This document shows, piece after piece, positions 1-40,714 of a stretch of 40,714 nt of DNA. A program made the position numbers and the translations under genes. This DNA is from Bacillota bacterium. Lineage in GTDB: Bacteria > Bacillota > Bacilli > Alicyclobacillales > SLC66. The DNA lies in assembly GCA_026627345.1 (NCBI GenBank), contig JAPNUP010000184.1, positions 1 to 40,714 on the forward strand, given 5' to 3'. A model generated the notes under the pieces. The model saw only the letters and a list, made by a program, of their open reading frames with translations, did no database searches and was not told where the DNA came from. How positions within the stretch are numbered: the first letter of the stretch is position 1; every line of letters starts with the position of its first letter.

Positions 1-1653
1 TCGAGTGGCGTGCATAGTCATCGCTCGGCTCCGACTCCCGGTGGAACAATCGTGGAGGCCCAGTCCCCACAGACCAACTACAACTGGTACCTTCCCATCA
101 CGGACGCTAGTTTTGACTACAACGCAGGCCTTTATGATGAGATCTACAAGCCTCTCCTGTGGATCAATAACGACTACAGTATCAACTGGAAGTCTTCCGT
201 CGCCCGTAAGATCACCTACAATCCTCAGGGCACTGTCTATCACATTTTTCTCAATCCAAAATGGAAGTGGTCGAACGGTCAACCCGTGACCGCAAAGGAC
301 GTGCTCTTCACTTGGCATGTGATTCAGGCAGCTTCAGCGCCTAATGCGCCAGCTCCGTGGCCTTATGTGGGGGCAGGTACAGGTGATATTCCGTCAGGCG
401 TCAAAAGTGTCGTAGCCAATGGTCAGTACGAAGTTACCGTGACGCTCGATCATCCAGCAAACCAAGAGTGGTTTATCTACAATGGACTCATTCAACTCGT
501 TCCGTTGCCAGCTGCTGTCTGGGATATCCACAAGAACATCACGCAAGAGATCAAGTATCTAGGCGCAGAGGCAACGAATCCGAACTTTATCTCGGTAGTG
601 GATGGACCGTTCAAATTGCAAAAAGCGGTGCCCAATCAGGAGTGGGTACTCGTGCCGAATAAAGCGTATGCTGGGCACAAAAGTATCGTCAGCAAGATCA
701 TTTTTGCCTATGAAGCATCTAATACAGCGGAGTTCGCGGCACTACGCACTGGTTCAGTCAACCTCGGTTACATTGACCTGACCCAGCTAGGATCGTCTAA
801 GGCCCTCACATCACAAGGTGACGTGATTACACCGATGTACACGTTTGGGTATCTGGACACAGAGTTGAATCTCTACAAGGGTGCAAAGGTCAGAAGCATT
901 TTCAAGAACTTGTATGTGCGTCAGGCGATGGAAATGGGAATTAATGATGAGCAGATCAATCAGTATGTGTATCACGGATACGCGCCGCCGATCGACGGAC
1001 CGATTCCCACGGTACCGAAAACCAAGTTTTACGATCCGGCTTTAAATAAAAATCCGTATCCGTTCAATATCGCGGCGGGCAAACGCCTGCTTGAGGCGCA
1101 CGGCTGGAAGATGGTCGACGGTGTCATGACTAAAGGGAAGCAGAAGTTGAAGTTTACCATGCTGTATCCGAGCGGGACGATGTCTGAGACCGACGAAGTA
1201 GAGGTCATGCAGCAGGACTGGGCGCAAGAAGGCATCGATGTGTCGATCAAGCCTCTGACATTTAGTTCGCTGATCAATGTGACGAGCGATTTGCAGAATC
1301 CAAATGGCTGGCAGATGGCGACAGGACTCGGCTGGGATTACGATGGACCGGGTTTCTATCCGTCTGGCGGCGGCTTGTTCGGAACAGGCGCGCCCTCGGG
1401 CACGGGGTACACGAATCGTGAGGAAGACGCGCTGATTCGCGCAACGCATCTCCCGTATCCGACTGAGAAGCAAAACATGCAGGTGTTCTTCAAATACGAG
1501 GAATTCACGGCCAAGCATTTGCCTGTCCTATGGCAGGATAACCAAGCCTCCCTTACCGTTCATGCACCGAATGTGCACGGAACCGTTAAGTATGCCGATT
1601 CGTCGCCAGGAATTCCACAGATGCAGTATTGGTGGGTGTCTTCCGGAAATTAA
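1..1653 (+). CDS. ABC transporter substrate-binding protein, family 5 (5' partial)
   Basis: The frame is open from the first base and ends with TAA at 1651-1653, so the signal peptide and true start lie upstream of the window. The visible ~550 residues read as an SBP_bac_5 (oligopeptide/dipeptide-type) extracellular binding protein. They include the family block W-S-N-G-Q-P-V-T-A-K-D-V near residue 95 (counted from base 1), the ARQAMEMGIN-like helix region and the late V-D-G-P-F-K segment typical of this fold. It would capture an oligopeptide or oligosaccharide outside the membrane and pass it to an ABC permease. No permease follows: the next gene is on the other strand, so its partners must lie upstream or elsewhere. 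The ligand cannot be read from the sequence. Confidence 0.9.
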   Translation, partial: SSGVHSHRSAPTPGGTIVEAQSPQTNYNWYLPITDASFDYNAGLYDEIYKPLLWINNDYSINWKSSVARKITYNPQGTVYHIFLNPKWKWSNGQPVTAKDVLFTWHVIQAASAPNAPAPWPYVGAGTGDIPSGVKSVVANGQYEVTVTLDHPANQEWFIYNGLIQLVPLPAAVWDIHKNITQEIKYLGAEATNPNFISVVDGPFKLQKAVPNQEWVLVPNKAYAGHKSIVSKIIFAYEASNTAEFAALRTGSVNLGYIDLTQLGSSKALTSQGDVITPMYTFGYLDTELNLYKGAKVRSIFKNLYVRQAMEMGINDEQINQYVYHGYAPPIDGPIPTVPKTKFYDPALNKNPYPFNIAAGKRLLEAHGWKMVDGVMTKGKQKLKFTMLYPSGTMSETDEVEVMQQDWAQEGIDVSIKPLTFSSLINVTSDLQNPNGWQMATGLGWDYDGPGFYPSGGGLFGTGAPSGTGYTNREEDALIRATHLPYPTEKQNMQVFFKYEEFTAKHLPVLWQDNQASLTVHAPNVHGTVKYADSSPGIPQMQYWWVSSGN

Positions 1654-1677
1654 AGGGTTTTCATATGCATGTAAACG

Positions 1678-1711
1678 GGGGCCTATGGGGCGTAGTAGCT
1701 CCATAGGCCCC
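1678..1711. terminator. Hairpin between convergent genes
   Basis: An 11-bp perfect inverted repeat, GGGGCCTATGG at 1678-1688 and CCATAGGCCCC at 1701-1711, sits between the end of the plus-strand binding protein gene and the end of the minus-strand small gene. No good T-run follows on either strand, so it may be a weak bidirectional terminator or an mRNA 3'-end stabiliser. Confidence 0.55.
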
Positions 1712-1735
1712 TGACGCCGTTACTCTGAGACGCTG

Positions 1736-2077
1736 TCAGCGAGTGAGAAAGCGTGCGAATGCAGTTTTAGTCCTATTGGAATGCTGCTTGGGGTGGGCCG
1801 GTTGACGCCGCTTAGAAGACTGCCGCGAACTCGATGTGGAAACAGGTAGCGGCAATACTTGGGCAGGTGGTTGATGTACTTGAATGATATGGCATGTATA
1901 GCCATTCTGTTGGGCTAAACGAAAGGTTCCGTCAGTAATCGGCTTGCGGCGGCTCCAGTATACGGATGTTTGATCGGCATGCGACTGTGATGTGAGTAAC
2001 TCTTGCTTAAAAAATAGTTTGTGACCGGTGACGAGATACTCTTCGCAGATATACACAACCGTTTCTTTCGAATGCAC
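1736..2077 (-). CDS. Hypothetical basic protein, 113 aa
   Basis: I do not recognise this protein. The best start is GTG at 2077, because GGAG at 2087-2090 sits 9 nt upstream; the in-frame ATG at 2086 touches that GGAG. The open frame continues to 2200 but has no ribosome binding site there. Residues 1-70 look like a compact domain with aromatic and charged residues (V-V-Y-I-C-E-E-Y-L-V-T-G-H-K-L-F-F). The last ~40 residues are a low-complexity tail rich in Pro, Ser, Gln, Arg and Lys. No signal peptide or membrane segment is visible. It lies downstream of the MFS transporter gene on the same strand but is separated by a hairpin. The amino-terminal half looks more protein-like than a chance frame, but no function can be given. 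Confidence 0.5.
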   Translation of the reverse strand: MHSKETVVYICEEYLVTGHKLFFKQELLTSQSHADQTSVYWSRRKPITDGTFRLAQQNGYTCHIIQVHQPPAQVLPLPVSTSSSRQSSKRRQPAHPKQHSNRTKTAFARFLTR

Positions 2078-2154
2078 GGCATTCATCTCCTTCGAACCGG
2101 GCCTCTTAGTAGCGTGGACAGGATGCGCCCGTTTCAAACCCAGACAACGGCAAA

Positions 2155-2184
2155 GGGCGCGATCTGCGATGGCAGATCGAGCCC
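2155..2184 (-). terminator. Hairpin downstream of the MFS transporter gene
   Basis: Read on the minus strand, GGGC-TC-GATCTGC and GCAGATC-GC-GCCC form a long stem around a 4-nt loop, followed by TTTGCCGTTG. It lies 35 nt past the MFS stop codon and probably ends that transcript. The T-run is short, so termination is likely but not certain. Confidence 0.6.
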
Positions 2185-2218
2185 TAGCTTCTAAAAACAC
2201 GATGTACTACGTTAGACT

Positions 2219-3454
2219 TTATGCGTGCGTTGTTGCGCCAAGGGTGGTATCGATAAGCCGATGCGCTTTGTTTTGAAGCGCTTGTAGCCAGAACAGTACG
2301 ATCGCTGCCAGTACGACGCCGGCGATCATGAAAAGGAAACCTCCGCTAAACGAACCTGTGGCACTGACAATCGCACCCACAGTGATCGGGGCGATGAATC
2401 CCCCGATCTGACCGCCGAAGTTGACGAATCCAGTCAGCGTCGCACGCAAGGAGTCAGGGATCAGGTCGAGCGCCACGGCCCAGATCGGACCGAACCCGCC
2501 GTATAGGAAGAATCCTGCGACTGACAGACTGACGACACTCGCCGTGACAGTGTGCGCGTTGTAGGCGGTATACAGGAAGATGCCAGAGAGCAGGTAGCTG
2601 ATAGCGATGAGGGAAGCCCTGTAGCGGTAAAAAACGCGGTTTCCGAGCCAGCCAATGATCACCAAGCCAAAGAACCCCATGACGTATGGGTAGGAAGCGT
2701 CAAAACCAAGCTTGCTCAGGACGATACCGCGGGCTTGGCTCAGATAAGTCGGAAGCCAACCGAGAAAGCCCCAAAACGCGATATTGAAGAATAGATACGC
2801 AAAAAAGGACAACCAGATGCTGGGGTGGGATAATACATCCTTCCACATCGTGGATTCGCCACGTGAAGTGATGACTCTCGTATGAATAGGTCCACCGTCC
2901 GGTGCTTTCGGAACTAACCAGCCGATGAGAATCGCCATGATGACACCTGGGATCACAAACCACAGAAACATGCCATGCCAGCCTGCGACACCGAGGAGCC
3001 AAGCGGCGAGCGGAGCGACGAAGGCGGGACCGAGTGCGATCGAGGTCAGGAAAAGTCCATTAGCCGAGGAACGCTCGTGAGAGGGGAAGAAGTCTCCAAT
3101 CAGTTTGAACTGTGCGCCGTTTTCCAACCCTTCTCCGACTCCGAATAAGACCCGGATGATGATCAAGGCGGAAAGGGAACCTGCGAGCCCCGTCAGACCT
3201 GTAAAGATAGACCAAAATATAAGGGCTGTGACCAACAGACGCTTTGAACCGAAGCGATCAGCAAGCCAACCACCTGGAATTTGCAAGATCGCGTATCCGA
3301 AGGTGAATGCTGACAACACGGCGCCATAAGCAATCGGGGTTAAGTGCAGTGAAGACTGAATGGTCGGACCGGCGACCGAGATATTGATACGATCCAAGTA
3401 GGCTACGAACATCATGAGCCAAATCAGAAGGAGCATACGCCATTTTTTTTGCAT
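2219..3454 (-). CDS. MFS transporter, anion:cation symporter (ACS) type
   Basis: This 411-residue protein has about 12 hydrophobic helices and the Major Facilitator signature after helix 2 (G-G-W-L-A-D-R-F-G-S-K-R, ~residues 61-72). The opening Y-L-D-R-I-N-I-S-V-A-G-P, with the Asp-Arg pair in helix 1, is characteristic of the anion:cation symporter family, which carries glucarate, galactarate, tartrate and other organic anions. Its role would be proton-coupled uptake of a sugar acid or carboxylate. The start is ATG at 3454 with AAAGGCGG about 6 nt upstream. The gene stands alone on the minus strand with its own promoter and a perfect cre site, so it is probably repressed by CcpA in the presence of preferred sugars. 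The substrate is not determined. Confidence 0.88.
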   Translation of the reverse strand: MQKKWRMLLLIWLMMFVAYLDRINISVAGPTIQSSLHLTPIAYGAVLSAFTFGYAILQIPGGWLADRFGSKRLLVTALIFWSIFTGLTGLAGSLSALIIIRVLFGVGEGLENGAQFKLIGDFFPSHERSSANGLFLTSIALGPAFVAPLAAWLLGVAGWHGMFLWFVIPGVIMAILIGWLVPKAPDGGPIHTRVITSRGESTMWKDVLSHPSIWLSFFAYLFFNIAFWGFLGWLPTYLSQARGIVLSKLGFDASYPYVMGFFGLVIIGWLGNRVFYRYRASLIAISYLLSGIFLYTAYNAHTVTASVVSLSVAGFFLYGGFGPIWAVALDLIPDSLRATLTGFVNFGGQIGGFIAPITVGAIVSATGSFSGGFLFMIAGVVLAAIVLFWLQALQNKAHRLIDTTLGATTHA

Positions 3455-3488
3455 ACTCTACCGCCTTTCTGATAGGAGCGTTTACTCA

Positions 3489-3527
3489 GATACGTATGAC
3501 GATTGCATAAAGCCTACATACGGTATC
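3489..3527 (-). other. Inverted repeat in the MFS 5' leader
   Basis: GATACGTATG at 3489-3498 and CATACGGTATC at 3517-3527 pair with one bulged base around an 18-nt loop. If the promoter at 3612-3617 is used, the element lies in a ~145-nt untranslated leader. It could be a protein-binding site or an RNA hairpin. I recognise no known riboswitch fold. Confidence 0.35.
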
Positions 3528-3586
3528 TCCGCCTCTCGTCCCTCCCTCCGAATTCCTTCGCTGAACAGATACATGCTGTCGGGCGG

Positions 3587-3600
3587 TGATAGCGCTTTCA
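3587..3600 (-). promoter_or_regulatory. cre site (CcpA operator) upstream of the MFS gene
   Basis: The minus strand reads TGAAAGCGCTATCA, a 14/14 match to the Bacillus cre consensus TGWAANCGNTNWCA. It begins about 11 nt downstream of a -10-like TATGAT (3612-3617), so bound CcpA would cover the transcription start. This predicts carbon catabolite repression of the transporter. Confidence 0.75.
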
Positions 3601-3611
3601 ACACTACCTGT

Positions 3612-3617
3612 ATCATA
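3612..3617 (-). promoter_or_regulatory. -10 element for the MFS gene
   Basis: The minus strand reads TATGAT (5/6 to TATAAT) just upstream of the cre site. No convincing -35 is seen 16-18 nt further upstream, so the assignment rests on the -10 and the adjoining cre site. Confidence 0.45.
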
Positions 3618-3660
3618 CTATGATTTGCGTCGTGAGAGTCTCTTTTCGTGAGTGCTGCCC

Positions 3661-4371
3661 TTACTGTTTTTTGCGCGCACCAATGAGTACGCGATGAGCA
3701 TGCGCATGTAGGACATCAGCGGCGAAACCGATGTCGGTCAACCAATCAATGTGTTTCGCTACCGTGACAGGCATGTCTCCACGCTCCACGAGAGTTTGCT
3801 CGTGTTCCTCGGGTGTGATGCCCTCGTGTTTGAGTAGCGTGGAGTGGTGAACGGCGTCGAGCTCACTCCAAAGACTTTGGTAGGCAGGCCATAGACTTGC
3901 GTCTGCCATTTGTACGCGATCGACCAAAAAGAACCAGCCACCTGAATTTAATGAATGATAGATCCAACGATAAGCAGCTTGCATGGGGTCTGGTAAGAGG
4001 TGATGAAGCGACTGTACGGCGACGGCGGCATCATAGGAACCGTCCGGGAGAGGCACCTCACTCAGCTTATTCAGATCACCCGTTATCATCGTCATACGCG
4101 AGCGATAGGCTGCCAACCGCTCGCTCGCAATCGCCATCATAGCGGAGGAATTGTCGATTCCGACGACAGCCCAGTCTTCACGCGCTGCAAGGATGCGCGA
4201 AGCCACTTGCCCGGAGCCGCACCCGATGTCGAGGATCGTGGCTTTGTGCGGCGTAACATCGCGAAGCAGGGCAGTGAGAATGGCTAAGTGCGTGTTGCGA
4301 ACGGGATTGCTTTCTTGCCCGTTCTCATCCCACTGTTTGGCGACTTCAGGATCGTTCCAATCTTGCGTCAT
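3661..4371 (-). CDS. Class I SAM-dependent methyltransferase
   Basis: This 236-residue protein has the SAM-binding motif I as I-L-D-I-G-C-G-S-G-Q-V-A (~residues 45-56). An acidic motif II region (V-V-G-I-D-N-S-S) follows at ~72-79, and the motif IV region D-G-S-Y-D-A-A-V-A-V-Q-S-L-H-H-L at ~112-127, as in small-molecule methyltransferases of the Methyltransf_11/25 group. It transfers a methyl group from S-adenosylmethionine to an unidentified substrate in the cytoplasm. The start is ATG at 4371, with AAGGAG about 10 nt upstream. The gene is monocistronic: a terminator lies upstream at 4456-4499 and the MFS promoter lies just beyond its end. Neighbours give no hint of the substrate. Confidence 0.88.
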   Translation of the reverse strand: MTQDWNDPEVAKQWDENGQESNPVRNTHLAILTALLRDVTPHKATILDIGCGSGQVASRILAAREDWAVVGIDNSSAMMAIASERLAAYRSRMTMITGDLNKLSEVPLPDGSYDAAVAVQSLHHLLPDPMQAAYRWIYHSLNSGGWFFLVDRVQMADASLWPAYQSLWSELDAVHHSTLLKHEGITPEEHEQTLVERGDMPVTVAKHIDWLTDIGFAADVLHAHAHRVLIGARKKQ

Positions 4372-4416
4372 GGGTCAGCTCTCCTTCTCTAGCGTAGCCA
4401 CGCCTTCTTACATTCT

Positions 4417-4422
4417 ATTATA
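4417..4422 (-). promoter_or_regulatory. -10 element of the methyltransferase gene
   Basis: The minus strand reads TATAAT, a perfect sigma-A -10, 46 nt upstream of the start codon. T-rich sequence upstream (CATTTT at a 16-nt spacing) is a poor -35. Confidence 0.5.
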
Positions 4423-4450
4423 GAGAAGAGCAGCGTGCAAAATGAGGAAT

Positions 4451-4499
4451 AAAAAGACGCCGACCCGCATCTCTCGGCACAGAGATACGGGTCGGTGTC
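4451..4499 (-). terminator. Rho-independent terminator of the large secreted protein gene
   Basis: On the minus strand, GACACCGACCCGTATCTCT pairs with AGAGATGCGGGTCGGCGTC around a 6-nt loop and is followed by TTTTTATT. The stem is 19 bp long with few mismatches, and it begins 20 nt after the stop codon of the gene ending at 4519. Confidence 0.92.
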
Positions 4500-4518
4500 T
4501 ATGAGTTATATCGTTCTC

Positions 4519-7395
4519 TTATTTGCTGACCGTCGGCAGTGGATAAGGGAGTGTCAGCGCGACGGCTTGACTCGGGCTGATCGTCTGCAGGTCATAGAAG
4601 GAAATCCCCACAGCTCCACCTTGCTGTGCTCCGAGCATGGCGGCCTCTTCCTCGATGGCCGAAGGATTGTAAGCACCGACGCCAGAGTTAGACCAGATGT
4701 CATACGCCTCGGCAATGACTTCGATCGGGATGCCTGGCGCTGCCTGATGAATCTCGGTGATCGAGTCAGTAATATAACTGTACACCTGAGCGAATGTGTA
4801 GTCTTGCTCTTTGCCGTGCCAGTAATCCATTGGGGCAAAGGCTGTCACGTAAGGCGCAAGTGCGGCGTACGGCGTTGCATAACCCGTCTGTGGCGGATAG
4901 ATGGTGGCGACGTACAACCCTTGTGGGCCGATGATGTGACGAATGAATGCGGAGTACGAGACTATCGAGTTCGCATTCAGGTTTTGTTCGAAGTCGCCCG
5001 TGTACCCGTCGGTGGATGAACCGAGTCGCGTGCGAAAGTCGAGCGCCTCTTTAGCCGCGGCTTCATCTGAACTGAGGTTGTCGAGAGCCGCATACGACCA
5101 TGTGATCACCGCGATGCCTGCCTGGTGAGCCAAATCGACGATGCGATCGAGCGGCAACTGGCCGTAGAATCCAGCTCCTGAGGCGGCCGTTTCTAAGTAC
5201 AGGTGGGTCATACCCTCTGCTTTCATTTCCTGAATCATCGCTGCAGCGCCCATCGCGCCATAGACATTGTATGTGGCCCACGTGCCTTTTCCTTGAATGA
5301 GTTGCACCGGATTGGTGATGACAATCATCGGCAGACGTACCACTTGACCTGGAAAGGCTGAGCTGGTGACGATGACCTGATTCTGACCGCGCAGGGCGCC
5401 GGCCGTCACTGTAGCCACATTGCCTTGCCCAGAGACAGTTGTGGCTTGCACGGTCATGTGCCCATCGTGGCCTGCAAATGCGACGTGTACCGGAATGGAG
5501 AATCCGGGGACAGGGTTGCCAAATCGGTCTACTGCGGCCACAGACACTTGAGCGCTATGTCCGTCCATCAGAAAAGGAGAAGGTGCGATCACGGCATCGA
5601 GCTTAACCGCTGGATCGGCGCTGATCTGATACGTTGTGTTGGCGGTGTTATAGCCACTCGCCGTCACACTTAACGTATAGGTGCCCGACATGTATTGATC
5701 AGCCAGGGATGCTGATGCGACGCCATGACTGTTCGTGTACGCTTCGACGTCGTTGCTTTCACTGCGGGTAGCCAGCAAACCTTCCTCTCCATCGGGCGCC
5801 ACCGGGGTAAAGTCGACCGGAATGCCGGCTGGCGCTGGCTGGCCGTTCGCCTGTGTCAACTGGGCGGAGACGGGGACATTGGATCCTGCAGAGAGGGCTG
5901 TCTGAGAAACACTGGCTACGAGGGTGCCGCTACTGATGCCTGTGGCAGACGTGGTCGCGGTCGCGAATCCCAGGCCCGGCGTCGAGAGTACGACGGTGGC
6001 GGGACCTGTCGCGTCACCGCTAATGGTACCCACTGCGGTGCCCCCTGGTTGCTCGGCTGCATAGGTATACACGCTACTCACGACACTTTGCACCTGCGCG
6101 CTACCTCGTGTCGAAAGAGATACAGGTAGGTATGTAGGCAGCGGCAGCGCTGTTTTGGGTTGCAAGTACACGCTGACGGGCACTGATTGACCGTATGTGA
6201 TCTGCTGCGTGGGCAGAAGCAATGAAGCCGTCGCTACAGGACCGAGACTCGCTTGTATCGTCGTAGCCGAAGTGCTGAGTCCAGGTGCCGTCAGGCTGAG
6301 TGTATAGGTTCCTGCGATGCGTGGACGAAAGGTAAAGGTAGCTTGTCCAGCGTTGTCTTGCGCTTGTAGTGAGCTCGTGATCCCTGTAGGGCCAGTAGTC
6401 GTCAGCGTGAGCGTTCGACCGCTGTCTGCCGGATCGGTGACTTGCGAGGACAAGTCGCTGGGATTTGGAGACAAGACATTGGCCGTGATGCTGATGGCTT
6501 GTCCCGCCTTCATCACACTTGGCGTTGCCGAAGCGAACGACAGCTGGTCAGGCGCATAGATGGAAAGCGCCAGACTCTGTGAAATGGCCGTCCCGTTTAC
6601 AGTAGCAGTAACCGTCGCGATTCCCGGCGTGTTTGGCGCTAGATAAGCACCGCTTGAGCTAAGGGTTCCTTGCGAAGCTGTGAGTGTCGCGAGACCAGGC
6701 AAGACGAGTTCTCCGTTTTCTACTTGGTAAGCGATCTGGCTTATCGAGCCGCCTACATTCAAGTTTTGACTGGCGTTTTCCCAGTAAGGGAATCCGATCC
6801 AGGCAGAGTTAGCTGCAGAGTCGGCCACCGCTGCCACTTGCGTCGCCGTTATCTTTTTGGCGATGGCCGCTTCGCGGGCAAATAGAGCCGAGGATATCGG
6901 AGCATAGGGGTCAAATACGCTGGTCCGGCTAGCGGATATGAGGTGAAGTGTCAAAGCGGCATCTATGACTCCCCAATCCGATGTGGGAATCGAGGTGTTC
7001 ATTCGGACGACTGGCCGTTTTTGCAACAAGGACACGCTGTCTTTCAGACCAAGCTCATTTTCCAGCGCTGCTAGCAAATCGATTTGCGTGGCGAAACGAT
7101 TTGGGGCGAAGGTAAACGGCGTGACGCCTTGCATGAGTTGGTCGCCTGTTACCGTTTCGATGGCGGTGGTGTTCGGCGTCTTGGTCGTCACATCGCGAAA
7201 AACAGGTCCGATGGCTGACGGAGAGAGGTGAAAGCTTGCCATCAGGGCGGCTGCCAGTTCGCCTCGTGACCATTTGACGACAGGCGCGTGTTTGGCCAAA
7301 GTGGCGGCTTGTGCTGGTATCGAAGAGAAAGGCAGCACAAGTAAGCTGGACGATAGCGCAGTGATCGCCAGCTTGCGAAGAAAATGCGCGTGCAT
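4519..7395 (-). CDS. Secreted SLH-like / Ig-like repeat protein with a C-terminal barrel-like domain
   Basis: This 958-residue protein starts with a clear signal peptide (hydrophobic core ~9-25, cleavage near P-A-Q-A-A at ~27-31). Residues ~40-190 resemble degenerate S-layer homology repeats, for example D-W-G-V-I-D-A-A-L-T-L followed by F-D-P-Y-A-P-I-S. Residues ~215-690 are a series of Ser/Thr/Gly-rich beta domains of invasin/Big type. Residues ~700-958 change character: T-H-L-Y-L-E-T, A-G-I-A-V-I-T-W-S-Y, Y-T-G-D-F-E and A-P-M-D-Y-W-H-G look like beta-strand ends of a TIM barrel glycosidase, but I cannot name the family. AAGGGGG lies 6 nt before the ATG at 7395. Likely role: wall-anchored polysaccharide binding or cleavage. 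The gene is monocistronic. Confidence 0.8.
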   Translation of the reverse strand: MHAHFLRKLAITALSSSLLVLPFSSIPAQAATLAKHAPVVKWSRGELAAALMASFHLSPSAIGPVFRDVTTKTPNTTAIETVTGDQLMQGVTPFTFAPNRFATQIDLLAALENELGLKDSVSLLQKRPVVRMNTSIPTSDWGVIDAALTLHLISASRTSVFDPYAPISSALFAREAAIAKKITATQVAAVADSAANSAWIGFPYWENASQNLNVGGSISQIAYQVENGELVLPGLATLTASQGTLSSSGAYLAPNTPGIATVTATVNGTAISQSLALSIYAPDQLSFASATPSVMKAGQAISITANVLSPNPSDLSSQVTDPADSGRTLTLTTTGPTGITSSLQAQDNAGQATFTFRPRIAGTYTLSLTAPGLSTSATTIQASLGPVATASLLLPTQQITYGQSVPVSVYLQPKTALPLPTYLPVSLSTRGSAQVQSVVSSVYTYAAEQPGGTAVGTISGDATGPATVVLSTPGLGFATATTSATGISSGTLVASVSQTALSAGSNVPVSAQLTQANGQPAPAGIPVDFTPVAPDGEEGLLATRSESNDVEAYTNSHGVASASLADQYMSGTYTLSVTASGYNTANTTYQISADPAVKLDAVIAPSPFLMDGHSAQVSVAAVDRFGNPVPGFSIPVHVAFAGHDGHMTVQATTVSGQGNVATVTAGALRGQNQVIVTSSAFPGQVVRLPMIVITNPVQLIQGKGTWATYNVYGAMGAAAMIQEMKAEGMTHLYLETAASGAGFYGQLPLDRIVDLAHQAGIAVITWSYAALDNLSSDEAAAKEALDFRTRLGSSTDGYTGDFEQNLNANSIVSYSAFIRHIIGPQGLYVATIYPPQTGYATPYAALAPYVTAFAPMDYWHGKEQDYTFAQVYSYITDSITEIHQAAPGIPIEVIAEAYDIWSNSGVGAYNPSAIEEEAAMLGAQQGGAVGISFYDLQTISPSQAVALTLPYPLPTVSK

Positions 7396-7440
7396 GGAGG
7401 GCCCCCTTATTAGGTTACTAGATTGGTGCTAACGAGACAC

Positions 7441-7449
7441 AATATACCA
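7441..7449 (-). promoter_or_regulatory. Extended -10 promoter of the large secreted protein gene
   Basis: The minus strand reads TGGTATATT, an extended -10 (TGn followed by TATATT), 46 nt upstream of the start codon. No strong -35 is visible, which is usual for extended -10 promoters. Confidence 0.45.
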
Positions 7450-7497
7450 TAGTTTAGGTCGAATCAGATAGGGTTTGGTAATGGGGGATTGGAAAGT

Positions 7498-7533
7498 AAA
7501 ACCTGGGCAGGTAGGCTCGGCCCTCTGCCCAGG
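7498..7533 (-). terminator. Terminator of the G1 peptidase gene
   Basis: CCTGGGCAG at 7502-7510 and CTGCCCAGG at 7525-7533 form a 9-bp perfect stem. On the minus strand it is followed by TTTTAC. It lies 10 nt past the stop codon of the peptidase gene. Confidence 0.8.
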
Positions 7534-7542
7534 CGGTTGTCT

Positions 7543-8334
7543 CTATGATGCGGGTGCTGTGGGTGCGGTCGCACCGTAAGCCACGGCGAAACCGTCCGTA
7601 TCTGTATCGGGTAGAGAAGGTGTCGACACTTGTGCCCGCTTTTGGATCATGACACCGCCGTCCGCGACAACTAGTCCCGGATTTCCTCCATTCACGGTAC
7701 CTGGGTCAAATGTGGTCGTACCGTAGTTAGCAAGCGTTGCGACGCGTCCACCGATGGTCGGTGCTTCTTGGATCCACTCTGCCGACTCTGCAGGTCCTGA
7801 GTACGCTTGGGTTGTCGTGAAGGTTTCGCCTTGGGTTTTGTCATCAAGGGTAATCGTCCAATCGCCGTTCCCGTCGTTAACAATGTTCGCGGTCATTTGA
7901 TCACCAGGTTTGACCGTCATGTTGGTGATGACCGTCTCGGCGGCCGGGAGTATCTCCCACCACGCATCGTAGTGTGCTGCGCCGCTGTAATAATCTTGTT
8001 CTGTGCCCGTTTGAATTAAGTCGCTGTTGTTGTATCCATCGATGCCGATCCAACTTGAGGAGTAAGAAGACCCTTTACTTGGTGCCACCGTCGGCACTGT
8101 CCATGCGCCGCTGATACTGTTATATTGGCCAGCTGTGCCGGATAAAGCGTAGCCTGACCAGTTGGATGAAGACCATCCATAGGGGCTTGATGTCGAACTC
8201 GTCGAAGAGGTGAGCTTGATCCGTGGAGCGTGAAAAATGGCGGCGCTTGCAGACGTCGACGGTTCTGCAAGGAGCAGTGAACAGCAAGCCAGCGCCACGG
8301 TGATCGTGGAAGCGGTCAGCGACTTTCGTTTCAC
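7543..8334 (-). CDS. Secreted G1 family (glutamic) endopeptidase
   Basis: This 263-residue protein has a signal peptide (K-R-K at 2-4, hydrophobic core to ~22, cleavage near residue 31) and a short Ser/Thr linker. The rest matches the Peptidase_A4/G1 (eqolisin) fold: N-W-S-G-Y-A at 58-63, W-I-G-I-D-G at 95-100, I-Q-T-G-T-E at 107-112 and S-A-E-W-I-Q-E at 184-190. In scytalidoglutamic peptidase the catalytic pair is a Gln and a Glu; Q108 and E186 (or E190) are the candidates here. Bacterial members are acid-active secreted proteases. The start is GTG at 8334 with GGAGGG 7 nt upstream; the frame stays open to 8559, but that extension would place the signal peptide internally. Tandem terminator-like hairpins precede the gene. 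Confidence 0.85.
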   Translation of the reverse strand: MKRKSLTASTITVALACCSLLLAEPSTSASAAIFHAPRIKLTSSTSSTSSPYGWSSSNWSGYALSGTAGQYNSISGAWTVPTVAPSKGSSYSSSWIGIDGYNNSDLIQTGTEQDYYSGAAHYDAWWEILPAAETVITNMTVKPGDQMTANIVNDGNGDWTITLDDKTQGETFTTTQAYSGPAESAEWIQEAPTIGGRVATLANYGTTTFDPGTVNGGNPGLVVADGGVMIQKRAQVSTPSLPDTDTDGFAVAYGATAPTAPAS

Positions 8335-8345
8335 GGGCAACCCTC

Positions 8346-8373
8346 CGGTTAGCAAATAGGTGACAATGGAACC
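8346..8373. promoter_or_regulatory. Inverted repeat upstream of the G1 peptidase gene
   Basis: AATAGGT and ACCTATT flank about 9 nt some 15-40 nt upstream of the GTG start. It may be an operator or a hairpin near the ribosome binding site. Coordinates are approximate and no regulator is assigned. Confidence 0.3.
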
Positions 8374-8402
8374 TATTCGTTGAGGAGAACAAATATGTGA
8401 CC

Positions 8403-8433
8403 AAAAAAAATCCCCTGTAAAAAGCGACAGGGG
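8403..8433 (-). terminator. Strong minus-strand terminator upstream of the G1 peptidase gene
   Basis: On the minus strand CCCCTGT and ACAGGGG (7 bp, 8-nt loop) are followed by A and then eight T (plus-strand A8 at 8403-8410). It has the form of an intrinsic terminator, yet lies about 70 nt upstream of the peptidase start codon. It is either a leader attenuator or a block to read-through from upstream. Confidence 0.75.
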
Positions 8434-8440
8434 GAGAATC

Positions 8441-8471
8441 AAAAAGGGGGGCGGATAGGGTGCGCCTATCC
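8441..8471 (-). terminator. Second terminator-like hairpin upstream of the G1 peptidase gene
   Basis: On the minus strand GGATAGG and CCTATCC (7 bp, 5-nt loop, 8453-8471) are followed by GCCCCCC and TTTTT. The C-rich gap between stem and T-run makes it weaker than the hairpin at 8403-8433, with which it forms a tandem. Confidence 0.45.
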
Positions 8472-8532
8472 ACAAACACATCGTACGACGCCTGCCTTGA
8501 AAGACACTTGAAGAGGTCAAACGAATGATTTG

Positions 8533-8563
8533 TGCATAACCGCAGTAAATGGCGGACACGCTA
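8533..8563 (+). promoter_or_regulatory. Sigma-G-like promoter of the SASP gene
   Basis: TGCATA (8533-8538) matches the -35 consensus of the forespore sigma-G factor (TGMATA). After 18 nt comes CACGCTA (8557-8563), 5/7 to the -10 consensus CATAMTA. The predicted start of transcription is ~20 nt upstream of the ATG. Sigma-G control is the rule for SASP genes. Confidence 0.65.
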
Positions 8564-8591
8564 ACGCCATGAAGTAAGGGGGAATGATTCT

Positions 8592-8807
8592 ATGGCAGCA
8601 GGACAAAAAAGTAACACACCACTCGTTGTACAAGCCAGTCGAGCACTCGACCAGATGAAATACGAGGTGGCGCAAGAACTTGGCATTCAGACCCCGTCAG
8701 ATGGATACTGGGGAACGATGACGACTCGCGACACCGGTAGCATCGGGGGTCATATGACCCGCAAGTTGGTGGCTTTCGGTGAGCAAATGCTCGCTGGACG
8801 TCAATAA
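8592..8807 (+). CDS. Alpha/beta-type small acid-soluble spore protein
   Basis: This 71-residue protein matches the alpha/beta SASP family over its whole length. A-L-D-Q-M-K-Y-E-V-A-Q-E-L-G at ~18-31 contains the region cut by the germination protease, and S-I-G-G-H-M-T-R-K-L-V-A-F-G-E-Q at ~50-65 is the second conserved box. These proteins coat spore DNA, shift it toward an A-like form and protect it from UV and heat, then are degraded at germination. The ATG at 8592 has GGGGG about 10 nt upstream. The gene is monocistronic between a sigma-G-like promoter and a bidirectional terminator. It is the firmest evidence that the host forms endospores. Confidence 0.97.
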   Translation: MAAGQKSNTPLVVQASRALDQMKYEVAQELGIQTPSDGYWGTMTTRDTGSIGGHMTRKLVAFGEQMLAGRQ

Positions 8808-8815
8808 AAAAGTGC

Positions 8816-8849
8816 GACAGGCCTTTGCTCTTTCGAGCAAAGGCCTGTC
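8816..8849. terminator. Bidirectional terminator between the SASP and DUF421 genes
   Basis: A perfect 14-bp stem, ACAGGCCTTTGCTC with its complement, closes a TTTC loop. The plus strand continues CTCTTTATT; the minus strand continues CGCACTTTTTT. It can serve both convergent genes. Confidence 0.93.
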
Positions 8850-8852
8850 TCT

Positions 8853-9344
8853 TTATTCCTCGGGCTCGCCCATGAGACGCTTCCAATCACGAATGGTCAT
8901 CGGTTTTGCATCGGGATACAACTCGTAACCGAGATCGCCCGAGATTTCGATGGTCGCTTTCTTCACGTCTGCTATCTGGGAAATCCCCGCCATACGTAGC
9001 CGCATTTCCAGTTTATCCTCGGTGATTCGCGCCTTGCGCAGCTGTTCCGGGAGCACAGCACCGTCGATGATGACGTCGATCGCCTGACCGCTGAGCACCC
9101 GCGCCAGCGTCTTGGATCGAAGTTGCAACCACTCCAACAAGTAAAGGATGACAAGAGAGCCTGCGATCACGCATAGGGTCGTGATCACGCTGTGGCTCGA
9201 GAGTGGTCCTGCCATCACAGCCCCTAGCATGATCATCACAGTTACCGTGCTCGGCGTCATTTGCGCGAGCGATTTTCGCCCAGCAAGACGCAAAAAAACG
9301 ATGCTGACTACGACGATAGCGACTGTCTTCCATACGAGATCCAT
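8853..9344 (-). CDS. DUF421 (YetF-like) membrane protein
   Basis: This 163-residue protein has three amino-terminal hydrophobic helices (~5-25, ~33-50, ~55-75). A cytoplasmic domain follows with the DUF421 hallmarks: L-R-L-A-G-R-K-S-L-A-Q-M-T at ~18-30, V-I-I-D-G at ~90-94 and the acidic A-T-I-E-I-S-G-D-L region at ~130-138. Bacillus subtilis YetF and YdfR/YkjA relatives are spore- or membrane-associated, but the biochemical role is not settled. GAGGAGG lies 6 nt before the ATG at 9344. The protein is shorter than the ~220-residue YetF and ends soon after the core domain. It shares a terminator with the spore protein gene. Confidence 0.88.
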   Translation of the reverse strand: MDLVWKTVAIVVVSIVFLRLAGRKSLAQMTPSTVTVMIMLGAVMAGPLSSHSVITTLCVIAGSLVILYLLEWLQLRSKTLARVLSGQAIDVIIDGAVLPEQLRKARITEDKLEMRLRMAGISQIADVKKATIEISGDLGYELYPDAKPMTIRDWKRLMGEPEE

Positions 9345-9384
9345 CTTCGACCTCCTCGTGGAATCAGTATGTCCAAATCAGCCG

Positions 9385-10560
9385 CTATCGTGTCAACATC
9401 ATGTGTGTCGCTTTTGCGGTCGATTGTCCGATGTGCAAATTGGTTGGCACGGTTATGGTCTCCGGCATCTCGTTCGCAGCCTCCTTGTGCAGGTGTGAGC
9501 GAATCACTCGTACTGCTTCACGTGCCATCTGTTTCTGATCTTGAAGCGCCGATGTGAACGACCAGTGTGCAGGCTTCGGTGCAGGTCCGTCGAAGCAGAC
9601 GATGGAAAGTTGATCCGGCACAACCTTTCCTAGCCGGCGAGCTGACTCCAAGCAGTACTCAGCTAATTCATCATCGGTGGCGAATATCGCGGTGATAGTT
9701 GGATGCTCTTGCAAGAAAGCCGTGATGACTTCGATTTGCTGTCGGTCAAAACCGTCGTTGCAGTCTGTCCACGAAATGAGCGGAATATGATACATCGTCG
9801 CCTCTTCTCTTCCTGCGGTTCTTAGGGCGTCCTCAAACCCAAGGCGACGATCCGCCAGAGTCGAAGTTCCGGCCCAGTCAGGTGAAAAAAAGGCGATATC
9901 TGTATGGCCCAATTGGAGCAGGTGGTTCGTTAGGGAGATAGCTGCACCTCGATTGTCAGACGTGACAACCGGGACGGGGATTCCGGATAACTGCTTATCC
10001 ACAAGGACGATAGGGAAATCATGGACATGAAGTTTCAAAATCGCCGGATTGTAGAATTCTCCATTTACTGGGAATAAGATCAATCCTTTGATGCCGGCTG
10101 ACACCAGTCGATTGATGGTTTCTTCCTCAGTCACCTGAGAGCCATAAGAGCAGCCCACGCTGAGTGCGATGTCATGCTTGTGCAGTTCCCGCTCGACTTC
10201 CGCAAGTAGCCCAGGTCCGAAAGAATGATCGAGAAAGGGAATGACAAATCCGACACTGGAAAAAGTGCTCGGGTTGACTGTGGAGATCGCCTCTGCTGCC
10301 ATGGGTTCCAAAGGTTGCCTTGAAGTTCTAGCTTGGGCCGAAGCCTCTGAAACGAAGGTACCCACACCAGCTTTGCGTACGATGAGGCCCTCTGAGGCGA
10401 GTAATTGTAGGGCTCTGTTAGTAGTCATCCTACTGACTTCAAAAGTGGCCATTAACTCTTGTTCCGTCGGCAACAAATCACCCGGTTGGTAATGTCCACT
10501 CTCAATCTCGGCTTTTAGATGGGAATAGATCTTTTCATATAGGATGGCACGATTCGACAC
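9385..10560 (-). CDS. GntR/LacI-type hybrid transcriptional regulator (AraR-like architecture)
   Basis: This 391-residue protein joins two modules. Residues ~1-75 are a GntR winged helix (Y-Q-P-G-D-L-L-P-T-E-Q-E-L and S-R-M-T-T-N-R-A-L-Q-L-L). Residues ~95-385 are a LacI-type periplasmic-binding-protein-like sugar sensor (V-G-F-V-I-P-F, V-T-S-D-N-R-G-A, T-A-I-F-A-T-D-D-E). This is the layout of AraR of Bacillus subtilis. The start is GTG at 10560 with AAAGGG ~13 nt upstream, a modest ribosome binding site. It is divergent from the mannoside operon, shares a 183-nt regulatory region with it, and has a repeat motif between its own promoter elements. It is therefore probably the local repressor, released by a sugar from that pathway, and autoregulated. 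Confidence 0.9.
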   Translation of the reverse strand: MSNRAILYEKIYSHLKAEIESGHYQPGDLLPTEQELMATFEVSRMTTNRALQLLASEGLIVRKAGVGTFVSEASAQARTSRQPLEPMAAEAISTVNPSTFSSVGFVIPFLDHSFGPGLLAEVERELHKHDIALSVGCSYGSQVTEEETINRLVSAGIKGLILFPVNGEFYNPAILKLHVHDFPIVLVDKQLSGIPVPVVTSDNRGAAISLTNHLLQLGHTDIAFFSPDWAGTSTLADRRLGFEDALRTAGREEATMYHIPLISWTDCNDGFDRQQIEVITAFLQEHPTITAIFATDDELAEYCLESARRLGKVVPDQLSIVCFDGPAPKPAHWSFTSALQDQKQMAREAVRVIRSHLHKEAANEMPETITVPTNLHIGQSTAKATHMMLTR

Positions 10561-10584
10561 GATTCATCACGCCCTTTCCGGCCT

Positions 10585-10613
10585 ATAATAGCATGATAAT
10601 ATGTCAATATCAA
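10585..10613 (-). promoter_or_regulatory. Sigma-A promoter of the GntR/LacI regulator
   Basis: The minus strand reads TTGATA (10608-10613) and TATTAT (10585-10590) with a 17-nt spacer: 5/6 matches at both hexamers and ideal spacing. The repeat TAGCATGATAATATG (10589-10603) occupies the spacer. Confidence 0.7.
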
Positions 10614-10682
10614 CGTGCATCCGATCTGCTAAAATGCGTTGACGTGCCATACGAATTATGCTAATGTCATATACATGCTAAT
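10589..10682. promoter_or_regulatory. Candidate operators of the divergent regulator
   Basis: TAGCATGATAATATG at 10589-10603 recurs in inverted form as CATATACATGCTA at 10668-10680. A direct repeat ATGCTAA occurs at 10658-10664 and 10675-10681, 17 bp apart. One copy lies in the regulator promoter, the others in the operon promoter region. This is the arrangement expected for a repressor controlling both directions, perhaps with looping. Assignment to this regulator is inference. Confidence 0.45.
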
Positions 10683-10684
10683 AG

Positions 10685-10690
10685 TATAAC
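10685..10690 (+). promoter_or_regulatory. -10 element of the mannoside operon
   Basis: TATAAC (5/6 to TATAAT) lies 54 nt upstream of the first ATG, immediately before a cre-like site. No good -35 is found at 17 nt. An alternative -35, TTGACG, is at 10639-10644 but pairs only with a weak -10 at 10662. Confidence 0.4.
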
Positions 10691-10698
10691 ATATTATT

Positions 10699-10712
10699 TG
10701 TAAGCGCGAACA
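10699..10712 (+). promoter_or_regulatory. cre-like site in the mannoside operon promoter
   Basis: TGTAAGCGCGAACA matches the cre consensus TGWAANCGNTNWCA at all fixed positions but one (G for T at position 10). It starts 9 nt after the TATAAC -10, a typical position for CcpA repression. With the perfect cre upstream of the MFS gene it suggests a CcpA regulon. Confidence 0.55.
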
Positions 10713-10743
10713 ACATGCGCTTCAGAAAAGGGGGACTTATCGA

Positions 10744-12576
10744 ATGGTGAAACTACGTACGGCAACGAAGATTGCGGTCGCACTCGGCACGGCGGTCGTC
10801 ATGACTCTCGGTACTGCTGTCGGCGCAGAGGCGGCCGGAACGACCACCATAGCTTATGCGGGTGGTTGGCAGACGAATGGAATCTACAATCCACAACCAC
10901 AAGCGAACGGAAACATGATTCAGGACGGTGTAGCCTACGCGCCTCTTGCTTGGTACAAGTTTACGGGGAATTTCGACTTCTGGCCCGTTCTAGCTAAAAA
11001 TTGGCAAGTTAGTCATGGCGGCAATCAGGTAACCGTGCACCTGAATCCTAAGGCTAAATGGTCCAATGGGACTCCAGTCACGGCTAAGGATGTGTATGTA
11101 ACGTTTGAAATGCAGTTCATAGTCGGCAACGCTCAGTCTTGGGGACTGACAGGAATGAAGATTGTAAATCCAGAGACGATTATTTTTTACAAGAATCCGA
11201 AATTCCTCTACAGCACCTCGGTCCTCTTACAACAAATTTTAAACAACAACAACATCATGCCCGCCGTGGACTTCCAACAGATGCTTCCCGCAGACGCCTT
11301 GCTGTGGAAGACGGTTAAAGCGGCCGGAGGCCCGGCCAAAGCGAAAACAACTATCGCCGCCGAGGCGTTGTTAACGAAATGGGCGAATGTTATAGAGGGA
11401 CACAATTTTGAGTCTCCCGCTAACCTGATCTACGATGGGCCCTGGGAATTTTCTCGAAGCACCTCGGCTGAACAGCTTTATGTGAAAAATCCTGATTACG
11501 TGCTGGCCAACAATGTGACGGCCGATGAGATGCTGGTTACCAACCAAACAACTAACGATGTGACTTGGCGCGCTTTAGAGAATGGCACAATCGACTATGC
11601 AGGCGTATCTTTCTCGCCGCCGGTATATAAGACGGTTATGAGCGTGCACGATAACCACTTTGTGGCCGCGCCTCAGAGTACTGGTATGAGCATGATGTTT
11701 AATGAGAATGTGTACCCATACAATCTGATTCAAGTTCGCCAAGCGATCGCCTACATGATCAATCGGCATGCTGCGAGGCTGGTGGGTGAGCCGATCGGCA
11801 GTCTTTCTGTCAAAATTCCAGATGGCATGACTCAGGCGGCGAATGAGCAGTGGCTGACCCATTCGCAACTGGCTTCGCTGAATCCCTATAACTATGACCC
11901 TACGAGGGCAGCTGCGCTCCTCAAGTCAGTCGGTTTCAAAAAGACGGCATCGGGTTGGAAAATGCCAAATGGTAAGCCGTTTACTCTGACGATCTCGGCT
12001 CCGAATTTCTCCGATTGGGATGCGGGTATCCAAGAGATTGCGAGTCAACTAGGGAATCTGGGTGTCAAGACAAACGCAGACGTCATGGATTCGACGATCT
12101 TCTACTCTCCGACGGATGGGGCAGGAACAGGAAAGTTTGCAGTGGCAACTCGCTGGTGGGGCGGTTGGAATGTGTACCCATCGAACACCTACAATCAGGC
12201 CTGGTTTGTAGATAACGATTATAGTGTAAGCAATACTGGTCAAATCGACCACGGAACCACAGGAAGTGGTCTCAATGCCCCAATGGCTGTCCGCGTTCCA
12301 GGATTAGGATTCGTGAATAACCTCAAGCTCACCGTAGCGATTGAAGGGAATCTTCCGGAAACGGCACAACGAACAGACATATACAAGCTTGCTAAAGCCT
12401 ACAATTATTGGGTTCCAGCCTTGGATGTTTGGAACCAAATGGCAGGCCGCACGTATTCCACCGCCAATTGGACTTGGCCGGACTTCCAACACAACACGGC
12501 ACTGCTCAATATGTTTACCTACAACAACCCTATCGTCGTGTATCAGTCCCTAGGGTTGATGAAGCCGAAGCAGTAA
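10744..12576 (+). CDS. Family 5 ABC solute-binding protein, probable oligosaccharide type
   Basis: This 610-residue protein has a Sec signal peptide (K-L-R-T-A-T-K then a hydrophobic core to ~25, cleavage near A-E-A-A at ~28-31). An SBP_bac_5 domain follows, with the marker W-S-N-G-T-P-V-T-A-K-D-V at ~108-119. No cysteine lies near the cleavage site, so it is not an obvious lipoprotein. The ATG at 10744 has AAGGGGG 9 nt upstream. It is the first gene of an operon with permeases, ATPases and an alpha-mannosidase. In Thermotoga and some archaea, family 5 binding proteins carry mannan- and cellulose-derived oligosaccharides; by context the ligand here is more likely a mannoside than a peptide. 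A hairpin after the gene may favour its over-expression relative to the permeases. Confidence 0.9.
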   Translation: MVKLRTATKIAVALGTAVVMTLGTAVGAEAAGTTTIAYAGGWQTNGIYNPQPQANGNMIQDGVAYAPLAWYKFTGNFDFWPVLAKNWQVSHGGNQVTVHLNPKAKWSNGTPVTAKDVYVTFEMQFIVGNAQSWGLTGMKIVNPETIIFYKNPKFLYSTSVLLQQILNNNNIMPAVDFQQMLPADALLWKTVKAAGGPAKAKTTIAAEALLTKWANVIEGHNFESPANLIYDGPWEFSRSTSAEQLYVKNPDYVLANNVTADEMLVTNQTTNDVTWRALENGTIDYAGVSFSPPVYKTVMSVHDNHFVAAPQSTGMSMMFNENVYPYNLIQVRQAIAYMINRHAARLVGEPIGSLSVKIPDGMTQAANEQWLTHSQLASLNPYNYDPTRAAALLKSVGFKKTASGWKMPNGKPFTLTISAPNFSDWDAGIQEIASQLGNLGVKTNADVMDSTIFYSPTDGAGTGKFAVATRWWGGWNVYPSNTYNQAWFVDNDYSVSNTGQIDHGTTGSGLNAPMAVRVPGLGFVNNLKLTVAIEGNLPETAQRTDIYKLAKAYNYWVPALDVWNQMAGRTYSTANWTWPDFQHNTALLNMFTYNNPIVVYQSLGLMKPKQ

Positions 12577-12591
12577 TACCCGTACCTTCTG

Positions 12592-12626
12592 GCGTGAGTG
12601 AGTACTTCGTGCGTGCTCACTCACGC
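12592..12626 (+). other. Intra-operon hairpin between the binding-protein and membrane-protein genes
   Basis: GCGTGAGTGAG (12592-12602) and CTCACTCACGC (12616-12626) form an 11-bp perfect stem with a 13-nt loop, with no T-run after it. Such hairpins protect the 3' end of a highly expressed binding-protein message or allow partial attenuation, as in maltose operons. Confidence 0.6.
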
Positions 12627-12655
12627 TTGCAATCCCTAGTTGAGGAGGTGCTGCG

Positions 12656-12952
12656 TTGCAACGGAATCACCATGGAGAACATCGACGTGCCGTCGTCAAT
12701 ATGCTTCACATCGGCTCCAAGCTCATGGTTTTTTGGTCTGTATTCCTTGGGCTTCTAGAATTCATCTCGTTTTGGGGTGCCACACAGGTTGTTTCTAAAG
12801 AATTGGACGTCTTGGCCATGATGATCACGGCCTGCTTGTTTCTACTGAGCACTGTGGGTGTTCGTGCAGCCTTGCGTTTGTTAGAGAGAAACCGACTGGC
12901 GCCTACGCCCGAGGATTCTCCTAACGATCGAGAGGTGGCGCTTTACCCATGA
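12656..12952 (+). CDS. Small two-helix membrane protein of the mannoside transport operon
   Basis: I do not recognise this 98-residue protein. The start is TTG at 12656: a strong GAGGAGGTG (12642-12650) lies 5 nt upstream. Residues 1-18 are polar and basic, residues ~22-42 and ~52-72 are hydrophobic helices, and the tail is charged (R-L-L-E-R-N-R-L). The stop codon overlaps the ATG of the first permease gene by 4 bases (ATGA at 12949), so translation is coupled. Its place between binding protein and permease suggests an accessory subunit, possibly one that holds the unlipidated binding protein at the membrane or stabilises the permease. That role is inference. Both the ribosome binding site and the tight overlap argue for a real gene. 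Confidence 0.75.
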   Translation: MQRNHHGEHRRAVVNMLHIGSKLMVFWSVFLGLLEFISFWGATQVVSKELDVLAMMITACLFLLSTVGVRAALRLLERNRLAPTPEDSPNDREVALYP

Positions 12953-13929
12953 CCAAACTGTTGAGGCGTTTGGGAATCTCCGTGCTCATGATTTTTCTTG
13001 TCGCGGCACTCACATTTTTTCTTATTAGACTGATGCCAGGAAATCCGTACGAAGTGATGTACCACCAGCTTTTGATGAAAGGGATGAGTCAACAGCAGGC
13101 GATGGATCAGGTTCGCTCCATCATGAACGCCATCCCGAATCAACCTGTCCTTATTCAATTCGTTGAATGGTTGGGTCAACTTCTTCACGGGAACATGGGA
13201 ACATCCATACAAGAAACGGGAGTACCTGTCACCGAGCTTGTCCTTAATGCCCTACCTTGGACGCTTGTCACAGTCTCGCTGGGCTTAGTCATCAGCTTCT
13301 TTATCGGAATTCTGTTAGGGGTTTGGAGTGCATCTAGAAGAAACTCCTGGGTGAGCGGACTGATTGACAACGTAGGATCCATCGCACATGCGATCCCAGC
13401 TTACGTCACTGCCGTGGCCCTGTTGTACCTCTTTAACGTTGTGTGGCATGTTTTCCCTTCGTCGGGTGCTTACGGGATTATGGAGACGCCAGGTCTGAAC
13501 ATCCCCTTCCTGCTGAGTTTTCTCTATCACATCGTATTGCCTGTCGGCACTTACGTACTGACGGGGTTCGGTAGCTGGGAACTAGCGATGAAATCGACAA
13601 CGATCACTGTGATCAATGACGATTTCATGATGGCAGCGCGGTTGCGTGGCCTGCCGCGCGAAAAACAGATGCGCTATTTGGGATGGAACTCCATTTTGCC
13701 TTTGTTTACGAGCTTTATGTTGAGCCTAGGTGCCATGTTTGGCGGATCGGTGTTCATCGAGGGCACGTATGCTTTCCCTGGTATTGGGAACTTGTTTGCG
13801 ACGGCCATCAACAGTCGCGACTATCCTGTGATTCAAGGCTGCTTCCTACTCACCACGACAACGATTATTGTAGCCAACGTGATCGCGGACTTTGCCTATT
13901 CAAAACTGGATCCTAGGATTCAAGCGTAG
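12949..13929 (+). CDS. ABC transporter permease, DppB/OppB type
   Basis: This 326-residue protein has about six membrane helices and the binding-protein-dependent transport signature. The EAA-like loop lies near residues 225-245 (A-A-R-L-R-G-L-P-R-E), followed by G-A-M-F-G-G-S-V-F-I-E-G-T-Y-A-F-P-G-I-G at ~262-281. The opening R-R-L-G-I-S-V-L-M-I-F-L-V and R-L-M-P-G-N-P are typical of the DppB family. It forms one half of the membrane channel with the next gene product. Its ATG overlaps the preceding stop codon. Confidence 0.93.
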   Translation: MTKLLRRLGISVLMIFLVAALTFFLIRLMPGNPYEVMYHQLLMKGMSQQQAMDQVRSIMNAIPNQPVLIQFVEWLGQLLHGNMGTSIQETGVPVTELVLNALPWTLVTVSLGLVISFFIGILLGVWSASRRNSWVSGLIDNVGSIAHAIPAYVTAVALLYLFNVVWHVFPSSGAYGIMETPGLNIPFLLSFLYHIVLPVGTYVLTGFGSWELAMKSTTITVINDDFMMAARLRGLPREKQMRYLGWNSILPLFTSFMLSLGAMFGGSVFIEGTYAFPGIGNLFATAINSRDYPVIQGCFLLTTTTIIVANVIADFAYSKLDPRIQA

Positions 13930-13940
13930 GAGGGGAATTT

Positions 13941-14789
13941 GTGTCCACAGTTTGGAAGATCTTTAGGCGCCGCCCCTCCCGCGTAGTCGGGTTGGTTCTG
14001 TTAATTTTCTTTCTGTTTCTCGCCATTTTTGGGCCTCTCATGTATCCTCACGGAGCTGTCCCGGATCCCAATCACATTTATGCCGCGCCTTCCTGGAAAC
14101 ACATCTTGGGTACGGACTATGCCGGCAGAGATATCTGGGAACAGATCGTACAAGGCGCGCAAAACGTACTGTTTGTGGCTTTGCTTGGCGCGTTTTTTAC
14201 CATTGTGATCGGCACGGTGGTGGGTTTGGCGGCAGGGTATCTAGGCCCGGTTATAGACAATATTCTGATGCGTATCACCGACATGTTTCTCACCATACCG
14301 TCGATCGCTTTGACCATTATTCTCGCCGTCACAGTGGGTTTGTCTAACTACGTCATGATGGCGGCCATTTTGAGCTTTGCGAGTTGGGGCGGGCTTGCTC
14401 GTGCTATCCGATCGATGGTACTCAGTGTGCGCGAACGCTCATTTGTGGAAGTGTCCCTGGGGCTCGGCCTATCGCGTTGGCGGATTTTGCTGAAGGATGT
14501 TTTACCAAATTTGATGCCTTACATTATCGTCCACTTAATGCTTGCTCTTACGAGTACCGTTTATGCTGAGGTGGGGCTCTTTTATCTAGGCGTTGTTCCC
14601 TTTAAGGCGGACAACTGGGGCGTGATGCTGAACTACGCAACCGGCGGTTCCGGGGCTATGTACAGCACGCAGTCTATCATGTTCTTGATCTCTCCGATTC
14701 TGGCGATTGTGCTCTTGCAGACGGGGATTGTATTATCCGCTGACGCTGTAAATGAAATTGTCGATCCGCGCTTGCGCGCTGCTCGCTAA
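13941..14789 (+). CDS. ABC transporter permease, DppC/OppC type
   Basis: This 282-residue inner-membrane protein starts with GTG at 13941, with AGGAGGGG about 5 nt upstream. The family features are all present: an amino-terminal helix (V-V-G-L-V-L-L-I-F-F-L-F), the G-T-D-Y-A-G-R-D-I-W motif at ~54-63 and the EAA-like loop V-S-L-G-L-G-L-S-R-W-R-I-L at ~171-183. It pairs with the DppB-type permease encoded 11 nt upstream. Translation is likely continuous along the operon. Confidence 0.93.
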   Translation: MSTVWKIFRRRPSRVVGLVLLIFFLFLAIFGPLMYPHGAVPDPNHIYAAPSWKHILGTDYAGRDIWEQIVQGAQNVLFVALLGAFFTIVIGTVVGLAAGYLGPVIDNILMRITDMFLTIPSIALTIILAVTVGLSNYVMMAAILSFASWGGLARAIRSMVLSVRERSFVEVSLGLGLSRWRILLKDVLPNLMPYIIVHLMLALTSTVYAEVGLFYLGVVPFKADNWGVMLNYATGGSGAMYSTQSIMFLISPILAIVLLQTGIVLSADAVNEIVDPRLRAAR

Positions 14790-14805
14790 TGAAGGAGTCG
14801 AGCCC

Positions 14806-15762
14806 ATGAGTGACGTCGTGCAGGTTAGCCGTTTGTCCATCGTATTTCCCAGTGATCAAGGCCCTGTAAAAGCCGTGGACAATATCAGTTTCACGGTTCG
14901 TGAGGGGGAAAGCATCGGGATTGTTGGGGAAAGCGGAAGCGGTAAAAGTACGGTGGCATTTGCGCTATTTGATAGTGTTCCAGACCCTGGTGAGATCACT
15001 GGAGGCGAGGTCACATATGAGGGTGGCGTTAAGCTTTTTGAGTTGAGCGAGGAGGCGAAGCGACGCTTTTATTGGAGCAAGGCCTCCATGGTTTTTCAGG
15101 CTGCTCAAAATACACTCAATCCCATTTTGCGAATCAGTCAGCAAATTGAAGATATCGCTGACGCGCACAAAATGGATAAACGTGCCGCGCTAGCGCGTGC
15201 GACAGAGCTGTTTGACACCATGTACATCGACTCCGGCCGGGTGTTATCTGCCTATCCACATGAGTTGTCGGGAGGAATGAAGCAACGTGTAAGTATTGCC
15301 TTAGCTTTACTTCTCGGACCTCGTCTCGTTGTCCTAGATGAACCGACTACGGCGCTCGATGTGATCAGTCAGGCCGCTGTTTTGCGCATTCTGGACAACG
15401 TGCGACGAGAGAGCGCGATATCGTTTGTTTTTATTACGCACGATATCTCCGTTATTGCGCACGTTGTAGATCGGGTCATCGTCATGTACGGTGGGAAAAT
15501 TGTGGAGACGGGACCTGTCGAAAAAATTGTGGCGAATCCATCTCATCCGTATACACGGGGATTGATTGCTTCCATTCCACCTCTTGTTGGGGACTTGAGT
15601 GAGACCCGCGCATTGCCTGGCCAACCGGCGAACCTTCTCAATCTTCCTAAGGGGTGCGCATTTGCTGATCGTTGTGAGCTTAAACAGCAACGCTGCCTGA
15701 CGGAAATGCCACAGATTCGCACGATTGGTCCAGATGCTGAGGCAGCGTGTCATGTGCTGTAG
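14806..15762 (+). CDS. ABC transporter ATP-binding protein, DppD/OppD type
   Basis: This 318-residue ATPase has Walker A G-E-S-G-S-G-K-S-T (~41-49), signature L-S-G-G-M-K-Q-R (~150-157) and Walker B L-V-V-L-D-E-P-T-T-A-L-D (~170-181). The carboxy-terminal oligo_HPY extension carries the Cys cluster C-A-F-A-D-R-C-E-L-K-Q-Q-R-C, which in some DppD proteins holds an iron-sulfur cluster. The ATG at 14806 has AAGGAG 9 nt upstream; the longer frame from 14752 would overlap the permease gene and lacks a ribosome binding site. It energises the transporter together with the next gene product. Confidence 0.94.
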   Translation: MSDVVQVSRLSIVFPSDQGPVKAVDNISFTVREGESIGIVGESGSGKSTVAFALFDSVPDPGEITGGEVTYEGGVKLFELSEEAKRRFYWSKASMVFQAAQNTLNPILRISQQIEDIADAHKMDKRAALARATELFDTMYIDSGRVLSAYPHELSGGMKQRVSIALALLLGPRLVVLDEPTTALDVISQAAVLRILDNVRRESAISFVFITHDISVIAHVVDRVIVMYGGKIVETGPVEKIVANPSHPYTRGLIASIPPLVGDLSETRALPGQPANLLNLPKGCAFADRCELKQQRCLTEMPQIRTIGPDAEAACHVL

Positions 15763-15779
15763 CAAAGGAGTGCGTGTAG

Positions 15780-16799
15780 ATGATGAAGATACGGGATGTT
15801 TCAAAACATTTCACAGTGAAAAAAGGAAGTAGTTTATCAAGGACAAGACAAATCGTTCGTGCGGTGCAAAATGTCACATTGGACTGGGATCTTGGTGACT
15901 TTGTTGCGATCGTGGGGGAAAGTGGATGCGGGAAGAGCACACTCGGTCGCATGCTGGCAGGCATTACGCCTCCAACTTCCGGTACGATTACACTGGATGG
16001 GGAAATACTCGGGGGCGCACGTGGAGGGGCACAACGCAAAGCCTTTGCTCGGATGGCACAACTCATTCCTCAGGATCCGTATGCTGCGCTAAATCCGGTT
16101 CGAAGGATCAAAGACTTGTTTTACGACCCGCTGAGTTATCACAAAATGGTGCCGCGAGGCCAGATACAAGAGCGCGTTGAGGAACTTCTAACGATGGTGG
16201 GATTGAATCCTGCCAATGTGATGAACAAGTACCCCAATCAACTGTCAGGTGGTCAGAGACAACGCGTGGTAGTCGCGCGGGCTTTGACAGTGGACCCGAA
16301 ATTCTTGATCGCAGACGAGTCCGTCTCCATGGTCGATGTCTCCCTACGCATCGGCATCATGGATAATATGAAGGCCATTTCAAGGCAGCGGCAACTAGGT
16401 CTTATGTTCATTACACACGACTTTCGCGTTGCCCGCTATATCGCGCAAGGTGGTCGCATTGCCGTGATGTATCTTGGACAGATCATTGAGCAAGGTCCTA
16501 CGGAAGAGGTTTTGAAACAGCCAATGCATCCGTACACGCAGGCTCTGATTTCTGCAGTCCCCATTCTGGAAGGCCGCGAACAAAGAGTCTCAGAGGTTTT
16601 ACCAAAGAGCTATGAGTTGACCGGTGTGGTTCCCCATGAGGGTTGCCCATTTGAGCCGCGGTGCCCGCTAGCTACAGATATATGTGTCAAGCAGGCACCT
16701 GAACTTGAAGCGGACCCTGTAATCGCCGAACACCTGGTAGCCTGCCATTTCTCGACGCCTAGAGAAATGGTGAGGGATTTACGTGTCACCAGTGCATAG
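15780..16799 (+). CDS. ABC transporter ATP-binding protein, DppF/OppF type
   Basis: This 339-residue ATPase has Walker A G-E-S-G-C-G-K-S-T (~46-54) and signature L-S-G-G-Q-R-Q-R (~155-162). Walker B is F-L-I-A-D-E-S-V-S-M-V-D (~176-187): the catalytic Glu is kept, but Ser replaces the usual Pro of D-E-P. The carboxy-terminal oligo_HPY tail has C-P-F-E-P-R-C-P-L. CAAAGGAG lies about 9 nt before the ATG at 15780; a second ATG follows at 15783. The S-M-V-D form of the D-loop also occurs in oligosaccharide-type members of this family, which would fit the mannosidase context, but I rate that only suggestive. Confidence 0.93.
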   Translation: MMKIRDVSKHFTVKKGSSLSRTRQIVRAVQNVTLDWDLGDFVAIVGESGCGKSTLGRMLAGITPPTSGTITLDGEILGGARGGAQRKAFARMAQLIPQDPYAALNPVRRIKDLFYDPLSYHKMVPRGQIQERVEELLTMVGLNPANVMNKYPNQLSGGQRQRVVVARALTVDPKFLIADESVSMVDVSLRIGIMDNMKAISRQRQLGLMFITHDFRVARYIAQGGRIAVMYLGQIIEQGPTEEVLKQPMHPYTQALISAVPILEGREQRVSEVLPKSYELTGVVPHEGCPFEPRCPLATDICVKQAPELEADPVIAEHLVACHFSTPREMVRDLRVTSA

Positions 16800-16835
16800 T
16801 CCTGCATTGAAAGAGTCATCCAGGAGGGAACAGCC

Positions 16836-19800
16836 TTGTTTTTAACCGAGAGGAAACTGCAGTCACGCATCCGAGATTTGGCTCGGCTTCGATATCGCGA
16901 CTCACAAACCATCGAAGGGTGGCAGTTGGTCGAGGACCCAGACGGTGCCGTCGGTACACGCCCGGCCACCACAGGGCCACATGGCCAGAAGGTGCGCATT
17001 GGGGATAGATGGGAAGGGCGTGATCGGTATGCTTGGCTGTCGGTCGCTATTGCCATTCCGGAGATATGGAGGGAAAGGCGCGTGTTGGCCCGCTTCGACT
17101 TCGGCCGTACGGGGGCCGGAAACAACTCGGGCTTTGAGTCACTTCTGTATCTGGACGGAGAGCCTTACCAAGGTGTGGATAGTAACCACCAAGAGGTTTT
17201 TCTACCAGCCGATCGGATTGGGCAATGGGTGAAGATCGATCTTCGCCTGTGGTCTGGATTAGAAGGGGGTGGTAGAAAGCGAACGCAGGAATACCGATTC
17301 GCGATGGCAGAACTCACCTGGTTAGATGAAGCGAGCGATGATTTGTTTTTTACTGCAATGGCCGCCTTGCAGACTGTGCATTGGCTTGACGAGAATAGCG
17401 CAGAGCGCGTACAACTCCTCGGCGCCTTAGATCGTGCGTTGGACTTGTTGGACTGGCGAGAACCTGGGTCCGAAGCATTCTATGAGTCTGTTTCACAAGC
17501 GCAAGGTTATTTGGACCAGTTTTTGGATGGCATAGAGAAGCATAGTCAGGTCACGGCTTATTGTGTTGGTCACACGCATATTGACGTCGCTTGGCTTTGG
17601 CGTCTGCAGCATACGCGTGAAAAGGCTGCACGATCGTTTTCTACAGTACTGAGGCTAATGGAACAGTATCCGGAGTACGTGTTTCTTCAGACGCAGCCGC
17701 AATTGTACGAGTATCTGAAGACTGATTATCCGGATATCTATTCACGCCTAAAAGAGCGGGTGGCGCAAGGACGATGGGAGGCTGGCGGAGCAATGTGGCT
17801 GGAAGCCGATTGTAATCTGCCATCTGGTGAATCGTTGGTGAGGCAACTCCTCTTGGGCACTCGTCTTTTCGAAAAGGAATTCGGTGTGACGTGCAAGTAT
17901 CTTTGGTTGCCGGACGTCTTTGGGTATAGCTGGGCACTCCCGCAAATTCTGCGAAAGTCCGGGATTCATACGTTCATGACGACAAAGATCAGTTGGAATC
18001 AGTACAATCGCATGCCACATGATACGTTCCTGTGGAGAGGACTGGATGGCAGCGAAGTCCTAGCCCACTTTATTACCACACCGGAACCAGGATCGCACAA
18101 AGGATGGTTCTATACCTACAATGGCCAGCTCACGGCGGAAACGGTCGCTGGTGCTTGGAGTGGTTATCGCGATAAGTCGATCAACCAAGAGCTACTGGTT
18201 TCCTATGGATTCGGTGACGGTGGAGGTGGTGTGACACGTGACATGCTGGAACTGCGTAGAAGGCTGGACCGCATGCCAGGGATTCCACATGTAAAAACTG
18301 GGCGAGCCGATGAGTATTTTGAGCGATTGCAGGCTACGGTAGAAAGCACTGATGCCTATGTTCATACGTGGGATGGGGAGCTGTACCTGGAATATCATCG
18401 CGGTACGTACACCAGTCAAGCGTACAACAAGCGCATGAACCGTAAGTTGGAGCTCGCCTACAGAGAGACAGAGTGGATCAATGCTTGGGTAGGCAAAGAG
18501 CGAGGCCGCGCTGCGCGGTTGCATCTCACAGAGGGCTGGAAGATACTGTTGCGCAATCAGTTTCATGACATTATCCCGGGTTCGTCCATTCATGAAGTGT
18601 ACGAAGATAGTCGGTTGGAATATGCGGATGCGGCAGCCATTGGAGTAGAACAATGGACTGCAGCAGTGCAGGCCATGACCAGTGCGAATTCCGATCACTT
18701 TGTCGTCTTTAACTCAGCAGGGCACGCTCGCGGTGGCGTCGTGCGATTGCCACTAGACGTACTAAGGGGCAAGGCCATTCGAGAGATCGCTGGCGAACAC
18801 CTGCGGATGCAAGTGGTCGATGACGAATACTGGATTCAAGTCAAGGAGGTCCCTGGACTCGGATACACAGCACTGATTGGCGAATTATCGGCTCCTGTTA
18901 CGGAATCAAATCATCCATTTACCTTTGTGGAAGGTCGACTCTCGACACCCTATTACGATCTTGCTTGGAACACTAGTGGCCAATTAACCACCGTGTATGA
19001 CAAAAGATGTGATCGACAAGTTCTGGCTGAAGGTGCGAGAGCCAACGTTTTACAAGTGTTTGAAGATAAACCACTTGCCCATGATGCGTGGGACATTGAC
19101 TTGTTTTATCAGAGGAAAATGCGAGAGATCACTGATTTGGTCAGTTCAGAGGTGCTTTCGGTGGGGCCGGTTGCTGCCATCATTCGCAACAAATGGGTCT
19201 ACGGAAATTCGGTTGTGACTCAAGATCTGATTGTTTACGCAGACAGCCCAAGAATTGACTTTGCAACGAGTGTGGATTGGCAAGAACGACAACAGCTACT
19301 GAAAGTCGCCTTCCCAGTGGCTGTTCGGGCCACGGAGGCGACCTTTGACATCCAGTTTGGAAATGTCAAGCGGCCCACACATTGGAATACCAGTTGGGAT
19401 CAAGCTAGATTTGAGACAGTGGGGCATCAGTGGGCGGATGTATCTGAGACCGGGTACGGAGTGGCGCTGGCTAATGACTGTAAGTATGGCTATGACGTAA
19501 AGGACAATGTTCTACGATTGACCTTGCTCAAGTCCGCCACCTATCCAGACCCCGACGCGGATCGTGGAGATCACAGGTTTACTTACTCGTTGATTCCGCA
19601 CTCCGGAAACTGGTTAGACGGTCGTGTCGCACAGGAAGCATGGGATCTTAACAGCCCCCTTCGCGTTGAAACGGGTGTGGTCAGCATGGAAGGGCAAGGG
19701 CGATCGATGTTTGATATTCAGTCAGACAGCGTGCAAGTTGACGCTGTGAAGCTGGCAGAGGACTCGGATGCGATTATCTTGCGTTTTCATGATTTTACTG

Positions 19801-19979
19801 GCGGAAGAAGCAGGGTACAGGTAGAACCAAGGTTCTTTGTACAGCGGTGGTGCGAATGCGATCTGCTTGAGCGACCAGAGGGAACATGGAGTGCAGCGCC
19901 GATTGCTTTGGAGATCAAACCGTTTGAAATCAAAACGTTGCTGATCGAGAGAAGGACCACTAATGAGGAGGTTTTCTGA
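16836..19979 (+). CDS. Alpha-mannosidase, glycoside hydrolase family 38
   Basis: This 1047-residue enzyme has no signal peptide, so it acts in the cytoplasm. The start is TTG at 16836 with CAGGAGGG 7 nt upstream. The GH38 catalytic domain begins with H-T-H-I-D-V-A-W-L-W, where H248 and D250 fit the zinc ligands of the HxD motif. The nucleophile Asp is D360 in W-L-P-D-V-F-G-Y-S, and the distal zinc His is H577 in Q-F-H-D-I-I-P-G-S-S. Beta domains of the GH38C type follow. It is of the long bacterial type that removes alpha-linked mannose from short oligosaccharides or N-glycan pieces. The stop codon abuts the start of the next gene. Linkage specificity cannot be read here. Confidence 0.95.
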   Translation: MFLTERKLQSRIRDLARLRYRDSQTIEGWQLVEDPDGAVGTRPATTGPHGQKVRIGDRWEGRDRYAWLSVAIAIPEIWRERRVLARFDFGRTGAGNNSGFESLLYLDGEPYQGVDSNHQEVFLPADRIGQWVKIDLRLWSGLEGGGRKRTQEYRFAMAELTWLDEASDDLFFTAMAALQTVHWLDENSAERVQLLGALDRALDLLDWREPGSEAFYESVSQAQGYLDQFLDGIEKHSQVTAYCVGHTHIDVAWLWRLQHTREKAARSFSTVLRLMEQYPEYVFLQTQPQLYEYLKTDYPDIYSRLKERVAQGRWEAGGAMWLEADCNLPSGESLVRQLLLGTRLFEKEFGVTCKYLWLPDVFGYSWALPQILRKSGIHTFMTTKISWNQYNRMPHDTFLWRGLDGSEVLAHFITTPEPGSHKGWFYTYNGQLTAETVAGAWSGYRDKSINQELLVSYGFGDGGGGVTRDMLELRRRLDRMPGIPHVKTGRADEYFERLQATVESTDAYVHTWDGELYLEYHRGTYTSQAYNKRMNRKLELAYRETEWINAWVGKERGRAARLHLTEGWKILLRNQFHDIIPGSSIHEVYEDSRLEYADAAAIGVEQWTAAVQAMTSANSDHFVVFNSAGHARGGVVRLPLDVLRGKAIREIAGEHLRMQVVDDEYWIQVKEVPGLGYTALIGELSAPVTESNHPFTFVEGRLSTPYYDLAWNTSGQLTTVYDKRCDRQVLAEGARANVLQVFEDKPLAHDAWDIDLFYQRKMREITDLVSSEVLSVGPVAAIIRNKWVYGNSVVTQDLIVYADSPRIDFATSVDWQERQQLLKVAFPVAVRATEATFDIQFGNVKRPTHWNTSWDQARFETVGHQWADVSETGYGVALANDCKYGYDVKDNVLRLTLLKSATYPDPDADRGDHRFTYSLIPHSGNWLDGRVAQEAWDLNSPLRVETGVVSMEGQGRSMFDIQSDSVQVDAVKLAEDSDAIILRFHDFTGGRSRVQVEPRFFVQRWCECDLLERPEGTWSAAPIALEIKPFEIKTLLIERRTTNEEVF

Positions 19980-21059
19980 ATGGAACGACTGAGAATTGGA
20001 TTGATTGGCTGTGGAGGTATCGCAAACGGCAAGCATCTCCCAAGCCTTTCCAAACTGCCTAAGGTAGAACTGGCTGCTTTTTGTGACATCATCGCCTCAC
20101 GCGCAGAAGGTGCCGCCAAGACGTACGGCATTGAGGGAGCGAAAGTCTATACGGACTATACCGAGATGCTCAAAGACACGACTCTTGACGTCATTCACGT
20201 GTTAACGCCCAACGACAGCCACGCAGACATTTCTATCGCGGCGTTAGAATCAGGCAAGCATGTCATGTGTGAGAAGCCTATGGCAAAAACAGCAGCCGAT
20301 GGACGGCGAATGGTTGAGGCAGCCCGAAGAAGCGGTAAAAAACTGACAATTGGCTATAACAACCGCTTTCGTCCCGACAGCCAATATCTGAAGAGAGTCT
20401 GCGCTCGTGGAGACCTCGGTGAAATCTATTTTGCGAAAGCGCACGCGGTTCGGCGGCGAGCCGTACCTACCTGGGGCGTATTTCTCGACGAGGAAAAGCA
20501 AGGGGGAGGTCCGCTTATCGATATAGGGACTCATGCTCTGGATTTAACACTTTGGATGATGAATAACTATAGGCCAAAGTCTGTGGTTGGAACGACCTAT
20601 CACAAATTAGGGCAAAAACGAGATGCCGCCAATGCTTGGGGACCCTGGGATCCTGAAAAGTTCACTGTAGAGGATTCAGCATTCGGATTCATTACCATGG
20701 AAAATGGAGCTACTATCATTCTGGAATCAAGTTGGGCACTTAACACACTAGAGATCGGCGAAGCTAAGTGCAGTTTGTCAGGCACGGAAGGAGGTGCCGA
20801 CATGATGGATGGCCTTCGAATTAACGGTGAGGATCTAGGTAAGATGTACACCCATAAAATCGAGCTAGGGTCGCGCGGAGTGGCATTTTACGACGGTAAA
20901 GCGATGAGTGATGCCGATCTTGAAGCGAAGATGTGGGTGGAAGCTATTATGGAGGATAAGGAGGCGACGGTCCTACCTGAACAGGCGTTAGTCGTGACGG
21001 AAATTCTTGAAGCCATTTATGAGTCAGCACGCTCCGGGAAAGCGATCTACTTCGATTAG
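19980..21059 (+). CDS. Gfo/Idh/MocA family oxidoreductase (first)
   Basis: This 359-residue NAD(P)-dependent sugar dehydrogenase or oxidoreductase has the Rossmann motif G-C-G-G-I-A at ~10-15 and the conserved E-K-P-M-A-K-T at ~98-104. The catalytic-region G-T-H-A-L-D-L lies at ~183-189. The ATG directly follows the mannosidase stop codon, with GAGGAGG upstream inside that gene. Family members oxidise a ring or inositol hydroxyl to a ketone or do the reverse. With the mannosidase and the TIM-barrel protein downstream, it probably handles mannose or a mannose-containing ligand after import. The exact reaction is unknown. Confidence 0.92.
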   Translation: MERLRIGLIGCGGIANGKHLPSLSKLPKVELAAFCDIIASRAEGAAKTYGIEGAKVYTDYTEMLKDTTLDVIHVLTPNDSHADISIAALESGKHVMCEKPMAKTAADGRRMVEAARRSGKKLTIGYNNRFRPDSQYLKRVCARGDLGEIYFAKAHAVRRRAVPTWGVFLDEEKQGGGPLIDIGTHALDLTLWMMNNYRPKSVVGTTYHKLGQKRDAANAWGPWDPEKFTVEDSAFGFITMENGATIILESSWALNTLEIGEAKCSLSGTEGGADMMDGLRINGEDLGKMYTHKIELGSRGVAFYDGKAMSDADLEAKMWVEAIMEDKEATVLPEQALVVTEILEAIYESARSGKAIYFD

Positions 21060-21072
21060 GGGAGGATTTAGT

Positions 21073-21942
21073 ATGCATGTAGACATTGGGACGATTATAC
21101 CGCCGCATTTAGGCAGACAAGGCCTTGAAGTAGTTGCTGATTTTGCCGCTTCAATAGGATTGACTGCACTTGATCTGCCGACCATCACGCAGGAGGCTGT
21201 GGAGATTTGTGAGCGGTATCACCTTCGGATCGGGACCGTCAGTGTGGGGAAAGTCGCGCAACTTATCTCGCCTGTTGCTACAGAGCGGGATGCAGCGGTG
21301 CAGTCAGTTTCTGCTGAGATTCGACAGGCTGGCGCCCTCGGCGCGCGCGTCATCTTTATGTGCTTGGTGCCCGCGGATAGGACACAGTCTATTCGCGATT
21401 CACTCGAATTCTTCCAATCTTCGTTTACGACGGTGGCAAGGACTTGTGAAGAAGTGGGGGTAAGGATCGCCTTCGAAGGGTGGCCAGGGCCTGGCCCTCA
21501 ATACGCTACACTTGGCTACACGCCAGAAGTCTGGAGAGCGATGTTTGCTTCCGTTCCTTCACGTGCATTGGGTCTTTGCTTTGACCCCTCGCACTTAGTG
21601 CGTCTAGGGATCGATTACATGCGTGTTCTGAGAGAGTTCGGAGACCGAATATACCACTGTCACGGGAAAGATACGGAATGGCTCTCCGAGTCTTGCTATT
21701 TGTACGGGAATCTTCCTTCTAAGCTCGATCGCGCTCCCGATTTTTCGGAAGGGTCATGGCGGTACTGCATACCGGGGTGTGGCGAGGTCGATTGGAGCAA
21801 AGTGGCGTTTGGTCTCGATGCTTTAGGATACAACGGATGCATCTCTGTGGAACTTGAGGATGCACGTTTCTGGGGAACGGTAGAAAAGGAACGTGACGGT
21901 ATTCGTAGGGCGCACGATCATCTGGCCCAATACTTTTGTTAA
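21073..21942 (+). CDS. Sugar phosphate isomerase/epimerase-like TIM barrel protein
   Basis: This 289-residue protein is of the AP_endonuc_2/xylose-isomerase-like superfamily. Metal-ligand positions are visible: Glu in F-E-G-W-P-G (~E152), Asp in C-F-D-P-S-H-L (~D184), His in Y-H-C-H-G-K-D (~211) and Glu in S-V-E-L-E-D (~E260). The ATG at 21073 has GGGGAGG 7 nt upstream; a longer frame from 21007 would overlap the preceding gene and lacks a ribosome binding site. Relatives isomerise or epimerise keto sugars or act on 3-keto-glycosides and inosose. Its place between two Gfo/Idh/MocA genes supports a keto-sugar intermediate. No signal peptide is seen. Confidence 0.9.
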   Translation: MHVDIGTIIPPHLGRQGLEVVADFAASIGLTALDLPTITQEAVEICERYHLRIGTVSVGKVAQLISPVATERDAAVQSVSAEIRQAGALGARVIFMCLVPADRTQSIRDSLEFFQSSFTTVARTCEEVGVRIAFEGWPGPGPQYATLGYTPEVWRAMFASVPSRALGLCFDPSHLVRLGIDYMRVLREFGDRIYHCHGKDTEWLSESCYLYGNLPSKLDRAPDFSEGSWRYCIPGCGEVDWSKVAFGLDALGYNGCISVELEDARFWGTVEKERDGIRRAHDHLAQYFC

Positions 21943-21976
21943 CTCATTGTGAATGCTAGAAGAGGGGGAAACTTTC

Positions 21977-22972
21977 GTGTCTGACAAGGTTCGCGTGTTG
22001 GTGATGGGGACGGGTGGTATGGGGCGTGTGCATATCCAGAACCTGCTTCAGATAGAGGACGCAGAAATCGTGGGACTCGTAGATCCAGCTTCTTCAGCTA
22101 TCGATAAGGCCAAGGCTGATTTTTCACAATTGCGGGAAGTAAAGGTTTATAGCGAGTACAGGCGTGCATTAGAAGAGGCTAATGCACAGGCGGCCGTCAT
22201 CGTAACACCACACAGCCAACATTTTGAGCAAGGCATGGCCTGTCTTGATTCAGGATTACACGTTCTCATGGAGAAGCCCTTCGTGTCCGGTAGCGCCAAC
22301 GCAGTTGAGATGATAGCACGCGCCAAGTTGACGCGTCGTTACTTGGCTGTCGGATATCAACGCCATACGGAGGGCGCGTATCAATACCTGCGCGACCTAC
22401 TTCAGTCCGGGAAATTGGGCACATTGCGTTTTGTTTCTGCCTATCAAGCACAGCGCTGGCTTGAAGGCACGCGTGGTTCTTGGCGACAAGACGCGGAACT
22501 TTCCTGCGGGGGTCAACTCAATGACTCGGGCTCCCATCTTCTGGACGCCGTGTTATGGACTTCTGGTCTTGAACCGCAAGAGGTGTCTGCCCGCATTGAT
22601 AATCGTGGAACACCAGTCGATATCGACTCGGCAGTGACAGTGCGTTTTCGTGGTGGCGCTATTGGCTCTTGGAATATTGTTGGTAGTGCATCAATCGGTT
22701 GGTGGGAGGATGTCTCTTTCCACGGAGACGACGGCACGGCGCTGTATCGCAATGGCAAGCTATTTGTCGCTGAAGGGGATCGTGCTGAATTGGTGGAAGT
22801 ACATCCTGACCAGTTTCCTGTGGCCAGCACACCTGATCATGACTTCATCGATCTGATCATGGGCCGAAAGAAGGAGGCAGCCGCGCCTGCCCACTGTGGC
22901 TACCTCGTGGCGCGTTTGACTGAGGCAGCGTGGCAAAGTAACGAGTTGGGGGGGCGCCCGGTCAGCTTCTAG
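21977..22972 (+). CDS. Gfo/Idh/MocA family oxidoreductase (second)
   Basis: This 331-residue protein starts with GTG at 21977, preceded by AGAGGGGG; the frame also opens at 21953 but without a ribosome binding site. It has G-T-G-G-M-G at ~9-14, E-K-P-F-V-S-G near residue 95 and the catalytic-region D-S-G-S-H-L-L-D-A near 177-185. It differs clearly in sequence from the first oxidoreductase, so the two are not a recent duplication and probably act on different intermediates. It is the last gene of the operon; a terminator follows. Substrate unknown. Confidence 0.91.
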   Translation: MSDKVRVLVMGTGGMGRVHIQNLLQIEDAEIVGLVDPASSAIDKAKADFSQLREVKVYSEYRRALEEANAQAAVIVTPHSQHFEQGMACLDSGLHVLMEKPFVSGSANAVEMIARAKLTRRYLAVGYQRHTEGAYQYLRDLLQSGKLGTLRFVSAYQAQRWLEGTRGSWRQDAELSCGGQLNDSGSHLLDAVLWTSGLEPQEVSARIDNRGTPVDIDSAVTVRFRGGAIGSWNIVGSASIGWWEDVSFHGDDGTALYRNGKLFVAEGDRAELVEVHPDQFPVASTPDHDFIDLIMGRKKEAAAPAHCGYLVARLTEAAWQSNELGGRPVSF

Positions 22973-22996
22973 CGCGGGTGACGTATACCCAAAGGC

Positions 22997-23025
22997 GAGG
23001 GCCTCGTGACTGCCGCGAGGCCCTC
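22997..23025 (+). terminator. Terminator of the mannoside operon
   Basis: GAGGGCCTCG (22997-23006) and CGAGGCCCTC (23016-23025) form a 10-bp perfect stem with a 9-nt loop, followed by TCTCATATAC. The T-run is short, but position and stem strength fit the operon end 24 nt after the stop codon. Confidence 0.75.
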
Positions 23026-23262
23026 TCTCATATACTCTAGCGAATCGCCGCCTGAGCGTGCTATCCTGAGTGTGACTCGGTAGAGTCTTTGTTCAGCATG
23101 TTGCAAAAAGGGACTTGGTCAATGATAGGGGAGAACTGGAAATCGGTCTTGTAGGTGTCGCTGGCGGAGTTGTTTGCGCTCAGCGTGTGGGTCAGTGGCG
23201 GGAGCGCTGCTGACGCTTCTCGAGGCGAGTCATGTAAGCGCTCAGATGAGGAGATGAGGGTA

Positions 23263-24614
23263 GTGGAACAAGTCAAGGCCTACGTGCAGCAAAATCGGGA
23301 ACGGTACATAAAGGAATTAATCGAACTACTCAAGATTCCAAGTATCTCGACAGAGCCAGCACATCATGATGATGTGCGCCAAGCGGCGCAGTGGATGGCA
23401 GAGCGTTTGCACCAAGCTGGCATCGACGATGTGCGAATCGTCGAGACAGCGATTCATCCTATCGTCTATGCGCAGCGGGAAGTGGGATCTGACAAACCGA
23501 CGATTCTTTTTTACGGACACTTTGACGTACAACCGGCAGAACCCTTGGCGCTTTGGACACACCCGCCGTTTGACCCGTATATCGAGGAAGGTCGGATCTA
23601 TGCGCGTGGGGCCTCCGACATGAAGGCCAATGTACTATTGCCCATCATCGCATGCGAGGCACTGCTTTCTACAACCGGCACGCTGCCTTTTAACGCAAAG
23701 TTTCTACTTGAAGGCGAAGAAGAGATCGGAAGTCCATCGCTCGCTACTTTTATCGCGGCGCATCGCGAATGGTTGACATGCGATCTCACGATCAGCGCGG
23801 ACGGTGGCGTCGGCAGTGTGGAGGCGCCACTCATCGGACTTTCTTCGCGCGGGCTGGCAGGACTCCAAGTCCGTGTTCAAACGGCTAACGTCGACATCCA
23901 CTCAGGGATGGGAGGGCTGGCCCCGAATGCGTTGCACGCGCTCGTCACGATGCTCGACGCTCTGCGCGATGAGGAAGGTCGGATCCTCGTAGACGGGTTT
24001 TACGATGAGGTACGGCCATTTTCGGTGGCTGATCAGGCGATTGTGGAGAGTCGAACCCTTGGGATGGAAAAGATGGCTGAGGAATGGGGGATCAAAGCAT
24101 CGTTCGGGGAGCCGGAATACACGCCAGTACAGCGTGCCTTGGTGCGCCCGACACTAGAAGTAAACGGGATGTGGGGCGGCTTTCAAGGAGAAGGCGTGAA
24201 GACGGTCATTCCGCACGAAGCGTTCGCCAAGTTGACCTGTCGACTCGTGGCGGGACAAGATCCGCGCACAATTCGCGAGCGTGTTCGAGCGTACCTCGAA
24301 CGTGTGGCTCCGCCTTACGCGACGGTTACGGTGGAAGATCTGCCAGGGGAAGCTTTCCCTTATCGTCTCTCGGCCGATCATGCCAGTGTACGGGTGCTAC
24401 AGCAGGTTCTTCATCAGGCGACAGGGCATGCTGCGGATTTCTCTTTCGGCGGGGCATGCTCCAACAGATGTTGGGCGTCGAGACGATCACGATTGGCGCG
24501 ACAGGCGCGGGCGAGCGGGCACACGCGCCAAACGAATTTGTGCGACTGGATAATTTTGTGCGATTGCAGGAGCTGTATTGTCAGTATCTGAACGAAGTGG
24601 CGCCTGTCTTATAA
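23263..24614 (+). pseudogene. M20 family dipeptidase, broken by a frameshift
   Basis: A dipeptidase of the PepV/ArgE/DapE-type M20 family, ~450 residues if restored. The first frame runs to ~24450 and holds the metal and catalytic residues: H86 and D88 in Y-G-H-F-D-V-Q-P, D119 in G-A-S-D-M-K, the E-G-E-E-E-I-G block at ~150-156 and D180 in S-A-D-G-G. At 24440-24460, around a CGGCGGGG run, the reading shifts: Q-Q-M-L-G-V-E-T-I, the metal-ligand His in H-A-P-N-E and the native end at 24614 continue in another frame. Staying in the first frame adds ~45 unrelated residues and loses that His. GAGGAG sits 9 nt before GTG 23263; ATG 23254 is the alternative start. Either a real mutation or a sequencing error. 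Confidence 0.8.
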
Positions 24615-24624
24615 GGAAGGAAGC

Positions 24625-25236
24625 GTGGGCGAGATGAAAGTGATACGAGGTGAAGAACAGGCGGTGCACGAGTGGGGCGGAGGTCAGACCCGGGAACTCG
24701 CGATCGGTCCTGAGGGAGCCACATACGCGAAACGCGACTTTGCCTGGCGCCTAAGCACGGCGACGATCACGTCTTCTCCGTCATCGTTCACGCCACTAAA
24801 AGGGTACAGGCGCGTCACAGTGGTCACGCGTGGCGCCATTACGCTTATACACGAAGGGCATCACCGCGCGCACTTGACTCCCTATCTGTCGGACACCTAC
24901 TCTGGAGACTGGCAAACGCAAAGTAGCGGTGTAGGTGAGGACTTCAACGTGATGGTAGCTGCAGGGATTGACGAGGTGGTGCAGATCATCTGGGTGAGCG
25001 AAGGCGCTGAGCCTCTCTGTGTGCGAAGGGACGGAGATATTGTAGCTCTCTATGTCCCGCAGGGAGAAGTACTTGTGTCATCGGAGTCTTCGGAATACCA
25101 AGTTTTTGGGGGGGATCTGGCGCTGCTCACATCGCCATCAAAAGGAAGTGGCGAGATGGCGATCACCTGGTCGAACGGTGCACCTGAGCTCGCGGTCATC
25201 TTAGTGCAACTGCACTGCAAGGAACAGGCTTCCTGA
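24625..25236 (+). CDS. HutD/Ves family cupin-like protein
   Basis: This 203-residue protein matches the HutD (DUF886) family: W-G-G-G-Q-T-R-E-L-A-I-G-P near residue 17, Y-A-K-R-D-F-A-W-R-L-S-T-A near 34-46, and G-E-D-F-N-V-M-V near 103-110. The fold is a bicupin; HutD is linked to histidine utilisation in Pseudomonas but its biochemical role is not fixed. The start is GTG at 24625 with AAGGAAGGAAG upstream; an ATG at 24634 is possible. It lies 10 nt after the M20 peptidase gene and probably shares its transcript, which suggests a link to amino acid or peptide use. No hut genes are in the window. Confidence 0.82.
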   Translation: MGEMKVIRGEEQAVHEWGGGQTRELAIGPEGATYAKRDFAWRLSTATITSSPSSFTPLKGYRRVTVVTRGAITLIHEGHHRAHLTPYLSDTYSGDWQTQSSGVGEDFNVMVAAGIDEVVQIIWVSEGAEPLCVRRDGDIVALYVPQGEVLVSSESSEYQVFGGDLALLTSPSKGSGEMAITWSNGAPELAVILVQLHCKEQAS

Positions 25237-25305
25237 GTCAATATCTAGTGGTTCCCCTACTCTGACGCAGAACATGGGCAAGGCTTCTGGCATGTAATGT
25301 GGGCA

Positions 25306-25320
25306 AAGCGTACGACGCTT
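25306..25320 (+). promoter_or_regulatory. Palindrome upstream of the acidic hypothetical gene
   Basis: AAGCGT-ACG-ACGCTT is a perfect inverted repeat 47 nt before the ATG at 25367. It may be an operator. The rest of 25237-25366 shows no clear promoter; TGTAAT at 25293-25298 is a possible -10 without a -35. Confidence 0.3.
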
Positions 25321-25366
25321 GGGTGCCGAGAGTCGCACAGTCTGCCAGTGAAGGGGAGTTTTTTAG

Positions 25367-25831
25367 ATGGAAGAGAAGCGGGAACAGCGAGCGGATGTAG
25401 ACAGCGAGACGAGTCAGCAACCGGACGTCACGAACCCATCGCCGTTTGGACAGCCTCCGATCAGCCAGTCGCTCGGCGAGATGTATCACATGCTCTCTCA
25501 AGGCGGAGTGGACACGTGGTTGCAGACGTTGCAGTCAACCGATATGCCTAGTTTCACGATGCCTGAGTTGATGCAAGCCTGTACGCAAGTGCTCGAACAA
25601 CTGTGCAATGTCAATGTCACAGGCGACGAACAAGAGCAAGGATCAGACGACTGGTCGCAGACCTTGCCTGATGAAGCGCTGATACAGAGCTTTGTGCAAG
25701 GTAGTGCGATCACTGTACAGCCGGAAGCGTTTATCGGATATGTCGAATGGCTTGAGCAAGAACGTGTCGGATTCTCTTGTCTGCCTCATCCTGATGGACA
25801 GTGGCTGATCACGCCAGTGAAGGAAGTCTGA
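25367..25831 (+). CDS. Hypothetical acidic protein, 154 aa
   Basis: I do not recognise this protein. The ATG at 25367 has a good AAGGGGAG about 8 nt upstream. Residues 1-35 are polar and probably disordered (Q, D, T, P-rich). Residues ~36-80 look helical (S-L-G-E-M-Y-H-M-L-S-Q-G-G-V-D-T-W-L-Q-T-L), as do residues ~95-140, which contain two Trp-rich segments. The overall charge is strongly negative; there is no signal peptide or membrane helix. The layout of a disordered head with short amphipathic helices recalls small regulatory or spore-associated proteins, but that is only a resemblance. The gene is followed by a strong bidirectional terminator. Confidence 0.75.
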   Translation: MEEKREQRADVDSETSQQPDVTNPSPFGQPPISQSLGEMYHMLSQGGVDTWLQTLQSTDMPSFTMPELMQACTQVLEQLCNVNVTGDEQEQGSDDWSQTLPDEALIQSFVQGSAITVQPEAFIGYVEWLEQERVGFSCLPHPDGQWLITPVKEV

Positions 25832-25843
25832 TGAAGCACGATC

Positions 25844-25892
25844 TCCCGACAAAAAAGAGAGCGCTGATATCGCGCGCTCTTTTTTGTCGGGA
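25844..25892. terminator. Bidirectional terminator between convergent genes
   Basis: TCCCGACAAAAAAGAGAGCGC and its near-complete complement enclose a 7-nt loop. The A6/T6 tracts inside the arms give each strand a GC-rich stem core followed by a T-run. It serves the acidic hypothetical gene on the plus strand and the permease operon on the minus strand. Confidence 0.93.
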
Positions 25893-25901
25893 ATGGAGGC
25901 A

Positions 25902-26783
25902 TTATGTTTTCGGATTCATGAGATCACTCAGACCATCGCCGAGGTAATTGAACCCGAGAACAGCCAGGGCCAGAGCCACACCAGGAAAAATGGCGAGCCA
26001 AGGAGCAATGGTGAGATATCCTTGCGCAGATTTGAGCATGGCGCCCCAACTGGGCGTCGGTGGTTGGACGCCAAGCCCCAAGTAGCTAAGGCCTGCTTCT
26101 GCTACGATGCCTCCTGCTAGAGCCAAGGATAGTTGCACGATGATAGGGGCCATAATATTTGGTAAGATATGCAGAACCATGATACGCATCGGACCTGCCC
26201 CAACCACGCGAGCAGACTCTACATATTCAGCGCGTTTGTGGATCAGTACTTGAGCCCTCGCGATCCGAACAAACCCCGGAATAAAACCGATGCCGATCGC
26301 AATCTCCGCGTTGACGATGCCCCCGCCTAGCACTGCCCCAATCACTAATGCAAAAATCAGGAAGGGGAATGCCTGTAAAGCATCCATCAAGCGCATGATG
26401 ATCCATTCATCGACCCAACCACCGACATATCCGGTCAGTAGTCCCAGACTGACACCGATGATAGCGCCGATGGCCACTGCAATCGATGACACTGTCAGCG
26501 ATGTACGGGCACCGTAGACGATCCGTGTATATAAGTCCCGTCCTAACTCATCTGTTCCAAACCAGTGCAGCCCACCAGGAGGCGCTAGCATGTGATACAG
26601 ATCGACATGCTCAGGAGATTCTGGGGTGATCAATGGAGCGAAAATGGCTGCGATCACAAATATGGCCACCAGGATGGCGCCGATCAATAGGGTCACTCGC
26701 TTGGAGGAGAACACTCTTCGCATACGCCAAGGGACAGCGGGTTGATTGCGCCCGATGGAAGTCTGTGGTTGCACCTGCGCCAT
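25902..26783 (-). CDS. ABC transporter permease, DppC/OppC type (second system)
   Basis: This 293-residue protein has an amino-terminal helix (L-I-G-A-I-L-V-A-I-F-V-I), the marker G-T-D-E-L-G-R-D-L-Y near 75-84, the EAA-like loop near 187-205 (S-A-R-V-V-G-A-G-P-M-R-I) and six helices in all. GGAGGG lies ~8 nt before the ATG at 26783, within the end of the DppB-type gene. It is the last gene of a three-gene operon (binding protein, DppB, DppC) in which no ATPase genes occur. The plus-strand neighbour encodes an unrelated acidic protein, so the ATPases must come from another locus. Confidence 0.93.
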   Translation of the reverse strand: MAQVQPQTSIGRNQPAVPWRMRRVFSSKRVTLLIGAILVAIFVIAAIFAPLITPESPEHVDLYHMLAPPGGLHWFGTDELGRDLYTRIVYGARTSLTVSSIAVAIGAIIGVSLGLLTGYVGGWVDEWIIMRLMDALQAFPFLIFALVIGAVLGGGIVNAEIAIGIGFIPGFVRIARAQVLIHKRAEYVESARVVGAGPMRIMVLHILPNIMAPIIVQLSLALAGGIVAEAGLSYLGLGVQPPTPSWGAMLKSAQGYLTIAPWLAIFPGVALALAVLGFNYLGDGLSDLMNPKT

Positions 26784-26785
26784 GA

Positions 26786-27742
26786 TTACATCCCTCCCTT
26801 GTCCATGCGGATACGCGGATCGAGCAGCCCATAGCAGAGATCGGTGAGCAAGTTGACGCCAACCACGAGGACAGCTACGACAAGCGCGCCCCCTTGAATC
26901 ACCGTGTAATCCCGGCTGAAAATACTGTTGACAAGGAGACTTCCAAATCCAGGTAATGAGAAGATGGTTTCCGTGATGACGAGTCCACCGAGAAGGCCTG
27001 CGATCTGAAGGCCGCTTTGCGTCAAGACCGGTACCAAGGCATTGCGTACGGCATGCCGGATGACGACGATGCGCCAGATCAGCCCTTTGGCGCGCGCCGT
27101 TCGGATATAGTCAGCGTCCAACACCTCGACAAGGCTGGAACGCATCATTCTCAGCAGTACCGCAGCCTCTCGAACAGCGGTAGCCAGTACCGGCAGGCAC
27201 ATGGCTTGCAGGTTTTGCAACGGATTTTGTCCGAATGGCACAAATCCAGAAGAAGGAAATATGTGAAGATTGACGGAGAACAGGAGAAGCAACATGATAC
27301 CAAGCCAAAAAGGAGGGATGGAAAGCCCGATCGAAGCACCAAAGACGGTGATGAGATCAGCTAAACGCCCTCGATGGGTCGCTGCGTAGATGCCGAGCGG
27401 AATCGCGATCAGGCCCGATACAAGGATCGTTCCGACCGCAAGCTCGATGGTCACCGGCAAGGCTTGGCCGATGAGAAGGGAAACGGGTAGCCCATTTTGC
27501 AGTGACCGCCCGAGGTTGCCATGCAAGACGTTGCCCATCCACTGCAGATACTGGACCCAAAGCGGTTTGGTCAGTCCGAGTTGTACGCGTAGCGCCTCGA
27601 GTGCGCGAGGTGTGGCGTCCTGCCCGAGAATGACTCGGGCAGGATCGCCAGGAATGAGGTGTAAGAGACTGAACACGATCACACTGATCAAAAAGAGGAC
27701 TGGAAGTGTAAGCAATATTCTACGGGTGCCGAGTGCGATCAT
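26786..27742 (-). CDS. ABC transporter permease, DppB/OppB type (second system)
   Basis: This 318-residue membrane protein begins with the DppB-type helix R-R-I-L-L-T-L-P-V-L-F-L-I and L-L-H-L-I-P-G-D-P-A-R-V-I-L-G. It carries R-T-A-R-A-K-G near residue 210 (EAA loop) and E-T-I-F-S-L-P-G-F-G-S-L-L near 256-268. The spacing to the binding protein gene is 10 nt and to the DppC-type gene 2 nt, so the three are cotranscribed. Its sequence differs widely from the permease at 12949-13929. Likely role: dipeptide or glutathione-like peptide import. Confidence 0.93.
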   Translation of the reverse strand: MIALGTRRILLTLPVLFLISVIVFSLLHLIPGDPARVILGQDATPRALEALRVQLGLTKPLWVQYLQWMGNVLHGNLGRSLQNGLPVSLLIGQALPVTIELAVGTILVSGLIAIPLGIYAATHRGRLADLITVFGASIGLSIPPFWLGIMLLLLFSVNLHIFPSSGFVPFGQNPLQNLQAMCLPVLATAVREAAVLLRMMRSSLVEVLDADYIRTARAKGLIWRIVVIRHAVRNALVPVLTQSGLQIAGLLGGLVITETIFSLPGFGSLLVNSIFSRDYTVIQGGALVVAVLVVGVNLLTDLCYGLLDPRIRMDKGGM

Positions 27743-27752
27743 GATTCACCTC

Positions 27753-29297
27753 TTACGACAGTGTGGCTACACGGATCAGACCATCCGGGATGTAGACAAA
27801 CCCTTTAATCGTGTTGCTATAGGCCAGTACATTATTGGGGTGGTACAAAAAGACGTAGGGCGCATCGTGATTGATAATGGCCATAGCCTGCGCGTACAGC
27901 GCTTTTCTTTGCGCCATATTCGACACGGCGCGCGCACGGTTAAGCAACAGATCTACCTTTGGGTTGCTGTACTGGGAAGAATTCAGCGGAGCCCCGGTGT
28001 AGAAGAAGGAGTAGATATCCTGATCGGGATCGAGTCGACCACTCCAACCAAGTGCCATGGCGGTGAAGTTGCCGTCCGTTGAATTGTTGAGCATCGTGCC
28101 GAAATCGAGTTGATCGATCTTCATTTTAATGCCATAAGGACTCAGCATACTCTGAAGGATCTCGGCGATCTGTACATTAAGAGGACTGGCAGCCGTTTGC
28201 ATGGTGAACGTGAACCCTGCCGGCTTACCACCTTTCTTAAGTAGTGAGCGAACGAGAGATGGATCGACCCGTGGGGCTGCATCCTCTGCTTTGACATAGG
28301 CAGGTGACGCTGGGCCGAAGGGACTGTTGCCGGCGACGGCAGTGCCCCTGAAGATCGCGCCGACGAGCAGATTGCGATTGATCGCATGGTCGACCGCTTC
28401 CCGCAGATAAACGTTTGTAAAAGGGGCTGCCTTGACATTGAGATAGATCCCTTGATAACCATAACTTGGTTTGTTAATGACCGTGTAGCTGGCATTGGAC
28501 GATAGCGAATATACTTGCTGCGGGGGGACAGTGTCGATGAACTGAACTGCGCCTGACTGGAGGTTCAGAAGTTCGACGTTTGGATCGGTGAAAATCTTGT
28601 ATTCAACCGTTGCAAAATGGGGTTCGCCCTTTACCCAATAGTGCGGATTGGCCTTCAAGTCGATATAGGATCCTGTCACCCGTTTAACAAATTCGTAAGG
28701 CCCTGTTCCCACTGGATCATTGAGAAAATTCGCGCCTTCCTTTTTCACAGCTGTCGGCGACACCATCATGCCGGCGCGACCTGTCAAGACGTTGAGAAGC
28801 GGGCTAAAAGGCTTCGATAAATGAAGTACCACCGTGTACGGGGCAGTCACATCGATGGCGGAGATAGAGGATAGTGAACTCGCTCGCGGTGAGATCTTGA
28901 GCAAATCGCGCTGCAGGTTGAACTTCACAGCCGCGGCATTGAAAGGTGTGCCGTCTTGAAAGAGTACGCCCTTACGCAGGTGAAGTGTGTAGGTGAGTCC
29001 GTTTTTAGACACTGTGTAGCCAGTGGCTAAGTCAGGCTCCAGTTGGCCCTTCGCGGAGAGCTGAAAAAGGGTATCGTAAATATTAATCATGACTTGTCGA
29101 TCCACTAAGGCGCTCGATAGACTGGGATCCAGTTTCGGCGGGTCGGCACTCAGACCGATGTCAATCTGACCAGATGGCACTGAACTGTAGTGCGCCACTG
29201 ACCGCGAGCTGGCCATAGCCGGTGATACGGCCCACGCGGTTGCAGACATGGCAAGGATGATGCTTGCCGCACTTGCGATGATTCTCTTCTTACCCAT
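27753..29297 (-). CDS. Dipeptide-type ABC solute-binding protein (second system)
   Basis: This 514-residue family 5 binding protein starts with ATG at 29297, preceded by GGAGG with a 6-nt spacer. The open frame extends to 29435 without a ribosome binding site and would bury the signal peptide. The signal peptide (G-K-K-R-I then a hydrophobic core, cleavage near P-A-M-A-S-S, ~27-32) lacks a lipobox Cys. The mature part has the DppA/GsiB-like start I-G-L-S-A-D-P-P-K-L-D-P and L-R-K-G-V-L-F-Q-D-G-T-P-F-N-A-A-A-V near residues 105-122. It is the first gene of the operon with the DppB and DppC permeases. The nearby M20 dipeptidase gene supports peptides as substrate. Confidence 0.92.
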   Translation of the reverse strand: MGKKRIIASAASIILAMSATAWAVSPAMASSRSVAHYSSVPSGQIDIGLSADPPKLDPSLSSALVDRQVMINIYDTLFQLSAKGQLEPDLATGYTVSKNGLTYTLHLRKGVLFQDGTPFNAAAVKFNLQRDLLKISPRASSLSSISAIDVTAPYTVVLHLSKPFSPLLNVLTGRAGMMVSPTAVKKEGANFLNDPVGTGPYEFVKRVTGSYIDLKANPHYWVKGEPHFATVEYKIFTDPNVELLNLQSGAVQFIDTVPPQQVYSLSSNASYTVINKPSYGYQGIYLNVKAAPFTNVYLREAVDHAINRNLLVGAIFRGTAVAGNSPFGPASPAYVKAEDAAPRVDPSLVRSLLKKGGKPAGFTFTMQTAASPLNVQIAEILQSMLSPYGIKMKIDQLDFGTMLNNSTDGNFTAMALGWSGRLDPDQDIYSFFYTGAPLNSSQYSNPKVDLLLNRARAVSNMAQRKALYAQAMAIINHDAPYVFLYHPNNVLAYSNTIKGFVYIPDGLIRVATLS

Positions 29298-29342
29298 GAC
29301 CAACCTCCAAGTTTTTAGCTGTTCACCAGCCGAATTGCTATC

Positions 29343-29371
29343 ATCATGCTGGTAGAAAGGACTAAAGTCAA
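29343..29371 (-). promoter_or_regulatory. Sigma-A promoter of the second binding-protein operon
   Basis: The minus strand reads TTGACT (29366-29371), a 17-nt spacer and CATGAT (29343-29348). The -35 is a 5/6 match and the -10 a 4/6 match. It is placed 46 nt upstream of the start codon. Confidence 0.6.
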
Positions 29372-29558
29372 TAGGAGATTGGCCTTTTTGGACAAATAAT
29401 TGTGCGAATTTAGACTTATCGATCGTTTTAGACAATGGCTGAAAATGTGCCTTGACTTGGATGATGTAAAATAGGCGCCAATGAGGATTGACATGGGTGT
29501 CGCTAGATGCTAACGTATGGAAGTCATATTCATCATGAACGGAAGGGGGAGCATGCTC

Positions 29559-29672
29559 ATGCGCGATGGAGGATTCGACGTGTTGGCGCAGTCTGGCTGG
29601 ATGGTCGTGAGTCAGAGTGATCGTCGTTTCTTTGTCGCCGCGTGGGGATGTGACCCGGTAGCGCCTTTCTGA
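29559..29672 (+). CDS. Small protein gene, 37 aa
   Basis: A short frame with a strong AAGGGGG (29543-29549) 9 nt before the ATG at 29559; an in-frame ATG at 29553 is too close. It encodes a 37-residue peptide (M-R-D-G-G-F-D-V-L-A-Q-S-G-W-M-V-V-S-Q then R-R-F-F-V-A-A-W-G-C-D-P). The peptide has one Cys, two Trp and alternating beta-like hydrophobics, and no signal peptide. A perfect -35 hexamer TTGACA lies about 60 nt upstream (~29489), though its -10 is weak, and a strong hairpin terminator follows. The unit therefore has all the parts of a monocistronic gene. I do not recognise the peptide. The gap 29298-29868 otherwise holds only promoters and this terminator. Confidence 0.55.
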   Translation: MRDGGFDVLAQSGWMVVSQSDRRFFVAAWGCDPVAPF

Positions 29673-29698
29673 CCCTAGGTAGCTTCAGTGAGGGTCTT

Positions 29699-29747
29699 AG
29701 AGAAACAGCGCAGGTCTCGCCCATGGGCAGATCTGCGCTGTTTCTCT
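29699..29747 (+). terminator. Terminator of the 37-aa gene
   Basis: AGAGAAACAGCGCAG (29699-29713) and CTGCGCTGTTTCTCT (29733-29747) form a 15-bp perfect stem with a 19-nt loop that itself contains GCCCATGGGC. TTGC follows; the Ts inside the arm help form the U-tract. Confidence 0.75.
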
Positions 29748-29868
29748 TTGCACTCGTTGAGGCGTCGGCGACTGCTAAGACTGATAGGCGTGCGCGCATG
29801 ACTGTCAGTGGCCCAACAGATACCGTGCCAACCGGTGTCTCTATCGTCGTTGGAAGGGGGAAAGTCTC

Positions 29869-31656
29869 GTGTTTACTGTCCTTTATAAGTTACGCTGGTT
29901 TTTTTACGAACACTGGAAGCGCTATGCAGTCGCGTTAGGCTTACTTCTACTTCTGAATTTTGTGGAGGTGATCCCACCAGACCTGATCGGACGCGTGATC
30001 GATCAGCTCAATGACGGGTCGATCACCGCCTCGTCCCTGCTACACACCTTGCTTTTGTACGGTGGTGTCATCATCGTCGGCTATGTGGCGGGGTATCTGT
30101 GGATGGTCAGGCTGTTTGGCGGAAGTAACCTTTTGCAGTTGACCTTGCGTTCGCGTTTGATGCGCCACTTCCTACGCATGACACCCACTTTTTATGAGAC
30201 CAATCGGACAGGTGACCTGATGGCCCGGGCCACGAATGACTTGAACGCCGTGTCCCAGACTGCCGGATTCGGCATCTTGACTCTGATCGACTCGACGACT
30301 TTTTCAGCTACTATTTTGATCACGATGGGGGTGTTGATCAGTTGGAAGCTCACCTTGTTGTCGCTGGCGCCGCTACCTTTGATCGCTTTGGCGATGACCA
30401 AGTACGGGCGGGTGGTGCACGAACGATTCACCCTTGCGCAAGACGCCTTTGGGGATATGAATGATCGCGTCCTCGAAACGATTGCAGGTGTGCGCGTCGT
30501 GCGCGCTTATGTTCAGGAGTCTGCACAAGAGCGACAGTTTGCCGCAGTGACCCAGGACGTCTATCAGAAGAATGCAGATGTCGCGCGCATCGACGCACAG
30601 TTTGAACCTACGATTAAAATACTTGTCGGTGTCAGCTATCTGATCGGTCTCGGCTACGGGGCCTACATGGTGTTTCAAAGCCAACTGACACTGGGTCAGT
30701 TAACGTCTTTCAATGTCTATCTCGGCATGCTCATCTGGCCGATGCTCGCCATCGGTCAACTGATCAACATTATGCAGCGCGGGAATGCTTCGCTCGACCG
30801 CGTCACCGAGACGCTCAGTCGTGAACCTGACGTCGCAGATCCACCGCAAGTCGAACGACTCGTGTCACCTGTCACCATCACCTTTCACGATTACAGTTTT
30901 CGCTACCCGCTGTCTGCGGTCGACAATCTACAGGATGTCTCTATCACGATCCACAAAGGCCAGACACTAGGCATCGTTGGTCGTACAGGGGCTGGCAAAT
31001 CGACCTTGCTACGCCAACTGTTACGCGAATACCCGGTTGGACACGGGGGGTCACTTTCCATTGACGGGGTGCCAATCGAGCGACTTGCCGTGGAACAGGT
31101 CACCTCATGGTTAGGCTATGTGCCGCAAGATCCACAACTGTTCTCGCGCAGTATTGCAGACAACATCCGCTTTGGCGTCCCTGAGGCCTCCGATGAGAAG
31201 GTGGCTGCCACGCTTATCATCACGTCTTTACACGAGGACACTCAGCAGTTTCCGGAAGGTCTCGCGACGATGGTCGGTGAAAAAGGTGTTTCTCTCTCTG
31301 GTGGGCAAAAACAACGGGTCGCCTTGGCTCGCGCCTTGCTGTGCGATCCGGAAATCCTCATGCTCGACGACGCGTTGTCAGCGGTAGATGCGCGTACGGA
31401 GGCCTACATCGTAGGGGAAATCCGGCAGCTTCGCCAAGCGCGTACCACACTGATTGCCACTCATCGAGTGGCGACGATCGCGCACGCGGATTGGATCTTG
31501 GTGCTCGAGGAAGGGCGAATTGTCGAACAAGGAACACACGTTGATCTGCTTGCCCAACAGGGTTGGTACTATGAGCAGTATGTGCGCCAGCGTTTGGAAG
31601 ATAACACGGACGGAGCGGGCGTCACGACGTCGCGTGAAAAGAGGGTATGGGCATGA
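29869..31656 (+). CDS. ABC exporter half-transporter with a degenerate ATPase site (YfiB-like)
   Basis: This 595-residue protein has a six-helix ABC_membrane domain (~1-310) fused to an ATPase domain: Walker A G-R-T-G-A-G-K-S-T at ~371-379 and signature L-S-G-G-Q-K-Q-R at ~476. In Walker B, L-M-L-D-D-A, D501 replaces the catalytic Glu. Such an Asp marks the non-canonical half of heterodimeric exporters (BmrC, TM287, YfiB). The start is GTG at 29869, with GGAAGGGGG upstream. The stop overlaps the ATG of the partner gene by 4 bases, so the two are translated together. Likely role: efflux of lipophilic drugs or lipids. Confidence 0.93.
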   Translation: MFTVLYKLRWFFYEHWKRYAVALGLLLLLNFVEVIPPDLIGRVIDQLNDGSITASSLLHTLLLYGGVIIVGYVAGYLWMVRLFGGSNLLQLTLRSRLMRHFLRMTPTFYETNRTGDLMARATNDLNAVSQTAGFGILTLIDSTTFSATILITMGVLISWKLTLLSLAPLPLIALAMTKYGRVVHERFTLAQDAFGDMNDRVLETIAGVRVVRAYVQESAQERQFAAVTQDVYQKNADVARIDAQFEPTIKILVGVSYLIGLGYGAYMVFQSQLTLGQLTSFNVYLGMLIWPMLAIGQLINIMQRGNASLDRVTETLSREPDVADPPQVERLVSPVTITFHDYSFRYPLSAVDNLQDVSITIHKGQTLGIVGRTGAGKSTLLRQLLREYPVGHGGSLSIDGVPIERLAVEQVTSWLGYVPQDPQLFSRSIADNIRFGVPEASDEKVAATLIITSLHEDTQQFPEGLATMVGEKGVSLSGGQKQRVALARALLCDPEILMLDDALSAVDARTEAYIVGEIRQLRQARTTLIATHRVATIAHADWILVLEEGRIVEQGTHVDLLAQQGWYYEQYVRQRLEDNTDGAGVTTSREKRVWA

Positions 31657-33674
31657 ACACTACACAAAGGTTGGTTCAATACGCGGCCCTGTATCGACGA
31701 CAGATCATCATCGCACTGGCGATGCTGCTGATCGCAGTGACCGCTGATCTGTGTGGGCCCTTCATTGCCAAGACGATCATCAATCAGCACATTTTCGGCA
31801 TTGAACAGACTTGGTATGAGACGCAAGGGCCTGCGCCAGACGCCGTGCCCTATGAGGGTCACTGGTACCGCCGCGCTACCTACTTCCTGCCGTCTGAACC
31901 GAAAGGTCGGGCCGTGAGTATTGCTCAAGTGGGCGCCCATTTTGACTTCCTGCCGGAGGTCATTCCAGCGAGCCCCGATCTTGTGCAAGAAGGTCGGCAT
32001 GTCGTGCTTGTCACTGACTCACGGCGCGTCGTTTTGAAGGCCGTAGCATTATCACCGACACAGCTGTTCGCCTTTTACAAGCCCGAGATCTGGCCGATGG
32101 TGCAGTTGGCGCTGTTGTATTTTGGCCTATTGGTCGTGTCGTCCGCTTTTACCTATGGAGAGCAGTATCTGTTACAGGTAGCGGCCAATCGCGTCATCAT
32201 GACGATGCGCCGGGATGTGTTTCGCCAGGTCCAGCGTTTGCCGATCCCCTACTTTGATCAGCTGCCAGCCGGAAAAGTGGTTTCGCGTATCACCAATGAC
32301 ACGGAGGCGATTCGCGAACTTTACGTGACGGTACTGGCGACGGTCGTGTCGAGTGTTGTCAACTTAGTCGGGATCTTTATCGCGCTGATGATACTCGATG
32401 TGCGCCTTGCGCTTATTTGCCTCATTCTCATTCCAGTGATCGTCACTTGGGTGATTCTCTATCGCCGATATGCAGTGCGGGTGAACGAACAGATCCGACA
32501 ACTCATCGGCGAAATTAACGGGATGCTTGGCGAGACGATCGCGGGTATGACGATTATCCGTGCCTTCAACCGGCAGGAACGCACAGCCAGCGAGTTTGAC
32601 GCTGTGAGCAATGACTTATACACAGCGCAAACAAGACTGTTGCGAGTCAATTCTTGGACCGGCCATAATTTAGTGTCGGTGCTGCGCAACGGGTTTTTCA
32701 TCCTATTGCTCGCATTTGTCGGCTACCGCTATCTCGGTTTGCGGGCCGTTCTTTCGATCGGCGCCTTATATGCGTTTGTCGATTACTTGAATCGTCTGTT
32801 TCAGCCGGTTGGACAGATCGTCAATCAATTGGCGAATCTCGAACAGGCGCGCGCGTCGGCCGATCGCGTGTTCGCGCTGCTCGACGAACCGGGCGTTGAT
32901 CCGCAACCCGGCGCGATTGCGCGCTTCGAGGGTGAGGTGGAATTTACCGATGTATCCTTTAGTTACGACGGCCAGCACGATGTGCTGTCTGGCATCTCAT
33001 TTGTCGCGGCCAAAGGACAGACGATTGCGCTCGTAGGGCATACCGGGTCAGGGAAAAGTTCGATCATGAACCTGTTGCTGCGCTTTTACGAGCCGCGAGC
33101 GGGGCGCATCTTGATAGACGGGCGGGACATTCGTACGATGGCAGCTCAGCATCTGCGCGCCCACATGGCGATCGTGCTGCAAGATCCTTATCTGTTTACA
33201 GGGACGCTCGCGGATAATATCAGTTTGGGAGAAGACCGCATCAGTGAGCAAAGGGTTTACGATGCCTTATGCGCGGTTGGCGGTGAACGCCTGCTCGCGC
33301 AGTGTCCAGACGGGCTTCAGGAGATGGTGCGTGAGAAAGGGAGTACCCTTTCAGCGGGTCAGCGGCAACTGATCTCGTTCGCGCGTGCGCTGGCCTTCGA
33401 TCCGGCGATTCTCATTCTCGATGAGGCGACTGCATCCATCGACACGGAGACTGAAGCCCTGATTCAACATGCACTGGAAGTGGTGAAAAGTGGGCGTACC
33501 ACGTTTATCATTGCGCACCGCCTCTCTACCATTCGCGCCGCTGATGTCATACTGGTGCTTGATCATGGACAGATTGTCGAGCGCGGTTCACATGAGCAGT
33601 TGTTGGCGAGCGGTGGGCGCTATGCGCAGATGTACCGATTGCAACAAGGTGAGCCACAGGAGCAGGCTGGATAA
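31653..33674 (+). CDS. ABC exporter half-transporter, catalytic partner (YfiC-like)
   Basis: This 673-residue protein is the catalytic half of the exporter. Walker A is G-H-T-G-S-G-K-S-S at 462-470, signature L-S-A-G-Q-R-Q-L near 567 and Walker B L-I-L-D-E-A with E591 intact. The start is ATG 31653, which overlaps the previous stop codon; GAGGG lies 7 nt upstream. An ATG at 31647 is the alternative. Between the first helix (~15-35) and second helix (~145-165) lies an extra segment of ~100 residues rich in Pro, Tyr and charged residues (E-T-Q-G-P-A-P-D-A-V-P-Y). It would sit outside the cell. Ordinary ABC half-exporters have a short loop there; the extension explains the length. Confidence 0.93.
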   Translation: MNTTQRLVQYAALYRRQIIIALAMLLIAVTADLCGPFIAKTIINQHIFGIEQTWYETQGPAPDAVPYEGHWYRRATYFLPSEPKGRAVSIAQVGAHFDFLPEVIPASPDLVQEGRHVVLVTDSRRVVLKAVALSPTQLFAFYKPEIWPMVQLALLYFGLLVVSSAFTYGEQYLLQVAANRVIMTMRRDVFRQVQRLPIPYFDQLPAGKVVSRITNDTEAIRELYVTVLATVVSSVVNLVGIFIALMILDVRLALICLILIPVIVTWVILYRRYAVRVNEQIRQLIGEINGMLGETIAGMTIIRAFNRQERTASEFDAVSNDLYTAQTRLLRVNSWTGHNLVSVLRNGFFILLLAFVGYRYLGLRAVLSIGALYAFVDYLNRLFQPVGQIVNQLANLEQARASADRVFALLDEPGVDPQPGAIARFEGEVEFTDVSFSYDGQHDVLSGISFVAAKGQTIALVGHTGSGKSSIMNLLLRFYEPRAGRILIDGRDIRTMAAQHLRAHMAIVLQDPYLFTGTLADNISLGEDRISEQRVYDALCAVGGERLLAQCPDGLQEMVREKGSTLSAGQRQLISFARALAFDPAILILDEATASIDTETEALIQHALEVVKSGRTTFIIAHRLSTIRAADVILVLDHGQIVERGSHEQLLASGGRYAQMYRLQQGEPQEQAG

Positions 33675-33682
33675 TGGAAGAG

Positions 33683-33727
33683 GGCAGGTCGCACGGGACG
33701 CCTCCCATGGGCGCAGTGCGACCTGCC
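33683..33727. terminator. Bidirectional hairpin between the exporter and Rieske genes
   Basis: GGCAGGTCGCAC (33683-33694) and GTGCGACCTGCC (33716-33727) form a 12-bp perfect stem with an inner CCTCCCATGGG region. TTCT follows on the plus strand. It lies between two converging genes and probably ends both transcripts. Confidence 0.7.
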
Positions 33728-33729
33728 TT

Positions 33730-34764
33730 CTAGGGCCGTGATCCGCCATCTTTGATCATCACTTTGGGCTCGTTTGGGCTGGACAAAAATTCAAACCAAC
33801 GCTGGCGAAAACGCACCTGCGGTGCATCAGCGGGTACGTGTGCTTCCATTCGCAGGGCTTCGGGGATGGGACGCGGATGTTGGCTTTCCACGATCATCTT
33901 GTCTTCGTTCAAAATTCGTCGGCTATAGCGGGAGAAGATCTGGCTCAGTCCAGGAATCCGGCGCGCGAATGTGCGTCCGGCATAACCGTAAATCATCGTC
34001 TCTTGGCGATCAATCGGCGTGAAAGTCACGTAGTTGATAAACTCGGCGCTGCTCGCCTGTGAAGGGCGTAACAGCCATTGTTGGGGGAAGCGGTAAAGCA
34101 GTCTCCCACCGCCGTTTTCAATGTCTATGGAATCGCGATCCGGAACCGTAAACGCCATCTGTGTAACCGCCTCGGACACTCGTTTGCCGATCGTTCGCTT
34201 ATGGACAAAGGCAAGGTGCGCGACGTCCAGCACGCTTTCAACTACGCGTGTGAGATGGGCTTGCCAGCGCTGCTCGTATGGAGACAGTGCGAAGCGGTCA
34301 TCTTCCAGTTCCGGGAATAAGGATAGCGGCGGTGGCGTCACGTTCTTGCTTATCGCTTCGGGATAAACCCAGATGAGGTTAGCACGCTCTTGCGTCGCGT
34401 AGGCGGTCATGCGCGCAAATTCCGGTATGGCTCGCTCTGGGTGGGCGGGGATGCGCACGCATTCCCCAGTTCCATCGAACGTCCAACCGTGATAAGCGCA
34501 AGTCAGCCCTTGAGCTGTACAACGACCTAGCGTTAAGTCTGCTCCACGGTGCGAGCAGTACGCGGTGAGCGCGTGCACCCGTCCACCCTTGTCGCGATAT
34601 AGGACGATGTCTTCTCCGAGCAAGCGTCGCTTGACGGGCGTCGTGCCAAGTTCTCGGGACCATGCGACTGCATACCAAGCAACAGGAAATACGTTTTCGT
34701 CACTGGGCAACCGATCTTGGACTTGGAGACCAAGAAACGGTGTTTCTTCGATAATGGTGCTCAT
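33730..34764 (-). CDS. Rieske non-heme iron oxygenase, oxygenase component
   Basis: This 344-residue protein has the Rieske [2Fe-2S] motif C70-x-H72 and C89-x2-H92 (Y-C-S-H-R-G and C-A-Y-H-G-W). The mononuclear iron site motif E-S-V-L-D-V-A-H-L-A-F-V-H has D180, H183 and H188 as candidate bridging Asp and iron ligands. N-E-D-K-M-I-V-E-S-Q further on fits the third-ligand region. It hydroxylates, demethylates or dihydroxylates a ring substrate, needing a separate reductase. ATG 34764 is preferred because GGAGG lies 8 nt upstream; GTG 34773 overlaps that site. No reductase or ferredoxin gene is nearby, so the electron donor must be encoded elsewhere. Substrate unknown. Confidence 0.92.
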   Translation of the reverse strand: MSTIIEETPFLGLQVQDRLPSDENVFPVAWYAVAWSRELGTTPVKRRLLGEDIVLYRDKGGRVHALTAYCSHRGADLTLGRCTAQGLTCAYHGWTFDGTGECVRIPAHPERAIPEFARMTAYATQERANLIWVYPEAISKNVTPPPLSLFPELEDDRFALSPYEQRWQAHLTRVVESVLDVAHLAFVHKRTIGKRVSEAVTQMAFTVPDRDSIDIENGGGRLLYRFPQQWLLRPSQASSAEFINYVTFTPIDRQETMIYGYAGRTFARRIPGLSQIFSRYSRRILNEDKMIVESQHPRPIPEALRMEAHVPADAPQVRFRQRWFEFLSSPNEPKVMIKDGGSRP

Positions 34765-34786
34765 ATCGGTCACCTCCGCGTCAGTA

Positions 34787-34820
34787 ATTAACCATACCGT
34801 ATAATTTAATTATATACGAC
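34787..34820 (-). promoter_or_regulatory. AT-rich palindromic promoter region of the Rieske gene
   Basis: An imperfect AT-rich inverted repeat (CGTATAATTTAATTATATACG-like) lies 30-55 nt upstream of the start codon. It includes TATAAT-like -10 hexamers on both strands. The symmetric layout suggests an operator for a TetR- or MarR-type repressor overlapping the promoter. Coordinates are approximate and the regulator is unknown. Confidence 0.4.
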
Positions 34821-34974
34821 CCAGTGGGAAAGGGGAATCCCTTGGACAGGTCGGTGTCACATTTTAATCAACAAATTTTCTGAGTTTCAAGCAGACTTCA
34901 ATCCTTCATGCCTAGGATAGAGACTGTGAGGGGACGACCTTCACAATCAGGCAAATAGACAAGGAGAGATGAAG

Positions 34975-35904
34975 ATGATATTCAATAAGAAGGTTGTCGT
35001 GGGGTCTGTTGGCGCAGCTGCCATCGTTTTGCTTGGATCGACTGCGGCTTTTGCCGCAACGACACAGTCGAGTACAGCGACTGCGAGTGCCCCACATCAT
35101 CGTGTGCATGGGCAGTGGACAGGCAATCACCATATGCACGGTGGTATGGGGGCTAGGCTCTCCACGCTTGCAGCCGATCTGAAGTTATCCACGACGACGT
35201 TGCGATCCGACTTGAAAGCTGGTAAGACGATCAGTGCGATCGCTAGCGCACAAGGCGTCTCGACAAGTGTGCTGATCGCGGACCTCGAGAGCGCACGGGC
35301 TAAACAGTTGACGAGTCTCGTGACAGCGGGCAAGATCACGACTGCACAGGAAACGGCGATGTTAAAGAGAGTTGATCAGCGGATCACTGACATGGTAAAC
35401 GGCACGGCACCGACTGTTTCAGCTAAAGGTATGCCGGGAATGTCGCCCATGGCAGGTGGGTGGAGTGGAGGGCACTTCCATCACGGTCGTGGCATGGGTC
35501 CACGCGTCGGGTTTGGCATGATGTCGATGAAGTCCGGTCTGACCGCGGTCGCCGGTGATCTGCATCTGACCACCTCGGCGTTACAAGCGGATCTGAAGGC
35601 CGGGCATACACTAGCATCTCTAGCGACTGCGCAAAATGTGTCGGTCACGACCGTCGTTGACGCGCTGGATGCGAGTCCGATCAAGCAGATCAACAGCATG
35701 GTCACAGCAGGTAAACTCACCAGTGCGCAGGCGCAGACCATGGAGTCGCGGACCGTGCAGATGATTACCAACTTCGTCAATGGCACGATGCCTACCTGGC
35801 ATCGTGGAGGTAGTCAAGGGAGCGGCGCCACGGCAAGTGGGTCGACCGGTAGTACGGGCAACTCGAGTAATGCAGGGAATACAGGTAGTGGGCAGCCAGC
35901 GTAG
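34975..35904 (+). CDS. Secreted His/Met-rich protein with a duplicated helical domain
   Basis: I do not recognise a named family. The 309-residue protein has a signal peptide (N-K-K-V-V-V-G then a hydrophobic core, cleavage near A-F-A-A-T). The mature part contains two copies of an ~85-residue unit, at ~60-145 and ~185-270. Each unit runs L-x-x-x-A-x-D-L-x-L-(S/T)-T, L-x-x-D-L-K-A-G, an S-V/V-S-T helix, V-T-A-G-K-(I/L)-T and ends in V-N-G-T. Met/His/Gly-rich linkers precede each copy and the tail is Gly/Ser-rich. The linkers could bind metal. The ATG at 34975 is preferred (AAGGAG 8 nt upstream) to the ATG at 34969. It is monocistronic with its own terminator. Confidence 0.8.
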   Translation: MIFNKKVVVGSVGAAAIVLLGSTAAFAATTQSSTATASAPHHRVHGQWTGNHHMHGGMGARLSTLAADLKLSTTTLRSDLKAGKTISAIASAQGVSTSVLIADLESARAKQLTSLVTAGKITTAQETAMLKRVDQRITDMVNGTAPTVSAKGMPGMSPMAGGWSGGHFHHGRGMGPRVGFGMMSMKSGLTAVAGDLHLTTSALQADLKAGHTLASLATAQNVSVTTVVDALDASPIKQINSMVTAGKLTSAQAQTMESRTVQMITNFVNGTMPTWHRGGSQGSGATASGSTGSTGNSSNAGNTGSGQPA

Positions 35905-35930
35905 GTATTACACACATACGGTACAGTGAG

Positions 35931-35967
35931 AAACCCCCGAGACTTTTTCGACGTCTCGGGGGTTTTT
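35931..35967 (+). terminator. Terminator of the His/Met-rich protein gene
   Basis: AACCCCCGAGAC and GTCTCGGGGGTT form a 12-bp perfect stem around an 8-nt loop, followed by a T-run (GGTTTTTGC). It starts about 27 nt after the stop codon. Confidence 0.95.
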
Positions 35968-36015
35968 GCTGAGAGAAACGGTGACATGGTGCTGTCGCAC
36001 CACCGTCTACGGGAA

Positions 36016-36039
36016 AAATAAGCGGCTGCGCCGTTATTT
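36016..36039. promoter_or_regulatory. Inverted repeat upstream of the GH52 gene
   Basis: AAATAAGCGGC and GCCGTTATTT pair over ~10 bp with one bulged G, around a 3-nt loop, between the preceding terminator and the GH52 promoter. Its right half GCCGTTATTT recurs at 38303-38312, just before xylA. It may be an operator for a xylose-responsive regulator. Confidence 0.4.
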
Positions 36040-36122
36040 AGAGATAGTATAGCGAGGCAACGAATGGGGTGACAATTTTCGTACCCCTATTGCGATTCAT
36101 TGAGATCCCATGCATAATAGAT

Positions 36123-36150
36123 TTGTCAATTAGTTTATCGGTCATATTAT
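36123..36150 (+). promoter_or_regulatory. Sigma-A promoter of the xylan unit
   Basis: TTGTCA (36123-36128), a 16-nt spacer and TATTAT (36145-36150), each a 5/6 match to consensus. The GH52 TTG start lies 28 nt downstream, giving a short leader. TTAGTTTATCGG in the spacer resembles half of a XylR-type operator, but I see no second half. Confidence 0.6.
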
Positions 36151-36177
36151 ATCCGGTGGACACATGGAGGTGGCACG

Positions 36178-38280
36178 TTGCGTTCTCCTTTTTTCAATGC
36201 GCATCATGCGCCGATCGGCGCTTTCTCCAGTTTTACTCTCGGTTTTAAAGGCGCTTCCGGTGGTTTCGGCACGGAGCTCGGTGGTCCGGCCAATGAAAGC
36301 ATATTCATCGGCGCGCAGGACCAAAGTGGCAGTTGGCGCTTTCTCCCGTTTTTTAGTGGCGCGGAAGATGAGAGTCGCCGCTTTGCCGCACAGGAGCCAG
36401 GTGGAACACAGACCTCGGATCTACCTGTGTACGCCGATGATCAGATCGCGCGCACCTTTTCGCTCGGCACGGATGTATGGCGAGCTGAGGATCTCGTCTT
36501 TAGCCTCTATTCAGCACACGGCACGGTGCCAGATCCGGAGAAGGCTTCGCCGGATGCGTTGCGCGAGGCGCTCGTTCCTGCCATATATGCGCAATTGACC
36601 GTCGATAACACCGCCGGTCACAGTGCGCGCGAAGCCTGCTTTGGCTATCAAGGGCAGTACCCTTATCAAGGCATGCGCATTATCGACCTCGAAACCGATG
36701 AGGCTACAGGCCAAAGCGTGCGCGGCGTGGGGCAAGGCGGCTATTCGGCGATCGTATCGTGCGATGGTCAGGCGACGCCTTGGCTTGGCTTTAGCGTACA
36801 GTCGATCCTAGCGGAGCGCATCGAAAACGCTGGCTTTGGCCTCGGTGTTTGCGGTCTGATGCGGATGCAGGTGCCGGCAGGGGAGCGTCGCACGTTTACA
36901 TTCGCCCTCTGTTTTTATCGCGGCGGAATCGTGACGACGGGACTTGCGGCGCAGTATGTATATACCCGGTTGTTTGCCAATCTCGAAGATGTCGCGCGCT
37001 ACGCGGTTCAGATGCAAGAGTCTCGTATGGCTGCGGCGCGACGGGCAGATACATGGTTGCAGGAAACCAGATTGTCGAGTGATCGGGAGATGATGCTGGC
37101 GCATGCAATTCGCAGTTACTACGGCAGTACGCAACTGCTAGAAGCACAAGGGCATCCGCTGTGGATTGTCAATGAGGGCGAGTACCGGATGATGAATACA
37201 CTGGACCTTACAGTCGATCATGTGTATTTCGAATTGCGTATGAACCCGTGGGTAGTACGTAACGTCCTCGACCAATTTGCAGATCGCTATGCGTACCAGG
37301 ACGCGGTCAGGTTACCAGGGGATGAGACGGAGTACCCGGGCGGTATCAGCTTTACGCACGACATGGGGGTAGCCAATTGCTTTGCGCCTCCGGGTCGCTC
37401 GGCCTACGAAAAAGCAGGTCTTACTGATTGCTTCTCCTTCATGACGCATGAACAACTGGTGAACTGGCTGTGCACGGCTTTGGTGTATATTGAGCGTACG
37501 GGTGATGATACTTTCAGTGGCCGGCGTCAAGATCTGATTGAGGCGTGTTTCGAGAGTTTGCTCTTGCGAGATCATCCTGATGCAAGTCAGCGCGACGGCG
37601 TGATGAGTGTGGACAGCGCCTTGTGTCTCGGAGGTGCGGAGATCACGACTTATGACAGCCTCGATACCTCTTTGGGTCAGGCGCGCAATAACCTCTATCT
37701 AGCCGTCAAAACGTGGGCTGTGTATGTGGCGCTCGCCCGTTTTTGGGCAGAGCGGAACCCTGAAATGGCGCAGCAGGCTCGTGCGCAGGCGGCGTCCTGT
37801 GCAGAGACGGTGGTGCGGCATCAGACGAATGACGGATGGATTCCGGCCGTTATGGGAGAGGGCAATCAATCGCGCATCATTCCGGCGATTGAAGGGCTGA
37901 TTTTCCCGTATTTCTTGGGGTATCAAGAAGAGCTCAGCGAGGATGGGCCGTATGGTGAACTCATCCAAGCTTTGCGGCGACACACAGAGACAGTATTGAC
38001 GCAAGGAGTCTGTCTGTTCCCTGATGGTGGGTGGAAAATCTCTTCGACAAGCGATAACTCATGGCTCAGCAAAATTTACCTATGCCAAGCGATTGTCGAA
38101 GACGTGCTGAGGCTACCTGTCGAGATGGCAGAGGCTGACGCGGCCCATGTCGATTGGCTTACGCACCCTGAACTCTCCTACTATAGTTGGAGCGATCAGG
38201 TGGTGGCTGGACGGATTACGCATAGCCGGTATTACCCGCGCGGCGTCACCGCTATTTTGTGGCTTGAAAACAGACGGTAA
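36178..38280 (+). CDS. Beta-xylosidase, glycoside hydrolase family 52
   Basis: This 700-residue protein aligns over its full length with GH52 enzymes such as Geobacillus stearothermophilus XynB2 (~705 residues), recalled rather than searched. The opening F-F-N-A-H-H-A-P-I-G-A-F, the block V-N-E-G-E-Y-R-M-M-N with E333 and E335 (nucleophile region), and G-G-A-E-I-T-T-Y-D-S-L-D with D493 and D496 (acid/base region) are all present. It releases xylose from the non-reducing end of xylo-oligosaccharides with retention. No signal peptide is present, so it is cytoplasmic. The start is TTG at 36178 with GGAGGTG 5 nt upstream. The xylose isomerase gene follows about 60 nt downstream on the same strand. 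Confidence 0.97.
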   Translation: MRSPFFNAHHAPIGAFSSFTLGFKGASGGFGTELGGPANESIFIGAQDQSGSWRFLPFFSGAEDESRRFAAQEPGGTQTSDLPVYADDQIARTFSLGTDVWRAEDLVFSLYSAHGTVPDPEKASPDALREALVPAIYAQLTVDNTAGHSAREACFGYQGQYPYQGMRIIDLETDEATGQSVRGVGQGGYSAIVSCDGQATPWLGFSVQSILAERIENAGFGLGVCGLMRMQVPAGERRTFTFALCFYRGGIVTTGLAAQYVYTRLFANLEDVARYAVQMQESRMAAARRADTWLQETRLSSDREMMLAHAIRSYYGSTQLLEAQGHPLWIVNEGEYRMMNTLDLTVDHVYFELRMNPWVVRNVLDQFADRYAYQDAVRLPGDETEYPGGISFTHDMGVANCFAPPGRSAYEKAGLTDCFSFMTHEQLVNWLCTALVYIERTGDDTFSGRRQDLIEACFESLLLRDHPDASQRDGVMSVDSALCLGGAEITTYDSLDTSLGQARNNLYLAVKTWAVYVALARFWAERNPEMAQQARAQAASCAETVVRHQTNDGWIPAVMGEGNQSRIIPAIEGLIFPYFLGYQEELSEDGPYGELIQALRRHTETVLTQGVCLFPDGGWKISSTSDNSWLSKIYLCQAIVEDVLRLPVEMAEADAAHVDWLTHPELSYYSWSDQVVAGRITHSRYYPRGVTAILWLENRR

Positions 38281-38302
38281 CGTGACGCAATAGCGCCGCT
38301 CA

Positions 38303-38312
38303 GCCGTTATTT
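38303..38312 (+). repeat. GCCGTTATTT repeat in front of xylA
   Basis: A ten-base copy of the motif at 36030-36039 stands in the 59-nt GH52-xylA gap, ~28 nt before the GTG start. Two copies, each before a xylan-use gene, could be operator half-sites or chance. Confidence 0.3.
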
Positions 38313-38339
38313 CGATAACAATAAAGGATGGGATTCCCT

Positions 38340-39491
38340 GTGTACACACCACAACCTTCTGACCGTTTTACCTTTGGACTTTGGACAACCGGTAATCGCG
38401 GACGTGACCCGTTCGGCAGCGAAGTGCGGCCAGTGCTCTCGCCTGTGGACAACGTAGAGCTCTTGGCGTCCATTGGGGCGTATGGGGTCAATTTTCACGA
38501 TAATGATCTGCTGCCTATCGATGCAACGCCTGCAGAACGCGAACAGATCTTGCGTGATTTCGAAGCGGCGCTTTCGCGTACAGGCTTGAAAGTCCCGATG
38601 GTAACAGTCAATTTGTTTTCAGAGCCGGTCTTTCGCGATGGTGCGTTCACTTCGCACAGCAAACAGGTACGCCAGTACGCCGTACACAAAGCTATGGCAT
38701 CGATGGATGTCGGTGCGCGCCTCGGAGCAGAGGTGTTTGTTCTTTGGGGCGGGCGCGAAGGCAGTGAAGTGGATGCCGGCAAGGACCCGCGCGATGCGCT
38801 CAAATGGTATCGCGAAGGTGTAGATTTTCTCTGTGAATATGCACTCGATCGAGGATACAAGATGCGCCTTGCGCTAGAAGCGAAACCTAATGAGCCGCGC
38901 GGCGACATCTTCTTGCCGACAACCGGTGCGATGCTTGGCTTTATCGCCACATTGCAGCATCCAGAGATGGTCGGCGTTAACCCTGAATTTGCCCATGAGG
39001 TGATGGCGGGTTTAAACTTCGTGCATCAGGTTGCGCAAGCGCTCGATGCAGGCAAACTGTTTCATATCGACCTCAATGACCAGAAAGGCCCGCGTTTCGA
39101 TCAAGATCTTCGTTTTGGAGCGGAAAATATCAAGTCCGCTTTTTTCCTCGTGAAGCTGCTTGAGGATGCTGGTTATACAGGTATGCGGCACTTTGACGCG
39201 CATGCGCTTCGCACGGAGGATGCATCCGGTGTGCGCGCTTTCGCAGAGGGTTGTATGCGGACGTACCTCATCTTAAAGGAAAAAGCACAGCGCTTCCATA
39301 AAGATGCTGAGATTGCAGGTATCCTAAGTGAACTAAGCGCGATGAATGAACAAGGGGCCTTGGTGTATTCCACAGCAGAAGCACAAAGGGTCGCCTCCTT
39401 GGCGTTTGATCGGCATGCCCACGCGGCAGTCGGGCTTGGTTATGAGAAGCTTGATCAACTTGTCATGGAACTTTTGCTTGGCGTGCGATGA
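38340..39491 (+). CDS. xylA: Xylose isomerase, actinobacterial (class I) type
   Basis: This ~383-residue protein is of the short xylose isomerase class seen in Streptomyces and Actinoplanes (~390 residues). It has F-T-F-G-L-W-T-T-G near residue 11, V-N-F-H-D-N-D with the catalytic His near residue 50, L-E-A-K-P-N-E-P with the bridging Lys and Glu ligand near 180, and H-I-D-L-N-D-Q near 244. It converts D-xylose to D-xylulose. GTG 38340 is preferred because it yields the standard amino end and AAAGG lies ~12 nt upstream; ATG 38328 overlaps that AAAGG. No xylulokinase gene is in view. Firmicutes more often have the longer ~440-residue type. Confidence 0.95.
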
Positions 39492-39507
39492 ACGGTGTCG
39501 AAAAGTA

Positions 39508-39537
39508 TTGACAAACTCTAGCCTTACGTGCTAGAGT
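39508..39537 (+). promoter_or_regulatory. Promoter of the riboswitch-controlled gene
   Basis: TTGACA (39508-39513, 6/6), an 18-nt spacer and TAGAGT (39532-39537, 4/6). An 8-bp perfect inverted repeat, AACTCTAG at 39514-39521 and CTAGAGTT at 39531-39538, fills the spacer and part of the -10. Transcription would begin ~39544, 20 nt before the aptamer. Confidence 0.7.
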
Positions 39538-39538
39538 T
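39514..39538. promoter_or_regulatory. Palindromic operator candidate within the promoter
   Basis: AACTCTAG and CTAGAGTT are perfect complements separated by 9 nt, centred between the -35 and -10. A dimeric repressor bound here would block RNA polymerase. No T-run follows, so a terminator for xylA is less likely. Confidence 0.5.
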
Positions 39539-39565
39539 CACCTAAATGAAAGAGCTCGCTAAGGC

Positions 39566-39657
39566 AAGCAACGAACAGGCATACCGGGCGAAAGCCAGGG
39601 ACGCAAAGTTACAGACCTAAGGCCGCAAGGCTATGGTGGCTGAACTACCGAACGCTT
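39566..39657 (+). ncRNA. Cyclic-di-GMP-I (GEMM) riboswitch
   Basis: The conserved core is plain: GCATACC-GGGC-GAAA-GCC (GNRA tetraloop), GGGACGCAAAG at 39598-39608, the tetraloop receptor CCTAAG at 39616-39621 with TATGG at 39632-39636, a GCAA-capped stem between them, and ACTACCGA at the 3' side. AAGC (39566-39569) and GCTT (39654-39657) close the outer stem. The 3' strand runs into GTTTTTTG, which may form the expression platform, but I cannot tell ON from OFF. GG is present near the base equivalent to the G20 selectivity position, favouring c-di-GMP over cGAMP; that needs an alignment. Confidence 0.9.
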
Positions 39658-39690
39658 GTTTTTTGTTGCCTGGTGTTGCGCAAAGGGGAC

Positions 39691-40626
39691 ATGGGTATCG
39701 TGCAAGGATCCAAATGGGCAGTGATGGCGCTCTCGGCAACGATCGTCTTGACAGCAGGTAGTGCACCTAGTTTTGCGAAGGATCGCAGTTTTTCCGCTGT
39801 ACATACCAACGTCGCACAGGACAGGCACGGGCATGGTGATGGTGGGAATCATGGCGGTGGCTATGGCTATGGGAGTGGCTTTGGCAGTGGTGGTAATGGT
39901 GGTGGCAGCTACGGTGGCTTTGGTGGCAATGGTAATCATGGTGGTGGCTACGGCGGTGGTGGCAATCAAGGGAATGGCCATGGGAGTCAGAACGGGCAAG
40001 GCGCGGCCGTTGCAGGTACGAATCCTGCCGATGCCACTGTTCTTGCGAGCATTCAGAATCTGATCTCGACCTATGAACCACAGATCTCCAGCCTCGCCTC
40101 GGTGACGGGATCCGTTTACGGAAGTGACGGCACCTCTCCATCTGTCCTCTCATCCGTGTATGGCGGTGGGACCGTGACATCGTCGGTGTATGGTGGAGAT
40201 TCCGTTACCTCATCCGTCTATGGTGGCAATTCGTCTGCGTTGTTTTCAGGCACTTTGAATCCATTTTCGCTGAGTCAAATCAATAATGACTTACAGAGTC
40301 TCGTATCCTCTATATTCACCAACGACAGTTTCAATGGTATCCTCGCTGCGTTCAACCAGTTGCAATCCGACCTCGGAGCGCTGCAGCAATCCGTGAAAGC
40401 ATCGGAAAAACAGGCGAGCGAGTGGAACCGGCGCACACAAGGTTTGGAGAACAAACACGCGCAAGCTCTAGCGAGGCTACAGGCTGATGAGACGAGTCTC
40501 GAGACCGGATCTGTACCGAATCGAGAGTTTGGTAAGATCAGGGCGGATGCGCATCAGTATCAGGAGACCTGCGAACAGTTGATTCAGCTCTATCAGTCGA
40601 ATGAGAGCAGTAGCAGTAGCGACTGA
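39691..40626 (+). CDS. Secreted glycine-rich, coiled-coil protein under riboswitch control
   Basis: I do not recognise the family. The ~311-residue protein has a signal peptide (hydrophobic A-V-M-A-L-S-A-T-I-V-L-T-A, cleavage near S-F-A-K). A Gly/His/Asn-rich stretch of ~65 residues follows. Around residues 130-185, short repeats of the type S-S-V-Y-G-G recur four times. An Asn/Ser-rich region comes next, and the last ~85 residues have heptad-like spacing (Q-S-V-K-A-S-E-K-Q-A-S-E-W). This fits a matrix or appendage protein with a coiled-coil end. ATG 39691 lies 2 nt after AAAGGGG; GTG 39700, with an 11-nt spacer, is nearly as likely. A strong terminator follows. Confidence 0.75.
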   Translation: MGIVQGSKWAVMALSATIVLTAGSAPSFAKDRSFSAVHTNVAQDRHGHGDGGNHGGGYGYGSGFGSGGNGGGSYGGFGGNGNHGGGYGGGGNQGNGHGSQNGQGAAVAGTNPADATVLASIQNLISTYEPQISSLASVTGSVYGSDGTSPSVLSSVYGGGTVTSSVYGGDSVTSSVYGGNSSALFSGTLNPFSLSQINNDLQSLVSSIFTNDSFNGILAAFNQLQSDLGALQQSVKASEKQASEWNRRTQGLENKHAQALARLQADETSLETGSVPNREFGKIRADAHQYQETCEQLIQLYQSNESSSSSD

Positions 40627-40650
40627 CCTGTTGCAGGCAGATCAGACGTG

Positions 40651-40679
40651 AGCGGTGAGGTCTTCCTCGCCGCTTTTTG
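40651..40679 (+). terminator. Terminator of the glycine-rich protein gene
   Basis: AGCGGTGAGG and CCTCGCCGCT (one G-T-type mismatch) close a TCTT loop and are followed by TTTTTG. It lies 25 nt after the stop codon. Confidence 0.92.
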
Positions 40680-40692
40680 CCGTTTAAAGTGC

Positions 40693-40714
40693 TATGATAC
40701 GAGACAGGAGTGAA
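40693..40714 (+). promoter_or_regulatory. -10 and ribosome binding site of a gene beyond the window
   Basis: TATGAT (40693-40698, 5/6) is followed by CAGGAG at 40705-40710 and TGAA at the end of the window. A plus-strand gene probably starts a few bases further on. If this -10 is used the leader is very short. Confidence 0.4.

Follow-up and report, generated by a model that had tools for sequence, protein, structure and literature searches.

Close to the 3' end of the window, by which we mean the whole analysed stretch of 40,714 nucleotides, a c-di-GMP-I (GEMM-I) aptamer is followed directly by a gene for an exported protein. In a cmscan run over the whole window, RF01051 was the sole match above the gathering score, at 39568–39652 of the (+) strand (74 bits against a cut-off of 35, E 7.4e-13), whereby the match covers the model at full length (1–87). 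The first aptamer hairpin has a GAAA loop and the tetraloop receptor reads CCUAAG/UAUGG, as claimed in the preliminary description of this DNA. Position 39579, which we take to be the equivalent of G20 in Vc2 from the alignment to the consensus and the Vc2 numbering, is a G. In the 3',3'-cGAMP variant family (GEMM-Ib) this position is typically A, and G20A reportedly shifts binding to cGAMP. Since the window has G here, the expected ligand is c-di-GMP and not cGAMP. The G20 position determines ligand selection, being c-di-GMP-selective when it is guanine (PMC9262584). Judged by its sequence, the window RNA belongs to the known c-di-GMP-I riboswitch class, and ligand binding is predicted.

The wider genome agrees with the c-di-GMP control that had been suggested for the locus. 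The source genome carries five c-di-GMP-I aptamers and seven GGDEF domains; the four aptamers besides the present one lie ahead of genes for PAS-HD, GGDEF-EAL, Spo0E-like and LCP (LytR_cpsA_psr) proteins. The Spo0E-like gene (L004, 1213–1527 of G000:C72) lies right behind its aptamer, a possible link from c-di-GMP to the control of sporulation. FlhA was found in the source genome, but a search of the 99% complete assembly for the flagellin N-terminal domain found none. Thus, the motile side of a motile-to-sessile reading is uncertain, and we do not claim that flagella are absent.

Upstream of the aptamer, a scan identified a plausible sigma-70-type promoter at 39508–39537 (+), which consists of TTGACA, an 18-nt spacer and the extended -10 element TGcTAGAGT (10 of 12 matches, with TG ahead of the second hexamer) and implies a transcription start at about 39544. 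The region upstream of a homologous gene in genome G001 contains an alignable extended -10, cgtGCTATAGTcag. The promoter spacer and -10 are overlapped by an inverted repeat, AACTCTAGC-N7-GCTAGAGTT (39514–39538). This is the palindrome of the preliminary description, whereby its arms are 9 bp and not 8 bp long. It had been proposed as the site of a protein regulator acting in series with the RNA sensor, to be sought near other c-di-GMP genes. The genome holds a single copy, and the regions ahead of the G009 and G001 homologs showed none, so that a role as an operator, and with it the protein regulator, is unsupported. A shuffled window yields about 0.9 such repeats with arms of at least 9 bp. 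Elsewhere in the window, perfect inverted repeats with arms of 15 bp and 13 bp lie at 8816–8849 and 35931–35965, the second of them intergenic. Behind the gene, an intrinsic terminator is located at 40651–40678 (+) with a 10-bp stem and T5 (the surrounding 41 nt fold at -20.6 kcal/mol). The gene appears to be monocistronic, and the contig ends 88 bases past the stop codon.

The exported protein and its relatives

The open frame spans 39673–40626 (+) and thus opens shortly after the aptamer ends at 39652, in agreement with the claim of a secreted-protein gene directly behind it. Possible starts are GTG 39673 (317 aa), ATG 39691 (311 aa) and GTG 39700 (308 aa). The likeliest is GTG 39700, because ATG 39691 is too near to the putative Shine-Dalgarno sequence AAAGGGG at 39682–39688. 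The deduced protein of 39700–40626 begins with a signal peptide (39700–39777, from sequence reading) that ends in SFA before K, a layout also seen in relatives. It is followed by a segment rich in Gly, His, Asn and Tyr (39820–40002; 61 residues, 54% Gly), four SV(T/L)(G/S)SVYG motifs (40096–40224), which are common to relatives, and a Ser/Gln-rich C-terminal helical region (40270–40605). The export signal, the Gly/His/Asn-rich segment and the S-V-Y-G repeats of the preliminary description were therefore recovered. Of its heptads, a loose helical periodicity stood up in residues 194–305 (3 of 500 shuffles were as strong), whereas the Pfam coiled-coil matches are weak and below the cut-off. Searches of Pfam and NCBIfam with the window protein yielded no family above cut-off, and its structure model, of low confidence also in the helical region, is unusable (pLDDT 39.7).

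Searching with the window protein by itself gave homologs in G009 (E 1e-9) and, weakly, in G001 (E 9e-4), both of which sit behind c-di-GMP-I aptamers, so that the suggested linkage of riboswitch and protein extends beyond the window. The aptamer ahead of the G001 homolog (L011, 2106–2189) fits best to the c-di-GMP-I-GGC family and has a GTGA loop, not GAAA. Reading of the 91 aptamer loci of the bacterial family showed that about a dozen of the genes following an aptamer encode small exported helical proteins. These comprise more distant proteins in G001, G002, G003, G005, G007, G008, G012 and G013 as well as likely members in G004, G011 and G015, the latter resting mainly on layout. All-against-all comparison connects most of the family proteins, whereby low-complexity and helical composition inflates weak scores. 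The motif [ST]VT[GSA][SQT]VY, of which the window protein has four related copies, is also present in G009, G007, G013 and two G001 proteins; in G005 and G012 it lies close to the C-terminus. In G002, G003 and G008 a second exported gene lies behind the first in the same direction and ends in the same kind of motif. Aptamer-led pairs of exported genes were noted in three genomes (L134, 474–1928; L135, 3564–5071; L136, 352–1938), where the second protein has a TVTGSVYG-like end, often after PPxPP. In scans of named genomes, P0001 gave no match and A4 matched three Bacillota MAGs. A further exported protein (L010, 1–1743, in G059) opens with DAVYG/DSVYG repeats that resemble the SVYG repeats of the window protein.

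With the A5 profile of the helical region, G003, G006 and G016 were found to encode proteins in which similar regions are joined to Ig-like domains. Big_1 matches were obtained in both tested fusion proteins, one of them above the Pfam cut-off. The fusion proteins L126, L127 and L128 are exported and have a signal peptide, a His/Gly-rich segment and a helical region of the similar kind, together with Ig-like domains at the C-terminus; no aptamer is listed beside them. The Big_1 proteins L126 and L128 resemble the window protein in the first three of these features, with A5 profile E values of 6e-10 and 4e-7 for the helical region, but contain an Ig-like domain that the window protein lacks. 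For the relative L118, a model with five helices was obtained (pLDDT 61, pTM 0.51), which in a PDB fold search gave no match better than E 0.08.

By sequence comparison, the pairing of RNA and protein is conserved in related bacteria, and the best explanation of the window protein is that it represents a divergent member of an uncharacterised exported-protein family under c-di-GMP-I control. It is plausible that the protein serves as a surface or matrix component, whereby "matrix" is based on composition and domain fusions, since the protein model is unusable. Alternatively, the protein might have a non-structural role, such as binding or inhibition after export, with the Gly/His-rich segment as a metal-binding part. 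The His-rich and acidic segments of relatives, the lack of a Pfam or NCBIfam family and a relative's model without a solved counterpart fit such a function; the Ig-like, adhesin-type fusions, the low-complexity Gly/Tyr segments and the paired exported genes of relatives speak against it, and we consider it possible, on the unlikely side.

The outer helix and the U tract

The interval between the aptamer end at 39652 and the gene was scanned for a conventional (+) strand hairpin terminator, and none was found. In this respect the window differs from Cd1 of Clostridioides difficile, an OFF switch with the same aptamer sequence and fold, G20 and tetraloop-receptor. Cd1 has a separate terminator hairpin downstream (strands T and H), whereas in the window an outer helix of the aptamer itself abuts a U tract. 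This helix, P0, is formed by CAAGC at 39565–39569 (+), extendable to 39561, and GCUUG at 39654–39658 (+), and is directly followed by the U6 tract at 39659–39664 (+), the candidate termination point.

The outer helix is conserved among the family loci. By a fixed criterion, 17 of the 91 loci have an outer helix with a T tract immediately behind it, compared to 4.8 expected from permuted flanks, where none of 500 was as high. For eleven loci selected by eye, the pairing energy was -9.7 kcal/mol with matched P0 strands and -7.6 kcal/mol with mismatched ones, a difference reached in 3 of 5000 permutations. Given this selection and the close relationship between some of the loci, the result is supportive and not independent. 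Free folding brings the 3' and upstream strands together in 9 of the 11 loci. The exceptions are G009, where an earlier T run was picked and the outer helix is unevaluated, and the window itself. Here, the minimum joins the 3' strand to the aptamer core, whereby GAACAGGC of the aptamer 5' core (39573–39580, +) pairs with 39654–39661 at a pair probability of about 0.99. The aptamer together with P0 lies 4.1 kcal/mol above this ligand-free minimum, a gap plausibly closed by the ligand given the tight binding of the class. The G001 relatives have neither P0 nor a U tract.

Outside the family, the layout of P0 and U tract was absent from 20 loci of a mixed set of nearest relatives (0/20). Across the rest of the phylum, up to 9 of 89 loci show something comparable; as this count has no permutation control, chance may account for some of them. 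A restriction to the family was therefore rejected, and the layout is a recurrent variant. No paper describing it was found in the open-access literature, although a description may exist.

Direction of switching

Three observations, namely the lack of a conventional terminator, the outer helix at U6 and its excess among the family loci, make an OFF switch the best reading. With P0 enclosing the aptamer and abutting U6, the aptamer itself would form the terminator loop. Binding of c-di-GMP would stabilise the closing P1/P0 helix and favour termination, whereas at low c-di-GMP the strands would be open or mispaired (GAACAGGC with GCUUGUUU, consuming part of the U tract) and the gene would be read. 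After export, the protein would probably become part of the cell surface or of an extracellular matrix, where the SVYG loops would serve as a shared motif for interaction. In C. difficile all seven functional class I switches are OFF (PMC6366702), and P1 is known as an unstable, ligand-linked helix (PMC9262584). From the sequence comparisons, OFF is probably the direction, at modest confidence. For the whole proposal, i.e., a c-di-GMP-I riboswitch that controls transcription of the exported-protein gene through P0/U6 as a ligand-stabilised terminator, with a product outside the cell and probably at the surface or in the matrix, we see about an even chance.

The main objection to OFF is the short distance from aptamer to U tract. 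Only some 16 nt separate the aptamer 3' end from the end of the U tract, and the aptamer would therefore have hardly left RNA polymerase when termination is decided. For this proximity, a 2024 review regards a ligand-stabilised terminator ("direct occlusion" of transcription) as unlikely (PMC10907184). The free-folding minimum of the window likewise argues against OFF, as do the G001 relatives without P0 and U tract and the existence of class I ON switches such as Bc2. That the locus represents a natural ligand-stabilised intrinsic terminator in the strict sense, in which the whole aptamer is the hairpin loop and ligand binding makes the terminator without strand exchange, is doubtful.

The preliminary description had implied the opposite direction, with the protein made in the sessile state, and the ligand-free minimum would suit an ON switch of the Bc2/pilM kind. 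In this case 39573–39580 would pair with 39654–39661 and terminate transcription, and c-di-GMP would free the gene. The pilM terminator also uses an aptamer strand, and 39573–39580 could serve as such a strand from inside the aptamer. Bc2, which lies ahead of cap in Bacillus thuringiensis, is an ON switch for an adhesin (PMC4933901). It resembles the window in that a class I aptamer immediately precedes an exported-protein gene under transcriptional control; Cap is an identified collagen adhesin, and the likeness does not imply protein homology. However, the pairing is not common to the other loci of the class, whereas the outer helix is. Moreover, three of the six U are lost to its stem, which leaves a poor tract, and P0 can still form with ligand bound. 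We thus rate an ON switch as unlikely, and the platform looks more like a ligand-stabilised terminator.

Another possible reading is that the c-di-GMP-binding aptamer chiefly affects translation or the stability of the RNA, the U tract being incidental or just a pause site. The start region is situated about 30 nt past the U tract, and pairing can occur between the aptamer 5' side and strands ahead of the gene, yet this pairing is no better than chance (207 of 2000 shuffles; 646 of 5000 permutations), which makes such a mode improbable. A second helix, in which the aptamer 5' side would pair with the region of the ribosome site, reached -22.4 kcal/mol but did not exceed shuffles and was rejected.

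Overall, the preliminary description was right on the parts of the locus, is unproved on function and was probably wrong on the direction and on a second, protein regulator. The riboswitch class is already known, the exported protein family is uncharacterised, and the platform constitutes a testable variant, compact and easily tested, in which the aptamer itself may be the terminator. Through this family, uncharacterised exported proteins are linked to c-di-GMP in Bacillota that have received little study. Should c-di-GMP switch these proteins off, they would belong to the low-c-di-GMP state, contrary to the usual view of glycine-rich exported proteins under c-di-GMP control as biofilm matrix.
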